Assembly (NCBI GenBank): GCA_030054035.1 | Contig: JASGCS010000007.1 | Location: 29,370-79,189, forward strand | DNA length: 49,820 nt | Source: Candidatus Methylacidiphilales bacterium | GTDB taxonomy: Bacteria; Pseudomonadota; Gammaproteobacteria; JASGCS01 | Reading direction: 5' to 3' | Shown here: piece after piece, positions 1 through 49,820 of the stretch | Layout: each line of letters opens with the position of its first letter | Numbering within the stretch: position 1 is the first letter of the stretch | The notes under the pieces: generated by a model | Told to the model about the DNA's origin: nothing | Database searches by the model: none | Seen by the model: only the letters and a program-made list of their open reading frames with translations | Made by a program: the position numbers and the translations under genes

Positions 1-2381
1 CAATCTCACTTGGTGCAAATTCTATTAATGCATCATCTGTTACTCTTGACGCCTATCGAGACATTACCACCACTACTGGCAACCTCACCCTCGGTAGTGG
101 AGTACTCACCCTCAGCACATCTTCTGGTACGATAGGTAGTAGCAGTAATCATTTCACTATTGCGACATCGGGTTCAGATACTTGGACAAAATCTAAAATT
201 GCACTATCCGCTTCAAATGGATCGATCTTTATTAAGACAGCAGCTGAGGGATTACTTACTACATTGACTGGCGTAGCTCCTACCATTGTGTTCCGAGCAA
301 CAGAAACTTTTTCTCTGCATCAAACTTTAGGTAATATTACCCTAACAGAATCAATTAATTTGCCTTCTGCGGTAATTTACCTTAAAGCATCTGACAGTAA
401 TGTATCAAATGGTTCAATTAATTTATCTAACCTATCTATAACAGCATCAACGGTCAAACTTGATGTTTCCAATAATATTACTAGTACGACAGGATCAATT
501 ACTGCTTCAATCATCAACCTAATTGCAAGTTCTGGCTTGATAGGTAGTTCGACACAGCCACTAACTATCCATCGCTCATCCGGTACTTGGACTTCCTCCA
601 CTCTTACCTTTACTGTTACTCCATCTACTAGAATTTATCTTCGTACTTCTAGTGAAGGGGTACTCACCGCATTACCAAGTTCTCCACCAATATTTTCACT
701 TATCCAAACGGTTGGCAATATCACACATGCAAATCTTTTGAATATTGCTGCCTTACAATTTATTACTCTCATCGCAGAAAATGGTACGGTTGGCACTGAA
801 CAATTACCTCTGCGATTAGCGCGAATTGGAGGAGGGAATTGGACTTCAGAAAACTTAAAAGTGGTTGGTGCTTCCATATTTATTGAAGATCCTGTTAATG
901 TGTTTTCGTTACTAACTGGTAGCTTTACTACTAATTCTGGAGGTATATTTGGCCTTTACCAATCAACTGGAAATATTAGCTATAGTGCTGAGATTAATTT
1001 GCCTGGTGCAGTAGATACATTGGTACTATCCGCTCGTACTGGGGATATTATTTTCGCCACCAATAACCCAATTACTAATGTGAACTTAAGACTAATTGGA
1101 TCAAGTATTAGAGCTAATCCAGGATCATTTGTATATATTGGTGGTAACAAGCGTTTAGAATTAATTGCGGTATCTGGTAGTATTGGTAGTAGCAGTACCC
1201 CACTACTTTTTAAATTAGTTAATGCTAATGCCGTGCTGCAGGCAAGTAACTTGAAACTCTTTTCAGCAACAGGCACCTATGCAACTATGGAAAGCGGAGC
1301 TCATAATTTACTTCGTGCCACTCATTGTGTTGGCGCTATCACTCCAGTTGGTAGTTGTTCTGCGAGTTCGGGTATATTAACAGGAAACACCATTACACCT
1401 CAGATTTCTATTACCCAATCAAGCGGCAATTTTACTATTAATAATGATGTCTCACTTCCGATGACACATGTTCGTTTAGTGGCTTCTAGTGGAAGTATTA
1501 ATTTTGAAAATGCCTTTACTTCACAAGGGTTAGTGGTTATTACCAGTGGGGATATCACCAGCAGCGCGACCATCACTATTATGGGAAATAAAAATCAGTT
1601 AGAATTCACTGCAGGTGGTTCAATCGGCACGACGAAAAATCCGATCAATCTTACTTTTGACCAAGCTATTGTTGATGGTAGTAATTTCATTAGAATAAAC
1701 GCCACCAACTCCATATTCCTTGCCTCAGAAAGCGCAACATCGTTTATTGCTTTACTTGGTGAGACTAGTTGCACTCAACGATGTTTATTAGCAGGGCAGA
1801 CGGTTAATTTTATTCAAAAAACCGGTAATTTTGTAATTAATAATAATATCTCAGCCAGTACTCGCTCGCTTGGCTTCATTGCCATTGAAGGCGCTATTAT
1901 TTTTGGCAATCAAGAGTTTAGAGCTGCGTCATTTACGATTAATGCTCAAAAGGGGATATTCTCACAGGGTGGTGGTTTTAATCTCATTGCTAATTCCATT
2001 AGTTTAATTTCGCAAGCAGGAGATATTGGTACTTCAGTAATACCGCTTCGGGTCAATTCAGCTAGTAATGATTTTTCAAGCTTTACGCTTACTTTAGGTA
2101 CTGGATTTAAGGCATACCTGACTCGTGATAACAATGCGGAGGCTTTGGCAAAGTTACTCCTTTCACAAAAAATCCCTACGGGAGGAGAACTTAGAGTGTT
2201 TTCCAATGTCGGTGGTGATCTTACTTCAGCATTAGTAGGAATTCGTTTAGCCAGCATACCTAAACGCAATCCAAAGCCAAAAACACTTTTACCTATCTTG
2301 CAATTATTATCATCATTGCTCTCACCATTTCGTTCAATGTGTGATACCTCTTTGCTAGGACTAGAGAAACTCTATTGCTAA
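1..2381 (+). CDS. C-terminal part of a giant TPS-type (filamentous haemagglutinin-like) beta-helix exoprotein, truncated by the window edge
   Basis: The reading frame is open from base 3 to the TAA at 2379-2381, so the first ATG-like codon inside it (near 264) is internal and the gene begins outside the window. About 790 residues are visible. They are rich in Ser, Thr, Asn, Ile and Gly and carry a repeating pattern: G-T-W-T, then S-I-x-I-K-T, then F-S-L-x-Q-T-x-G-N-I, then G-x-I-G-x-S-x-x-P-L. The complete gene at 4393 has the same pattern with a period near 130 residues, so the two are paralogues. Such repeats suggest a right-handed beta-helix of a secreted adhesin-like protein; the N-terminal TPS secretion domain would lie upstream. 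The last 40 residues become basic and hydrophobic. The stop overlaps the next start as TAATG, suggesting translational coupling. Ligand and function are unknown. Confidence 0.85.
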   Translation, partial: ISLGANSINASSVTLDAYRDITTTTGNLTLGSGVLTLSTSSGTIGSSSNHFTIATSGSDTWTKSKIALSASNGSIFIKTAAEGLLTTLTGVAPTIVFRATETFSLHQTLGNITLTESINLPSAVIYLKASDSNVSNGSINLSNLSITASTVKLDVSNNITSTTGSITASIINLIASSGLIGSSTQPLTIHRSSGTWTSSTLTFTVTPSTRIYLRTSSEGVLTALPSSPPIFSLIQTVGNITHANLLNIAALQFITLIAENGTVGTEQLPLRLARIGGGNWTSENLKVVGASIFIEDPVNVFSLLTGSFTTNSGGIFGLYQSTGNISYSAEINLPGAVDTLVLSARTGDIIFATNNPITNVNLRLIGSSIRANPGSFVYIGGNKRLELIAVSGSIGSSSTPLLFKLVNANAVLQASNLKLFSATGTYATMESGAHNLLRATHCVGAITPVGSCSASSGILTGNTITPQISITQSSGNFTINNDVSLPMTHVRLVASSGSINFENAFTSQGLVVITSGDITSSATITIMGNKNQLEFTAGGSIGTTKNPINLTFDQAIVDGSNFIRINATNSIFLASESATSFIALLGETSCTQRCLLAGQTVNFIQKTGNFVINNNISASTRSLGFIAIEGAIIFGNQEFRAASFTINAQKGIFSQGGGFNLIANSISLISQAGDIGTSVIPLRVNSASNDFSSFTLTLGTGFKAYLTRDNNAEALAKLLLSQKIPTGGELRVFSNVGGDLTSALVGIRLASIPKRNPKPKTLLPILQLLSSLLSPFRSMCDTSLLGLEKLYC

Positions 2382-3478
2382 TGGAAATGAAGCGCTATTT
2401 TATAATGTCTATTACGCTCGCCTTGGTGGGTGCTACTGGTCTTGTTGGCGCAGTTGTAAAACCTAGCGATGACTCAATCAGCTATAGCGTTAATGTAAAG
2501 AACACTCATCAGAGGGTAATTGCTCTAAAACGATATTTAATTAATACTACGAGTACCAACGATGCGTTTTCTGGGGAATATTCCTATACCGTACAGGATT
2601 ATGTTGCTCAACTACTTTTCACAAAACAACCGGATCGAGGGTCTTTGATTCAAGTTACTGATCCAGGCTCTAAGCAATTTAATATTATTAATAAAATATT
2701 TAAGTTTCAGGATGATTCTGTTTTTACCTCATTAGCAGAAGATAAATCAGAGCTCGGTAAAATATCAAGTGCCAAAGGTGTAATTCTCACTGGATTGACG
2801 ATTAAGCGCAATGAGACTACCGTACGACGATCTAGTATTAATTGTATTTATCAGACCTATACCTTTCATCTGGTCTTTGAAATCATTGAGGTAGAATCTG
2901 GAGAAAGCATCTATCGTTTCACTATCCCTGATAAACTTAAATTATTAAAAGCTACTAGTAATGAAGAGACTCGCTGTCGTACGGAAGGGGTTGAGACCAG
3001 CGACGAAGAATACCTTATTCAAAAGCGTATCAAGGCAATCGTTCAGGAGATTGCGCTAGAACTATTTCCTCCTAAAGCTAATTTTATTGTTCGTTTTAAA
3101 CGAGAGAGCAGCGCACAACGCGGTCTATTCCACCGCATCTTTACCCAAGCAAGTGTACGCTTTCATCAAGGTAACTATAAGGAAGCATGTGAGCTTTGGA
3201 ATCAGCTTCGCAAGATGGTCGCGATGCAGGACCTTGATCTTGATTTTAATCTAGCAGTTTGCCTTGAGGTAGCAGATGAATCTTATGCCCAAGCTACTGA
3301 AGCTTATGAGAAGCTTGCTGAACAGCGTGTTAGACTTGGTTTAGACTCTGACCCACTGATTAATACTGCAATCAAGCGCCTAAGCAAAGTTTCAAAAATC
3401 GTAGATCAAAATGATATACAAAATGATATACAAAATGATAGCCATGAAGATTTCATTGAAGAGGGAGTTGGTGAATAG
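2381..3478 (+). CDS. Secreted or periplasmic protein of unknown function with a TPR-like C-terminal helical region
   Basis: The protein has about 365 residues. I chose the ATG at 2381, overlapping the upstream stop by one base (TAATG); ATG 2387 and a TTG at 2375 are alternatives. The N-terminus is basic then hydrophobic (MKRYFIMSITLALVGATG) and looks like a signal peptide without an obvious lipobox. The middle is mixed alpha/beta. Around residues 250-340 a helical stretch, with phrases such as GNYKEACELWNQL and AYEKLAEQ, resembles TPR units. The overall layout recalls CsgG-like lipoproteins, which pair a domain ending near a conserved L-F-P with a TPR segment, but I do not recognise the family. 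It sits between an exoprotein and a beta-barrel gene, so a role in exoprotein export or surface display is possible but unproven. Confidence 0.7.
   Translation: MEMKRYFIMSITLALVGATGLVGAVVKPSDDSISYSVNVKNTHQRVIALKRYLINTTSTNDAFSGEYSYTVQDYVAQLLFTKQPDRGSLIQVTDPGSKQFNIINKIFKFQDDSVFTSLAEDKSELGKISSAKGVILTGLTIKRNETTVRRSSINCIYQTYTFHLVFEIIEVESGESIYRFTIPDKLKLLKATSNEETRCRTEGVETSDEEYLIQKRIKAIVQEIALELFPPKANFIVRFKRESSAQRGLFHRIFTQASVRFHQGNYKEACELWNQLRKMVAMQDLDLDFNLAVCLEVADESYAQATEAYEKLAEQRVRLGLDSDPLINTAIKRLSKVSKIVDQNDIQNDIQNDSHEDFIEEGVGE
3411..3440 (+). repeat. 12-bp tandem repeat at the end of the 2381 gene
   Basis: The unit atgatatacaaa occurs twice in succession (3411-3422 and 3423-3434), followed by half a unit. 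It encodes an N-D-I-Q repeat at the C-terminus of the upstream protein. The unit is a multiple of three, so copy-number change would not shift the frame. Confidence 0.85.
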
Positions 3479-3479
3479 C

Positions 3480-4235
3480 ATGCTTAATTCTCGATTTTCT
3501 ATTTCTCACTTTTATTGGTTTTTCTTATTCTGTAGTATCAACCTGCTTCACACTCCTGTATTTGCAAGTGATGAGCCTGAAGATAAAACTGTCCTTAACC
3601 TAGACTCAGTGGCTAGTACCTGGAAAAGCTATTTTTTTATTGGTACCCAGGCGATAGTGTTAAATCAAAAAGATGATATCTATGCTAGTCAGTATGATCT
3701 CTATGGAGGTGGTAAGTTAAAAGAATACACTACCTGTAGCATGGTGTCTTCTTGTTTAGCTCCAAAATTAGGTTTTAGCATATTAAAAGATTTTGCTGAC
3801 ACTTCATTTAGTTTTGGACTTGAATTTGCTTATGAACAAGATGTAGTGAAGTTTGAGTATGAGACCGCTAGCAGAGCCAAACTACCAGTGCAACAATCTA
3901 AACGCACCTACCTCTATGAATCACTGCTCATTGGTATGCATGACGGCAATCAATTTTACCGGTTCTATTTTAATATCGGTGCCTATCAACAGTTACAACC
4001 CAATGATTTTATTTTTGTTGGCGAAGCGCTCAAGTTTAACTCCCAATTTATTGGCCTAGTTGCGTTGATTCCAATTGATAATGCGGGTTACAATTACTTT
4101 CGTATTGATTATCAGATCAATCTAGGTGATTATCGAAAAAGCTTAAGCCCCTCTGCAAGTGGTAGCAATTATAATACCAACAAATTTACTGTAGAGAAAG
4201 AATCTATCCAGTTTCTGTTTCAGTTTGAGATGTAG
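3480..4235 (+). CDS. Outer-membrane beta-barrel-like protein
   Basis: The product has about 251 residues. The frame is open further upstream (to 3411), but the start is placed at ATG 3480 because a GAGGGAG Shine-Dalgarno-like sequence lies at 3461-3467, the ATG follows the previous stop by one base, and it gives a clean signal peptide: a hydrophobic WFFLFCSINLL stretch ending VFA/S. The mature part has alternating polar and aromatic residues, many Tyr and Phe, and ends in strand-like IQFLFQFEM, typical of barrels inserted by the BAM complex. It has no POTRA-like N-terminal region and is too short for a TpsB transporter. It is likely co-transcribed with the 2381 gene and the exoprotein genes. 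Exact family unknown. Confidence 0.7.
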   Translation: MLNSRFSISHFYWFFLFCSINLLHTPVFASDEPEDKTVLNLDSVASTWKSYFFIGTQAIVLNQKDDIYASQYDLYGGGKLKEYTTCSMVSSCLAPKLGFSILKDFADTSFSFGLEFAYEQDVVKFEYETASRAKLPVQQSKRTYLYESLLIGMHDGNQFYRFYFNIGAYQQLQPNDFIFVGEALKFNSQFIGLVALIPIDNAGYNYFRIDYQINLGDYRKSLSPSASGSNYNTNKFTVEKESIQFLFQFEM

Positions 4236-4292
4236 TTCCTGAGCCATTAAAATCAACAATTCTTAAAGTGTAACCTAGCTATTTCAGTAACT

Positions 4293-4320
4293 TAGGGGTA
4301 GTTTGATACCACACCCCCTA
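4293..4320 (+). other. Short inverted repeat upstream of the second exoprotein gene
   Basis: The arms tagggg (4293-4298) and cccctA (4315-4320) are complementary with a 16-base loop that holds a second possible pairing (ggta/tacc). No T-run follows, so it is not a convincing terminator. It lies in the 157-bp gap between the 3480 and 4393 genes and could be a regulatory hairpin. Nothing else clear is seen in that gap. Confidence 0.25.
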
Positions 4321-4392
4321 CACATAAATTCTTGCATTACATGGAACCTTCTCTAGTCCTTATGCGTCTATAGTAATACACTCTTAGAATTT

Positions 4393-7300
4393 ATGAAGTT
4401 TTTTGTTTTTGTTGTTTTAATGTTCTCCACCTCTTTACTCCAGGCTATTCCCCGTTTAGAGCAGGTTGCAGATGGGAGCGTCAACATTACTCAACTTGCA
4501 TCTGACACTGTCATTAACCAAACATCTCATAGTGCAACACTTACCTGGCACTCATTTACAATTAACCCAAACGAACAAGTGGTGTTTAACCAGCCATCAG
4601 CTTCGGCTATCACCATTAATAATATATTAGATGCAAACCCTTCTCAAATTTTAGGCTCCTTAAAAGCCAATGGCAGAGTAATACTCTTAAATGCCAATGG
4701 ATTTTATTTTGGAGCCACCTCATCAGTCTCAGCCAATACTTTTATTGCGGTTGCTACTCCTATGAGTAACATTACCTATAATGCTTTGACGAATTCCATA
4801 TCCATAAATAATCCCGAGCTTCTGAATGGAGATATTCATTCATTAGGCACAATTAACGCCACGAATAAAATCCAGCTTATGGCTAGAGCGATTACCCAAG
4901 AGCAATCAGCTGTGCTTGCCGCTACTAATGCGATTGCTCTTACCGCACAAGGCACCATAACAGTACATGGCACTTTGCATACTACTGCAGATGCGAGTAG
5001 TTTAGACCTCTTTGCGAAAGGCGGTATCTTAGGCTCTGCACAAACATCATCAGATCAAATAACTTTTACTGCAGATGCTAGTATCTCCTTATCTGGAAAC
5101 CATACTGCTACCAATCGCTTCTCCCTAGTTGCTTCTGAGATTTTTCTAGAATCCACTGCCTTGATTACTGCCCCTCAACTAACTCTCCGTGCCACCAACT
5201 CTCATGCACTTATTTCCGCCACCATTAATGCCTCCTCTCAATACTACTTCGCCAAAACCAACCTTACATTCTTGTATGCAACCATAACAGGACATATCAT
5301 AGATATTGGCTCTAAAACCAACCCACCACAAACTATCACAATTAATGATACCACCACTATCACAGCAACAGATAGCATTAGCATCTATGCAACCAATACT
5401 AATTTTTATGGCAGAGCCTTCGCAACTAATTACATAGAATTATCAGCTGCCAATACCTTAACCCATAATTCATCAGAGATACAAGCTAAAACCATACTCA
5501 TCGACCCCATCCATATCATTATCAGAGAGACACCTGCATCTCTGACGCTATTCAAAGAATTACTTCAAAGTCTAAATATTAATAAGAGCGATATTTATAC
5601 TAATGAAATCGCTCTATCTAATTCCTATGCCCTCATCGGCGCCCCATCCTATGACTATAATTCATTAAATAACACTAACACAGGCAATGCCTTTCTCTTT
5701 AACATAGCAACTGGTACTTGGACTGATCTCCTAGCTACCCCTAATGCACCATCAATACAATCTTATTCACATTTTGGATCAGCTGTAGCCCTCTCAGGTA
5801 ACTATGCCCTCATCGGCGCCCAATCCTATGACTATAATTCATTAAATGAAACAGGCAACGCCTTTCTCTACAACCTTACAACTGGCAGCTGGACAGATCT
5901 CCTTGCCACCCCTAACGCACCAATACAATCATTTTCATATTTTGGAAAAGCTGTAGCCCTCTCTGACAACTACGCCCTTATCGGCGCCGATTATTATAAC
6001 TATAATTCATTAAATAACACTAACACAGGCAATGCCTTTCTCTACAACATTGAAACTGGCAGCTGGACAGATCTCCTTGCTACCCCTAATGTACCATCAA
6101 TACAATCATATTCATATTTTGGATCAGCTGTAGCCCTCTCAGGTAACTATGCCCTCATCGGCGCCCAATCCTATGACTATAATTCATTAAATGAAACAGG
6201 CAACGCCTTTCTCTACAACCTTACAACTGGCAGCTGGACAGATCTCCTTGCCACCCCTAACGCACCAATACAATCATTTTCATATTTTGGATCAGCTGTA
6301 GCCCTCTCTGACAACTACGCCCTCATCGGTGCCCGATACTATGAATATAATTCATTAAATGAAACAGGCAACGCCTTTCTCTACAACCTTACAACTGGCA
6401 GCTGGACAGATCTCCTTGCCACCCCTAACGCACCAATACAATCATTTTCATATTTTGGATCAGCTGTAGCCCTCTCAGACAACTACGCTCTCATCAGCGC
6501 CCAATCCTATGACTATAATTCATTAAATGACACAGGCAACGCCTTTCTCTACAACCTTGTAACTGGCAGCTGGACTGATCTCCTTGCTACCCCTAATGCA
6601 CCATCAATACAATCATATTCATATTTTGGAAAAGCTGTAGCCCTCTCAGATGAATATGCTCTTGTGTTTGCTACTACGAATGGTAGTGTGAAGCCTGAGC
6701 TTTACCTCATTGACCTAACAAAGCTCTTTAATCCCACTGCTACAATTTATAGTCGCAGTAACATTGAATCGTTATTAGCGTCAGGTAATCTAGAATTACA
6801 AGCTAATGAAATATCTCTGCTTACTTCTATTACCTACCTTGGCACCAATCGATTAACCCTCCTAGCTGACTCTATCAATACCAATGTTAAGTTCAACGCA
6901 CTCCTCACTCTGTCTAATCTCACTATTACCGCGACTAGTGGCTCAATTGGAACAGCATCAAGTCCACTTAACATCGCCCAAGCACAAGGCACTTGGACTC
7001 CTTCCAATCTAGCGCTCTCATCACCTCAAGGTTCTATCTATATCAAAACACCTTCACAGGGTGCTCTTAGCGCAACTATCCCATCAAGTTTCTCAGGGGT
7101 TTATTTCCTCGAGCAAACCATTGGCAATATCACCCTTGATGCAGATATTACCCGTCCTAATGCAACCTTGGTTATAGTAGCAACTGATACCGCAGCATCC
7201 TATGGTAGTATCATACTCAATACCCATTCCATCAATGTCCATGCGCTTACCCTCTGGGCACAGCGTGATATCACTAACACGAGCGGAGGCATAACTGCTC

Positions 7301-10224
7301 AGATAGTCTCACTCACCTCATATACCGGTTCACTTGGTTCATCACAACATCCCATCACAGTTTCCCGCACCGCTCATGATTGGTCTGCTGAAAATATATT
7401 CCTTACTGCTCCTGCTGGATCCATGTACCTGAAAACAAATATAGCAGGATTACTTTCTACCCTTGCTTCGGGCACACCCACATCCCTATCACCCTATGGA
7501 ACATTTTCTCTCATACAAACTAGTGGCAATATATCATTGACAAATGGGATTAGCCATCCCACCCTACGATTAATGCTTTATACGACAGACTCATCGCTCG
7601 GCAATGGCTCCATAGCGCTCTCATCCCATGCATTGTTTGCCCATGCAGTCATGCTCAATGCCTATACCAGTATTACGAGTAGCACAGGATCAATCAGAGC
7701 ACCAACCATATCCCTAATTGCAGCACAAGGTAATATCGGCACTGCATCGCAGCCTATAACCGTATTTGCAGGATTGAACGATAGCACCTTCACGCAGTTT
7801 ATTGCCGATGCTCAAGCAATATTCCTAGCCCGAACTTCAGCACCCAAAAAAAATGAGCTCGTGCAGTTGCAAGTGAATACCAGACCTACATCAGCTACCG
7901 CAGGCTACATATTTGCAGATACCTCTACTACCATTTCATTACCAACCCCTCCAGCCATCACTAATGATATTGCTACCTGCACTGAGCTCACAAGTGGCTT
8001 ACCTACCTGTATCAACTACGGCAGCCACGCCTATTCAACATTTTCATTTATCCGAGACACCATCACCAACAATACCGATGCCACCATTACTGCCAGCACC
8101 ATTATCCTGCAAGCTTACGCTGGTGATATTGGCTCTCCCAATCATCCAATAATACTTTCTACTTCAACCTTTGCTCAACTAGTACTCACCGCAACAGACT
8201 CTATCTACATTAGACGATCAGATAATATTTTAGAAATCTTGACCCCTGACGCTGTGATCACCCATGGACAAACTGGCGCCCTCTACCTTTACCAATCAAA
8301 CCACACCAAAAGCACAACTGTAGCGAACTACAACCAACCAAATCTAGCATTAACCATTGTCACACCTGGTTCATTAACAATAGCTCATGCCCTAACCCTA
8401 CGATCTATCAACGCTACCGCACATTCATTTGAAGCGACAAGCCAAGGCTCACTCACCGCATCTTTGATTACCCTTATTGCGAGTCAGGCTTCAATCGGCA
8501 GTGAGATACAATCCCTCACTATTGAATCTAAAACAAGTACTGCATGGACTCCACAAACTCTGACACTTATTGCAACCAATGGCTCTCTCTATATTAAAAC
8601 TGCGAGTGCAGGTGTGCTCGATTCAGTCTTCTTTTCTGCAACCGGCACATTCTCCCTCGAGCAAACCTATGGCGATCTATATATTAGTGCTGATCTACAC
8701 TTTCCCTTAGCAACGCTCAAATTAATTGCAAGTGCAGGCGATGTCATTAGGAATCAATACTATAGTCTCATTGCAAACCATGTCCGTATAAAAGCAAATA
8801 ATATTTATAACTCCACTCAAAGCGACATAGCGATGATTACCGCAAACTCAATTGAATTAGAAGTTAATGGTCGCAACTACCCCTACTTTATAATAAATGG
8901 AACACTAGGAACAGATACTAACCCCATTACAATAAAACAATTCAATGGTGTTTGGACTGAATCAAATCTAAAAATAAATCGCAGTCGCTTTAACAAATTT
9001 AAAGCAGTGCATCTTAAAACTCCATCAGCTGGAGCATTTTCATCATTTGTAAATGATATAGAAAATGTAAATATATTCTCACTTGAGCAAACCAAGGGAA
9101 ATATTGAATTCTCTATTGAGAATAATAATAATGATGGTGCTATTATAATTTGTTCATATGGTTGTTCAACTTCTTACAGCAGGATTCGTTTGATTGCTTC
9201 AGATACTAGTTCTGGCGCAGGTAATATTATCTTCAATGACTATATGCTAGTCGCTCCATCAATAACGCTAGAAGCATACAATAATATTGAAGTCAAAAAT
9301 GGTAGATTCGGTAAAATACACTCAGACAATATAACACTCATCACGAAAAATGGTAATATTGGCACATCTAATAATCCAATATTTATAGGCGCGTTTTTCA
9401 AAAATTGTTTGGGTTGTATAGTTACAGCAATACTCATCAAACCTATGAGCTGGGATAATTCATCGCTACAATTACTTACTCCGGTCACTGGGTCTATTTA
9501 TATTCATGATAATAAATTTGGAGCTATTGATGCCAAACTTACAGATGATTTTGAAGGAGTGTATTCAATCAAAGCTAATAATTTTGATTTACCTAGATTT
9601 CCATCTCTAGCTACTATTTCTCTAGGTCCTAGTATCGTTAATAATTCCCCTTATAAATTAAATTTATCTAAGGCTCACCTTATCTTGACTGCGACTGGTA
9701 CTGAAGAAGGAAAAGGTAAAATTAAATTGAATGATATTATTATTCAAGCTAGAAAAATTACTCTCATAGCGAACAGTGATATTAATGCCACTAATAGTTG
9801 GCTAGAGGCTAGTAATGTTTCCATTACTTCATATAATGGTTCAATCGGCACGCAGATTAAACCAATTAAAATACTCAACTACCAGCAATTACTTAACAAT
9901 AACCATTTGATACTTTCTGCGATTAATGGAACTGTGTTTGCTCGAGATTTAGATGTTAAAGAAGTAGATGAACCCGATGAACCTGATGAACCCGATGAAC
10001 CCGATGAACCCGATAATAAGCATATTATTAGCGTTGTAAGTATAAAAGCGAAAAAACCAATTAAGTTTCATGAGGAATTAAATAAATTCTATAATGCGCT
10101 CCTTGAGGTCACAGATAAAATCCTTACCTTGAAGTTTCTAATAAATGAAAGGGATAATTGTAGCGACGATTTTAAAGATACTCTAGTGTCCTTAATCTAC
10201 GATAGTTGCTCAGGCAGAATATAG
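4393..10224 (+). CDS. Giant TPS-type exoprotein with N-terminal secretion domain, seven-unit FG-GAP propeller and beta-helix repeats
   Basis: This complete gene encodes 1943 residues. Residues 1-18 are a signal peptide (MKFFVFVVLMFSTSLLQA). Residues 20-140 are a haemagglutinin-type TPS domain, with N-Q-P-S, the L-L-N-A-N-G-F-Y-F-G motif (a variant of NPNG) and V-S-A-N-T-F. A linker precedes seven FG-GAP-like units (residues 407 to about 780; S-Y-F-G-S-A-V-A-L-S, Y-A-L-I-G-A, G-N-A-F-L-Y, W-T-D-L-L). From about 800 to 1850 come beta-helix super-repeats of about 130 residues marked G-T-W-T, Y-I-K-T and G-N-I-T. A D-E-P tandem repeat follows near 1859-1875, then a charged tail. TPS proteins cross the outer membrane through a TpsB partner, none of which is seen here. 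The Shine-Dalgarno sequence is weak. Likely a surface or released adhesin-like protein; its ligand is unknown. Confidence 0.9.
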   Translation: MKFFVFVVLMFSTSLLQAIPRLEQVADGSVNITQLASDTVINQTSHSATLTWHSFTINPNEQVVFNQPSASAITINNILDANPSQILGSLKANGRVILLNANGFYFGATSSVSANTFIAVATPMSNITYNALTNSISINNPELLNGDIHSLGTINATNKIQLMARAITQEQSAVLAATNAIALTAQGTITVHGTLHTTADASSLDLFAKGGILGSAQTSSDQITFTADASISLSGNHTATNRFSLVASEIFLESTALITAPQLTLRATNSHALISATINASSQYYFAKTNLTFLYATITGHIIDIGSKTNPPQTITINDTTTITATDSISIYATNTNFYGRAFATNYIELSAANTLTHNSSEIQAKTILIDPIHIIIRETPASLTLFKELLQSLNINKSDIYTNEIALSNSYALIGAPSYDYNSLNNTNTGNAFLFNIATGTWTDLLATPNAPSIQSYSHFGSAVALSGNYALIGAQSYDYNSLNETGNAFLYNLTTGSWTDLLATPNAPIQSFSYFGKAVALSDNYALIGADYYNYNSLNNTNTGNAFLYNIETGSWTDLLATPNVPSIQSYSYFGSAVALSGNYALIGAQSYDYNSLNETGNAFLYNLTTGSWTDLLATPNAPIQSFSYFGSAVALSDNYALIGARYYEYNSLNETGNAFLYNLTTGSWTDLLATPNAPIQSFSYFGSAVALSDNYALISAQSYDYNSLNDTGNAFLYNLVTGSWTDLLATPNAPSIQSYSYFGKAVALSDEYALVFATTNGSVKPELYLIDLTKLFNPTATIYSRSNIESLLASGNLELQANEISLLTSITYLGTNRLTLLADSINTNVKFNALLTLSNLTITATSGSIGTASSPLNIAQAQGTWTPSNLALSSPQGSIYIKTPSQGALSATIPSSFSGVYFLEQTIGNITLDADITRPNATLVIVATDTAASYGSIILNTHSINVHALTLWAQRDITNTSGGITAQIVSLTSYTGSLGSSQHPITVSRTAHDWSAENIFLTAPAGSMYLKTNIAGLLSTLASGTPTSLSPYGTFSLIQTSGNISLTNGISHPTLRLMLYTTDSSLGNGSIALSSHALFAHAVMLNAYTSITSSTGSIRAPTISLIAAQGNIGTASQPITVFAGLNDSTFTQFIADAQAIFLARTSAPKKNELVQLQVNTRPTSATAGYIFADTSTTISLPTPPAITNDIATCTELTSGLPTCINYGSHAYSTFSFIRDTITNNTDATITASTIILQAYAGDIGSPNHPIILSTSTFAQLVLTATDSIYIRRSDNILEILTPDAVITHGQTGALYLYQSNHTKSTTVANYNQPNLALTIVTPGSLTIAHALTLRSINATAHSFEATSQGSLTASLITLIASQASIGSEIQSLTIESKTSTAWTPQTLTLIATNGSLYIKTASAGVLDSVFFSATGTFSLEQTYGDLYISADLHFPLATLKLIASAGDVIRNQYYSLIANHVRIKANNIYNSTQSDIAMITANSIELEVNGRNYPYFIINGTLGTDTNPITIKQFNGVWTESNLKINRSRFNKFKAVHLKTPSAGAFSSFVNDIENVNIFSLEQTKGNIEFSIENNNNDGAIIICSYGCSTSYSRIRLIASDTSSGAGNIIFNDYMLVAPSITLEAYNNIEVKNGRFGKIHSDNITLITKNGNIGTSNNPIFIGAFFKNCLGCIVTAILIKPMSWDNSSLQLLTPVTGSIYIHDNKFGAIDAKLTDDFEGVYSIKANNFDLPRFPSLATISLGPSIVNNSPYKLNLSKAHLILTATGTEEGKGKIKLNDIIIQARKITLIANSDINATNSWLEASNVSITSYNGSIGTQIKPIKILNYQQLLNNNHLILSAINGTVFARDLDVKEVDEPDEPDEPDEPDEPDNKHIISVVSIKAKKPIKFHEELNKFYNALLEVTDKILTLKFLINERDNCSDDFKDTLVSLIYDSCSGRI
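5611..6735 (+). repeat. Intragenic tandem repeat encoding seven FG-GAP propeller blades
   Basis: Units start at 5611, 5788, 5956, 6133, 6301, 6469 and 6640, giving lengths of 177, 168, 177, 168, 168 and 171 bp and a last, shortened and degenerate unit. Units 2 (5788) and 4 (6133) are almost identical in nucleotide sequence, differing mainly in one codon near the end (aaa against tca); unit 5 is also very close. This implies recent duplication or gene conversion. Seven units match a seven-bladed beta-propeller. Confidence 0.9.
9967..10011 (+). repeat. Five copies of a 9-bp repeat encoding Asp-Glu-Pro
   Basis: The unit gatgaaccc is repeated five times, with one t variant, followed by a further gat. 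It encodes an acidic D-E-P tract between the beta-helix and the C-terminal tail of the 4393 exoprotein. Changes in copy number would stay in frame and alter only tract length. Confidence 0.9.
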
Positions 10225-10286
10225 TACTTCATTTGTCGATTATTGACATTGTATACTAATGTCTGTTAAATAAAAGGAGTTATGTT

Positions 10287-10973
10287 ATGAAAATATTATT
10301 TGTAGTTACAAGTCATGATAAGAAGGGCTCTACAGGTGAGCCAACAGGTTTTTATTTGTCTGAAGTTTCACATGCGTGGAATGTCTTAGTGGGTGCTGGG
10401 TATGAAATTGATTTTGTTAGCCCAAAGGGAGGCAAGGCTCCTGTAGATGGGTTTGATTTAGGAGATGCGGTTAATAAGAAGTTCTGGGATGATGCTAAGT
10501 ACAGGGCTAAGGTTGAGAATACCCTTACGCCCGCACAAGTTAGGCCAGAAGAGTACGGTGCTATCTACTATGCTGGTGGGCATGGTACGATGTGGGATTT
10601 TCCTGATAATACTGCAATCGCCTCACTTGCGACATTAATATATGAACGAGGTGGTGTGGTAGGAGCTGTATGCCATGGACCTGCTGGATTGGTAAATATC
10701 AAGCTAAGTAATGGTAAATACCTTGTTGAGGGAAAGCGCATTAATGCCTTTACGAATGAAGAAGAAATTGCTGTAAAGTTGCAGGGCGTAGTGCCATTTA
10801 TGCTGGAATCAAGGCTTATTGAACGGGGTGCTAAGTTTGAGAAATCTGGTTTATGGCAGAAACATATTGCAGTGGATCAACGGGTAGTTACAGGTCAAAA
10901 TCCTGCATCGGCAACTGGTGTAGGAGAGGCGATTGTCTCTGAGCTACAGAAAAGCAAAGCATCTGCGAATTAA
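10287..10973 (+). CDS. DJ-1/PfpI superfamily protein, Hsp31-like (type 1 glutamine amidotransferase fold)
   Basis: The product has 228 residues, as expected for the class I/Hsp31-like DJ-1 group. The nucleophile elbow is A-V-C-H-G-P-A-G with Cys129 and His130, and the conserved acidic residue is Glu18 in G-E-P-T-G-F-Y. The motif Y-Y-A-G-G-H-G (residues 94-100) is also typical. Relatives act as glutathione-independent glyoxalases (methylglyoxal to lactate), chaperones or deglycases; which applies here cannot be read from the sequence. No signal peptide is seen, so it is probably cytoplasmic. The start is well supported by AAAGGAG at 10273-10278. A nearby TTGACA (10243) and TATACT (10252) are too close together to form one promoter. 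Confidence 0.9.
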   Translation: MKILFVVTSHDKKGSTGEPTGFYLSEVSHAWNVLVGAGYEIDFVSPKGGKAPVDGFDLGDAVNKKFWDDAKYRAKVENTLTPAQVRPEEYGAIYYAGGHGTMWDFPDNTAIASLATLIYERGGVVGAVCHGPAGLVNIKLSNGKYLVEGKRINAFTNEEEIAVKLQGVVPFMLESRLIERGAKFEKSGLWQKHIAVDQRVVTGQNPASATGVGEAIVSELQKSKASAN

Positions 10974-10997
10974 ATTGTCAAAATAGTTCTTGATTTG

Positions 10998-11006
10998 TGG
11001 TACAAT
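10998..11006 (+). promoter_or_regulatory. Possible extended -10 promoter for the Panacea gene
   Basis: TGGTACAAT (TG at 10998-10999, TACAAT at 11001-11006) matches an extended -10 element. It lies about 28 bp before the chosen ATG at 11035. TTGTCA at 10975-10980 is 20 bp upstream of the -10, a poor spacing, so the extended -10 would have to dominate. Confidence 0.4.
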
Positions 11007-11034
11007 CATTAGTATCATTAATTCGGGGGCAATT

Positions 11035-11709
11035 ATGACACAAATAGAACATGACGATAAGTGCGCAATACAGGTTACGGCAAAAGATGTTGCAGATGTA
11101 TTTAAAGTATTTGCCCATGGTTACAAGCAGGACATCAACCCCTATAAATTAATTAAACTGGTATATATTAGTTTTACTTGGTTTTATGCTTACAGTGGTG
11201 GCCGAAAGTTATTTGAAGATAAAATTTTGGTGGCTACCAATGGCCCTGTTATAAAATCTCTTCAAGATGAATATAGCAACGAAACTAATCCCGATTGTTT
11301 TGCGTCAGATATGTGGAGATTAGAAAATAATTATCCTTCTGAACAAGATGAAACTAAGATTAACGCGAGGTTGTTAGAAATACAAACGAAATTTATAAAA
11401 ATGGTACCACAAGAAATGGAAATGTTGCCTGCCATGATTGTAGCTGGGGTATGGGAACGGTATGGAGGTGGTAAAGATTTTAAATCCATCACCCATGATG
11501 AACGAAGTCCTTGGCACTATTGTAGAACCCATGGTATGGAAGAGTTTGATTTTACTAATCAAGAGATGGTAAATGCCTTGCAAGCAAGGGCCTTTGAGGG
11601 TAGCAAGCCTTTGGTTTCCTATGACGCAAAATTAAGAGAAAAGTTATTGAACATGGTACCTAATGCGGTAAAGCCAACCATTGTAGAAATGGGTCAGCTT
11701 GCCTCGTAA
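11035..11709 (+). CDS. Panacea (DUF4065, SocA-like) domain protein
   Basis: The frame is open upstream, but ATG 11035 is chosen because a G-rich ribosome-binding candidate (11025-11029) and a -10-like TACAAT lie just before it, giving 224 residues. The N-terminal third has the DUF4065 signature: A-K-D-V-A-D-V-F, then N-P-Y-K-L-I-K-L-V-Y, a Y-A-Y-S-G-G-R-K-L-F-E-D motif and a T-N-G-P-V-I pair. Panacea domains include SocA, the proteolysis adaptor/antitoxin of Caulobacter SocAB, and the antitoxins of PanAT toxin-antitoxin pairs, and they also occur in phage-associated proteins. No small toxin-like ORF was noticed beside it. The next gene, 60 bp downstream, encodes a large membrane protein. Whether this protein neutralises a partner is unknown. 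Confidence 0.75.
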   Translation: MTQIEHDDKCAIQVTAKDVADVFKVFAHGYKQDINPYKLIKLVYISFTWFYAYSGGRKLFEDKILVATNGPVIKSLQDEYSNETNPDCFASDMWRLENNYPSEQDETKINARLLEIQTKFIKMVPQEMEMLPAMIVAGVWERYGGGKDFKSITHDERSPWHYCRTHGMEEFDFTNQEMVNALQARAFEGSKPLVSYDAKLREKLLNMVPNAVKPTIVEMGQLAS

Positions 11710-11769
11710 GCACACCAGCATACTTCACTCAAATTAAAATCACATCACTAGTAGAATCGTATTGATTAC

Positions 11770-13956
11770 ATGAAATATTATTTTAATGATAACTATAAAA
11801 CATGGAGTGAATTTTTAAATAAAAAATTAGATTTTTTAAATAAAGAAGTTACCGAGCATTCTTTTTATCAACATTATAAAGACTATTCAATTAGTAATGG
11901 AGAGGTAAATACAATATTATCAGAATGGAGAAAGCAAACTGAGAAAAATTCTATTGACCAAAAGACTTTCATTAAAAAATTAAAATCTTATATTAAAAAT
12001 AACAAAGGTACCACATGTATATTTAGTGGTTGTATTTTTCCTAGTGTAACTGACTTTCTTTCCTGTTTTGATTCAACCGCCATTAATACGGGATCAATTT
12101 CTATCGTGTTTGAGTTTTGTGTTTTTACCGATCAGGTTTCTTTCCAAAACCAAAGTACCGCCAATACCCTCAACTACTCATTTGATAGTCTACATATTGC
12201 AGCTTGTTTATTTGAGGGGAATGCCTATGTCGGCACTACTATTTCATTTGAAAAAATGAAAACCATTGAAAGACTGATTGAGCAAAAAATTGCTTCACAA
12301 CAGAAAATACTCTCCACTACAAGTAATTACCCAATTCAATTGGGATTTCTACATAACAAAAAAATAATCAATGAAGTGTTGCAAAGTGAATTACCTTCAA
12401 GTAATACGCATATTAATACCTGCACTATTGCCTATTCAATATTCAATAAAAAACTCTCATTTAACCAATGTTGTTTTGATCTCTATAAATCACCTAGCAG
12501 TATTACTATGACACTTGATAATGCTAGACAACCTATGGTTGCTTTAGAGCAAGTTATCTGCAGAGGAGATGTTGAGTTTATCGGTAGTAGATTTGGCAAT
12601 GAACAGAAGGGAGAGAATTATTCAGCTTCACAGGTATTATTATTGAGAGTAGAATTTGAAAAAAGAGCCTCCTTTACCTTTTCTCACTTTAACGCCAAGA
12701 CGGAGTTTAGATTTTGCAAATGTTTAGATAACATAAAATTTGATTACACCACTTTCTCAAGAACCGTTGAGTACTACCTATGTCAATTTACGATCTCATA
12801 TTTCAAGGCAATGAGCTGCAACCACGATGTTATATTTAGAAACTCATCATTTGAACATGCACTCGACCTACGCAACAGTCGTATCAATAGATGTTTAAAT
12901 CTATCAGAATCCAGATTTGATAACAGTATATTGTTAGAAGGTAGTGCCTTTGGTGAAAACGATAATGCATTACCTCAGTTACCCAAGTTTGCTAATGTCA
13001 CTTACCGTAATAGCAACTTTCGTTTTGATAAAATCAAGTATTCACTTCCTACAATAATTAATGCGGCCATACATCGTGCCATTAATCAGGCTACCGATTT
13101 GCCAATTGATGCTGATACTGCAAATAGAGAGATTGCACTAGCGCAACGATTAGCACGAGTCTATGGGATAGGGTGTCTGTTGCTTTGCATTGGGATATAT
13201 GTATTCCCATTACCTGTTCCTGCCAATTTCTTATTATTAACGTATAGTACTATTGCCTTTGTTGCTGTGTATGTTGTACCCCAAATATTCAAGATTTTGG
13301 TGCGCCTAAAATTCACACACCAAGTAGCTGATACTTCAATGGAATATTTATTAGCTAATGCGCATGGTATTATTAATCGCCTACAATTACTTCGTGAATT
13401 AAGTGAAAAAGATAAAGATAGCGTAAGAAAAATAACTACCGATATTTTATATACCCGAGAATATTTACTAGCACCTTGTGAGTTTTTAAATTCACTTAAC
13501 TCTATGGTATGGTTAACGTATACCACGCATCGATTGAAAATGATCGCAAAGTCTTTTGAGGTAGTCTTCCTCACCCTCTATAAGAAAATCTCAGATAATG
13601 GTGTGGCTATCTTTAAGCCGATAGGTTGTTTCTTTGTCCTAAGTACTATCTTGCACTTTTATATAGTTAGTAATTATTCTAGAGAGCTCCCTAATTTCTC
13701 GATTGTAGAGTACATGGTCCCACATCCTTTTGTTAAAGAAATCCATCTACCTTATACGATTGATACCGTTGCTAATGAGCTAAATATTAATAAAAATAAA
13801 ATCTTTGCCGCACTTATCGAGCTCTATAGAGTCCTTATCACCATCTTATTATTTATTACTGGTCTAGGCATCAATAACTTTTTAGGTACGGCAAGCCTTC
13901 ATAAATATAAATACATTAAGCGCAAAAATACCAGCGCAGGCACTACACCACGCTAA
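11770..13956 (+). CDS. Membrane protein with pentapeptide-like repeats
   Basis: The product has 728 residues. Residues 70-420 contain many short phrases of the form C/S-x-F-x-x-x/A-x-F (for example F-T-F-S-H-F-N-A, F-R-N-S-S-F-E-H-A-L-D-L, L-S-E-S-R-F-D-N-S-I), a diverged pentapeptide-repeat beta-helix. Residues 460-520 hold two hydrophobic helices (V-Y-G-I-G-C-L-L-L-C-I-G and F-L-L-L-T-Y-S-T-I-A-F-V-A-V-Y-V-V). Two more lie near 615-635 and 690-712. The C-terminus is basic, which fits a cytoplasmic tail. There is no signal peptide, so the repeat domain is probably cytoplasmic. No clear Shine-Dalgarno site precedes the ATG. Pentapeptide proteins with membrane segments are known, but I cannot assign a function. 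It follows the Panacea gene on the same strand. Confidence 0.75.
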   Translation: MKYYFNDNYKTWSEFLNKKLDFLNKEVTEHSFYQHYKDYSISNGEVNTILSEWRKQTEKNSIDQKTFIKKLKSYIKNNKGTTCIFSGCIFPSVTDFLSCFDSTAINTGSISIVFEFCVFTDQVSFQNQSTANTLNYSFDSLHIAACLFEGNAYVGTTISFEKMKTIERLIEQKIASQQKILSTTSNYPIQLGFLHNKKIINEVLQSELPSSNTHINTCTIAYSIFNKKLSFNQCCFDLYKSPSSITMTLDNARQPMVALEQVICRGDVEFIGSRFGNEQKGENYSASQVLLLRVEFEKRASFTFSHFNAKTEFRFCKCLDNIKFDYTTFSRTVEYYLCQFTISYFKAMSCNHDVIFRNSSFEHALDLRNSRINRCLNLSESRFDNSILLEGSAFGENDNALPQLPKFANVTYRNSNFRFDKIKYSLPTIINAAIHRAINQATDLPIDADTANREIALAQRLARVYGIGCLLLCIGIYVFPLPVPANFLLLTYSTIAFVAVYVVPQIFKILVRLKFTHQVADTSMEYLLANAHGIINRLQLLRELSEKDKDSVRKITTDILYTREYLLAPCEFLNSLNSMVWLTYTTHRLKMIAKSFEVVFLTLYKKISDNGVAIFKPIGCFFVLSTILHFYIVSNYSRELPNFSIVEYMVPHPFVKEIHLPYTIDTVANELNINKNKIFAALIELYRVLITILLFITGLGINNFLGTASLHKYKYIKRKNTSAGTTPR

Positions 13957-13959
13957 TTT

Positions 13960-14676
13960 TTAAAATCGGTATTGGTAGCCAATAGCGAACTGTCTTTCAA
14001 CAGATGAGCAGGTGTATGACTTTAAACAGTCTTCTTCTGAAATGTTACCTTTGCTATTCGCGTAGGTTCCAAAAAAAGGATTTAGGTTAATTCTAATAAA
14101 ATGATTAGCATCAGAGTCGAGTGCTATTCTGGCTTCAAGAGAAAGCTCTTTATCATCTACAGAGGTATTATCGCCAAGTTTGTAGTTATTCTTTAATTTT
14201 AAATTAACTAATATGGCAGTACCATCGTCGAAGCTATATCCCAAAAGCATACTTGCACTGAAGTTAGAACCAGTAACATTAGTAGTACTGCTCCCTGTGG
14301 TCGTAGTTGTCCGATTATTAATAGTTGTTGTAACTGTAGCAACGGATTTAGCTTCTATGGTTAAATTAGGAATATAGTTTACTTCTCCCCCTATACTAAA
14401 ACCCTTGTCCATGACATACAAATATCCAGCTCCGATTGAAAATGTGTTTTTTGTTTGTATTTCTGTTTTTGCTAGAAATGGATAACTAATTCCAGAAACA
14501 GTTTGATAACCACCAGATGAAAATGAAATAGGTTTATAAAAGTCAGCTACCACTGCCACATAGCCACCACTTAAATCTTCATTTGCTTGTGAGCTCTGAT
14601 AGGCCTGAAGTAAAAAAATGCCAATGGAAATTAGCATTACTTGTTTGAGGTTATTTAGTTTATTTACATTGTGCAT
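13960..14676 (-). CDS. Outer-membrane beta-barrel protein (porin/opacity-like)
   Basis: The product has 238 residues with a signal peptide (V-M-L-I-S-I-G-I-F-L-L-Q-A, cleavage near S-Q-A-N). Alternating strands such as F-S-I-G-A-G-Y-L-Y-V and S-I-G-G-E-V-N-Y-I-P and a final F-A-I-G-Y-Q-Y-R-F are typical of eight-stranded barrels of the opacity or Msp/P44-like group. A Thr-rich loop (T-T-T-I-N-N-R-T-T-T-T-T-G) near residue 125 may be exposed. The start is firm: AGGAGA (14688-14683) lies six bases upstream. The gene is convergent with the 11770 gene with only three bases between stops. A promoter with an imperfect dyad lies just upstream. Confidence 0.8.
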   Translation of the reverse strand: MHNVNKLNNLKQVMLISIGIFLLQAYQSSQANEDLSGGYVAVVADFYKPISFSSGGYQTVSGISYPFLAKTEIQTKNTFSIGAGYLYVMDKGFSIGGEVNYIPNLTIEAKSVATVTTTINNRTTTTTGSSTTNVTGSNFSASMLLGYSFDDGTAILVNLKLKNNYKLGDNTSVDDKELSLEARIALDSDANHFIRINLNPFFGTYANSKGNISEEDCLKSYTCSSVERQFAIGYQYRF

Positions 14677-14700
14677 AATTTATCTCCTAATTTAATTTTT

Positions 14701-14743
14701 ATTATATCAAAAATATTTATAACATAACGGATAAATCTGTTAT
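14701..14743 (-). promoter_or_regulatory. Promoter with dyad operator for the 13960-14676 barrel gene
   Basis: Reading leftwards, an extended -10 element TGaTATAAT ends at 14701. The expected -35 position (about 14724-14729) lies inside an imperfect palindrome at 14724-14743: two 9-base arms separated by two bases with one mismatch (ataacGgat and atcTgttat). Such placement would let a dimeric regulator control the gene. The leader would be about 20 nt, ending in the AGGAGA ribosome site. Confidence 0.5.
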
Positions 14744-14771
14744 ATTTTGAAATTAAGTATTTATATATGTG

Positions 14772-15557
14772 TTATGTAATAACCACATATTCCTTGACTA
14801 GCGGAGATACGGTTTCCCAAGTACCCTTAAAGTCTTTTGGAATGACATAAATATCACCTGCAGTGAATGTGAATGATTTGCCCATTTGATTGGTAATTAC
14901 ACACTGACCCTTGATGATTCGCTCTACTTCCGTATATCCCTCAAAGAAGGAGTGCCTTTTGCCTATATCACATTCCCAAAGCCCACAATCAATTGCAGGG
15001 TTATTGTTGCAGTTAAAAAAATCCCATGCTTGTGAAGTTAATGTGCCATGGATTAGTTTCTCAGGCGGGGTGGGAGTAGGGGAGGGCGAAGGCGCATGAC
15101 TAGCTTGTGGATTAAGCATGATAATTTCATCGGGGGAGATAGTTTTAGTTATCTCTGCATCTTGCGTGATAGCGGTGTAATGATTTAGAATTTTTTTAGT
15201 AGTATGCCAGACGCCCTTAAACCCATAGGGGATAATAAAACCATGTTGGTTATTAATATGCCAAGTTTTACCATGTTGATTGGAAATAATGGCCTCTCCT
15301 TCAAGGAAATGACAATATTGCCAAACTTTGAAGTTTACTAAACAGAGACTGTTGCTACAAGTCCAAAATCCGGTTTGAGCGTTGTTTAGACCAATGTCTA
15401 TGACGCTAGTGGTAGTCTCACCTGGTTGGAACTTGAGATTACTACTCTCTGGATGAATAGCGAACTGTTGTTCATGATCATGAGTCATAGTGCTACGCTC
15501 TCCTTGTACAGTAGCATGAGCGTTGAGTTGAATAATTTCAGAATTAGCGTTTGTCAT
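14772..15557 (-). CDS. Tandem double-cupin protein (DUF861-like)
   Basis: The product has 261 residues and two related cupin domains at about 40-130 and 175-260, joined by a Pro/Ser linker (S-P-S-P-T-P-T-P-P). The second has the clearer signature: G-L-W-E-C-D-I-G, Y-T-E-V-E-R-I-I-K-G, G-D-I-Y-V-I-P-K-D-F-K-G-T-W and K-E-Y-V-V-I. The first has G-F-W-T-C, E-G-E-A-I-I-S-N and I-P-Y-G-F-K-G-V-W-H. Cupin_3/DUF861 proteins are small-molecule binding or enzymatic beta-barrels, such as the ureidoglycine aminohydrolase relatives; no substrate can be inferred. The start at 15557 has a weak ribosome site. ATG at 15488-15486 (Met24) has AAGGAGAG nine bases upstream and may be the true start. Confidence 0.8.
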   Translation of the reverse strand: MTNANSEIIQLNAHATVQGERSTMTHDHEQQFAIHPESSNLKFQPGETTTSVIDIGLNNAQTGFWTCSNSLCLVNFKVWQYCHFLEGEAIISNQHGKTWHINNQHGFIIPYGFKGVWHTTKKILNHYTAITQDAEITKTISPDEIIMLNPQASHAPSPSPTPTPPEKLIHGTLTSQAWDFFNCNNNPAIDCGLWECDIGKRHSFFEGYTEVERIIKGQCVITNQMGKSFTFTAGDIYVIPKDFKGTWETVSPLVKEYVVIT

Positions 15558-15638
15558 ATCTATATATTACTATGTCCGTGTAGTATAATTGATTAGCAGC
15601 AATGGTTTTTTAACTGAGATTTATCAAAAGGAGGATTT

Positions 15639-15989
15639 ATGACTGAAACAAATCTTAAAAGATATGTAGTTTATTTTATGATACCCTATGCTTCTATGCA
15701 AGAATGGGAAAAAACTGATGCAAAAACAAAGGAACTCGATGAGAAAAAAATGATGGAAGAGTGGCAGGCATGGTCAGAAGCACATGCAAATATGATCATC
15801 AAACACTACATAGCTGGCAAAACCAAACTTATCACACTTGGAAAAGTTACTGAACATAAAAATGATATAGGAGTGTATTCATATGTACAGGGCGAATCCC
15901 ATGACGCAATTGCAAAAGAATATACTAACCACCCTCATTTACAAATACCAGGTTCGACTATTGAGATTATGGAAGTAATGGATATGTAA
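15639..15989 (+). CDS. YCII/DGPF-like small protein
   Basis: The product has 116 residues and a strong ribosome-binding site (AAAGGAGG seven bases before ATG). Its pattern fits the YCII-like dimeric ferredoxin-like fold: an N-terminal strand R-Y-V-V-Y-F-M-I-P, a helix E-E-W-Q-A-W-S-E-A-H, a G-K-T-K-L-I-T-L-G strand, V-Y-S-Y-V-Q-G-E-S-H-D-A-I and a final H-P-H-L-Q-I-P-G-S-T-I-E-I-M-E-V strand, as in the DGPF group. Biochemical roles in the family are mostly unknown; some members look like chlorodienelactone-isomerase-like enzymes. It starts a five-gene run: the AAA+ gene begins 10 bp after its stop. A TATAAT at 15584-15589 may be its -10. Confidence 0.75.
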   Translation: MTETNLKRYVVYFMIPYASMQEWEKTDAKTKELDEKKMMEEWQAWSEAHANMIIKHYIAGKTKLITLGKVTEHKNDIGVYSYVQGESHDAIAKEYTNHPHLQIPGSTIEIMEVMDM

Positions 15990-15999
15990 CTAATGCAAT

Positions 16000-18513
16000 A
16001 TGGCAATAACATGTAATGTATGTAATAGTCCTAACCGCGACCTTGCAAGTTACTGTAAGCATTGTGGAGTAGAACTGCTTGAACCAAGCCCTAAGCCCAA
16101 ACACCTCGGCAGCAGTTTAGATGCAAGTTTAGATGTATTGGTAGGCTTAACCGAATTAAAAAAGAGCATTACTACCACCATTACCTTTGCTCGTAAAATG
16201 AAATCTAGTGGTAGGCAACTAGACCTTAAAATACTCACCACCATACTGATTGGTAGCACTGGCACAGGGAAGTCTATGATTGCAGACCTTCTCGCCAAAA
16301 CATATTTTAAGAATGGCATACTCAGTAAGCCAGACGCTAAGATTATTAATGCGGTTGATTTTGTGAACTTTGCAAAAGACTTGGCGATTAATTTGAATAA
16401 TGAAAAAGGTGGTATGGTGTTTATCGATGATGTGCATCGATTAGTTCCTGCAGATTATATCCCTGGTACTATTACCCCGATGGACAAGCTCTATGCCGAA
16501 ATGGATAAAAACAATGGAGATCCAATCATCGTGCTCGCTTCCCGTCCAGATGGTTTTAAAGAGTACCTAGAGACAAATCCAGAAGTCAAGAATCGCTTTA
16601 GTCAAATTTTTATATTACCTGATTTATCTGCTGAAGAAATGTGTGAAATAGCCATTAGGGAGTTTGAACATCAACGCTTCACGCTAGATGCAGATGCAAA
16701 AAATAAATTAAGTAATGTGTTTAGAACCTGTATCAAGAATAAGGATAGTGGTTTTGGTAATGGACATACCGTAAAAAAAATAGTTAAAGAAATTATTCAA
16801 GCCCATGTGCTCAATCCGCAGTATGTACATCTTCCTCAAGTCATTATGGCTGGAGATATTCATGGAGCGGTTTCAGATGAAAAAACCACGCAGCAAATTA
16901 TTGCTGAGCTTGAAGAGTTGATTGGCATGGAGGAGATCAAGGCCTATGTCAAAACTATGATAAGTCGCATTGAAATTGCCAAACAAGATGCCTTGCTTAC
17001 TGGCAAGACCTATAGTTTTGGTGAACATTTACTCTTTACCGGAAATCCTGGTACAGGAAAGACTAGCTTAGCGAGAAAACTTGGAGAGATATTTTATTCT
17101 ATTGGTTTGCTAAGTCGCGGGCATGTCATTGAAGTTGATAGAAGTAAGTTAGTCGGTGAATATCTCGGGTCTACACCAAAGCTTATTCAAAAATACTGCG
17201 ACGATGCAATGGGAGGTGTGCTATTTATTGATGAAGCATACACCCTAAAAAATAGTGATAATGATTCCTATGGCCAAGAAGCCATTGATACTTTATTAAA
17301 AAGAATGGAAGATGATCGAGGAAAGTTCATGGTCATTGCTGCTGGCTATAAAAAAGAAATGCAAAATTTTATTAATGCCAATCCCGGCCTGCAATCAAGA
17401 TTTAAGCTTGAAAATATGTTTGATTTGAAGGATTACACGCCCATTGAATTATTTAAAATATTTCAAAGATTTGTTCGCCTTGATCAGTATCAGATCGCCG
17501 GTGATGCGGAAGCTAAGTTACAAAAAACCATACAAGAGCTCTACGATAATCGTAGCAAACAATTTGCCAATGGTCGTGACATGCGCAATCTCTATGAACG
17601 GTGTTTGTCGCTGCGTGCAACTAGACTACAAAAGTCTCATGCACATGACCTAGTCCTAATCGCTGATGACATCCCTAGTTTCCAAGATGAAAATACTGTT
17701 ATGAGTCTAGATGATGCCATGAAAGCCTTACATGCTCTGGTGGGATTACAATCGGTAAAGTTAACCATTACAAAATTGATTGACTATTTTGAGGTTGAAA
17801 AAATTAGGATGACTTCGGGCGGTAAAAAAACCACGCTGAGTACCCATTTTATCTTTAAGGGAAACCCTGGAACTGGCAAAACTACTGTGGCGAGAATACT
17901 AGGCAGCATCGTGCAAGCCATGGGATTATTACCGAGTAGCAAAGTCATTGAGGCAAGTCGAAAGGATTTGGTCGGTAGCTATGTTGGGCAAACAGAAAAT
18001 ATCACCAACAAAAAAATAGATCAAGCCTTAGGTGGAATATTATTCATTGACGAAGCCTACACCCTGAGTAAGGGCGGTACTAATGACTATGGGATGAAAG
18101 CCATCGAAATTATCTTAGAGAGAATGGAAAACGAGCGAGGAAAGTTAATGGTCATTGCCGCAGGATATCACAATGAGATGGAGGGTTTTTTAGAGTCTAA
18201 TCCTGGACTTAGCTCTCGCTTTACCCACCATATTGAATTTGAAGATTACACCCCAGAAGAAATGCTTGAGATATTTAAGCAGATGGTGAAAGCAAAAGAC
18301 ATGGAGCTTGCCGAGCATACCGAAGGGCATGCACTTACCCTATTGACTAAACTATTTAATCAGCGAGATAAAAATTTTGCCAATGGTAGGACAGTACGAA
18401 ATCTATTTGAACGAGTCCTGCAAAATCAGGCGATGAGAATCGCGGCTAGACGCAGAGTACAACCAGATGTAAGCAAGATTATTAACACCATAGTCAAAAT
18501 TGATTTTGCATGA
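16000..18513 (+). CDS. Zinc-ribbon protein with three CbbX/SpoVK/EccA-type AAA+ ATPase domains
   Basis: The product has 837 residues. A zinc ribbon occupies residues 5-22 (Cys5, Cys8, Cys19, Cys22). Three AAA+ domains follow. AAA1: Walker A GSTGTGKS (85-92), Walker B F-I-D-D (141-144), putative Arg finger N-P-E-V-K-N-R-F. AAA2: Walker A GNPGTGKT (348-355), F-I-D-E-A-Y (409-414), N-P-G-L-Q-S-R-F. AAA3: Walker A GNPGTGKT (621-628), F-I-D-E (682-685), N-P-G-L-S-S-R-F. AAA2 and AAA3 are close to each other and to CbbX, SpoVK and the ESX protein EccA. AAA1 is diverged and replaces the catalytic Glu by Asp144. Relatives are ring-forming remodelling ATPases. The ATGA overlap with the FHA gene indicates coupling. 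No transmembrane segment is seen, so it should be cytosolic. The ribosome site before 16000 is weak. Confidence 0.9.
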   Translation: MAITCNVCNSPNRDLASYCKHCGVELLEPSPKPKHLGSSLDASLDVLVGLTELKKSITTTITFARKMKSSGRQLDLKILTTILIGSTGTGKSMIADLLAKTYFKNGILSKPDAKIINAVDFVNFAKDLAINLNNEKGGMVFIDDVHRLVPADYIPGTITPMDKLYAEMDKNNGDPIIVLASRPDGFKEYLETNPEVKNRFSQIFILPDLSAEEMCEIAIREFEHQRFTLDADAKNKLSNVFRTCIKNKDSGFGNGHTVKKIVKEIIQAHVLNPQYVHLPQVIMAGDIHGAVSDEKTTQQIIAELEELIGMEEIKAYVKTMISRIEIAKQDALLTGKTYSFGEHLLFTGNPGTGKTSLARKLGEIFYSIGLLSRGHVIEVDRSKLVGEYLGSTPKLIQKYCDDAMGGVLFIDEAYTLKNSDNDSYGQEAIDTLLKRMEDDRGKFMVIAAGYKKEMQNFINANPGLQSRFKLENMFDLKDYTPIELFKIFQRFVRLDQYQIAGDAEAKLQKTIQELYDNRSKQFANGRDMRNLYERCLSLRATRLQKSHAHDLVLIADDIPSFQDENTVMSLDDAMKALHALVGLQSVKLTITKLIDYFEVEKIRMTSGGKKTTLSTHFIFKGNPGTGKTTVARILGSIVQAMGLLPSSKVIEASRKDLVGSYVGQTENITNKKIDQALGGILFIDEAYTLSKGGTNDYGMKAIEIILERMENERGKLMVIAAGYHNEMEGFLESNPGLSSRFTHHIEFEDYTPEEMLEIFKQMVKAKDMELAEHTEGHALTLLTKLFNQRDKNFANGRTVRNLFERVLQNQAMRIAARRRVQPDVSKIINTIVKIDFA

Positions 18514-19031
18514 TTTGTATCTACTGTAAAAGTGAAATTGAAAATGATTGTTTTTATTGCGATCAATGTGGCAAGGAAATACTGATTTGTCCCTTATGTG
18601 GAAAGACCGGCAAAGGAAAAAAATGTATTAATGATGGGAACACACTAGTATCGGCGAAGCAAAATAATCCTAACGCTACTCCAATGAACACTTCAATGCG
18701 TACTTCAGTGCCGGTTTTACGACTGGTTAATACGACGCTAAACATTGATATAACAATTAGACCTGAAGAAATTATTGGTAGGTTGCATGGCAATTATAGC
18801 AAAATATTTTCTGCCTATCATCAAATCTCAGAACGACATGTGCAGTTTTTGTTTAATCCCAATCAGGGTTGGATGCTTCAGGATTTAGGCTCAACCAATG
18901 GTACGGCGCTTAATCACTTACCAGAGTGGCAAGGGGTGGCAAAGCTCAAGCCACAAAACCAAGTAGCGATACAATCCTACCGTTACTTGTTATTAGCGAA
19001 TATTGAATTGCAAATTATTATCAACCAGTAA
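18510..19031 (+). CDS. Double zinc-ribbon and FHA domain protein
   Basis: The product has 173 residues. The N-terminal 40 residues contain Cys3, Cys6, Cys14, Cys17, Cys20, Cys27, Cys30 and Cys39, enough for two zinc knuckles. A short linker leads to an FHA domain (about 70-172) with all hallmark residues: Gly90-Arg91, Ser107 and His110 in S-E-R-H, and G-S-T-N-G-T at 127-132. FHA domains bind phosphothreonine peptides, so this is the expected reader of the kinase encoded two genes downstream. The start ATG 18510 overlaps the AAA+ stop (ATGA). There is no membrane segment or signal peptide. Confidence 0.9.
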   Translation: MICIYCKSEIENDCFYCDQCGKEILICPLCGKTGKGKKCINDGNTLVSAKQNNPNATPMNTSMRTSVPVLRLVNTTLNIDITIRPEEIIGRLHGNYSKIFSAYHQISERHVQFLFNPNQGWMLQDLGSTNGTALNHLPEWQGVAKLKPQNQVAIQSYRYLLLANIELQIIINQ

Positions 19032-19072
19032 TCTGCTTTAATAACGATAGACTATAATATTAATTTATAGAT

Positions 19073-19864
19073 ATGAATAGAACCCGAACCACTAAGAATC
19101 AGCATTTACAACATGCTAAAACTGAATTGAACGAAAGTTCTACAGGGCGCCAATGTCATAATTGTGGTTGGAAGGTTTCGTCCACTGCCGATATTTGCGA
19201 AAACTGTGCAATCTGGCTACTGTTACATAAATGTAATTTTTGTTATACTGAATTTGAAGAGGGCACAAACTTTTGTTCTGAATGTGGTAATCCACCCCAA
19301 GGCATTCAATGTCCTACTTGTCACACCATAAGTCATTTTGATTTTTGTGCCAAATGCGCTACGGCACTGACAGCCCAAGCCCACCAAACATTGCTTGAGG
19401 TTAGTCGCAGCATCCAAAATCCACCTCTACCAATTGATAATGGTATTGCGCCTGCGCCAGTATCAATTTTAAATCAAGCTAAAAAATCACCTTCTTTTGT
19501 CTTAAAAGAAAAGTCTACCATTAATATTGCTCAGGGCGATCTGCAACCGAGTCTGGCTACTAAACCTGAAAGCATCCCTACACTAAAAGAAAAAGCAAAA
19601 GAAAAAGAGCAGCTTGCACTTACATTATTAGATGATACCCGAAGTAAAACCTTTGCCACCAACCAAGAGGCGCGAAGATTTTTTGGTGCTATTAAAGTTC
19701 TCTTACCTACTTTGGTGACGCATAGAAAACCTATTGGGTGGCTTTGTAATGCCTATAATTGTTTTCATCCTGAAGGTCCGCATGAATGTGAAGATCCCTC
19801 GCTCGGGGGAACTTGGCAGTACGAAATGGTCACTGATTCGGTTATTACAGAAAAAGATCTATGA
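19073..19864 (+). CDS. Protein with three zinc ribbons and a Cys/His C-terminal motif
   Basis: The product has 263 residues. Three CxxC-CxxC ribbons are visible: Cys28/31/42/45, Cys54/57/68/71 and Cys80/83/92/95. A low-complexity linker (about 100-180) follows. A conserved-looking C-terminal part contains W-L-C-N-A-Y-N-C-F-H-P-E-G-P-H-E-C, a possible fourth metal site. I do not recognise the C-terminal domain. Tandem ribbons are often protein-protein adaptors. The start is 41 bp after the FHA stop, with a TATAAT at 19053-19058 that could be an internal promoter, and the end overlaps the kinase start (ATGA). It probably acts with its neighbours, either as a scaffold or as a kinase substrate; this is inference. 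Confidence 0.75.
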   Translation: MNRTRTTKNQHLQHAKTELNESSTGRQCHNCGWKVSSTADICENCAIWLLLHKCNFCYTEFEEGTNFCSECGNPPQGIQCPTCHTISHFDFCAKCATALTAQAHQTLLEVSRSIQNPPLPIDNGIAPAPVSILNQAKKSPSFVLKEKSTINIAQGDLQPSLATKPESIPTLKEKAKEKEQLALTLLDDTRSKTFATNQEARRFFGAIKVLLPTLVTHRKPIGWLCNAYNCFHPEGPHECEDPSLGGTWQYEMVTDSVITEKDL

Positions 19865-22818
19865 GCACTCAAAGACCAACAGACGATCAGATTGTTGGAT
19901 CCGGTACTAGTAGCCACACCATTAGAAGTGATGATGCGGTGATATCATCTAGCGTAAGCGACGCAAATAACTTTCAATCATCTCTCTCCCATAGTGTTAT
20001 TCTTAATGGGAAAGAATTTGTTATTATTAAACAGCTGGCTCGTTCTGGAGAATCAGAAGTGTATCTCGTCACTCGCTTAGGAGGATACGCGGTGCTTAAG
20101 TACTATTATTCTAATTTTAAACCAAAAGATGAGATCCTCATAAAACTTAAAATGCTCAAACATCCCGACATCGTACTGCTCTATGATTACGGTTATTATC
20201 AGAGTCGATTTTATGAAATCTCAGAATACGCTCAGGGCGGAACACTTTTAGAGTATATGCCAGTTACTTCTCTTGACGCCATGAAACAAATTGTTGCGGA
20301 AATTATTGAAGCTTTATATTATTGTCATAGTAATGGAATCATACATCGCGATATTAAACCTGATAATATTTACTTTCGCACAAAAGCAAAAAAAGATTTG
20401 GCCATAGGTGATTTTGGTATTTCTTCACTAACCTTGCATTCCGATTCATTAATTCGCACTACCTTTGCCCGCACCAGTATCTATGCCGCCCCTGAACTAT
20501 TTACTAATATCCAAGGTAAAACCACTATTGATAAAAGCATTGACTATTACGCGTTAGGGATAACCGTATTGCATCTGTGGTTAGGTGAAAACCCATTTAA
20601 GCATGTTGATGAATTTGGAATTATGCGACTTAAAAGTGAAGGTAGAATTACTATCCCACCTAACCTAGATGCTGAAATAGCAAAACTAATCAAGGGATTA
20701 ATTACGGTGAATCCACTGGAGCGCTGGTCATATCAAGAAGTTAAACAGTGGCTGGTGGGAGTTGCAGTTCCAGTGCATTACCAAGACTTAATTTTTAATT
20801 ACAAGCCATATTCATTTGGCAGTGTGGATGGCGCGCAAATAATAGTTAAAAATCCCAAAGAACTTGCTCATTACCTAGAGAAATACCCTGAAAAAGGTGA
20901 AGGGCATCTTTACAGAAATACTATTGCCAAATGGGTTGAGCCAGTTGAATCAGGTTTGTTTAATGAGCTCATGGATGTGGTTGAGCGAGATTATCCACAA
21001 GATAAAAGAGCCGGATTAAAAAAAGCAACTTATATTCTTGACCCTGAAAAACATTACCAAGGCTTTGATGGGAGTGAATTAAAATCACAAGAAGAAATTG
21101 CCTTGCATTATGAGCGACATAGTGCGCATTATCAAAAAGAGTTAAGCAATCCTAATGCCTTATTTTATCTATTTCTTGAAGCTAGACATTACAAAGAAAA
21201 AGCCGATCAATACCGTGGTTACTTTACCAGTTATAATCCCGAACTTGCTTTGAATATGCTTATCCTCAATTTACAAGGTGCACATAGCTGTATTATTAAT
21301 GGGCAAGAGTTTTATCAGCCCGAAGAGCTTCTCTCTGTACCTGCCAGTACCAAGGCTAGTATTATTGAACAGCTCGCTAATCAAAATTCAAAACTATCGT
21401 TGTGGATGAGTAGGTTTCCAAAATTGCAACCAACCATTGACTTATGGCGGAAGCTTAAACGCTTTGATACTACTACCTTTGCCTATGCCTTTCAATTGGG
21501 ATTTGATCTTAACGGCAATCACTGTAAGGATAAATCTGAATTTTATCAGTATTTTAAACAAGATCTTAATTTTTTTATTTCTGCCCACCAAGCCCAACAA
21601 AACTTAGTTAACGCACACCATTGGTTGGCTAACTATTGTCAAGCATCGTTGCCACAGATTATCATTGACTACCTAAGCAATGAAACATATCAAGATCACT
21701 GTATTGCACCGCTCCTGCGATTTATTTGTGAGAGCGCCGATTCCACCGAAGCCTTGTATCAGAATATCAACAGAGTTTTAGCAAAATGTAATCACATTAT
21801 TATTAAAAAACAAGCGCTTGCTAATGAAGTAGTAACTCTGATCAAAGAGTCGCTTGAAAAAAACTGGAAAAAAGATTACCAAAGAGTTTCCCCTCGTTTT
21901 CTACAGATTTTTGACCGCTATATTACATTTGTAGAAGCTAATCTACCCGTTCATGCACCACTCTTTAACTTAATCACCACTCAAGTAAGTGACTTTATTG
22001 CGGCGAATATTCGTAAGGATGTTGAGGTTATAAAAACTGAAGAAACTTTTATTAAGACTTATTTCACCGAATTGCAAGCAATCATTACTCGGATAAAAAA
22101 AATCGCAATAGATTTTCCCTACCTCAGACGATTTAACCTTGAACAGATTTATTGTAAACAACAGAGCAAGGTAATTTCACAGAAAAATAACCAACTTAAA
22201 TTAAACAAAATTGAAAATCTTAAAGAAGAATATAAAACTATCTCTGTGCGTCGTTTAGAAATCCACCAATTAAAACAAGCCTCTGATAATAACAGTAGCA
22301 TTATACTTTTTAGTATGGTTAGTTTAGTTGCACTGGGGCTAATACTCCTAACCATATTTAAAACAGGCTTGCTTAATTTATTCTCTAGCAAATTACTCTC
22401 CTTTTCTGCGTTTGTAGTTGGCGCTATACTGGGGTGGCATTTAGAGAGAACACCATCACTAGTAAGAAAATTCGCCACTGCATTTTTTTGCGGGATTGCT
22501 TTAATTGGTATTGTGGAATCTTTCTTTGAGTACTATACATTAATTCCACTCCTTTCAACTATGGTTATACTATTTCTAATCGCAACGATGATTTTATTTG
22601 GAGGCTGGGCATTATTGCTCTATTCCAAGAATGCAAAGTCAGTGCAAACCGTTGTACTTGATAACGAAGAAAAGAAAGCCTTAAAACAGTCAACTGATAC
22701 CATTGAACAGCATTTCGCAGAGAAAGAAGCCTATGAGATCTTGCGTGAGACGATAAGAATTATGCTTTTAAATGATAAAGAATTTGAGCAAGAATTTCCC
22801 GCTAATACACCGCGCTAA
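19861..22818 (+). CDS. Membrane-anchored eukaryotic-like Ser/Thr protein kinase
   Basis: The product has 985 residues. A complete kinase domain spans about 47-305: a poorly conserved Gly loop (A-R-S-G-E-S-E-V-Y), Lys80 in A-V-L-K, the catalytic loop H-R-D-I-K-P-D-N (162-169), DFG (184-186), APE (210-212) and an activation segment rich in Thr and Ser. A long mainly helical region (310-790) follows and includes a Y-S-F-G / P-K-E-L-A-H-Y-L / Y-R-N-T-I-A-K-W motif and K/E-rich segments; I cannot name it. Near 810-930 there are four hydrophobic helices (such as M-V-S-L-V-A-L-G-L-I-L-L-T-I-F), then a charged tail. The kinase is therefore cytoplasmic and tethered to the inner membrane. It ends the operon and overlaps the convergent copB stop by 17 bp. 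Confidence 0.92.
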   Translation: MSTQRPTDDQIVGSGTSSHTIRSDDAVISSSVSDANNFQSSLSHSVILNGKEFVIIKQLARSGESEVYLVTRLGGYAVLKYYYSNFKPKDEILIKLKMLKHPDIVLLYDYGYYQSRFYEISEYAQGGTLLEYMPVTSLDAMKQIVAEIIEALYYCHSNGIIHRDIKPDNIYFRTKAKKDLAIGDFGISSLTLHSDSLIRTTFARTSIYAAPELFTNIQGKTTIDKSIDYYALGITVLHLWLGENPFKHVDEFGIMRLKSEGRITIPPNLDAEIAKLIKGLITVNPLERWSYQEVKQWLVGVAVPVHYQDLIFNYKPYSFGSVDGAQIIVKNPKELAHYLEKYPEKGEGHLYRNTIAKWVEPVESGLFNELMDVVERDYPQDKRAGLKKATYILDPEKHYQGFDGSELKSQEEIALHYERHSAHYQKELSNPNALFYLFLEARHYKEKADQYRGYFTSYNPELALNMLILNLQGAHSCIINGQEFYQPEELLSVPASTKASIIEQLANQNSKLSLWMSRFPKLQPTIDLWRKLKRFDTTTFAYAFQLGFDLNGNHCKDKSEFYQYFKQDLNFFISAHQAQQNLVNAHHWLANYCQASLPQIIIDYLSNETYQDHCIAPLLRFICESADSTEALYQNINRVLAKCNHIIIKKQALANEVVTLIKESLEKNWKKDYQRVSPRFLQIFDRYITFVEANLPVHAPLFNLITTQVSDFIAANIRKDVEVIKTEETFIKTYFTELQAIITRIKKIAIDFPYLRRFNLEQIYCKQQSKVISQKNNQLKLNKIENLKEEYKTISVRRLEIHQLKQASDNNSSIILFSMVSLVALGLILLTIFKTGLLNLFSSKLLSFSAFVVGAILGWHLERTPSLVRKFATAFFCGIALIGIVESFFEYYTLIPLLSTMVILFLIATMILFGGWALLLYSKNAKSVQTVVLDNEEKKALKQSTDTIEQHFAEKEAYEILRETIRIMLLNDKEFEQEFPANTPR

Positions 22819-23536
22819 TTCCAAAATGTATCGCGCTATCAAAGGTATTGAGTGGTGTGAATTGTTTTGTGCCACTAAAGAGCAGATAGACATTTAGATT
22901 TAGTGAGGTGGGGAAAACAAATGCTAGCTCACCTGAGGTCTCCAAAAGTGTTTTGAGCTTTAGTACTTCTAGTGAAACAGAAAGAAGCACAGATTCACTA
23001 ATGGAGATATCTTTGCTAAACTCCTGTCTAAAGCCAAGATAGTTGTCAGAGAGGTAGAGGGAAAAGTCTGCGTCTATTTTTCCAGGGGTAAGACCTGAGA
23101 ATTGAACCATCAAGGCAGGGTTAGCTTTGTTTTGATTGGTCGTTAATACCCCAAATTTAATATCCCAATGGCGGCCCAGGGGAGTACCATATGATAATTC
23201 ACTTAACGCTTCATTGGTAGCGCCTTGTGTGGAGTAACTAGCATCATGATAGAGGAGAAAATAATCAGTCTCCGTACCTGATTGAATTTCAAAACTAATG
23301 CTGAGATCATGAGGTTGTTTTAGATCTATTACAAATTGATCTAATGTAAATGAGGTGGTGGAAAATTGTGAAAATGAATGCTCAGTATGGGTCAGATGTT
23401 CATCAGGGGTAACTTCACTCCAAGTACTATCGGTATAACTTGATACAATAACAAACCAAGTGATGAGAAAGCCTAGTTGATAAACTTTTAATGTTTTAGA
23501 GATGGCTGCAGAATAGTTAACTTGATTAGGTGACAC
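22802..23536 (-). CDS. copB: CopB-like outer-membrane copper resistance protein
   Basis: The product has 244 residues. An N-terminal hydrophobic segment (Y-Q-L-G-F-L-I-T-W-F-V-I-V-S-S) acts as a signal peptide. The body matches the CopB layout: an early His-containing stretch, L-S-E-L-S-Y-G-T-P-L-G-R-H-W-D-I-K-F-G-V, then A-L-M-V-Q-F-S-G-L-T-P-G-K-I-D-A-D, L-G-F-R-Q-E and a final barrel strand I-H-F-G-I-S-A-V-Y. CopB proteins are outer-membrane barrels that work with the periplasmic oxidase CopA. The gene starts 11 bp before the copA stop, as expected for a copAB operon. It lacks the Met/His-rich N-terminal repeats of Pseudomonas CopB. Its 3' end overlaps the kinase gene on the other strand. 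Confidence 0.75.
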   Translation of the reverse strand: MSPNQVNYSAAISKTLKVYQLGFLITWFVIVSSYTDSTWSEVTPDEHLTHTEHSFSQFSTTSFTLDQFVIDLKQPHDLSISFEIQSGTETDYFLLYHDASYSTQGATNEALSELSYGTPLGRHWDIKFGVLTTNQNKANPALMVQFSGLTPGKIDADFSLYLSDNYLGFRQEFSKDISISESVLLSVSLEVLKLKTLLETSGELAFVFPTSLNLNVYLLFSGTKQFTPLNTFDSAIHFGISAVY

Positions 23537-25148
23537 GAAATTCTCTAAACATTCCTGATTTCATATGTAATGCTAAGTGGCAATGAAAAGCCCAACGACC
23601 TATAGTATCAGCATCAACGATAAATTCTATAGCTTTGGCACCCTGAACGAGCAGGGTGTGTTTTTTAATGAAGGTCCCATCTGATTTACAGATATTGCTC
23701 CAGAGACCATGCAGATGCATAGGGTGTGACATCATCGTGTCATTGTGGAGCGTTACTCTATAGAGTTTTTTATACGCTAAGCGAATCGGCTCTGCTTTGG
23801 CGAATTCTACACCATCAATATTCCATAGATAGCGATGCATGTTGCCGGTAAGTCGCAAAATAATTTCATCTTCTATTTCACCTGTGAAGATGGGTTGGTC
23901 AATGGTGTGTAAATCTGCATAGGTTAGCACCTTCCAATCGCGATCTCTTAAGCCTACTCCTGGGTCATCAAGTTGGTAGTTGGCGTATTCCACCTCACTT
24001 TCCACTAGGTATGATTTTTTAATAGGTTTTTTTTCTGAAATGGGCTTTCGCTCCGACTCCATATCACCCATCATATCATTCATAGCTAATGTTACCGGTC
24101 TATCTAAAATAGGAATAGGGGCGCGCTCCGATATCTCTGGGGTTAGGGCAATATGTGCAAATCCAGTTCTTTCAATACTTTGTGCAAAAAAACAGTAGGG
24201 GCGATCTTTGGGTATGCAAAAAAGATCATAGGTTTCCGCTGGTGCGATTCTGAATTCATGTACGGAAACTGCTTCAATATCATTACCATCAGCGCCAATA
24301 ATTGCAAATTCTAAATCAGGAATTTGAATATCAAATATCGTGCTTGAGGAGGCATTAATAACTCTAATTCTTGTGGGTTGCCCAGGTTGAATAATATGGG
24401 TGGGCTGTTGTTGATTTTCAAGACCATTACACAGATAGGTAAACACCTTAGTGCTAGTATCCGAAAGATCAAAGGGGCTCATTGCCATGGCGTTCCACAT
24501 CGCAAATTTTTCTTTATTCTCTGCGTAGTCCTGAACCCGATCGCGAATTACTGAAAGTCTCTCGCTGTTAATTCTAAGTTCATGTAATAATCTTGATGGA
24601 GGAATCACTGTTGCATCTGATAAAAGTATCACGACTTCTTGTTGTGGCTTTGCCTTCGTGCTATCAATAATAAAAGCACCATAGACTCCGAGCAGTTCTT
24701 GAAATCCTGAATGAGAGTGATACCAGTAAGTGCCATGTTGGTTGAGTGGAAATGAATATTCAAATGTCTGGTCAGGTTGGATACCGTTAAAACTTAATCC
24801 AGGCACGCCATCCATTGCACTGGGTACAATTAAACCATGCCAATGTATAGAAGATACTTCTGATAGAGTGTTAGTTACTCTTATGGTAACCTTGTCTCGC
24901 TCACGGCAACGAATAATTGGCGCAGGAAGTGAGTTATTAATTAGTATCATTTCTGTTTGTAGCCCTTGTATTTCTCTAACCTGCTTGGCAATGGTCAAAT
25001 GTATATGTGGCCCCTCAAGAACTGATACTCCGCTAAGCGTTGGAGGTGACGCTGGTGCAGAAGCGTAGAGAATATTGCTTGGTAATAATGGAAGAGCGCC
25101 TAGCGCGATGATTTGCTTGAAAAACTTTCTTCGTAGCATTAAACACAT
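23526..25148 (-). CDS. copA: Multicopper oxidase, CopA-type copper resistance protein
   Basis: The product has 540 residues. A twin-arginine-like leader (L-R-R-K-F-F-K-Q, hydrophobic core A-L-G-A-L-P-L-L-P) suggests folded export by Tat. The copper ligands are seen in H-W-H-G (102-105), H-G-T-Y-W-Y-H-S-H (ending 146), H-P-M-H-L-H-G and H-C-H-L-A-L-H-M (522-529), covering the type 1, 2 and 3 sites. A short Met-rich patch (L-A-M-N-D-M-M-G-D-M) resembles the Met motifs of CopA. The enzyme probably oxidises Cu(I) in the periplasm. It is a little shorter than Pseudomonas CopA. ATG 25148 and ATG 25139 (Met4) are both possible starts; neither has a good ribosome site. The gene is divergent from the gamma-glutamyltransferase gene with 14 bp between annotated starts. 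Confidence 0.9.
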   Translation of the reverse strand: MCLMLRRKFFKQIIALGALPLLPSNILYASAPASPPTLSGVSVLEGPHIHLTIAKQVREIQGLQTEMILINNSLPAPIIRCRERDKVTIRVTNTLSEVSSIHWHGLIVPSAMDGVPGLSFNGIQPDQTFEYSFPLNQHGTYWYHSHSGFQELLGVYGAFIIDSTKAKPQQEVVILLSDATVIPPSRLLHELRINSERLSVIRDRVQDYAENKEKFAMWNAMAMSPFDLSDTSTKVFTYLCNGLENQQQPTHIIQPGQPTRIRVINASSSTIFDIQIPDLEFAIIGADGNDIEAVSVHEFRIAPAETYDLFCIPKDRPYCFFAQSIERTGFAHIALTPEISERAPIPILDRPVTLAMNDMMGDMESERKPISEKKPIKKSYLVESEVEYANYQLDDPGVGLRDRDWKVLTYADLHTIDQPIFTGEIEDEIILRLTGNMHRYLWNIDGVEFAKAEPIRLAYKKLYRVTLHNDTMMSHPMHLHGLWSNICKSDGTFIKKHTLLVQGAKAIEFIVDADTIGRWAFHCHLALHMKSGMFREFRVT

Positions 25149-25162
25149 TATATAGCATTATA

Positions 25163-26878
25163 ATGGTGTTAATGTCAACTTTCAATTCAGTGATAAAAAA
25201 CCACCTTAAAATCGTAGTGCTTTTAGGTAGTGCACTATGGTTCAATCAATGTTTTGCTGAGGCGCATAAGAAATTTTCTTCTATGGTGGTAGCTGCCCAC
25301 CCATTAGCATCACAAGCAGGGATGAATATTTTAGATCGAGGTGGTAGCGCGGTAGATGCAGCCATTGCAGTGCAGGCTATGCTCACACTGGTTGAGCCTC
25401 AATCATCAGGGATTGGTGGCGGTGGTTTTATGCTCTATTGGGATGCAAAAACAAAAAAACTTTATAGTTATGATGGTAGAGAAACTGCACCGGCTTCTGT
25501 GGATGAAAAATTATTTATTCAGAGTGAAAAACCACTTGATTGGTCAAAAGCTGCGCAAGGCGGTATCGCAGTCGGTGTGCCAGGTGTGTTAGCTATGTTA
25601 CATCTCGCTCATACTAATTTTGGTAGGTTAGCGTGGCGCGATTTATTTACCCAGTCTATTGAACAAGCCAACAAAGGATTTGCTATCTCGCCTCAGTTGT
25701 CAAGTGCTATAGCGGAAGAAGCGCTGTTTGGTGGATTGGGTACTAATAAAGACGCACTAAAATATTTTTTTGACTCTAAACGAAGGGCATTGCTACCTGG
25801 CCATCTCCTAAAAAATCCTGCGTTGGCGCAAACCTTTAGCTTGCTTGCTAGCAAAGGTGTCTCTGAATTTTATTGTGGCAGCATTGCTGATAAAATTGTC
25901 TCTTCGGTTCAAAAGGCTAAACAGTTTCCTGGTTCACTCAAACGAGAGGATCTCTGCAATTACCGTGCCACTATCCGAACTCCAGTTTGCAGTAATTATC
26001 ACCAGTACCATATCTGTGGAATGGGACCACCATCATCTGGTGGCACTACTGTGTCAATGATACTTTCCATGCTCGAGAAATTTAATTTAAAATCATTTGA
26101 GCCGAATACTTTTCAATTTGTACATCTTTTTACTCAAGCGAGTAGACTTGCCTATGCGGATCGCAACGCACATCTAGCCGATCCAGATTTTGTCTCAGCA
26201 CCTCTTGCGACTTTATTGAGCCCTGCGTATCTCTCTTCTCGTTCAAAATTAATCTTAACTGAAAAAGATATGGGTACGGCAACCACCGGTATTCCGAGGG
26301 AGACGGTACCTGATCGCAGCAACCCATCCACTTCGCATTTTGTCATTGTTGATAAACAAGGCAACATTGTCTCTATGACTAGTAGTGTAGAAAAGGGATT
26401 CGGTTCCACCCTAATGGCTGGAGGTTTTATCTTAAATAACCAACTAACTGATTTTAGTTTTGAGACTACTAATTCCCAAGGAGAGTCTATTGCCAATCGA
26501 GTACAGCCAGGAAAGCGACCCAGGAGCTCAATGTCTCCTACTATTATTTTTGACTCAAATATGCAACCTCGCTACGCGCTTGGCTCTCCAGGTGGTCCAA
26601 GAATCATAGAATATGTTGCAAAAACTATTATTGCGTTACTGGATTGGCAATTAGATGCAAAACTTGCGCCTGCATTACCTCATATAACTAATATGAATAC
26701 TGTTACTGAACTTGAAGAGAATACTCCAGTTGCCACATACCGACAAGCTCTTGAACAAATGGGGCATACGGTTGTGATTAATAAACAATATAGTGGCATT
26801 CATGTTATTGCGATTAGCGATTCTGGGCTGGTTGGAGGCGCCGACCCCCGACGAGAAGGATTAGTGATTGGCAAATGA
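25163..26878 (+). CDS. ggt: Gamma-glutamyltransferase (gamma-glutamyl transpeptidase)
   Basis: The product has 571 residues, the usual length. A signal peptide (V-V-L-L-G-S-A-L-W-F-N-Q-C-F-A) sends it to the periplasm. The family motifs are A-A-H-P-L-A-S, G-I-G-G-G-G-F-M, G-P-P-S-S-G-G, and the autoprocessing site with catalytic Thr390 (N-P-S-T-S-H-F), followed by P-R-S-S-M-S-P-T and A-L-G-S-P-G-G. It splits into large and small subunits and hydrolyses glutathione and other gamma-glutamyl compounds, supplying amino acids. ATG 25163 or ATG 25172 (Met4) could be the start; both lie in the short divergent gap with copA. The SRAP gene follows three bases after its stop. Confidence 0.93.
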   Translation: MVLMSTFNSVIKNHLKIVVLLGSALWFNQCFAEAHKKFSSMVVAAHPLASQAGMNILDRGGSAVDAAIAVQAMLTLVEPQSSGIGGGGFMLYWDAKTKKLYSYDGRETAPASVDEKLFIQSEKPLDWSKAAQGGIAVGVPGVLAMLHLAHTNFGRLAWRDLFTQSIEQANKGFAISPQLSSAIAEEALFGGLGTNKDALKYFFDSKRRALLPGHLLKNPALAQTFSLLASKGVSEFYCGSIADKIVSSVQKAKQFPGSLKREDLCNYRATIRTPVCSNYHQYHICGMGPPSSGGTTVSMILSMLEKFNLKSFEPNTFQFVHLFTQASRLAYADRNAHLADPDFVSAPLATLLSPAYLSSRSKLILTEKDMGTATTGIPRETVPDRSNPSTSHFVIVDKQGNIVSMTSSVEKGFGSTLMAGGFILNNQLTDFSFETTNSQGESIANRVQPGKRPRSSMSPTIIFDSNMQPRYALGSPGGPRIIEYVAKTIIALLDWQLDAKLAPALPHITNMNTVTELEENTPVATYRQALEQMGHTVVINKQYSGIHVIAISDSGLVGGADPRREGLVIGK

Positions 26879-26881
26879 ATA

Positions 26882-27625
26882 ATGTGTGCGACTTTTGAAA
26901 TAAAGACAACACTTGATAACATTGCCAAGCATTTTGGTAATCCCCTAAAGACTCAAGACCCCCTTATTACGCCAACGCTAGACCTTACGGTTAAGGGTTT
27001 TATGAAAACCCAACAAGCTCCGTTGATATATCTTAATAATGGTGAGTACCAGCTTGTCAATATGGCATTTTCATTATGTCCTAGTTGGGCAAAAGTTTAC
27101 CCATTTACTGCCTCTACATATAATGCTAGGTTAGAACGGATTAATCAAAATGGTAATCATGAATATATCTATCAAGTGCCAACATGGAAACAAGCCTGGA
27201 AAAATGCCACTACCTGTTTAGTGCCAATGACTGGAGCAATCGAGTCTTGTCATTATGGTAAACAAAAAGGGCATGTTGTACGATTTCATCAATTAGATAA
27301 TGAAGTGTTTTTTGTTGCAGGGTTGTATTCAAACTATACTGAAGCCAACCAAACCTATGCAACCTTTACAATCCTAACCGATACTCCGTACCCATATTTT
27401 CATGAGCAAGGCCATGATCGCGGGATAGTAGTATTAAAACCATCCGCGTATCAAGATTGGTTGCATAATCCCCATTTAACTAATGAGCAAAGATTGGCTT
27501 TTGTCAGAGAAGCACGCTGTGATTTACCCTGGAATTGCGAGCCTATTCGGTCAATTAAAAAGATTTATCCTCCCAGAGAGCTAGAATTAGAAACCATGGA
27601 TGTATGGGGTCAAAAAATAAAGTAG
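26882..27625 (+). CDS. SOS-response-associated peptidase (SRAP/HMCES/YedK-like)
   Basis: The product has 247 residues. Cys2 follows the initiator Met, as required for the thiazolidine crosslink with abasic DNA. Other active-site elements are recognisable: N-A-R in the Y-N-A-R-L-E-R segment, C-L-V-P-M-T-G-A-I-E with Glu121 (the usual form is G-F-Y-E-W), and His178 in Q-G-H-D-R-G. Family members shield abasic sites in single-stranded DNA through a covalent Cys2 adduct. Several motif positions differ from YedK: M-C-A-T-F replaces M-C-G-R-F, and I-E-S-C replaces Y-E-W-K. This is therefore a diverged member. It is probably co-transcribed with ggt. Confidence 0.85.
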   Translation: MCATFEIKTTLDNIAKHFGNPLKTQDPLITPTLDLTVKGFMKTQQAPLIYLNNGEYQLVNMAFSLCPSWAKVYPFTASTYNARLERINQNGNHEYIYQVPTWKQAWKNATTCLVPMTGAIESCHYGKQKGHVVRFHQLDNEVFFVAGLYSNYTEANQTYATFTILTDTPYPYFHEQGHDRGIVVLKPSAYQDWLHNPHLTNEQRLAFVREARCDLPWNCEPIRSIKKIYPPRELELETMDVWGQKIK

Positions 27626-27673
27626 AATGAAAACTGAGAAAATTAAACTAACTTACATTGGGACTTAGCGCAA

Positions 27674-28432
27674 ATGAACAAAATAATATTAATACTGTTT
27701 AGTGTATTTACATTTATTACTTATAGCTATGCCGAACAGACCAGTAGCGAACAAACCAAAATTTCTGAAACAAATGCCACAGTTACCGAGAGTAAAGCTG
27801 AAACTGAAGAGTCGCTGGATGGTATTGGTGCGACGCTTAGTCTTCAAGGGTTTACACTTTTCTACGACCGTATTTTAAGTAACAAAATAGGTGTTAGGGT
27901 AGGTTATAACTATTTAAAATATCAAAAGAATTATAGTCTAAAAGCTGAAGATCACGATGATTTATTTACCACCCCTCCTGATGAGTTGTCAATTTCTCCT
28001 AGCTTATCGGGAAGCTCAATACCTTTATTATTTGATTTTTACACTGGTAGCCATACTGGTTTTAGATTTACTATGGGAATGTATCTCGAGCTTACTCCTG
28101 CCGTAACCTTAAAGTTAAAGTCGCGCATCACTGATAAAAATACAAATATATCTTCATTTAAAAACATTACTATTACCATTGGTGATTCTGATAAAGTGTT
28201 GCCGTACCTTGGAATTGGGTATTCTACCCATGAATCCAATTTAGAAGGTTTTAAATTTATTTTTGATATTGGGGTTTTGTTCAGCGATATTACTCATTCG
28301 GTGAAGTGTGTAGGCTGCAACCAAACTGAGCTCAGTGATCTTAAAGGCAAGAAATTTAAAAATTCTTTTGAGACCATTACTAGTATCAAGTATGTTCCAC
28401 AAGTTGCTTTTGGCATTAAATACCAATTTTAG
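27674..28432 (+). CDS. Outer-membrane beta-barrel protein
   Basis: The product has 252 residues. The signal peptide is clear (M-N-K-I-I-L-I-L-F-S-V-F-T-F-I-T-Y-S-Y-A). A Thr/Ser/Glu-rich stretch follows, then alternating strands (I-G-A-T-L-S-L-Q-G-F-T-L-F-Y-D, I-G-V-R-V-G-Y-N-Y-L, F-R-F-T-M-G-M-Y-L-E-L) and a C-terminal V-A-F-G-I-K-Y-Q-F ending in Phe. It belongs to the same broad class as the 13960 and 3480 genes but shows no obvious close relationship. The stop TAG shares the tetramer TTAG with the stop of selO on the other strand. Function unknown. Confidence 0.75.
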   Translation: MNKIILILFSVFTFITYSYAEQTSSEQTKISETNATVTESKAETEESLDGIGATLSLQGFTLFYDRILSNKIGVRVGYNYLKYQKNYSLKAEDHDDLFTTPPDELSISPSLSGSSIPLLFDFYTGSHTGFRFTMGMYLELTPAVTLKLKSRITDKNTNISSFKNITITIGDSDKVLPYLGIGYSTHESNLEGFKFIFDIGVLFSDITHSVKCVGCNQTELSDLKGKKFKNSFETITSIKYVPQVAFGIKYQF

Positions 28433-29850
28433 GTCCCGCAGTAAGTATTTTGTATTCGCTCAGAGGGAGTCGGTGGAGATTGATAGTTAGGATTGATATC
28501 TTGAATCTGGTAAGGCGAAGTAAGAATACTTCGTAATTGAGTGACTGCTGCAACGTTACCTTTTTCCGCTTGTGTTAACGCATATTCAACGAGATGGTTT
28601 CGAGGAATATAAACTGGATTATTTTGTTGCATCTGTGATTGAGATACTACCGCTAGAGAATCGGTTTTATTTTTCCAATTTTTATACCACTGGTTAAACT
28701 CTTTATTCTGATCTATCTTTGCTGTACTTGTATTAGGATAGGTTAAGAGCGCAAAGGTATTGGTGTAATCCATAGATTGTTCCTGCATAATTGTTAGCAA
28801 GCTAGTAATTAATTCTAATAATTCTGTTTGATCAATGGTGGCTTCAGCTAATCCCAATTTCTTACTCATCATAGTTATCCATGCTTGATTAAACTCAAGA
28901 TCAAAACTATCAAGTGCGATTTGAAGTGCGCTGATTGCTTTTTCTTGATTAGTATCTACGAGTGGTACTAGTGTCTCAGCAAATTTACTTAAGTTCCATT
29001 TTGCTATTTGTGGTTGCTGTCCAAAGGCATATCTACCATAGCTGTCAATTGAACTGAATACCGTTTGTGGATGGTACTCATCCATAAATGCGCATGGTCC
29101 GTAATCAACTGTTTCACCACAGAGGAGCATATTATCGGTATTCATCACTCCATGAATAAATCCCACTCGCAACCAATCAATGATTAGGGCGATTTGTTTT
29201 TGTTTCACCTGATTAAAGAGACACAAGTATGGATTATCGCTGATTTGACAATTTGAATAATGACGAGCAATGGTGTAATCAGCTAATGAGCGCACTATTG
29301 TTTCACCAAATTCTGATGCTAACTGAAAGGTACCGACTCGTATATGACTTGAGGCAACACGAGCGAGCACTGCACCAATGCGTTCCTGATCACGAAAAAT
29401 ATTTTCACCAGTGGTTGCCACAAGTAAACTTCTCGTGGTAGGAATGGCAAGGGCGGCCATGGCTTCACTGATGAGATATTCTCTGAGCATAGCATTGAGA
29501 GTAGCTTTTCCATCCCCATTTCTAGAAAATGCTGTTCTCCCTGAACCTTTTAGATGAATATCTAATATTTTGTTTTGACTTGTTTTTATTTCACCAATCA
29601 GCGCTGCTCTACCATCGCCAAGCCTATTGTAATGTCCATATTGGTGACCGCTATAGGCCTGAGCAATGACTAGTGATGAGTTTTGATTTCCATGTAGCAA
29701 GGATAATAAATTTTCATCGTGGGGTAGCCCAAGCTCTTTTGCCAGAGTGTCATTAATCAGGCAGGGTGTAGGTGTAGAAAAATATTGGGGAATGGTACTG
29801 GCAAATAATGGAGCTGGAAGTTCACGATAACTATGTTGTAGTGAAATCAT
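28429..29850 (-). CDS. selO: SelO/YdiU protein adenylyltransferase (pseudokinase-fold AMPylase)
   Basis: The product has 473 residues, the normal length for bacterial SelO. Family motifs: A-Q-A-Y-S-G-H-Q-Y-G, L-G-D-G-R-A-A-L-I-G-E, H-L-K-G-S-G-R-T-A-F-S-R-N-G-D-G, M-R-E-Y-L-I-S-E-A-M, G-V-M-N-T-D-N-M and D-Y-G-P-C-A-F-M-D. The last pair contain the metal-binding Asn and Asp. SelO transfers AMP to Ser, Thr or Tyr of target proteins and is linked to oxidative stress and S-glutathionylation control. The C-terminus ends C-G-T, a Cys near the end as in other bacterial homologues, with no selenocysteine. It lies nine bases after the pntB stop on the same strand, so it is probably the last gene of the transhydrogenase operon. 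Confidence 0.92.
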   Translation of the reverse strand: MISLQHSYRELPAPLFASTIPQYFSTPTPCLINDTLAKELGLPHDENLLSLLHGNQNSSLVIAQAYSGHQYGHYNRLGDGRAALIGEIKTSQNKILDIHLKGSGRTAFSRNGDGKATLNAMLREYLISEAMAALAIPTTRSLLVATTGENIFRDQERIGAVLARVASSHIRVGTFQLASEFGETIVRSLADYTIARHYSNCQISDNPYLCLFNQVKQKQIALIIDWLRVGFIHGVMNTDNMLLCGETVDYGPCAFMDEYHPQTVFSSIDSYGRYAFGQQPQIAKWNLSKFAETLVPLVDTNQEKAISALQIALDSFDLEFNQAWITMMSKKLGLAEATIDQTELLELITSLLTIMQEQSMDYTNTFALLTYPNTSTAKIDQNKEFNQWYKNWKNKTDSLAVVSQSQMQQNNPVYIPRNHLVEYALTQAEKGNVAAVTQLRSILTSPYQIQDINPNYQSPPTPSERIQNTYCGT

Positions 29851-29859
29851 GAAAGTAAT

Positions 29860-31233
29860 TTAATCAACTTGCTTTACATTGGCAAGCAAAGTAGCAAGCA
29901 CTGCTTGCGCGTCACCATACAGCATTGAGCAATTAGGTAACCCAAAGAGAGGGTTTTCTACTCCAGAAAAACCTTTTCCACTTCCGCGTTTAATCACTAC
30001 AATCTGTTTTGCTGCATCTACATCTAATATCGGCATTCCATAGAGCGGGGAGTTTTTATCATTTCTCGCGCTTGGATTAATTACATCGTTAGCCCCCACA
30101 ACGATGGCGACATCACAGGAAGCAAATTCTGGGTTAATTTCATCCATATCTTTGATTAAATCATAGTCAATTCCTGCTTCAGCTAACAACACATTCATGT
30201 GCCCCGGCATCCGACCAGCAACTGGGTGAATTGCAAACAGTATCGTTATATCCTTTTTTCGTAATAGCGTGGTTAGTTCGGCTACTTTTTGTTGTGCTTG
30301 GGCTACCGCTAATCCATAGCCAGGGATAATAATAACTTTTTGAGCGTAGGCTAACTGCACTGCAATGTCTTCAGATTCTGCAGTTCGCAGGGTAAGTAGT
30401 GTATCACTGGTGCTTTCGCTATTCCCAAATGAGCTAAATAATACCTGGAGAATAGACCTATTCATTGCCTTTGCCATAAGCTGCGTTAATAATGTTCCAG
30501 ATGCCCCAACTACTGTCCCAGCAATGATCATGGCTGGATTGCCTAAAACTAATCCTTCCAATCCAACTGCTAGTCCTGTGAATCCATTAAAGAGTGAGAT
30601 GATCACTGGCATATCGGCACCACCTACGGGAATGGTTATGAGAATGCCAAGCAATAACGCAGAAATAAAAAATAAAAAAATCAGAGAGATGGAATACTGC
30701 TGCATGGTAAAAATCGCCGTAGCAACACTCAAGAGTAACACCAATAAACTAATGGTGTGATGCAAAGGTAATCTAATGGTTCGGGTGAGTAATCCTTGGA
30801 GTTTGGCAAACGCAACGATGGATCCAGTAAATGAGATTGCGCCAATTAACCCTCCAGCAAATGCAATAGCACTATGAGTGGAAGTTTGTGTATGTTTCAT
30901 TAGTTCAAGCAAGGCAATAGCGGCTGCTGCACCACCACCCATACCGTTGTAGAGAGCAACCATTTGTGGCATAGCGGTCATGGCAACTTTTTTTCCAGAA
31001 TACCATGCGATAAGCGACGCACTGGTAAGCGCAAGAATCATGAGCATGGTATTGTGAGGTGAAACTAATATTGTGGCTCCCGTGGCGAGAAGCATACCAA
31101 TTCCAGCAAGGCTAAAACCTTGACTGGCAGTTTTAGGAGATGCCATTTGTTTTAAGCCAAATAGAAATAGCATAGATGAAATGAAATACGCACATGAAAC
31201 AAAAAATTCAAGAAAGGGCATATTAAGTATCAT
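29860..31233 (-). CDS. pntB: NAD(P) transhydrogenase beta subunit
   Basis: The product has 457 residues, the usual length. Residues 1-260 form transmembrane helices of the proton channel. The C-terminal domain III binds NADP(H), with I-I-P-G-Y-G-L-A-V-A-Q-A-Q, H-P-V-A-G-R-M-P-G-H-M-N-V-L-L-A-E-A and G-A-N-D-V-I-N-P-S-A-R. The complex uses the proton gradient to reduce NADP+ with NADH. The start overlaps the pntA-2 stop by 11 bp and has an AAGG site very close to it; ATG 31221 is an alternative. The order pntA-1, pntA-2, pntB is that of organisms with a split alpha subunit. Confidence 0.95.
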   Translation of the reverse strand: MILNMPFLEFFVSCAYFISSMLFLFGLKQMASPKTASQGFSLAGIGMLLATGATILVSPHNTMLMILALTSASLIAWYSGKKVAMTAMPQMVALYNGMGGGAAAAIALLELMKHTQTSTHSAIAFAGGLIGAISFTGSIVAFAKLQGLLTRTIRLPLHHTISLLVLLLSVATAIFTMQQYSISLIFLFFISALLLGILITIPVGGADMPVIISLFNGFTGLAVGLEGLVLGNPAMIIAGTVVGASGTLLTQLMAKAMNRSILQVLFSSFGNSESTSDTLLTLRTAESEDIAVQLAYAQKVIIIPGYGLAVAQAQQKVAELTTLLRKKDITILFAIHPVAGRMPGHMNVLLAEAGIDYDLIKDMDEINPEFASCDVAIVVGANDVINPSARNDKNSPLYGMPILDVDAAKQIVVIKRGSGKGFSGVENPLFGLPNCSMLYGDAQAVLATLLANVKQVD

Positions 31234-31534
31234 GGCCTTTTCTCATTTTGGTAGTTTTGAAAAACTCAAGCATGCGGTCGGTAGTTACATACCCACCGAC
31301 TGCGTTACCACAAGCTAAAAACACTGCAATAAATCCAATCGTTTGTTCCATGGTTCCTTGGGCGTTACTTAACGCACTCATTGCTCCAACCAGAACAATA
31401 CCATGGATAAAGTTACTCCCCGACATTAATGGGGTATGTAAAATCACGGGAACTCGTGCAATAATTTCATATCCAGTACTTGCTGACAGTACAAAAAGGT
31501 AGAGCGCGATAAACCCAGAAATTTCTAAAATCAT
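31223..31534 (-). CDS. pntA2: NAD(P) transhydrogenase alpha-2 (membrane) subunit
   Basis: The start is placed at ATG 31534, which overlaps the pntA-1 stop as ATGA, giving 103 residues; the frame also extends to 31561 but that would be within pntA-1. It has about three transmembrane helices (I-S-G-F-I-A-L-Y-L-F-V-L, F-I-H-G-I-V-L-V-G-A, I-G-F-I-A-V-F-L-A-C-G-N-A) and the conserved R-V-P-x-x-L-H-T-P-L-M-S-G and V-T-D-R-M-L-E-F-F motifs. It is the membrane part that is fused to the alpha subunit in E. coli. Confidence 0.93.
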   Translation of the reverse strand: MILEISGFIALYLFVLSASTGYEIIARVPVILHTPLMSGSNFIHGIVLVGAMSALSNAQGTMEQTIGFIAVFLACGNAVGGYVTTDRMLEFFKTTKMRKGHDT

Positions 31535-32640
31535 GATTTTGTTATTTCGCCTTGATGACAAAGTGCTGTTGCAGTATAAAGCTCATCGTTCCAATCTATA
31601 TTGATGGAATGTTGTTTAGTGAAGAGGGGGCTTAAAAAAGCAAAAATATTTTTACTAAATAATTCAGAGGCATGCTGCGCTAATCGTGAAGGTAAATGAG
31701 TTTCTCCACATATGGTGATGGTATTTTGTGAGATAGTAGTACCTTTGCTGGTTAGTTCACAGTTGCCACCTTGTTCAGCCATGGTGTCTACAATAACGGC
31801 ACCTTGTTTCATACGCGTAATCATAGCAGCGGTGATCAGGCGCGGTGCAGGTTTACCTGGTACCCCAGCGCAGGTAATAATCAAATCCGCCTTACTGATC
31901 TCTTCGGTAAGTACTGTAGTTATTTTTTCTTGTTCTGCATCGGTGAGCACTCTTGCATAACCTCCACTTCCTTCACCTGAAATCCCAAGGTCTATTGCTT
32001 TTGCTCCCAGCGATTCAATTTGTTCTTTGGTTGAGGGTCGCACATCAAATGCCCGTACTTGTGCTCCAAGTCGTTTTGCAGTTGCGATTGCTTGTAAACC
32101 TGCTACCCCTACCCCTAATACTAGCACTTGGGCTGGCTTAATCGTTCCAGCTGCTGAAGTTAACATTGGTAGATAGCGTTGCAATAAACTTGCGCCTTTA
32201 ATCACTGCCACATATCCAGCGCAGGAGGCCTGGGATGAAAGCACATCCATGCTCTGTGCGCGAGAAATTCTTGGCATGCGCTCAAGTGCAAACACCGTAA
32301 GTTTTTGCGTGCAGGCTATTTTAGTCCAAGTTGGGCGAATATCTGGGTAGACTAAGCTAATCATTATTGTCCCCGCTTTTAGCTGAGTTAATTCAGATTC
32401 TGGCAAGGCTTGAATACCAATGACAATATCTGCCTCGCGAAGCGCTTGATCTCGAGTAACGATTTGTGCTTCTTGCCATGATGCATCACTGATTGAGGTT
32501 TTTCGCCATGCCCCTTGTTCAATGGCAATAGAAGCGCCTAAGGCCAGATAGCGTTGTAGCAACGACGGAACGATTGCAATGCGATGCTCTAAGGGATCTT
32601 GTTCGGCCAAGACTGCGATAGTAATGTTCTTGCTCACCAT
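31531..32640 (-). CDS. pntA: NAD(P) transhydrogenase alpha-1 subunit (NAD-binding)
   Basis: The product has 369 residues, the usual length for the split soluble subunit. It resembles alanine dehydrogenase. The NAD-binding motif is V-L-G-V-G-V-A-G-L-Q-A-I-A-T-A-K-R-L-G-A, followed by the F-D-V-R-P segment, and then D-T-M-A-E-Q-G-G-N-C-E-L. No signal peptide is present; it sits on the inner face of the membrane. The ribosome site is weak. It begins 88 bp downstream of the LTA-synthase-like gene. A TTGTCA (about 32699-32694) lies in that gap, but its -10 partner is poor. Confidence 0.94.
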   Translation of the reverse strand: MVSKNITIAVLAEQDPLEHRIAIVPSLLQRYLALGASIAIEQGAWRKTSISDASWQEAQIVTRDQALREADIVIGIQALPESELTQLKAGTIMISLVYPDIRPTWTKIACTQKLTVFALERMPRISRAQSMDVLSSQASCAGYVAVIKGASLLQRYLPMLTSAAGTIKPAQVLVLGVGVAGLQAIATAKRLGAQVRAFDVRPSTKEQIESLGAKAIDLGISGEGSGGYARVLTDAEQEKITTVLTEEISKADLIITCAGVPGKPAPRLITAAMITRMKQGAVIVDTMAEQGGNCELTSKGTTISQNTITICGETHLPSRLAQHASELFSKNIFAFLSPLFTKQHSINIDWNDELYTATALCHQGEITKS

Positions 32641-32728
32641 ATTATTTTATACTCTTTAAATAAATTTTATGATTTAATATCTTTGGATAGATTTGACAAA
32701 GCTCTGATGCAATTATAATACATAGCAT

Positions 32729-34537
32729 TTATTTTGAATGAAGTGGAGTGCGTTTTTTGGATTTTATATTCATTTTACTTGTTATGGTTAGCGTATTAAA
32801 GAGAGCGCATTGCGTAATGATACTATTTTTACAATGATCAATGACATTTAGATTATGAGCCATAAACATAGTTTGTGGATCAGAAGCGATCCAGTGTGAT
32901 AATATTGTTGGTAGAGTAAATAATGGAATTGCATGATATGGTGGAGTGAAAGAAGTCATGGTGCTACTAAGAATCATGGCATGGGTTTGGTAATCGGAGA
33001 TATGAGTTCGATACGGTGTGTATGCATTTGAAGAAAAACTAAAAGGAAGATGATCGCCAAAAATAAGCACAATAAATGGTCTTGCTTTTTGTTCTATAGA
33101 ATGAATGAGCGTGAGCAATCCTTGATGTAGATTATGGTCTCGCAAAACAAATTCATTTAATTGACAAAGGAGCTCTACGGGCATTGATACGGAAGTCTCC
33201 ACTAGTAGTTTTGAATTTGCACCAAAATGTTTACAAGGATGAGGACCGTGATTTTCAATTGTAGAGATAAAAATTAGATGGGGCGGTGAGTCTAAAGTAA
33301 TTATACTATTTAATGTATTGGCAATAGTTTCTAAGTAGATAGTATCTGAAGCCTCTTGCCAATCACTGTTTACTCCGAGTTGTATTCCGTCCAGTATCGT
33401 GTCAAATCCATAGTTTTGTAGTCCATATTCAGCCGAAGAGAATTGTTTATTTTCATAGATTATTGCCTTTGCGTGGTACCCCATACTTGTAGCAAAGTGA
33501 ATAAAACTAGTTTTAATGCGTTTACTCAGAAGGTAATTGGGCTGATCAAAAGATTCTGGTGCAAAAACTTCGGCACTTAATCCAGTGAATAATTCAAACT
33601 CTGCTGTAGTTGTACCCGTGCCGAAGTTTTTGCACCAGAATCTTTTGATCAGCCCAATTACCTTCTGAGTAAACGCATTAAAACTAGTTTTATTCACTTT
33701 GCTACAAGTATGTGCGATATCCATATGGGATTCGGCAAGTATTATGTATATGTCTGGTAGGGGAAATCTATCAATTGCTTTGCTTGTTTTGAATAGCTTT
33801 GTAAATGTTTGGAAGGTATTCACCGTTGAGAATATTGGATCAGTGGTTGAAGCAGTAGTCTCATTTTGTGTTGAAGTTTTAGTTTTAGATTTATAAAAAT
33901 CATAGACCAAATAACCAATAGGACCGAGTTTGTTTTGCATGGCGAGGGATACCATTGCATAGGAGAGTCTGGTTGAATCTTTTTGTGAGACTTGCAGTCG
34001 TTCTGCTAAATCTACGGATTTATTTCCACATGAGACTATTCCAAACCATCCAATCGTAAGCGCTAAAACGAACTGCACAACGGTAACCAGAATTTTATAG
34101 TTTCCATAAAAATTGTAGGTATATGTGTAAAATCGCACTATTGGCTGTGTAACTTTTACACATATATAAATTAATAATAGCATTGCAATTATTACGATTC
34201 CCAACATTGAACTGTAGGTAAATCCAAGTGCAGAAGACATAGTATCTGGATAGATTAGGAGTAATCTAATATCTTCTAAATTAACAGGTTGATGAAGAAT
34301 GGAGAGTTTTGCCAGATTGACACCATAAAGCGCTATCATAAAAATACTAATACTTGCCCCAATGATTATTCCAAACCTTGGATGTATGGCTAATGCGCAA
34401 ATAATTAAGAATAACTCAAAAAGATGTAGTTCTGGGTAAGTAGTGGTAGCCAGATAGGTACTTAGTCCCATAGCCAGACTAAGCATGAAATAAGGTAGTA
34501 ATCGTAAAAATACTATAAAATTATTGGTATGGTACAA
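32729..34537 (-). CDS. LTA synthase/phosphoglycerol transferase-like membrane sulfatase-fold protein
   Basis: The product has 602 residues. About five transmembrane helices occupy residues 10-180. The sulfatase-fold domain follows: I-I-L-A-E-S-H-M-D (metal Glu), G-T-G-T-T-T-A-E-F-E-L-F-T-G (catalytic Thr), M-G-Y-H-A-K-A, I-S-T-I-E-N-H-G-P-H and I-F-G-D-H-L-P-F. Such enzymes move phosphoglycerol (LtaS, OpgB) or phosphoethanolamine onto glycans; Gram-negative members usually act on periplasmic glucans or envelope glycans. The substrate here is not known. The gene contains a 95-bp perfect inverted repeat (see that entry). The start is a TTG with GAGGA ten bases upstream; ATG 34486 is an internal alternative. 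Its 5' end overlaps the rhomboid start by nine bases. Confidence 0.85.
   Translation of the reverse strand: MYHTNNFIVFLRLLPYFMLSLAMGLSTYLATTTYPELHLFELFLIICALAIHPRFGIIIGASISIFMIALYGVNLAKLSILHQPVNLEDIRLLLIYPDTMSSALGFTYSSMLGIVIIAMLLLIYICVKVTQPIVRFYTYTYNFYGNYKILVTVVQFVLALTIGWFGIVSCGNKSVDLAERLQVSQKDSTRLSYAMVSLAMQNKLGPIGYLVYDFYKSKTKTSTQNETTASTTDPIFSTVNTFQTFTKLFKTSKAIDRFPLPDIYIILAESHMDIAHTCSKVNKTSFNAFTQKVIGLIKRFWCKNFGTGTTTAEFELFTGLSAEVFAPESFDQPNYLLSKRIKTSFIHFATSMGYHAKAIIYENKQFSSAEYGLQNYGFDTILDGIQLGVNSDWQEASDTIYLETIANTLNSIITLDSPPHLIFISTIENHGPHPCKHFGANSKLLVETSVSMPVELLCQLNEFVLRDHNLHQGLLTLIHSIEQKARPFIVLIFGDHLPFSFSSNAYTPYRTHISDYQTHAMILSSTMTSFTPPYHAIPLFTLPTILSHWIASDPQTMFMAHNLNVIDHCKNSIITQCALFNTLTITSKMNIKSKKRTPLHSK
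33482..33712. repeat. 95-bp perfect inverted repeat inside the LTA-synthase-like gene
   Basis: The left arm 33482-33576 is the exact reverse complement of the right arm 33618-33712, with a 41-base spacer. Both arms are translated in the gene's own frame. The right arm encodes a stretch with N-K-T-S-F-N-A-F-T-Q-K-V and W-C-K-N-F-G; the left arm encodes S-A-E-V-F-A-P-E-S-F-D-Q-P-N-Y. The catalytic motif lies in and beside the spacer. Checked base by base; the match stops at both ends. Confidence 0.95.
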
Positions 34538-35134
34538 AATCTTATTATCCTCAATGGCGTTTTTTTTCTCTTACAGTCAGCCGTACCAGAAGTAAACCTC
34601 GACCCCCTTGCACTACAGATGGTCTGTTATCCTTCACATTGCTTTATTACTTTTTCAATGTTGTGGCAACTCTTCACCTATAGTTTATTGCATGGAGGTA
34701 TTTTTCATTTTGCCTTTAATATGTACTCACTATGGTTGTTTGGGAATCACTGCGAAACTTATTATGGCAGTGCTTTTTTTATAGTTACATATCTGGTCAG
34801 TGTTGTTATTGCAGGAATGCTACATATTGCTATAGCGATTTTTCTCAATCAAAGCACCATAGTTATCGGCGCCTCAGGTGGAGTGTTTGGGGTGTTGCTT
34901 TTGTTTGGCTTTACTTTTCCTAGATTAGAACTACAGTTATTGTTTCCACCGATTAAACTATCTGCAAAGACTCTAGTGATAGTGTATGGAGTATTAGAAT
35001 TATTATTCGGTGTTGGCAATATTTTTTCCAGCGTTGCTCATTTTGCCCATCTTGGTGGATTATTGGGCGGGTATCTTTGTTATCGTTTTCGCACTACCTT
35101 GCTCCAACTACTATTTACATTGAAAAAAAGGTAA
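34529..35134 (+). CDS. Rhomboid-family intramembrane serine protease
   Basis: The product has 201 residues. Catalytic Ser116 is in G-A-S-G-G-V-F-G and His174 in A-H-F-A-H-L-G-G-L-L-G-G, the Ser-His dyad of rhomboids. The W-Q-L-F-T-Y-S-L-L-H-G-G-I-F-H-F-A-F-N-M segment is the family's loop and second helix. Six transmembrane helices fit this length, as in GlpG's core. It cleaves transmembrane substrates within the membrane; the substrates are unknown. ATG 34529 has no clear ribosome site. pepN follows 13 bp downstream, so they may be co-transcribed. Confidence 0.92.
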   Translation: MVQNLIILNGVFFLLQSAVPEVNLDPLALQMVCYPSHCFITFSMLWQLFTYSLLHGGIFHFAFNMYSLWLFGNHCETYYGSAFFIVTYLVSVVIAGMLHIAIAIFLNQSTIVIGASGGVFGVLLLFGFTFPRLELQLLFPPIKLSAKTLVIVYGVLELLFGVGNIFSSVAHFAHLGGLLGGYLCYRFRTTLLQLLFTLKKR

Positions 35135-35147
35135 ATAAACTTACAGT

Positions 35148-37868
35148 ATGGCTTCCTTAAAAGATTACAAACCATATGATTGGCACTTAAAGCATGTTGA
35201 TTTAGATTTTACCTTTGATTATAAACTCCCTGACCAGTCTTCACCGTATCCAGCCACCTTAGTGACCGGAACACTGAGATTAGAAAAGAAAAATAAATCA
35301 GAATTTATTTTTCTTGATGGGGAATCGCTTGCATTAGTCTCTCTCCTCATCAATGGCCAGAGCTACATGCAACAAGAAATTTTATTTCTAGAAGAGTCAG
35401 AAGTAACTCAGATTAAAATTAAAGAGCAGGGAGTTATTGTTACTCCAAAAGGTATGCACATATACTGTAATTCAGAGCGGTGTACAATTACTTCTAAGGT
35501 TTTAATTTATCCGGATGCAAATGTCGCGTTAATGGGATTGTATCGCTCTGGTGCTTTTTTAGTAACCCAATGTGAGGCAGAGGGACTGCGTAACATAACC
35601 TATTGTTTAGATCGGCCAGATGTGTTAGCTACCTACGCTACCACGCTGCGTGGATTGGTGGAAAATTATCGCTGGATGGTTGCTAATGGTAATAAAAAAT
35701 ATGATTCTGTAGTGGAACTTAATAATCAAAATTATCGTGAAGTTACCTATTTTGATCCACACCCGAAGCCAAGTTATCTTTTTGCCCTCATTGCCGGAAA
35801 TGTTGAGCGAGTTACCACTACCTATACTAGTTGCGAAGAGACTGACACCCCAGTACATTTTTATTGTGAACCGCACCTGGTCGCTCAGACCAGCATCGCA
35901 CTGCAAGTATTACAAGACGCTATGCGTTGGGATGAATTACGCTATAAAAGATTTTATGATTTGAAAGAGTTTCACGTAGCTGCAGTTGAACATTTCTACA
36001 TTAAAGCTATGGAAAATAAAGGCTTGAATATTTTTAGTGTAGATACTGCGTTAGCAGATGCCAGACTTACCTCTGACGAAGAGTATCAATTTCTAAAAGC
36101 GATGATTGGACATGAGTATTTTCATAATTGGACAGGAAACAGAATAACTTGTCGTGATTGGTTTCAGTTAACCGTGAAAGAAGGATTAACCACCTTTCGC
36201 GAAAACCAGTGTGTAGAAGAAATAAACCCTATAGGCATTGAGCGAATTAGCATGGTTGAATTCATCAAACATGAACAATTCTTAGAAGATGCCACAGGAC
36301 TCGCTCACCCACCTCGCCCACACCAGTATGATACGATTGATAATTATTACACTGCTACTATTTATGATAAAGGTAGTGAAATTATTAGAATGATATATCA
36401 GTATCTAGGCGATGAATTATTTGTAAAAGGAATGCAAAGATATTTTCAAAGTTGTGATGGCAAGGCAGTTACGGTAGAAGATTATTTACTGGCAATGACC
36501 CATGGTGCGAATAAGTCAGTAAAAAATTTTATTCGCTGGTATACCCAAGCCGGTACCCCAGAATTGACCTTTTCGACATCATATGACAAAAAATCTAGCG
36601 AGTATCGCATTAGTATCACCCAAAACCATCCAGCCATATTTAAACATCCCTTAGCTTCATATGGTAAGGCAAAGCTATTGCCGATTCCAATTCAAATATC
36701 ACTCTACCTTGAAAATGATTTATCCAAACCTATTGGTGAGAAAAAATTACTTTTAACCACGAAATCTAAAACCGTTGCACTACCATCAATGCCAGAATCA
36801 GGAGTAATTCCGACTTTTCAGAATGGATTGTATGCACCGGTACTGGTCAAGTATGAATATTCGTTAAACCAACTTAAAACGCTCACAGACCATCAAGATC
36901 TAGTAGTAAGTAGAGATGCTATGGAGAGAATATTCACTTTGGCTTGTACACCAGATCCACTTGAGCGTCCTCCAGCCCCCGCATTAGTAACTTGTCTTAG
37001 CGATGCGATACATCGCAGCATTGAACGAGCTAGCCATGAAGTAACTCTCTGGGGACATTGTGGTTTTCTTATTGCCCCGATGCATGAATCAGCTTTAATT
37101 TTTTCCGCACAGCAATTGTGCGATCCATGTACGATACTTGAGCAAAGAAAAAAAGTTTTACAATTTGTAGCTGCTGAAATATTTGACTCAGCGCTTAAAT
37201 TATATAGTGCAGTCAATATTCCTATCCCAGTTTCAGAGCAATTTACCATGCGCGCTATTCAATCTCGTGTGCTCAAATCCGTAGTATTACAGTACATAGC
37301 CATCCATGACCCGAGCATGGCCGAATCATTAGTTAGGCAGTTGTATCAAAATTCAGAAAGTATGACCGATAAAGTTACTGCGCTGAGCGTATGCACCATG
37401 GACGGTGTATCAGAGTCCACGCGCGAAGAGCTTTTTTCGTTATTTATTAATCAATACTCCCATCATGCTCCAGCACGCTATCGCCTGATGCATGTACAAA
37501 CCCAACGCCACGAGTTTAATCCAAGCACTGATTTTAAAATCATCACCGCTAATCCACAGCTCCATTGGGATGAAAAAAATCCAAGCTGTCTTGAAGCAGT
37601 ATATGTCAATTTTCATAACGCTAATTTCTCTGCTTTTCATAGTCTAGATAGCAGTGGTTACCAGGCAATATTTTCTTTTGCCGCATACCTTGATGAAAAA
37701 AATCCTCAAATGGCAGCCTTGCTATTTCGTCAATGTTTAATCTATCCCAAACTAACAGACCAATGCAAGAGCAAAATAGCTTCAGCGCTAACTGCTGCCT
37801 GTTCTGGAAAAAAACTTTCGGTTAATGCAAAAGAAATTATTAGACTTCTCTACGATTTGCAAGTCTAG
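35148..37868 (+). CDS. pepN: Aminopeptidase N (M1 family zinc metallopeptidase)
   Basis: The product has 906 residues, near the E. coli PepN length. The exopeptidase motif is K-A-M-E-N (286-290), where GAMEN is the usual form. The zinc site is H-E-Y-F-H (His322, Glu323, His326) with Glu345 in K-E-G-L-T-T-F. The adjoining N-W-T-G-N-R-I-T-C-R-D-W-F-Q-L is characteristic of the PepN subfamily. It removes N-terminal amino acids from peptides in the cytoplasm; no signal peptide is present. The TAG stop shares the tetramer CTAG with the prpD stop on the other strand. Confidence 0.95.
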   Translation: MASLKDYKPYDWHLKHVDLDFTFDYKLPDQSSPYPATLVTGTLRLEKKNKSEFIFLDGESLALVSLLINGQSYMQQEILFLEESEVTQIKIKEQGVIVTPKGMHIYCNSERCTITSKVLIYPDANVALMGLYRSGAFLVTQCEAEGLRNITYCLDRPDVLATYATTLRGLVENYRWMVANGNKKYDSVVELNNQNYREVTYFDPHPKPSYLFALIAGNVERVTTTYTSCEETDTPVHFYCEPHLVAQTSIALQVLQDAMRWDELRYKRFYDLKEFHVAAVEHFYIKAMENKGLNIFSVDTALADARLTSDEEYQFLKAMIGHEYFHNWTGNRITCRDWFQLTVKEGLTTFRENQCVEEINPIGIERISMVEFIKHEQFLEDATGLAHPPRPHQYDTIDNYYTATIYDKGSEIIRMIYQYLGDELFVKGMQRYFQSCDGKAVTVEDYLLAMTHGANKSVKNFIRWYTQAGTPELTFSTSYDKKSSEYRISITQNHPAIFKHPLASYGKAKLLPIPIQISLYLENDLSKPIGEKKLLLTTKSKTVALPSMPESGVIPTFQNGLYAPVLVKYEYSLNQLKTLTDHQDLVVSRDAMERIFTLACTPDPLERPPAPALVTCLSDAIHRSIERASHEVTLWGHCGFLIAPMHESALIFSAQQLCDPCTILEQRKKVLQFVAAEIFDSALKLYSAVNIPIPVSEQFTMRAIQSRVLKSVVLQYIAIHDPSMAESLVRQLYQNSESMTDKVTALSVCTMDGVSESTREELFSLFINQYSHHAPARYRLMHVQTQRHEFNPSTDFKIITANPQLHWDEKNPSCLEAVYVNFHNANFSAFHSLDSSGYQAIFSFAAYLDEKNPQMAALLFRQCLIYPKLTDQCKSKIASALTAACSGKKLSVNAKEIIRLLYDLQV

Positions 37869-39313
37869 AGAATAAATAAATCCATAAATTGATCTACTGG
37901 CATGGTGCTGAGAGATTTTGTATCTTCACAAGCGAGTAAGATGCGTTTGGATTGCTTTGCTCCATAATGTGATTCAATCGCTTTTTTAAATTTAGCAAGT
38001 AATACTGGGATTCCTTCTTTGCGTCTTAGTTTATGTCCGATCGGATACTCCACTGCGATATTCTTGCTTGAGCTACCATCTTTATAAAAGATCTGCAATG
38101 CATTGGCAATAGATCGTTTGGTTGGGTCAAGGTAGTCCTTAGTGTATTGACTATTTTCTGAGACTTGCATTTTACTTCTCAGTACATCAATTAAAGGATG
38201 GGCAGCCGCAAAGTGGTTTTCATAATGCTCAGCAGTGAGATTGCCGAAGAGTAGGCCACAGGCTACCATGTACTGTAAACAATGGTCTCGGTCGGCAGGG
38301 TTGTTAAGCTCACCTGATTTTGAGATAATTCTAATTGCAGATTCATGGGTGTCAATACGAATGATATCAATCTCATTTAATTTACTCATTACTTCAGCAT
38401 GAAGCGTGATCGCCGCCTCTACTGCTGTTTGGGCATGGAATTCAGCAGGAAAGGAAATTTTAAATAAGACATGTTCCATAACATAACTTGCCAACTGCTG
38501 ATCTAAAACGATTGGATTTCCCTTAAATAACACATCTTGAAAGCCCCAGGTTTTTGCAGTTAAGGCAGATTGTACGGAGCCCTCACCTTTAAGAATAATT
38601 CGTGCGAGATTTAATCCTCTTGAGGAGGCGTCGCCAGCTGCCCATGATTTACGCGACATGGTATTGGGGGTATGGCGATAGGTTCGCAAGGCACTTCCAT
38701 CAATAAAAGCGTGTGCGACTACTGCCTCTACCTCTGATTGGGAAGCTCCCATGAGTTTAGCGCTTACTGCAGCTGAGGCAATGCGCACTAAAAGTACATG
38801 GTCTAAGCCAACTCGGTTAAATGAGTTTTTGATTGCTAACACACCTTGAATCTCATGGGCTTGAATCATTGCGGTTAATATATCTTTCACAACTAATGGA
38901 GTATGGCCATTTGCTCTTCGTAATCTGGATTGGTAATCTGTGAGCGCAAAAATTGCGCCAAGATTATCCGAAGGATGACCCCATTCAGCGGCTAACCATG
39001 TATCATTAAAATCCAACCAACGAATAATACAACCAATATCCCAAGCCGCTTTGATTGGATCTAAAACAAATGAGGTTCCCGGTACTCTCGCACCATGTGG
39101 AACTATTGTTCCGGTTACCACCGGTCCGAGCATTTTGGTACATTCAGGAAATTTAAGCGCCATAATTCCGCAACCGATTGTGTCGAGTAAACAGTATTGA
39201 GCAGTTTGATAGGCGTCGGCGCTCAAATTCTTTTCAGAATTGACATACTCAGCAATTGTTTTAATGACCGTATCAATAGGTGCTTTTACATTGATTTCTA
39301 TATTTGTTCCCAT
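37865..39313 (-). CDS. prpD: 2-methylcitrate dehydratase (MmgE/PrpD family)
   Basis: The product has 482 residues, the usual length. Motifs seen: Y-C-L-L-D-T-I-G-C-G, W-L-D-F-N-D-T-W-L-A-A-E-W-G-H-P-S-D-N-L-G-A-I, S-R-K-S-W-A-A-G-D-A-S-S-R and F-P-A-E-F-H-A-Q-T-A-V-E-A. It dehydrates 2-methylcitrate to 2-methyl-cis-aconitate in the methylcitrate cycle. The ribosome site GGAGAAGAG is good. It lies 33 bp after prpC, in the order prpB-prpC-prpD. No acnD/prpF pair is present, as expected when PrpD does the dehydration. Confidence 0.94.
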   Translation of the reverse strand: MGTNIEINVKAPIDTVIKTIAEYVNSEKNLSADAYQTAQYCLLDTIGCGIMALKFPECTKMLGPVVTGTIVPHGARVPGTSFVLDPIKAAWDIGCIIRWLDFNDTWLAAEWGHPSDNLGAIFALTDYQSRLRRANGHTPLVVKDILTAMIQAHEIQGVLAIKNSFNRVGLDHVLLVRIASAAVSAKLMGASQSEVEAVVAHAFIDGSALRTYRHTPNTMSRKSWAAGDASSRGLNLARIILKGEGSVQSALTAKTWGFQDVLFKGNPIVLDQQLASYVMEHVLFKISFPAEFHAQTAVEAAITLHAEVMSKLNEIDIIRIDTHESAIRIISKSGELNNPADRDHCLQYMVACGLLFGNLTAEHYENHFAAAHPLIDVLRSKMQVSENSQYTKDYLDPTKRSIANALQIFYKDGSSSKNIAVEYPIGHKLRRKEGIPVLLAKFKKAIESHYGAKQSKRILLACEDTKSLSTMPVDQFMDLFIL

Positions 39314-39346
39314 AGTTCTCTTCTCCAGTATTTTTTATCTAGTATC

Positions 39347-40480
39347 TTATCGCTCTGCAAGTGGTACCCAGGTTCTTGGCGCAGGGCCAGTGTATTCGCA
39401 ACCGGGTCTAATTAATTTATTATCTTTTCTTTGTTCTCGGATATGGGCGATCCAGCCTGAATATCGGGAGAGCACAAAGATTGGTGTAAATAACTTAGTA
39501 GCAATTCCCATATAGTTATATGCAGAGGCATGGAAAAAATCAGCATTGGGAAACATATTCTTCTCTCGCTTCATGACCATTTCACATCGTTCACTCATTA
39601 AGTATAAATTCATACTCTTGTTAGTCTCCGCCAATTCTTTGGAAAACTGTTTAATGATATCGCTACGAGGATCTCTAATCTTATACACTGCATGACCAAA
39701 ACCCATAACCTTTTCCTTATTTTTTAAAGCAGCCATTAACTTCGCTTCAGCGTCGTCAGGGTCTTTGTATTTCTCTAGCATAGCCATTGCCATTTCATTT
39801 GCTCCTCCATGTAATGGACCGCGCAGCGTACCAATCGCGCCGACTAATGCCGAATAAATATCTGAGAGCGTTGAGGTGCAACTTCTTGCCACAAAGGTTG
39901 AGGCGTTAAATTCATGTTCTGCATAGAGAATCAGTGAGACATTAATAATTTTAGTGTGTTGTGCGCTTGGCATTGTACCAAACAAACAATGTAAAAAATG
40001 CCCAGCCAGTGAATCGGTGGGATTAATTTCATTGATCTTTTTTTTATGGTGTGAGATATTGTACCAATACCCTATGATGCCTGGTGATATTGCAATTATT
40101 CTGCGTGCAATTTCATCTTGATTACTAAAACCAGAGGCTTCAGGTTCTAAAATTCCTAAATAATCTACTGCTATCCTTATCACATCCATAGGGTGTACAG
40201 CTGCAGTGCCAGGAATTTTATCTAATAAATCTTTTAGTGCCTGTGGTATGGCTCGTTTTGAGATTAAATCTTGCTTAAATGTTTCCAGTTCTTGTTTATT
40301 TGGTAAGGTGTTATACCAGAGTAAATACACTACCTCTTCAAATAACGCACCTTTGGATACCATTTCTTCTATATTGTAGCCACGGTAGTATAAATTTGAT
40401 CCTTCACTCCCAACGGTGCAGATATCAGTTTTTGCAGCTTTGACGCCTCGCAATCCTTCAGTTAAAGTTGATTCAGTCAT
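39347..40480 (-). CDS. prpC: 2-methylcitrate synthase (citrate synthase family)
   Basis: The product has 377 residues, the PrpC length. Citrate-synthase active-site motifs are G-P-L-H-G-G-A-N-E-M-A and M-G-F-G-H-A-V-Y-K-I-R-D-P-R-S-D, which supply the catalytic His residues; an Asp near the end (P-N-A-D-F-F) completes the set. It condenses propionyl-CoA with oxaloacetate. The N-terminus (G-L-R-G-V-K-A-A-K-T-D-I) matches PrpC rather than GltA. AGGAG lies seven bases before the ATG, and 13 bp separate it from prpB. Confidence 0.93.
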   Translation of the reverse strand: MTESTLTEGLRGVKAAKTDICTVGSEGSNLYYRGYNIEEMVSKGALFEEVVYLLWYNTLPNKQELETFKQDLISKRAIPQALKDLLDKIPGTAAVHPMDVIRIAVDYLGILEPEASGFSNQDEIARRIIAISPGIIGYWYNISHHKKKINEINPTDSLAGHFLHCLFGTMPSAQHTKIINVSLILYAEHEFNASTFVARSCTSTLSDIYSALVGAIGTLRGPLHGGANEMAMAMLEKYKDPDDAEAKLMAALKNKEKVMGFGHAVYKIRDPRSDIIKQFSKELAETNKSMNLYLMSERCEMVMKREKNMFPNADFFHASAYNYMGIATKLFTPIFVLSRYSGWIAHIREQRKDNKLIRPGCEYTGPAPRTWVPLAER

Positions 40481-40493
40481 ATCGGTCTCCTCA

Positions 40494-41348
40494 TTATGTT
40501 TTTTTAAATAAATTATCCAATTTCTTTTCGTAGGTGTAATAGTCTAGTGTTTTATAAAGCTCTTCCCTTGTTTGCATCGCCCCAAGTTTACTCTCAACCG
40601 TACCCACTTCTTTTAATGTAGTGTAAATATCTAAGGCTGCCTTTGACATGGCACGAAACGCTGATAGAGGGTAAAGCACCATGGCAACTCCTTGGTTCGC
40701 AAGCTGTTCAAGCGGATATAAAGGTGTTTTACCAAATTCGGTTATATTGGCAAGAATAGGCTTACCTAATTTTTTACTAAAACGAGCATAGAGTGAGATA
40801 TCAGTCACTGCCTCTAAGAAAATCGCATCAGCACCAGCGGCAAGGTATGCCTCACATCGCTCTTCAACTTGCTCGCATGTTTCATTTTGCAGTGCATCTG
40901 TGCGGGCAATGATATAGAGTGAATTTTTTGCGTCAACTGCAGATTTAATTCTATCCACCATCTCATCTTGACTCACCATTTCCTTGTTAGGACGATGGCC
41001 ACAGCGTTTTGCCGAGACTTGGTCCTCAATGTGAACTGCACTTACTCCAGCGGATTCCATTTCTTTAATGGTACGAGCTATGTTAAAAGCCCCACCAAAA
41101 CCCGTGTCTATATCTACCAATAATGGTAGATCGCAACGATCACAAATTTTTTTTGCTTCAGCTACCACATCGTTCATGGTCGTGATCGCAAGATCCGGCA
41201 ACCCAAAACATGCATTTGCCACCCCAGCTCCACTTAAGTAGATTGCTCGATGACCAGCCTGTTTTGCCAATAATGCACTATAGGCATTAATCGTCCCTAC
41301 AATCTGTAGAGGGGTAGCTGTTCTTAATAGATCACTAAAATGAGGCAT
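40494..41348 (-). CDS. prpB: 2-methylisocitrate lyase
   Basis: The product has 284 residues from ATG 41348, where alignment with the family begins (P-L-Q-I-V-G-T-I-N-A-Y-S). A GTG at 41381 would add 11 residues not typical of PrpB. The catalytic Cys is in A-K-R-C-G-H-R-P-N-K. The metal and substrate motifs L-V-D-I-D-T-G-F-G-G and H-I-E-D-Q-V are present. It cleaves 2-methylisocitrate to pyruvate and succinate. A TATAAT at 41361-41356 lies only seven bases before this ATG, which raises the possibility of a leaderless or differently started message. It is divergent from the 41459 gene. Confidence 0.93.
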   Translation of the reverse strand: MPHFSDLLRTATPLQIVGTINAYSALLAKQAGHRAIYLSGAGVANACFGLPDLAITTMNDVVAEAKKICDRCDLPLLVDIDTGFGGAFNIARTIKEMESAGVSAVHIEDQVSAKRCGHRPNKEMVSQDEMVDRIKSAVDAKNSLYIIARTDALQNETCEQVEERCEAYLAAGADAIFLEAVTDISLYARFSKKLGKPILANITEFGKTPLYPLEQLANQGVAMVLYPLSAFRAMSKAALDIYTTLKEVGTVESKLGAMQTREELYKTLDYYTYEKKLDNLFKKT

Positions 41349-41367
41349 AGTTTTGATTATAACACCA

Positions 41368-41416
41368 ATAGTATACTTCACTACTTATGTTAATTCATAC
41401 TACTTAAGTATACTAT
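41368..41416. promoter_or_regulatory. Paired AGTATACT palindromes between prpB and the divergent gene
   Basis: Two 11-base arms, 41368-41378 and 41406-41416, are exact reverse complements. Each holds the perfect palindrome AGTATACT (41370-41377 and 41407-41414). The centres are 37 bp apart. They occupy the divergent promoter region, near the possible -10 sites for prpB (41361-41356) and for the rightward gene (TATAAT 41434-41439). Two identical dyads suggest binding sites of one dimeric regulator acting on both genes. Confidence 0.5.
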
Positions 41417-41433
41417 ATACTGTAAATACCCTA

Positions 41434-41439
41434 TATAAT
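41434..41439 (+). promoter_or_regulatory. Possible -10 element for the 41459 gene
   Basis: TATAAT lies 20 bp before the chosen ATG 41459, with AAGGAG (41447-41452) between. No good -35 is seen; the expected place is occupied by the second AGTATACT palindrome, which would fit activator- or repressor-dependent control. Confidence 0.4.
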
Positions 41440-41458
41440 GTTAATTAAGGAGAGAACC

Positions 41459-42157
41459 ATGGTCATACATCTCGTTGATAAAAATGTAACTTTTCCACCA
41501 GAAAAGATTCAAAAAGCAATGGAAATCTACCAAGAATTAAAGGTAGCTGCGAAAGTTGCTAAGAACCAAGAGCATTATCCTGATATTGTGCTTGAGCAGG
41601 TTAAAGTGCTGATCTCTCTAGCTCACTATCACTCATCTAATGGTGATTTGGAAAAGGCAAAACCACATTACACGACATTAAAAAAAATCTTAGCCACCGC
41701 TACAGACTTGATCACCTATCCTAGAATGATTTTTTTTACCACCCAACTTCATATTAACCTTGTCTATCGTTTTGGCTTTATTAATCAAGTATCGGTAGCT
41801 CAAAGCATTTACAATGAACTAGTAACTCTCGTCAATGATAATCAAGAGACAGATGGATATAACGATTTGCTATTTCATCAAGGATGTGCGTTATTAAATT
41901 TCGTTTCAGTGTTATGCGTCATTGGTCAGCTAACCGAAGCCTACCAGAAATTTGAAGAGCTAAAAACGCTAGTAGAAACTAAAAAATTTAATCCTATGCA
42001 CCGTGAGCTTTACAAAATGCAAGGCAAAGCAATTAGTCTCTTAAGCAGAAGTGCTAATAAAATTTTAGCCAGAAAAAAAATCAAGGGCTTTGACTTTGAT
42101 GATAACCAAAAAATGACCATTAATCTCCACAAGCCAGAACCAGACCTACCAAATTAG
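41459..42157 (+). CDS. Helical-repeat (TPR-like) protein of unknown function
   Basis: The start at ATG 41459 is supported by AAGGAG six bases upstream; the frame is open to 41438 but lacks a site there. The 232 residues are mostly amphipathic helices with TPR-like pairs: K-A-M-E-I-Y-Q-E-L-K, L-A-H-Y-H-S-S-N-G-D-L-E-K-A-K-P-H-Y, A-Q-S-I-Y-N-E-L-V-T and Q-L-T-E-A-Y-Q-K-F-E-E-L. No signal peptide or enzyme motif is visible. It is divergent from the prp genes across a shared regulatory region and lies 17 bp before ubiK. I do not recognise the family; a protein-interaction role is the most that can be said. Confidence 0.7.
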   Translation: MVIHLVDKNVTFPPEKIQKAMEIYQELKVAAKVAKNQEHYPDIVLEQVKVLISLAHYHSSNGDLEKAKPHYTTLKKILATATDLITYPRMIFFTTQLHINLVYRFGFINQVSVAQSIYNELVTLVNDNQETDGYNDLLFHQGCALLNFVSVLCVIGQLTEAYQKFEELKTLVETKKFNPMHRELYKMQGKAISLLSRSANKILARKKIKGFDFDDNQKMTINLHKPEPDLPN

Positions 42158-42174
42158 CATGACTCCCACCCCAC

Positions 42175-42435
42175 ATGCAAAAACCTGACAATATCAAACA
42201 GTTCATTCAAGAACTCTCCCAAGGTCTTGCCAGCAGGCTAGAGACCTTATCAGAAAAAGGACTACTGCCCGATCCAGTCCAAGCAAAAGCAGAGCTACAA
42301 AATACCATCACCGCCTTCACTAATGCCACCATAGAAAAATATGAACTCGTGAGCAGAGAAGAATTCCAAGCATTGCAAAATACATTATCTAAACTGCAGG
42401 CGAGGGTTGAGAAGATGGAAAAGAGTAGCGACTAA
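42175..42435 (+). CDS. ubiK: UbiK/YqiC family ubiquinone biosynthesis accessory factor
   Basis: The product has 86 residues, the typical length. The C-terminal half has the BMFP signature Y-E-L-V-S-R-E-E-F followed by a coiled coil (A-L-Q-N-T-L-S-K-L-Q-A-R-V-E-K-M-E-K). UbiK binds UbiJ and lipids and helps the soluble ubiquinone-synthesis complex under aerobic conditions. The N-terminal amphipathic helix would associate with membrane. No ribosome site is evident before ATG 42175. Confidence 0.85.
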   Translation: MQKPDNIKQFIQELSQGLASRLETLSEKGLLPDPVQAKAELQNTITAFTNATIEKYELVSREEFQALQNTLSKLQARVEKMEKSSD

Positions 42436-42476
42436 TTGGGTAAAAGTCAAACACTATAAATTAAGGGTGAATTGTG

Positions 42477-42585
42477 TTTTGGAATAACATTATAAAACCA
42501 CCTAACTACCTTAAAAAAAATATAAAAAGTAAAAAAAGCACTACAAATATAGGATAGTTTCTATTTTGGAATAACATTATAAAAC
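42477..42585. repeat. 22-bp direct repeats upstream of the AlbA/Schlafen gene
   Basis: The same 22 bases, beginning ttttggaataac, occur at 42477-42498 and 42564-42585, 87 bp apart. The 11-base core tttggaataac recurs at 44546-44556, just after the same gene. The remainder of the 42436-42701 gap is AT-rich, with poly-A runs and a TATAAT at 42678-42683 that may serve the 42702 gene; no ORF or RNA gene is seen in it. The repeats could be regulator sites or boundaries of an inserted module. Confidence 0.75.
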
Positions 42586-42701
42586 AGCCCTAACCCCCAT
42601 TTTATATTTTAAGTATTAGCTGGCAGCTCGATCTAATATAATAAGATTATTACATTTATGAACAAGAATAACCCTATTATAATTTTTAGTTTCTCATTCT
42701 A

Positions 42702-44534
42702 ATGCTAGATAGTATCACAGAATCGTTTATTAAAGAGATCATAGAGGAAGGAGAGAAAAACTCTGTTGAGTTTAAATCTGCAAGAACTTCAATTGACGAA
42801 TTTGATGTATGCAAGTATTGTTGCGCCATTGCAAATATTGGAGGCGGTTATTTTTTAATTGGTGTTGATGATAATGGCGCTATTACAGGCAGTAGTGTCT
42901 GGGAGAGCACATACCATGAGATGCCTAATAAAATTTTTAACAAGATAAAGCTATCAGTGGAAATTAAACCATTGATTATGTCTGATTCTAAAAAAAGAAT
43001 TATTGTGATTGTAATTCCCAGCAGACAGAAAGGCTCCGCCATTCTACTTGATGGAATCCGATGGACAAGAATAGGCTCTTCTACAACTTACATGGATGAG
43101 GCTACCCTAAAGGATATATTCAATGAAACTATGAGTGAGAAAGATTACTCTTCAGAGGTAGTAGCTGAATGGACAATCAATGATCTTGACGAAGAAGCAA
43201 TTACTGTTTTTAAAACATTAGTAGAAAAACCATCATCAATTACAATTGAGGTTTTAAAACAATATAAACTGATAACCGATCAAGGGTTGGTTACTAGAGC
43301 ATGTTTGTTACTAATAGGAAAAAAAGAGGCGCTTGATAGATCTGGAGAAAATGCTGAGATACAGTGTTTTTGGCATGACCCAATTTCTACATTATATATT
43401 CATAGATTTGAAATACGCAAACCATTCCTCTTAGCGTATGAAGAAATTTGGGGTGAGGTAGAAAAAAGAAGTAATACGTTAGCATTTCCAGAACGTCAGT
43501 TTAGAAGGTATATAAAACAAATCAATGAAAAAGCCTTCCGTGAAGCTTTGTACAATGCATTTACACACAGAGATTACACTAAACCTTCCTACACTAGAAT
43601 TGATATTTATCCCGACAAATTAACCATACTAAGTCCTGGTGGTTTTTTGCCAGATATTACCATAGAGACTATTCTTGAAAATAAATCAGCTCACAGAAAT
43701 AAGTTACTTGGAGAAACTTTACAGCATCTAAAATTAACTGAAAGAGCAGGCACAGGCATTCTTAAAATATTTAGTGAAATTGCAAAAGATGGTAAGGGGC
43801 TACCTAATTTCAATGGCTCGGATAGTCGCTGGGTTGAGTTAACCTTACCTATGGTAGTGTTAGATTCAAGTTTTGTAGCTTTTATTGAGTCTATATCTAA
43901 TAGCCAAAGCGTCCATCTTTCTGATCGTGATATCCTTGAACTAGAAAAAATCAGAAGTTACTTATCATTGCAGAAAAAGAATATAAGAATTGATTCATTT
44001 AATAAATTCTTAGCACATGGATTTATTGAAAAACACGGAAAATCAAAAGATACAAAATACTCAATTTCAAGTAAATACTACACTCTCAGCAACGGCATGG
44101 CAACGTATTCAAAGATTAAATGTATTTCTCGGGATGTGAAAAAAGAACTTATCTTTAATTTTATAAAAGGGGAGAAAAAAATTAGCAGAAAAGAAATTAT
44201 TGATGCGTTTCCTGAAGTAAGTAGTTTTATAATATCAAACCTACTAAATGAGCTTAAAAAGGATAATAAAATTATATTTATAGGCACCAAAAAATCAGGT
44301 TATTGGGAAACTTTACCGAAAGGCGCTTCTCGCAAGAATAAAAAAGAACTTATTCTCAATCATTTAAAAAAGAAAAATAAAATTAGCAGAAAAGAAATCA
44401 TTTCTTTACTTCCTGAACTAAGCGAAGCTATAATATCAAACACACTAACTGAGCTTAAAAAAGAACAGAAAGTAAAATATTTAGGTGCCAAGAAACTTGG
44501 TTATTGGACACTCTACGAAAAATCAGATACTTGA
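42702..44534 (+). CDS. AlbA/Schlafen-type ATP-binding protein with HATPase-like and winged-helix regions
   Basis: The product has 610 residues. Residues 12-130 form an AlbA_2 (Schlafen AAA-4) domain: E-F-K-S-A-R, C-A-I-A-N-I-G-G-G-Y-F-L-I-G-V-D-D-N-G and V-I-P-S-R-Q-K-G-S-A. Residues about 270-380 resemble the HATPase_c_4 domain of the COG2865 group: E-A-L-Y-N-A-F-T-H-R-D-Y, L-S-P-G-G-F-L-P and L-T-E-R-A-G-T-G-I. The C-terminus (470-600) holds two copies of a winged-helix unit containing K-I-S-R-K-E-I-I and G-Y-W, separated by about 65 residues. Proteins of this group are often predicted transcriptional regulators or defence-associated. The ATG has no clear ribosome site. It stands alone, bordered by short repeats, which suggests horizontal acquisition. 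Confidence 0.85.
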   Translation: MLDSITESFIKEIIEEGEKNSVEFKSARTSIDEFDVCKYCCAIANIGGGYFLIGVDDNGAITGSSVWESTYHEMPNKIFNKIKLSVEIKPLIMSDSKKRIIVIVIPSRQKGSAILLDGIRWTRIGSSTTYMDEATLKDIFNETMSEKDYSSEVVAEWTINDLDEEAITVFKTLVEKPSSITIEVLKQYKLITDQGLVTRACLLLIGKKEALDRSGENAEIQCFWHDPISTLYIHRFEIRKPFLLAYEEIWGEVEKRSNTLAFPERQFRRYIKQINEKAFREALYNAFTHRDYTKPSYTRIDIYPDKLTILSPGGFLPDITIETILENKSAHRNKLLGETLQHLKLTERAGTGILKIFSEIAKDGKGLPNFNGSDSRWVELTLPMVVLDSSFVAFIESISNSQSVHLSDRDILELEKIRSYLSLQKKNIRIDSFNKFLAHGFIEKHGKSKDTKYSISSKYYTLSNGMATYSKIKCISRDVKKELIFNFIKGEKKISRKEIIDAFPEVSSFIISNLLNELKKDNKIIFIGTKKSGYWETLPKGASRKNKKELILNHLKKKNKISRKEIISLLPELSEAIISNTLTELKKEQKVKYLGAKKLGYWTLYEKSDT

Positions 44535-44858
44535 ACTATTTATAATTTGGAATAACTAAATAAAGTTACTGGGTACTTGATGCTCCAAGTAAAATCAATA
44601 GGATAGCGAGATGCTTAGAAAATAATTGTAAGTATCAGAAATAGTTCAATGTATACGACCACACAGTGCGCTTAAGTATCAATTACCTAAGCAATGTTTG
44701 AGTGCGGTAGGGTGAAATGAACAATCATCTCGCCTAAGAAATTATGTAATCCTTGGAAAAAATTGTCAGTATTGCACAGTAAATTGATATATAATCAAAT
44801 TGTGTTTATTAAAAGTTACTTAGGGCGGTTCATGTTGCAATAACAAGAGGTATATCAT
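44535..44858 (+). other. Intergenic region before the third exoprotein gene
   Basis: This 324-bp stretch has no convincing ORF. It contains the third tttggaataac copy (44546-44556) and a small stem-loop of 6-base arms (tacttg and caagta, about 44575-44593) without a T-run. A TATAAT is at 44790-44795, with TTGTCA at 44763-44768 only 21 bp upstream, a poor spacing. AAGAGG (44845-44850) is the ribosome site of the next gene. No tRNA-like fold was noticed. Confidence 0.5.
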
Positions 44859-47800
44859 ATGTTTAATTTTCGTTTTTTCTCTCATCTTTCTCAATTCCCA
44901 ACTCAGAATTCTTTCAAGCCATTACATGCGGTCAGTATGTTGATATTCTTATTGCCGTTTCTCCTGCGCTCATTTGTTGTTGAAGGTGCGCCTCAATTTG
45001 AATCTGTGGGGAGTGGGCAAGCCACCGTAACTCAAAACAGCGCTGATACTACTATTAATCAGATTACTGATTCAATTACTCTTAACTGGAGTGGCTTTGA
45101 TATCAATAGCAATGAGAGGGTGATTTTTAATCAACCGAGTAACTCTGCAATTGCAATTAATAATATTACCGGACAGACACCCTCGCAGATATTTGGTTCA
45201 ATTACAGCTAATGGTAGAATCGTGTTACTCAATCCTCAAGGTTTTTACTTTGGCGCAGCATCTTCAGTTTCAGCTAATACTTTCATTGTGGCTACTACAC
45301 AATTAAATAATATTACTTACCATCAAGCAACCAATTCAATTTCCTATACAGCTATAGATGCATCAACGATAGTATCCCATGGCACGATAACCACCACTAA
45401 TAAAACCATACTTGTCGCAAAAGATATTACGCTTGATTCAGAAACTACACTTACTGCCGCATCATCTATCATCATAAGGGCAACAAAAGATATTGTATTG
45501 CAGGGAGCGCTTACGACCACGGCTAACCATGGATCTGTTGATTTATTTGCTGATAGTGGTATCGTAGGGAGAGGTGTTATCAATACTGACTCATTAACCA
45601 TAGATACCAATTATCTCTCACTTGCTGGTAGTTATACTGCGCTTGACTTAATTACAATACATTCAGGAACCATGTTGCTCAATTCCACTGCATCGTTTAC
45701 CACTCAGCGTGTAAGTACCAGCTCCACTGATTTTTCATTAATTTCTGCTAGCATTAGTGCTGAACAGCAACACTATAGCTCTGCAACTTCAATCACATTA
45801 TTGTCCGCAACCCTTATGGGTAGGATGATTGAAATTGGGGCAAAGAAAACTCCAATCATTACTATTGATAGTAATACAAAAATATCGGTAGCTCATGAAA
45901 CTACCCCTGGTTCAATCATAATATTTGCGAATGAAACAGCGAGTATAGATGGCGTCTTTAATGCAAATAGTATTTATGGCAATGGTGGTTTCATTGAATT
46001 ATCAGCGAAGCAATTGCAACTTTCTCAACATGTACAAATCAGTGTTGCTTCTAACTTCCAGCATTCGGGCACTATTGTGATCGACCCTGACATAGTGATT
46101 ATAAAAGATATTCCGAGTCCCACAGAAATTTTTAAGTCGCTAATTTCTGGGTATGGAAATCCTTTGCCCAGCAATCCTCTTTTTTCAAATCTCTCTTGGG
46201 ATGGGCATATTGAATCAATTGCCAGCAGCAATACTCATATCTTGATTGGAACACCTAAAATCTATTATGGCAGGGGCAATGCCTATCTATTCATAATTGC
46301 AACAAATACCTGGGTAGATTTAGCAACGGTAATTAACAGTCCCGTGCCTGGCTTGCCGGCAAATAGCAATTTTGGTGTCTCAGTCGCTCTTAATTCTACC
46401 TTCGCACTTATTGGTGCGGATAAAATTTCAACCTACAAACTCACAGGCGGTAGCGGTGATGAAATAGTTTTTCACGGCGATGCTTTTCTTTACAGAATTG
46501 ATGGCACCAATGTTTTTAATGCCTCTTGTCAAACCTCTGCAGTATATCAAGTAACTGGTTTAAATTCACCTTGGTGTGCGTTATCCGATACATCAGATAG
46601 TCCTGTCCTGTCCCTTTCTAGTTTAAGCAACTTTGGATTCACGGTAGCCCTAAGTTCCACCTTTGCCTTAATTGGCGCACCTGGTGTTGCGACCAAACGA
46701 GGCGATGTCTATCTCTATAAACTTGATGGTACGATGCATTTTAATGCTACTTGTGAGACCACCGCAGTAACTGGAGCATTTGCAATTACTTCGCCTTGGT
46801 GTACTCTTTCTAGTACTGATACTAATCCCAGCACCACTGGAAAACAAAATCCAATTGTTGCTGGAAGTACTTACGCTCAATTTGGAAATGCATTAGCACT
46901 CAACGCAAGCTTTGCATTGCTATCTGGCAATAATGATGTAGTCATTTATAGTCTAAGTGGCAATAATGCATTTACTGCATCTTGTGCAACCACTGGCACG
47001 CTTACTTCAACTTGGTGCAGTCTATCCGCTACTGACACTGATACCACTACAACAGGCAATCAAAACCCCATTGTTGATGTAGTGCATTATGAAATTTTTT
47101 CTCTCGCACTTAATTCCACCTATGCCCTTATCGGTACTCCTGCTGTCTCTGATTATCGTGGCGATGCCTATCTCTACAGAATTGACGGCACCAATGTCTT
47201 TAATGCTACTTGTCAAACTTCAGCCGTTTCTGGAGCAACTGGTTTTAATTCACCTTGGTGCAGTCTATCCGCTACTGATACTGATACCACTACTACAGGC
47301 AAGCAAAATCCAATTCTTGATCTTGCCAATGGGTATGGGTCTTTCGGGCGTTCCGTAGCGTTGAATAATACCTATGCTCTCATCGGTGCTGATGGGAGTC
47401 CTACAGGCAATGCCTATCTCTATAAAATTGACGGCACCAATGTCTTTAATGCCTCTTGTCAAACTTCAGCAGTTTCTGGTGCAACTGGTTTTAACACACC
47501 GTGGTGCAATCTATCTTCTACTGACATTGATACCAGCGCTACTGGTAAACAAAATCCAATTTTAGTAAATCAATTATTAATTCCTTACTTTGGCGCATCT
47601 GTTTCGTTAAATACCGACTCTGCGATCATACTAGGCTACAATTCATTCTTGATTTATAATTTAAATCAAAGCAACTGTAGCTTGTTTCCTAACAATGCTA
47701 ATTCATTTTGGTGTAGTTATCAACAGAGCGATTTTACTGTAATTTCTAACTTTTCAAACTCAATCGCCTTATCAGATACCCATGCGTTATTTGTTTCTAA

Positions 47801-49820
47801 TCCTACAACGCAAGCTCTGAAAGCCAATATTTTTCTTTTAAATCTCACCAATGGAAACTGGTTAGATCTTAGTACGACAGCACAAAATCCCTTTGCTTCA
47901 CTTGGCTTATTTATCTCTATCACGACAGATCTCAATGCTACCTATGCTCTCATTGCTGGTAATGCTTACCAAGGTAATATTTATAGTGGTTCAAGTCCTC
48001 GGGCATTTCTTTACCGATTAGATGGCACCAATTCTTTTGCTACTCATTGTGCCACCTCGGGCGCTCCACTTACCACTCCTTGGTGTGATCTAACTACAAC
48101 TGACACTAACTCTAGTTTACAGGGCAATCAAAATCCTCTTACTGCCCTTGGTGTGATTTCTGATCTATTCCTAAATTATCCAGTTGCGTTAAATGATACC
48201 TATGCGCTCATTGGCGCACCTGGTGTTGCGACCAACCGAGGCGATGCCTATCTCTACAGACTAGATGGCGCAAGAGTCTTTAACTCCACTTGCCAAACTT
48301 CAGCGGTGTCTGGTGCTACTGGATTCAACTCACCTTGGTGTATTCTTTCCTCAAGTGAATCTGAGTCCGTAACCTCCCTTGATCCTGGTTCAAATTTTGG
48401 TTATTCTGTAGCGCTTAATGCTACCTACGCCCTATTCGGTACCCCTGGTTATGACAATCCATTAAGTTCAGGCGAGGCTTTTCTCTATAGACTTGATGGC
48501 GCAAATGTCTTTAATTACACTTGCCAAACTTCAGCGGTATCTGGCGCCACTGGATTCGACTCACCTTGGTGTATTCTTTCCTCAAGTGAATCTGAGCCCA
48601 TTACCTCCCTTGATTCTGGTTCATCTTTTGGACATTCTGTAGCGCTTAATGCTACCTACGCCCTCATCGGAGCTCCAGACGCTGCTAATGTTTATCTCTA
48701 CAAACTAGATGGTGTAAGTGTCTTTAACTCCACTTGCCAAACCTCAGCCGTCGCAGGCGCATCAGGATTTAACACCCCTTGGTGCACGCTTTCCATGACC
48801 GATACTGATTCCACTACTGCAGGCAATCAAAATCCTATAACTAGTTTTACATATCCGTATGGCTTTGGAAGTTCAGTCGCCCTTAATGATACCTATGCGT
48901 TAATAGGATTTAATTACTATTCAAGTATACTGGGAGGTAATGGCGAGATTGAAATTGGCGCTGCATTCCTTTATAAACTAAATGGGACAAATACCTTTAA
49001 CACCTCCTGTCAAACTTCAGCAGTAGCTGGCGCCACTGGATTCAATTCACCCTGGTGTGCTTTATATGATACCCCAGCAAATCCTTCTAATAGTTTGACA
49101 GAGGATAGTGAATTTGGTAATACGGTTGCATTAAATGCTACCTATGCACTTCTGAGCGCTGAAGGATCTATTAATTCAAAAGGAAATGCTTTTTTCTACA
49201 AATTAGATGGCACTGCATGCAATATTTTCAATTCAACCAATCGCTATCCTTGGTGTGGAGTTGTGGAAGATATAAATACTCTCCCAACTAATATCAATCA
49301 AATAACAACAAACAATGCGGCTAAGTATACTTTAGCGCTTTCTGAAGATAGTTCGTATTTATTAATTGGGATTAGTAATTACTATGATAGAGTGGCTACA
49401 GCATTACTGTATAACTTACAATCAAACACTTGGCTTGATTTATCATCTATCGCTAATCAGCCATTTTCAGCACTAGCTCTTAATAGTAATGTAAGAATTT
49501 CTGTCGCCCTCAATTCCTCCTATGCGCTCATCGGTGCAGTAGGTGTTGCTACCGACCGTGGCAATGCCTATCTCTACAGATTAGATGGTACGAGTGTCTT
49601 TAACTCCACTTGCCAAACCTCAGCCGTCGCAGGCGCTTCAGGATTTAACACCCCTTGGTGTGCTCTCTCTTCAAGCGCATCTCAACCCATTACGACTCTG
49701 GCAGCTAATTCATTTTTTGGATTTTCTGTCGCCCTCAATTCCACCTATGCGCTCATCGCTGCACCAGGTGTTGCTACCGACCGTGGCAATGCCTATCTCT
49801 ACAGATTAGATGGTACGAGT
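44859..49820 (+). CDS. Giant TPS-type exoprotein made of FG-GAP propeller blades, running off the right edge
   Basis: The frame is open from ATG 44859 (AAGAGG eight bases upstream) to the last base, 1654 codons with no stop. An extended N-terminal region (about 45 residues with hydrophobic core M-L-I-F-L-L-P-F-L-L) forms the signal peptide, and Met27 is an alternative start. A TPS domain follows: V-I-F-N-Q-P-S-N-S-A, L-L-N-P-Q-G-F-Y-F-G and S-A-N-T-F-I-V, closely related to the 4393 protein. Beta-helix-like sequence runs to about residue 430. From about residue 450 onward come at least 16 FG-GAP units (S-V-A-L-N-x-T-Y-A-L-I-G-A-P, G-x-A-Y-L-Y, F-N-x-T-C-Q-T-S-A-V, S-P-W-C). Most carry two Cys, probably a disulfide per blade. 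It is a probable secreted adhesin-like protein; its ligand is unknown. Confidence 0.92.
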   Translation, partial: MFNFRFFSHLSQFPTQNSFKPLHAVSMLIFLLPFLLRSFVVEGAPQFESVGSGQATVTQNSADTTINQITDSITLNWSGFDINSNERVIFNQPSNSAIAINNITGQTPSQIFGSITANGRIVLLNPQGFYFGAASSVSANTFIVATTQLNNITYHQATNSISYTAIDASTIVSHGTITTTNKTILVAKDITLDSETTLTAASSIIIRATKDIVLQGALTTTANHGSVDLFADSGIVGRGVINTDSLTIDTNYLSLAGSYTALDLITIHSGTMLLNSTASFTTQRVSTSSTDFSLISASISAEQQHYSSATSITLLSATLMGRMIEIGAKKTPIITIDSNTKISVAHETTPGSIIIFANETASIDGVFNANSIYGNGGFIELSAKQLQLSQHVQISVASNFQHSGTIVIDPDIVIIKDIPSPTEIFKSLISGYGNPLPSNPLFSNLSWDGHIESIASSNTHILIGTPKIYYGRGNAYLFIIATNTWVDLATVINSPVPGLPANSNFGVSVALNSTFALIGADKISTYKLTGGSGDEIVFHGDAFLYRIDGTNVFNASCQTSAVYQVTGLNSPWCALSDTSDSPVLSLSSLSNFGFTVALSSTFALIGAPGVATKRGDVYLYKLDGTMHFNATCETTAVTGAFAITSPWCTLSSTDTNPSTTGKQNPIVAGSTYAQFGNALALNASFALLSGNNDVVIYSLSGNNAFTASCATTGTLTSTWCSLSATDTDTTTTGNQNPIVDVVHYEIFSLALNSTYALIGTPAVSDYRGDAYLYRIDGTNVFNATCQTSAVSGATGFNSPWCSLSATDTDTTTTGKQNPILDLANGYGSFGRSVALNNTYALIGADGSPTGNAYLYKIDGTNVFNASCQTSAVSGATGFNTPWCNLSSTDIDTSATGKQNPILVNQLLIPYFGASVSLNTDSAIILGYNSFLIYNLNQSNCSLFPNNANSFWCSYQQSDFTVISNFSNSIALSDTHALFVSNPTTQALKANIFLLNLTNGNWLDLSTTAQNPFASLGLFISITTDLNATYALIAGNAYQGNIYSGSSPRAFLYRLDGTNSFATHCATSGAPLTTPWCDLTTTDTNSSLQGNQNPLTALGVISDLFLNYPVALNDTYALIGAPGVATNRGDAYLYRLDGARVFNSTCQTSAVSGATGFNSPWCILSSSESESVTSLDPGSNFGYSVALNATYALFGTPGYDNPLSSGEAFLYRLDGANVFNYTCQTSAVSGATGFDSPWCILSSSESEPITSLDSGSSFGHSVALNATYALIGAPDAANVYLYKLDGVSVFNSTCQTSAVAGASGFNTPWCTLSMTDTDSTTAGNQNPITSFTYPYGFGSSVALNDTYALIGFNYYSSILGGNGEIEIGAAFLYKLNGTNTFNTSCQTSAVAGATGFNSPWCALYDTPANPSNSLTEDSEFGNTVALNATYALLSAEGSINSKGNAFFYKLDGTACNIFNSTNRYPWCGVVEDINTLPTNINQITTNNAAKYTLALSEDSSYLLIGISNYYDRVATALLYNLQSNTWLDLSSIANQPFSALALNSNVRISVALNSSYALIGAVGVATDRGNAYLYRLDGTSVFNSTCQTSAVAGASGFNTPWCALSSSASQPITTLAANSFFGFSVALNSTYALIAAPGVATDRGNAYLYRLDGTS
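46300..49820 (+). repeat. Blade repeats of 70-80 residues with a seven-unit super-period
   Basis: Blade units average about 74 codons. Most contain the C-Q-T-S-A-V / S-P-W-C pair. Blades with W-V-D-L or W-L-D-L and no Cys pair have Trp codons at 46311, 47859 and 49431: intervals of 1548 and 1572 bp, about seven blades each. The array runs past the window edge. Confidence 0.85.

Follow-up and report, generated by a model that had tools for sequence, protein, structure and literature searches.

A perfect inverted repeat with 95-nt arms lies inside an LTA synthase-like gene of Candidatus Methylacidiphilales bacterium (assembly GCA_030054035.1), and it is one of five such repeats in this genome. 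The repeat is genuinely present in the draft assembly, but it is most likely an error, introduced in copying or in assembly, rather than a functional genetic element. We consider it probable that it is the footprint of a fold-back copying error resembling template switching, which most likely occurred outside the living chromosome.

The inverted repeat and its host gene

The repeat was found in a window of 49,820 nucleotides, which is the whole stretch of DNA analysed here. The window is a contig bounded by two runs of exactly 100 N (C7:29270-29369 and C7:79190-79289). The earlier note on this DNA had described a 95-bp perfect inverted repeat in an LTA synthase-like gene, and this description was borne out both by the exact arms (Table 1) and by the protein, which matched PF00884 (Sulfatase) with an E-value of 3.3e-12 (46.8 bits, cut-off 25). 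A search for an NCBIfam match to the host protein gave none. Residues E269, T309, H430, D495, and H496 were invariant in the alignment of the host protein (13 sequences). On the basis of the domain match, the catalytic Thr and the metal-binding residues, the gene can be assigned to the LTA synthase-like sulfatase superfamily. A paralogue with approximately 33% identity is encoded in the same genome.

Table 1. Positions of the host gene, the parts of its inverted repeat, and the five perfect inverted repeats of the genome
Feature	Position (strand)	Arm (nt)	Spacer (nt)	Description
LTA synthase-like gene	window 32729..34537 (-)			602 aa; N-terminal membrane helices and sulfatase/LTA synthase-like domain; PF00884
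Downstream arm	window 33482..33576 (-)	95		Putative native copy; residues about 321-352; exact complement (100%) of the other arm
Spacer	window 33577..33617 (-)		41	Family-like; catalytic Thr motif GTTTAEFELFTGL
Upstream arm	window 33618..33712 (-)	95		Putative inverted copy over native sequence; residues 276-307
Repeat in LTA-like gene	window 33482-33712	95	41	
Repeat in sucD	L030:18070-18332 (contig C2)	105	53	
Repeat in mfd	L055:2288-2582 (contig C1)	121	53	Gene start
Repeat in leuD paralogue	L057:3989-4207 (contig C1)	81	57	
Repeat in nirK	L069:3998-4228 (contig C3)	105	21	Gene start

As had been claimed, both arms are coding and are translated without a stop within the open reading frame. 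Each codon of one arm pairs with a codon of the other, which makes the upstream arm the in-phase antisense of the downstream arm, and neither arm contains a stop in this phase. Given the repeat, it is not surprising that both arms are open, since approximately 26% of the 95-nt segments of the window genes are stop-free in the same antisense phase. The invariant Thr309 lies in the spacer, which is translated as GTTTAEFELFTGL; this agrees with the location given earlier for the catalytic Thr motif. The very stable mRNA hairpin that had been expected was also found by folding, with a predicted energy of -177 kcal/mol for the repeat versus a shuffle mean of -58; such a predicted hairpin is a consequence of the repeat itself. 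The proposal that it acts as an mRNA regulator found no support, as the same structure occurs in four unrelated genes, and a regulatory role of the hairpin is unlikely.

Assignment of the putative native arm

To compare the arms, the host protein was aligned with 12 distinct homologues and mean BLOSUM62 scores were calculated. The upstream arm (residues 276-307) scored -0.49 against the family, where the homologues reached 1.02 ± 0.58 with a minimum of -0.28, and it was the worst family match in the alignment. The downstream arm scored -0.07, and its region is itself variable. Against the paralogue, the downstream arm scored 1.12, the upstream arm -0.14, and the spacer 2.92. Because the region of the downstream arm varies across the family, it is chiefly the comparison with the paralogue that suggests this arm to be native. 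Glu269 and Thr309 are 40 residues apart in the host protein and 41-42 in all homologues; as this spacing is nearly kept, the upstream arm would be a replacement of approximately equal native length and not an insertion, with a net length change of about -3 to -6 nt in the gene. Taken together, these data moderately suggest that the downstream arm is the original and that the upstream arm is its reverse complement laid before the catalytic Thr, which gives moderate support to the earlier reading of the left arm as the more family-like one.

The codon usage of the upstream arm was only mildly unusual (lowest 8-12%). AlphaFold models of the host protein and the paralogue were of modest confidence (mean pLDDT 63), and the putatively overwritten arm was modelled as a helix and a strand, much as in the paralogue, which makes these models uninformative on this arm. 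A search for close relatives among named genomes, viral contigs, and plasmids yielded nothing close.

Five perfect repeats of one size class in the genome

Inverted repeats within 1.5 kb were searched for in 1,709,824 of the 1,716,532 bases of the genome (99.6%), which was read in stretches, so repeats lying across stretch borders could be missed. Including that of the LTA-like gene, five long perfect inverted repeats were detected (Table 1). All are 100% complementary and fall into a narrow size class, with arms of 81-121 nt (101 ± 15), spacers of 21-57 nt (45 ± 15), and spans of 219-295 nt. Their length is far beyond chance: the next longest perfect inverted repeat of the genome is 25 nt, and nothing was found from 26 to 80 nt. 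No decayed copies of the class were found by a scan allowing mismatches, and the only long imperfect pair (48 nt, 87.5%, 576-nt spacer, L065:10908-10955 and 11532-11579) is of another kind. Comparison of the arm sequences of the five repeats revealed no relatedness and no common family, and no further copy of the LTA-like repeat was present elsewhere in the genome. The GC skews obtained at most of the five sites were weak and inconsistent in strand. No repeat of this class was detected in the control DNA, which amounted to 1.78 Mb and included 0.83 Mb of viral contigs, most of them from metagenomes. The comparison of five repeats in 1.71 Mb of the host genome with none in 1.78 Mb of controls is suggestive only; the lack of such repeats in the control DNA points to a cause special to the dataset or to the organism.

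The other four repeats also lie in genes, and in these the damage could be traced to different degrees. The sucD ORF corresponds to residues 1-228 of E. coli SucD (E about 1e-119), the left arm then takes the place of the following approximately 30 residues, and the match to the C-terminal 30 residues picks up again near residue 257 in another frame, with a net gain of approximately 5 nt. A second sucD was looked for in the genome and none was found, so the broken copy is the only one; the upstream sucC is intact. In the leuD paralogue, the coding sequence is interrupted after Trp-Ala-Leu-Lys and continues in a different frame, with about 11 nt more than in the intact LeuD of contig C10; its C-terminal part, a weak match (E 0.8), was identified by eye. 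Two leuD-like genes are present in the genome, an intact one near 5500-6400 of L108 (C10), followed by a leuB-like start, and the broken one at L057:3705-4028, which sits between a ppiD-like gene and lon on C1. In mfd, the left arm occupies the expected site of the N-terminus and the first open stretch starts inside the right arm, while in nirK, which retains an open frame, the right arm stands in place of the sequence that follows the signal peptide.

Judged by these alignments, one arm appears to be native and the other an inverted copy replacing native sequence in the LTA-like gene, sucD, and the leuD paralogue, and in these three genes, where it was measurable, the arm replaces about its own length. 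The nirK and mfd repeats are consistent with the same pattern, although less precisely. The arm presumed to be overwritten is the left one in three cases and the right one in two. Two of the genes (the LTA-like gene and nirK) remain open and two (sucD and the leuD paralogue) carry frameshifts, which gives no hint of selection or filtering by protein function.

Proposed fold-back copying and a probable technical origin

The layout common to the repeats would be flank A, an inverted copy of Y, a spacer S, native Y, and flank B. In the LTA-like gene, approximately 95 nt (33618-33712) would have been swapped for the reverse complement of the neighbouring 33482-33576, the lengths lost and gained being nearly equal. 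This layout is what fold-back copying would produce if the copy then rejoined its original template. Wrong-strand gap closing would produce it as well, because the sequence used to fill an assembly gap has to agree with both ends and with the length estimated for the gap. Technically, wrong-strand reads of the adjoining flank may have been used to fill a coverage gap of approximately 100 nt; alternatively, a fold-back chimera may have arisen in amplified or library DNA and prevailed where true coverage was low. Both routes fit and they are inseparable on the present data.

At the outer joins, approximately 7-12 matching bases were estimated from conserved codons, namely poly-A in sucD and mfd, ATTAAAA in the leuD paralogue, and GCAAAAATAATA in nirK; for the inner joins about 5-8 matching bases were guessed in the same way. 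These matches are estimates, and the native sequence, the microhomology (about 5-12 nt) and the technical origin are all three what we infer. A technical origin of the five repeats appears likely, and it is favoured because all of them are perfect, none is decayed, the size class is narrow, lengths are nearly kept, and core genes are broken. The assembly is a gapped draft, the scanned stretches of which hold 14 runs of exactly 100 N. Against a technical origin stands the position of both joins in the interior of scaffolds, an outcome that a simple one-sided fold-back read would not produce; fold-backs at scaffold ends or across N gaps were looked for and none was found.

Inverted chimeras of MDA and sheared libraries (PMC1855051, PMC4595205, PMC10908179) likewise join a stretch, through a short overlap, to its own reverse complement nearby, and their arms are perfect by construction. 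In phi29 products, the overlaps are mostly 5-8 nt and the distances peak at 250-300 nt (PMC4595205, PMC1855051), close to the spans of the repeats described here. Such chimeras are mostly single joins in reads, whereas the present repeats have two joins in an assembly with the replaced length nearly conserved.

Alternative explanations and known systems

The repeats may instead be real and recent template-switch mutations of the living cell, in a lineage that would tolerate hairpins as no SbcD is detectable in it, an explanation that we regard as the main rival, though a rather unlikely one. The nascent strand would fold back at a few matching bases, copy itself for approximately 100 nt and rejoin the template at a short match. 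The short matches estimated at the joins, the lack of an SbcD match in the genome, the position of both joins within scaffolds, and the controls lacking such repeats all speak for it. So do the small inverted triplications seen in cancers and in rad27 mutants of yeast, which have a median spacer of 30 bp and 6-bp junctions, and the hairpins of which are stabilised in E. coli lacking SbcCD (PMC13334657). These triplications share short spacers and microhomology junctions with the five repeats, but they are flanked by two direct duplications and vary broadly in size, whereas the size range here is narrow and no flanking direct duplication was found within 1 kb of any of the five repeats. Template-switch mutations and quasipalindrome correction (PMC8794818, PMC7202029) likewise give perfect hairpins by inverted copying of a neighbouring sequence and return to the template; the reported patterns are mostly short, whereas the arms here are approximately 100 nt and intermediate lengths are missing. 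No sign of an earlier quasipalindrome was seen in the conserved SucD segment.

The absence of decayed or shorter examples, the narrow size class, and the break in the single-copy sucD all weigh against mutation in vivo. The missing SbcD is a weak point in the case for a biological origin, because 18 of the 20 sampled genomes of the class also lack a match and the five of them that were scanned contain no long repeats; loss of SbcD was rejected as the cause for the same reason. Loss of the PolA 5' nuclease was rejected as well, as this nuclease is present in the genome. For SbcC, the host genome gave a weak sub-threshold match only, which probably belongs to another SMC-like ATPase. That five perfect fold-back replacements of approximately 100 bp are all real and recent in a deep-branching bacterium is, in our judgement, unlikely.

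On paper, the coding palindromes of nematomorph (hairworm) mitochondria (PMC6649704) look most like the present repeats: they are long, perfect, genic, and shortly spaced, with several per genome and no imperfect ones. A palindrome of this type would be maintained by conversion that keeps the arms identical while both encode functional protein, and the same binary identity has been described there (PMC6649704). In nematomorphs, the palindromes differ widely in size, conserved residues are found in the translation of both arms, and the proteins are functional; in contrast, one arm of the present repeats is foreign to the family, as seen in the alignment score of the upstream arm, and frameshifts disrupt sucD and the leuD paralogue. 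Maintained coding palindromes are therefore a very unlikely explanation.

The earlier note had listed several causes, of which template switching and assembly error agree with the findings across the genome, on account of the five perfect repeats of one size class, the overwritten arm, and the broken genes, while the invertible segment found no support. In such a switch, recombination between the arms would flip the spacer and turn the gene off, and flipping the spacer in silico does bring stop codons into the LTA-like gene after the arm. Yet no recombinase was found among the eight neighbouring genes tested, and the same structure occurs in unrelated genes; the unrelated sequences of the five repeats offer no common site for recombination, and this explanation is more improbable still. 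The palindromic elements of Rickettsia all belong to one repeated sequence family; they insert in frame, and their identity decays. A selfish element of this kind is the least probable source of all and can practically be set aside: the several palindromes within coding sequences of one bacterial genome resemble it, but their arms are unrelated to one another, the LTA-like repeat is single-copy, and native DNA was apparently replaced, not added to.

Implications

If the technical origin holds, sucD, the leuD paralogue, mfd, and the LTA-like protein wrongly look broken or odd in this genome, and errors of this kind in draft genomes could be flagged simply by closely spaced perfect inverted repeats of 80-120 nt. 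If the repeats are real, double template-switch mutations would arise naturally in this bacterium with unusual frequency. A replication or repair system would then produce such switches often and with a fixed length, perhaps also keeping the arms identical, and the repeats would be a bacterial counterpart of the hairworm mitochondrial palindromes.
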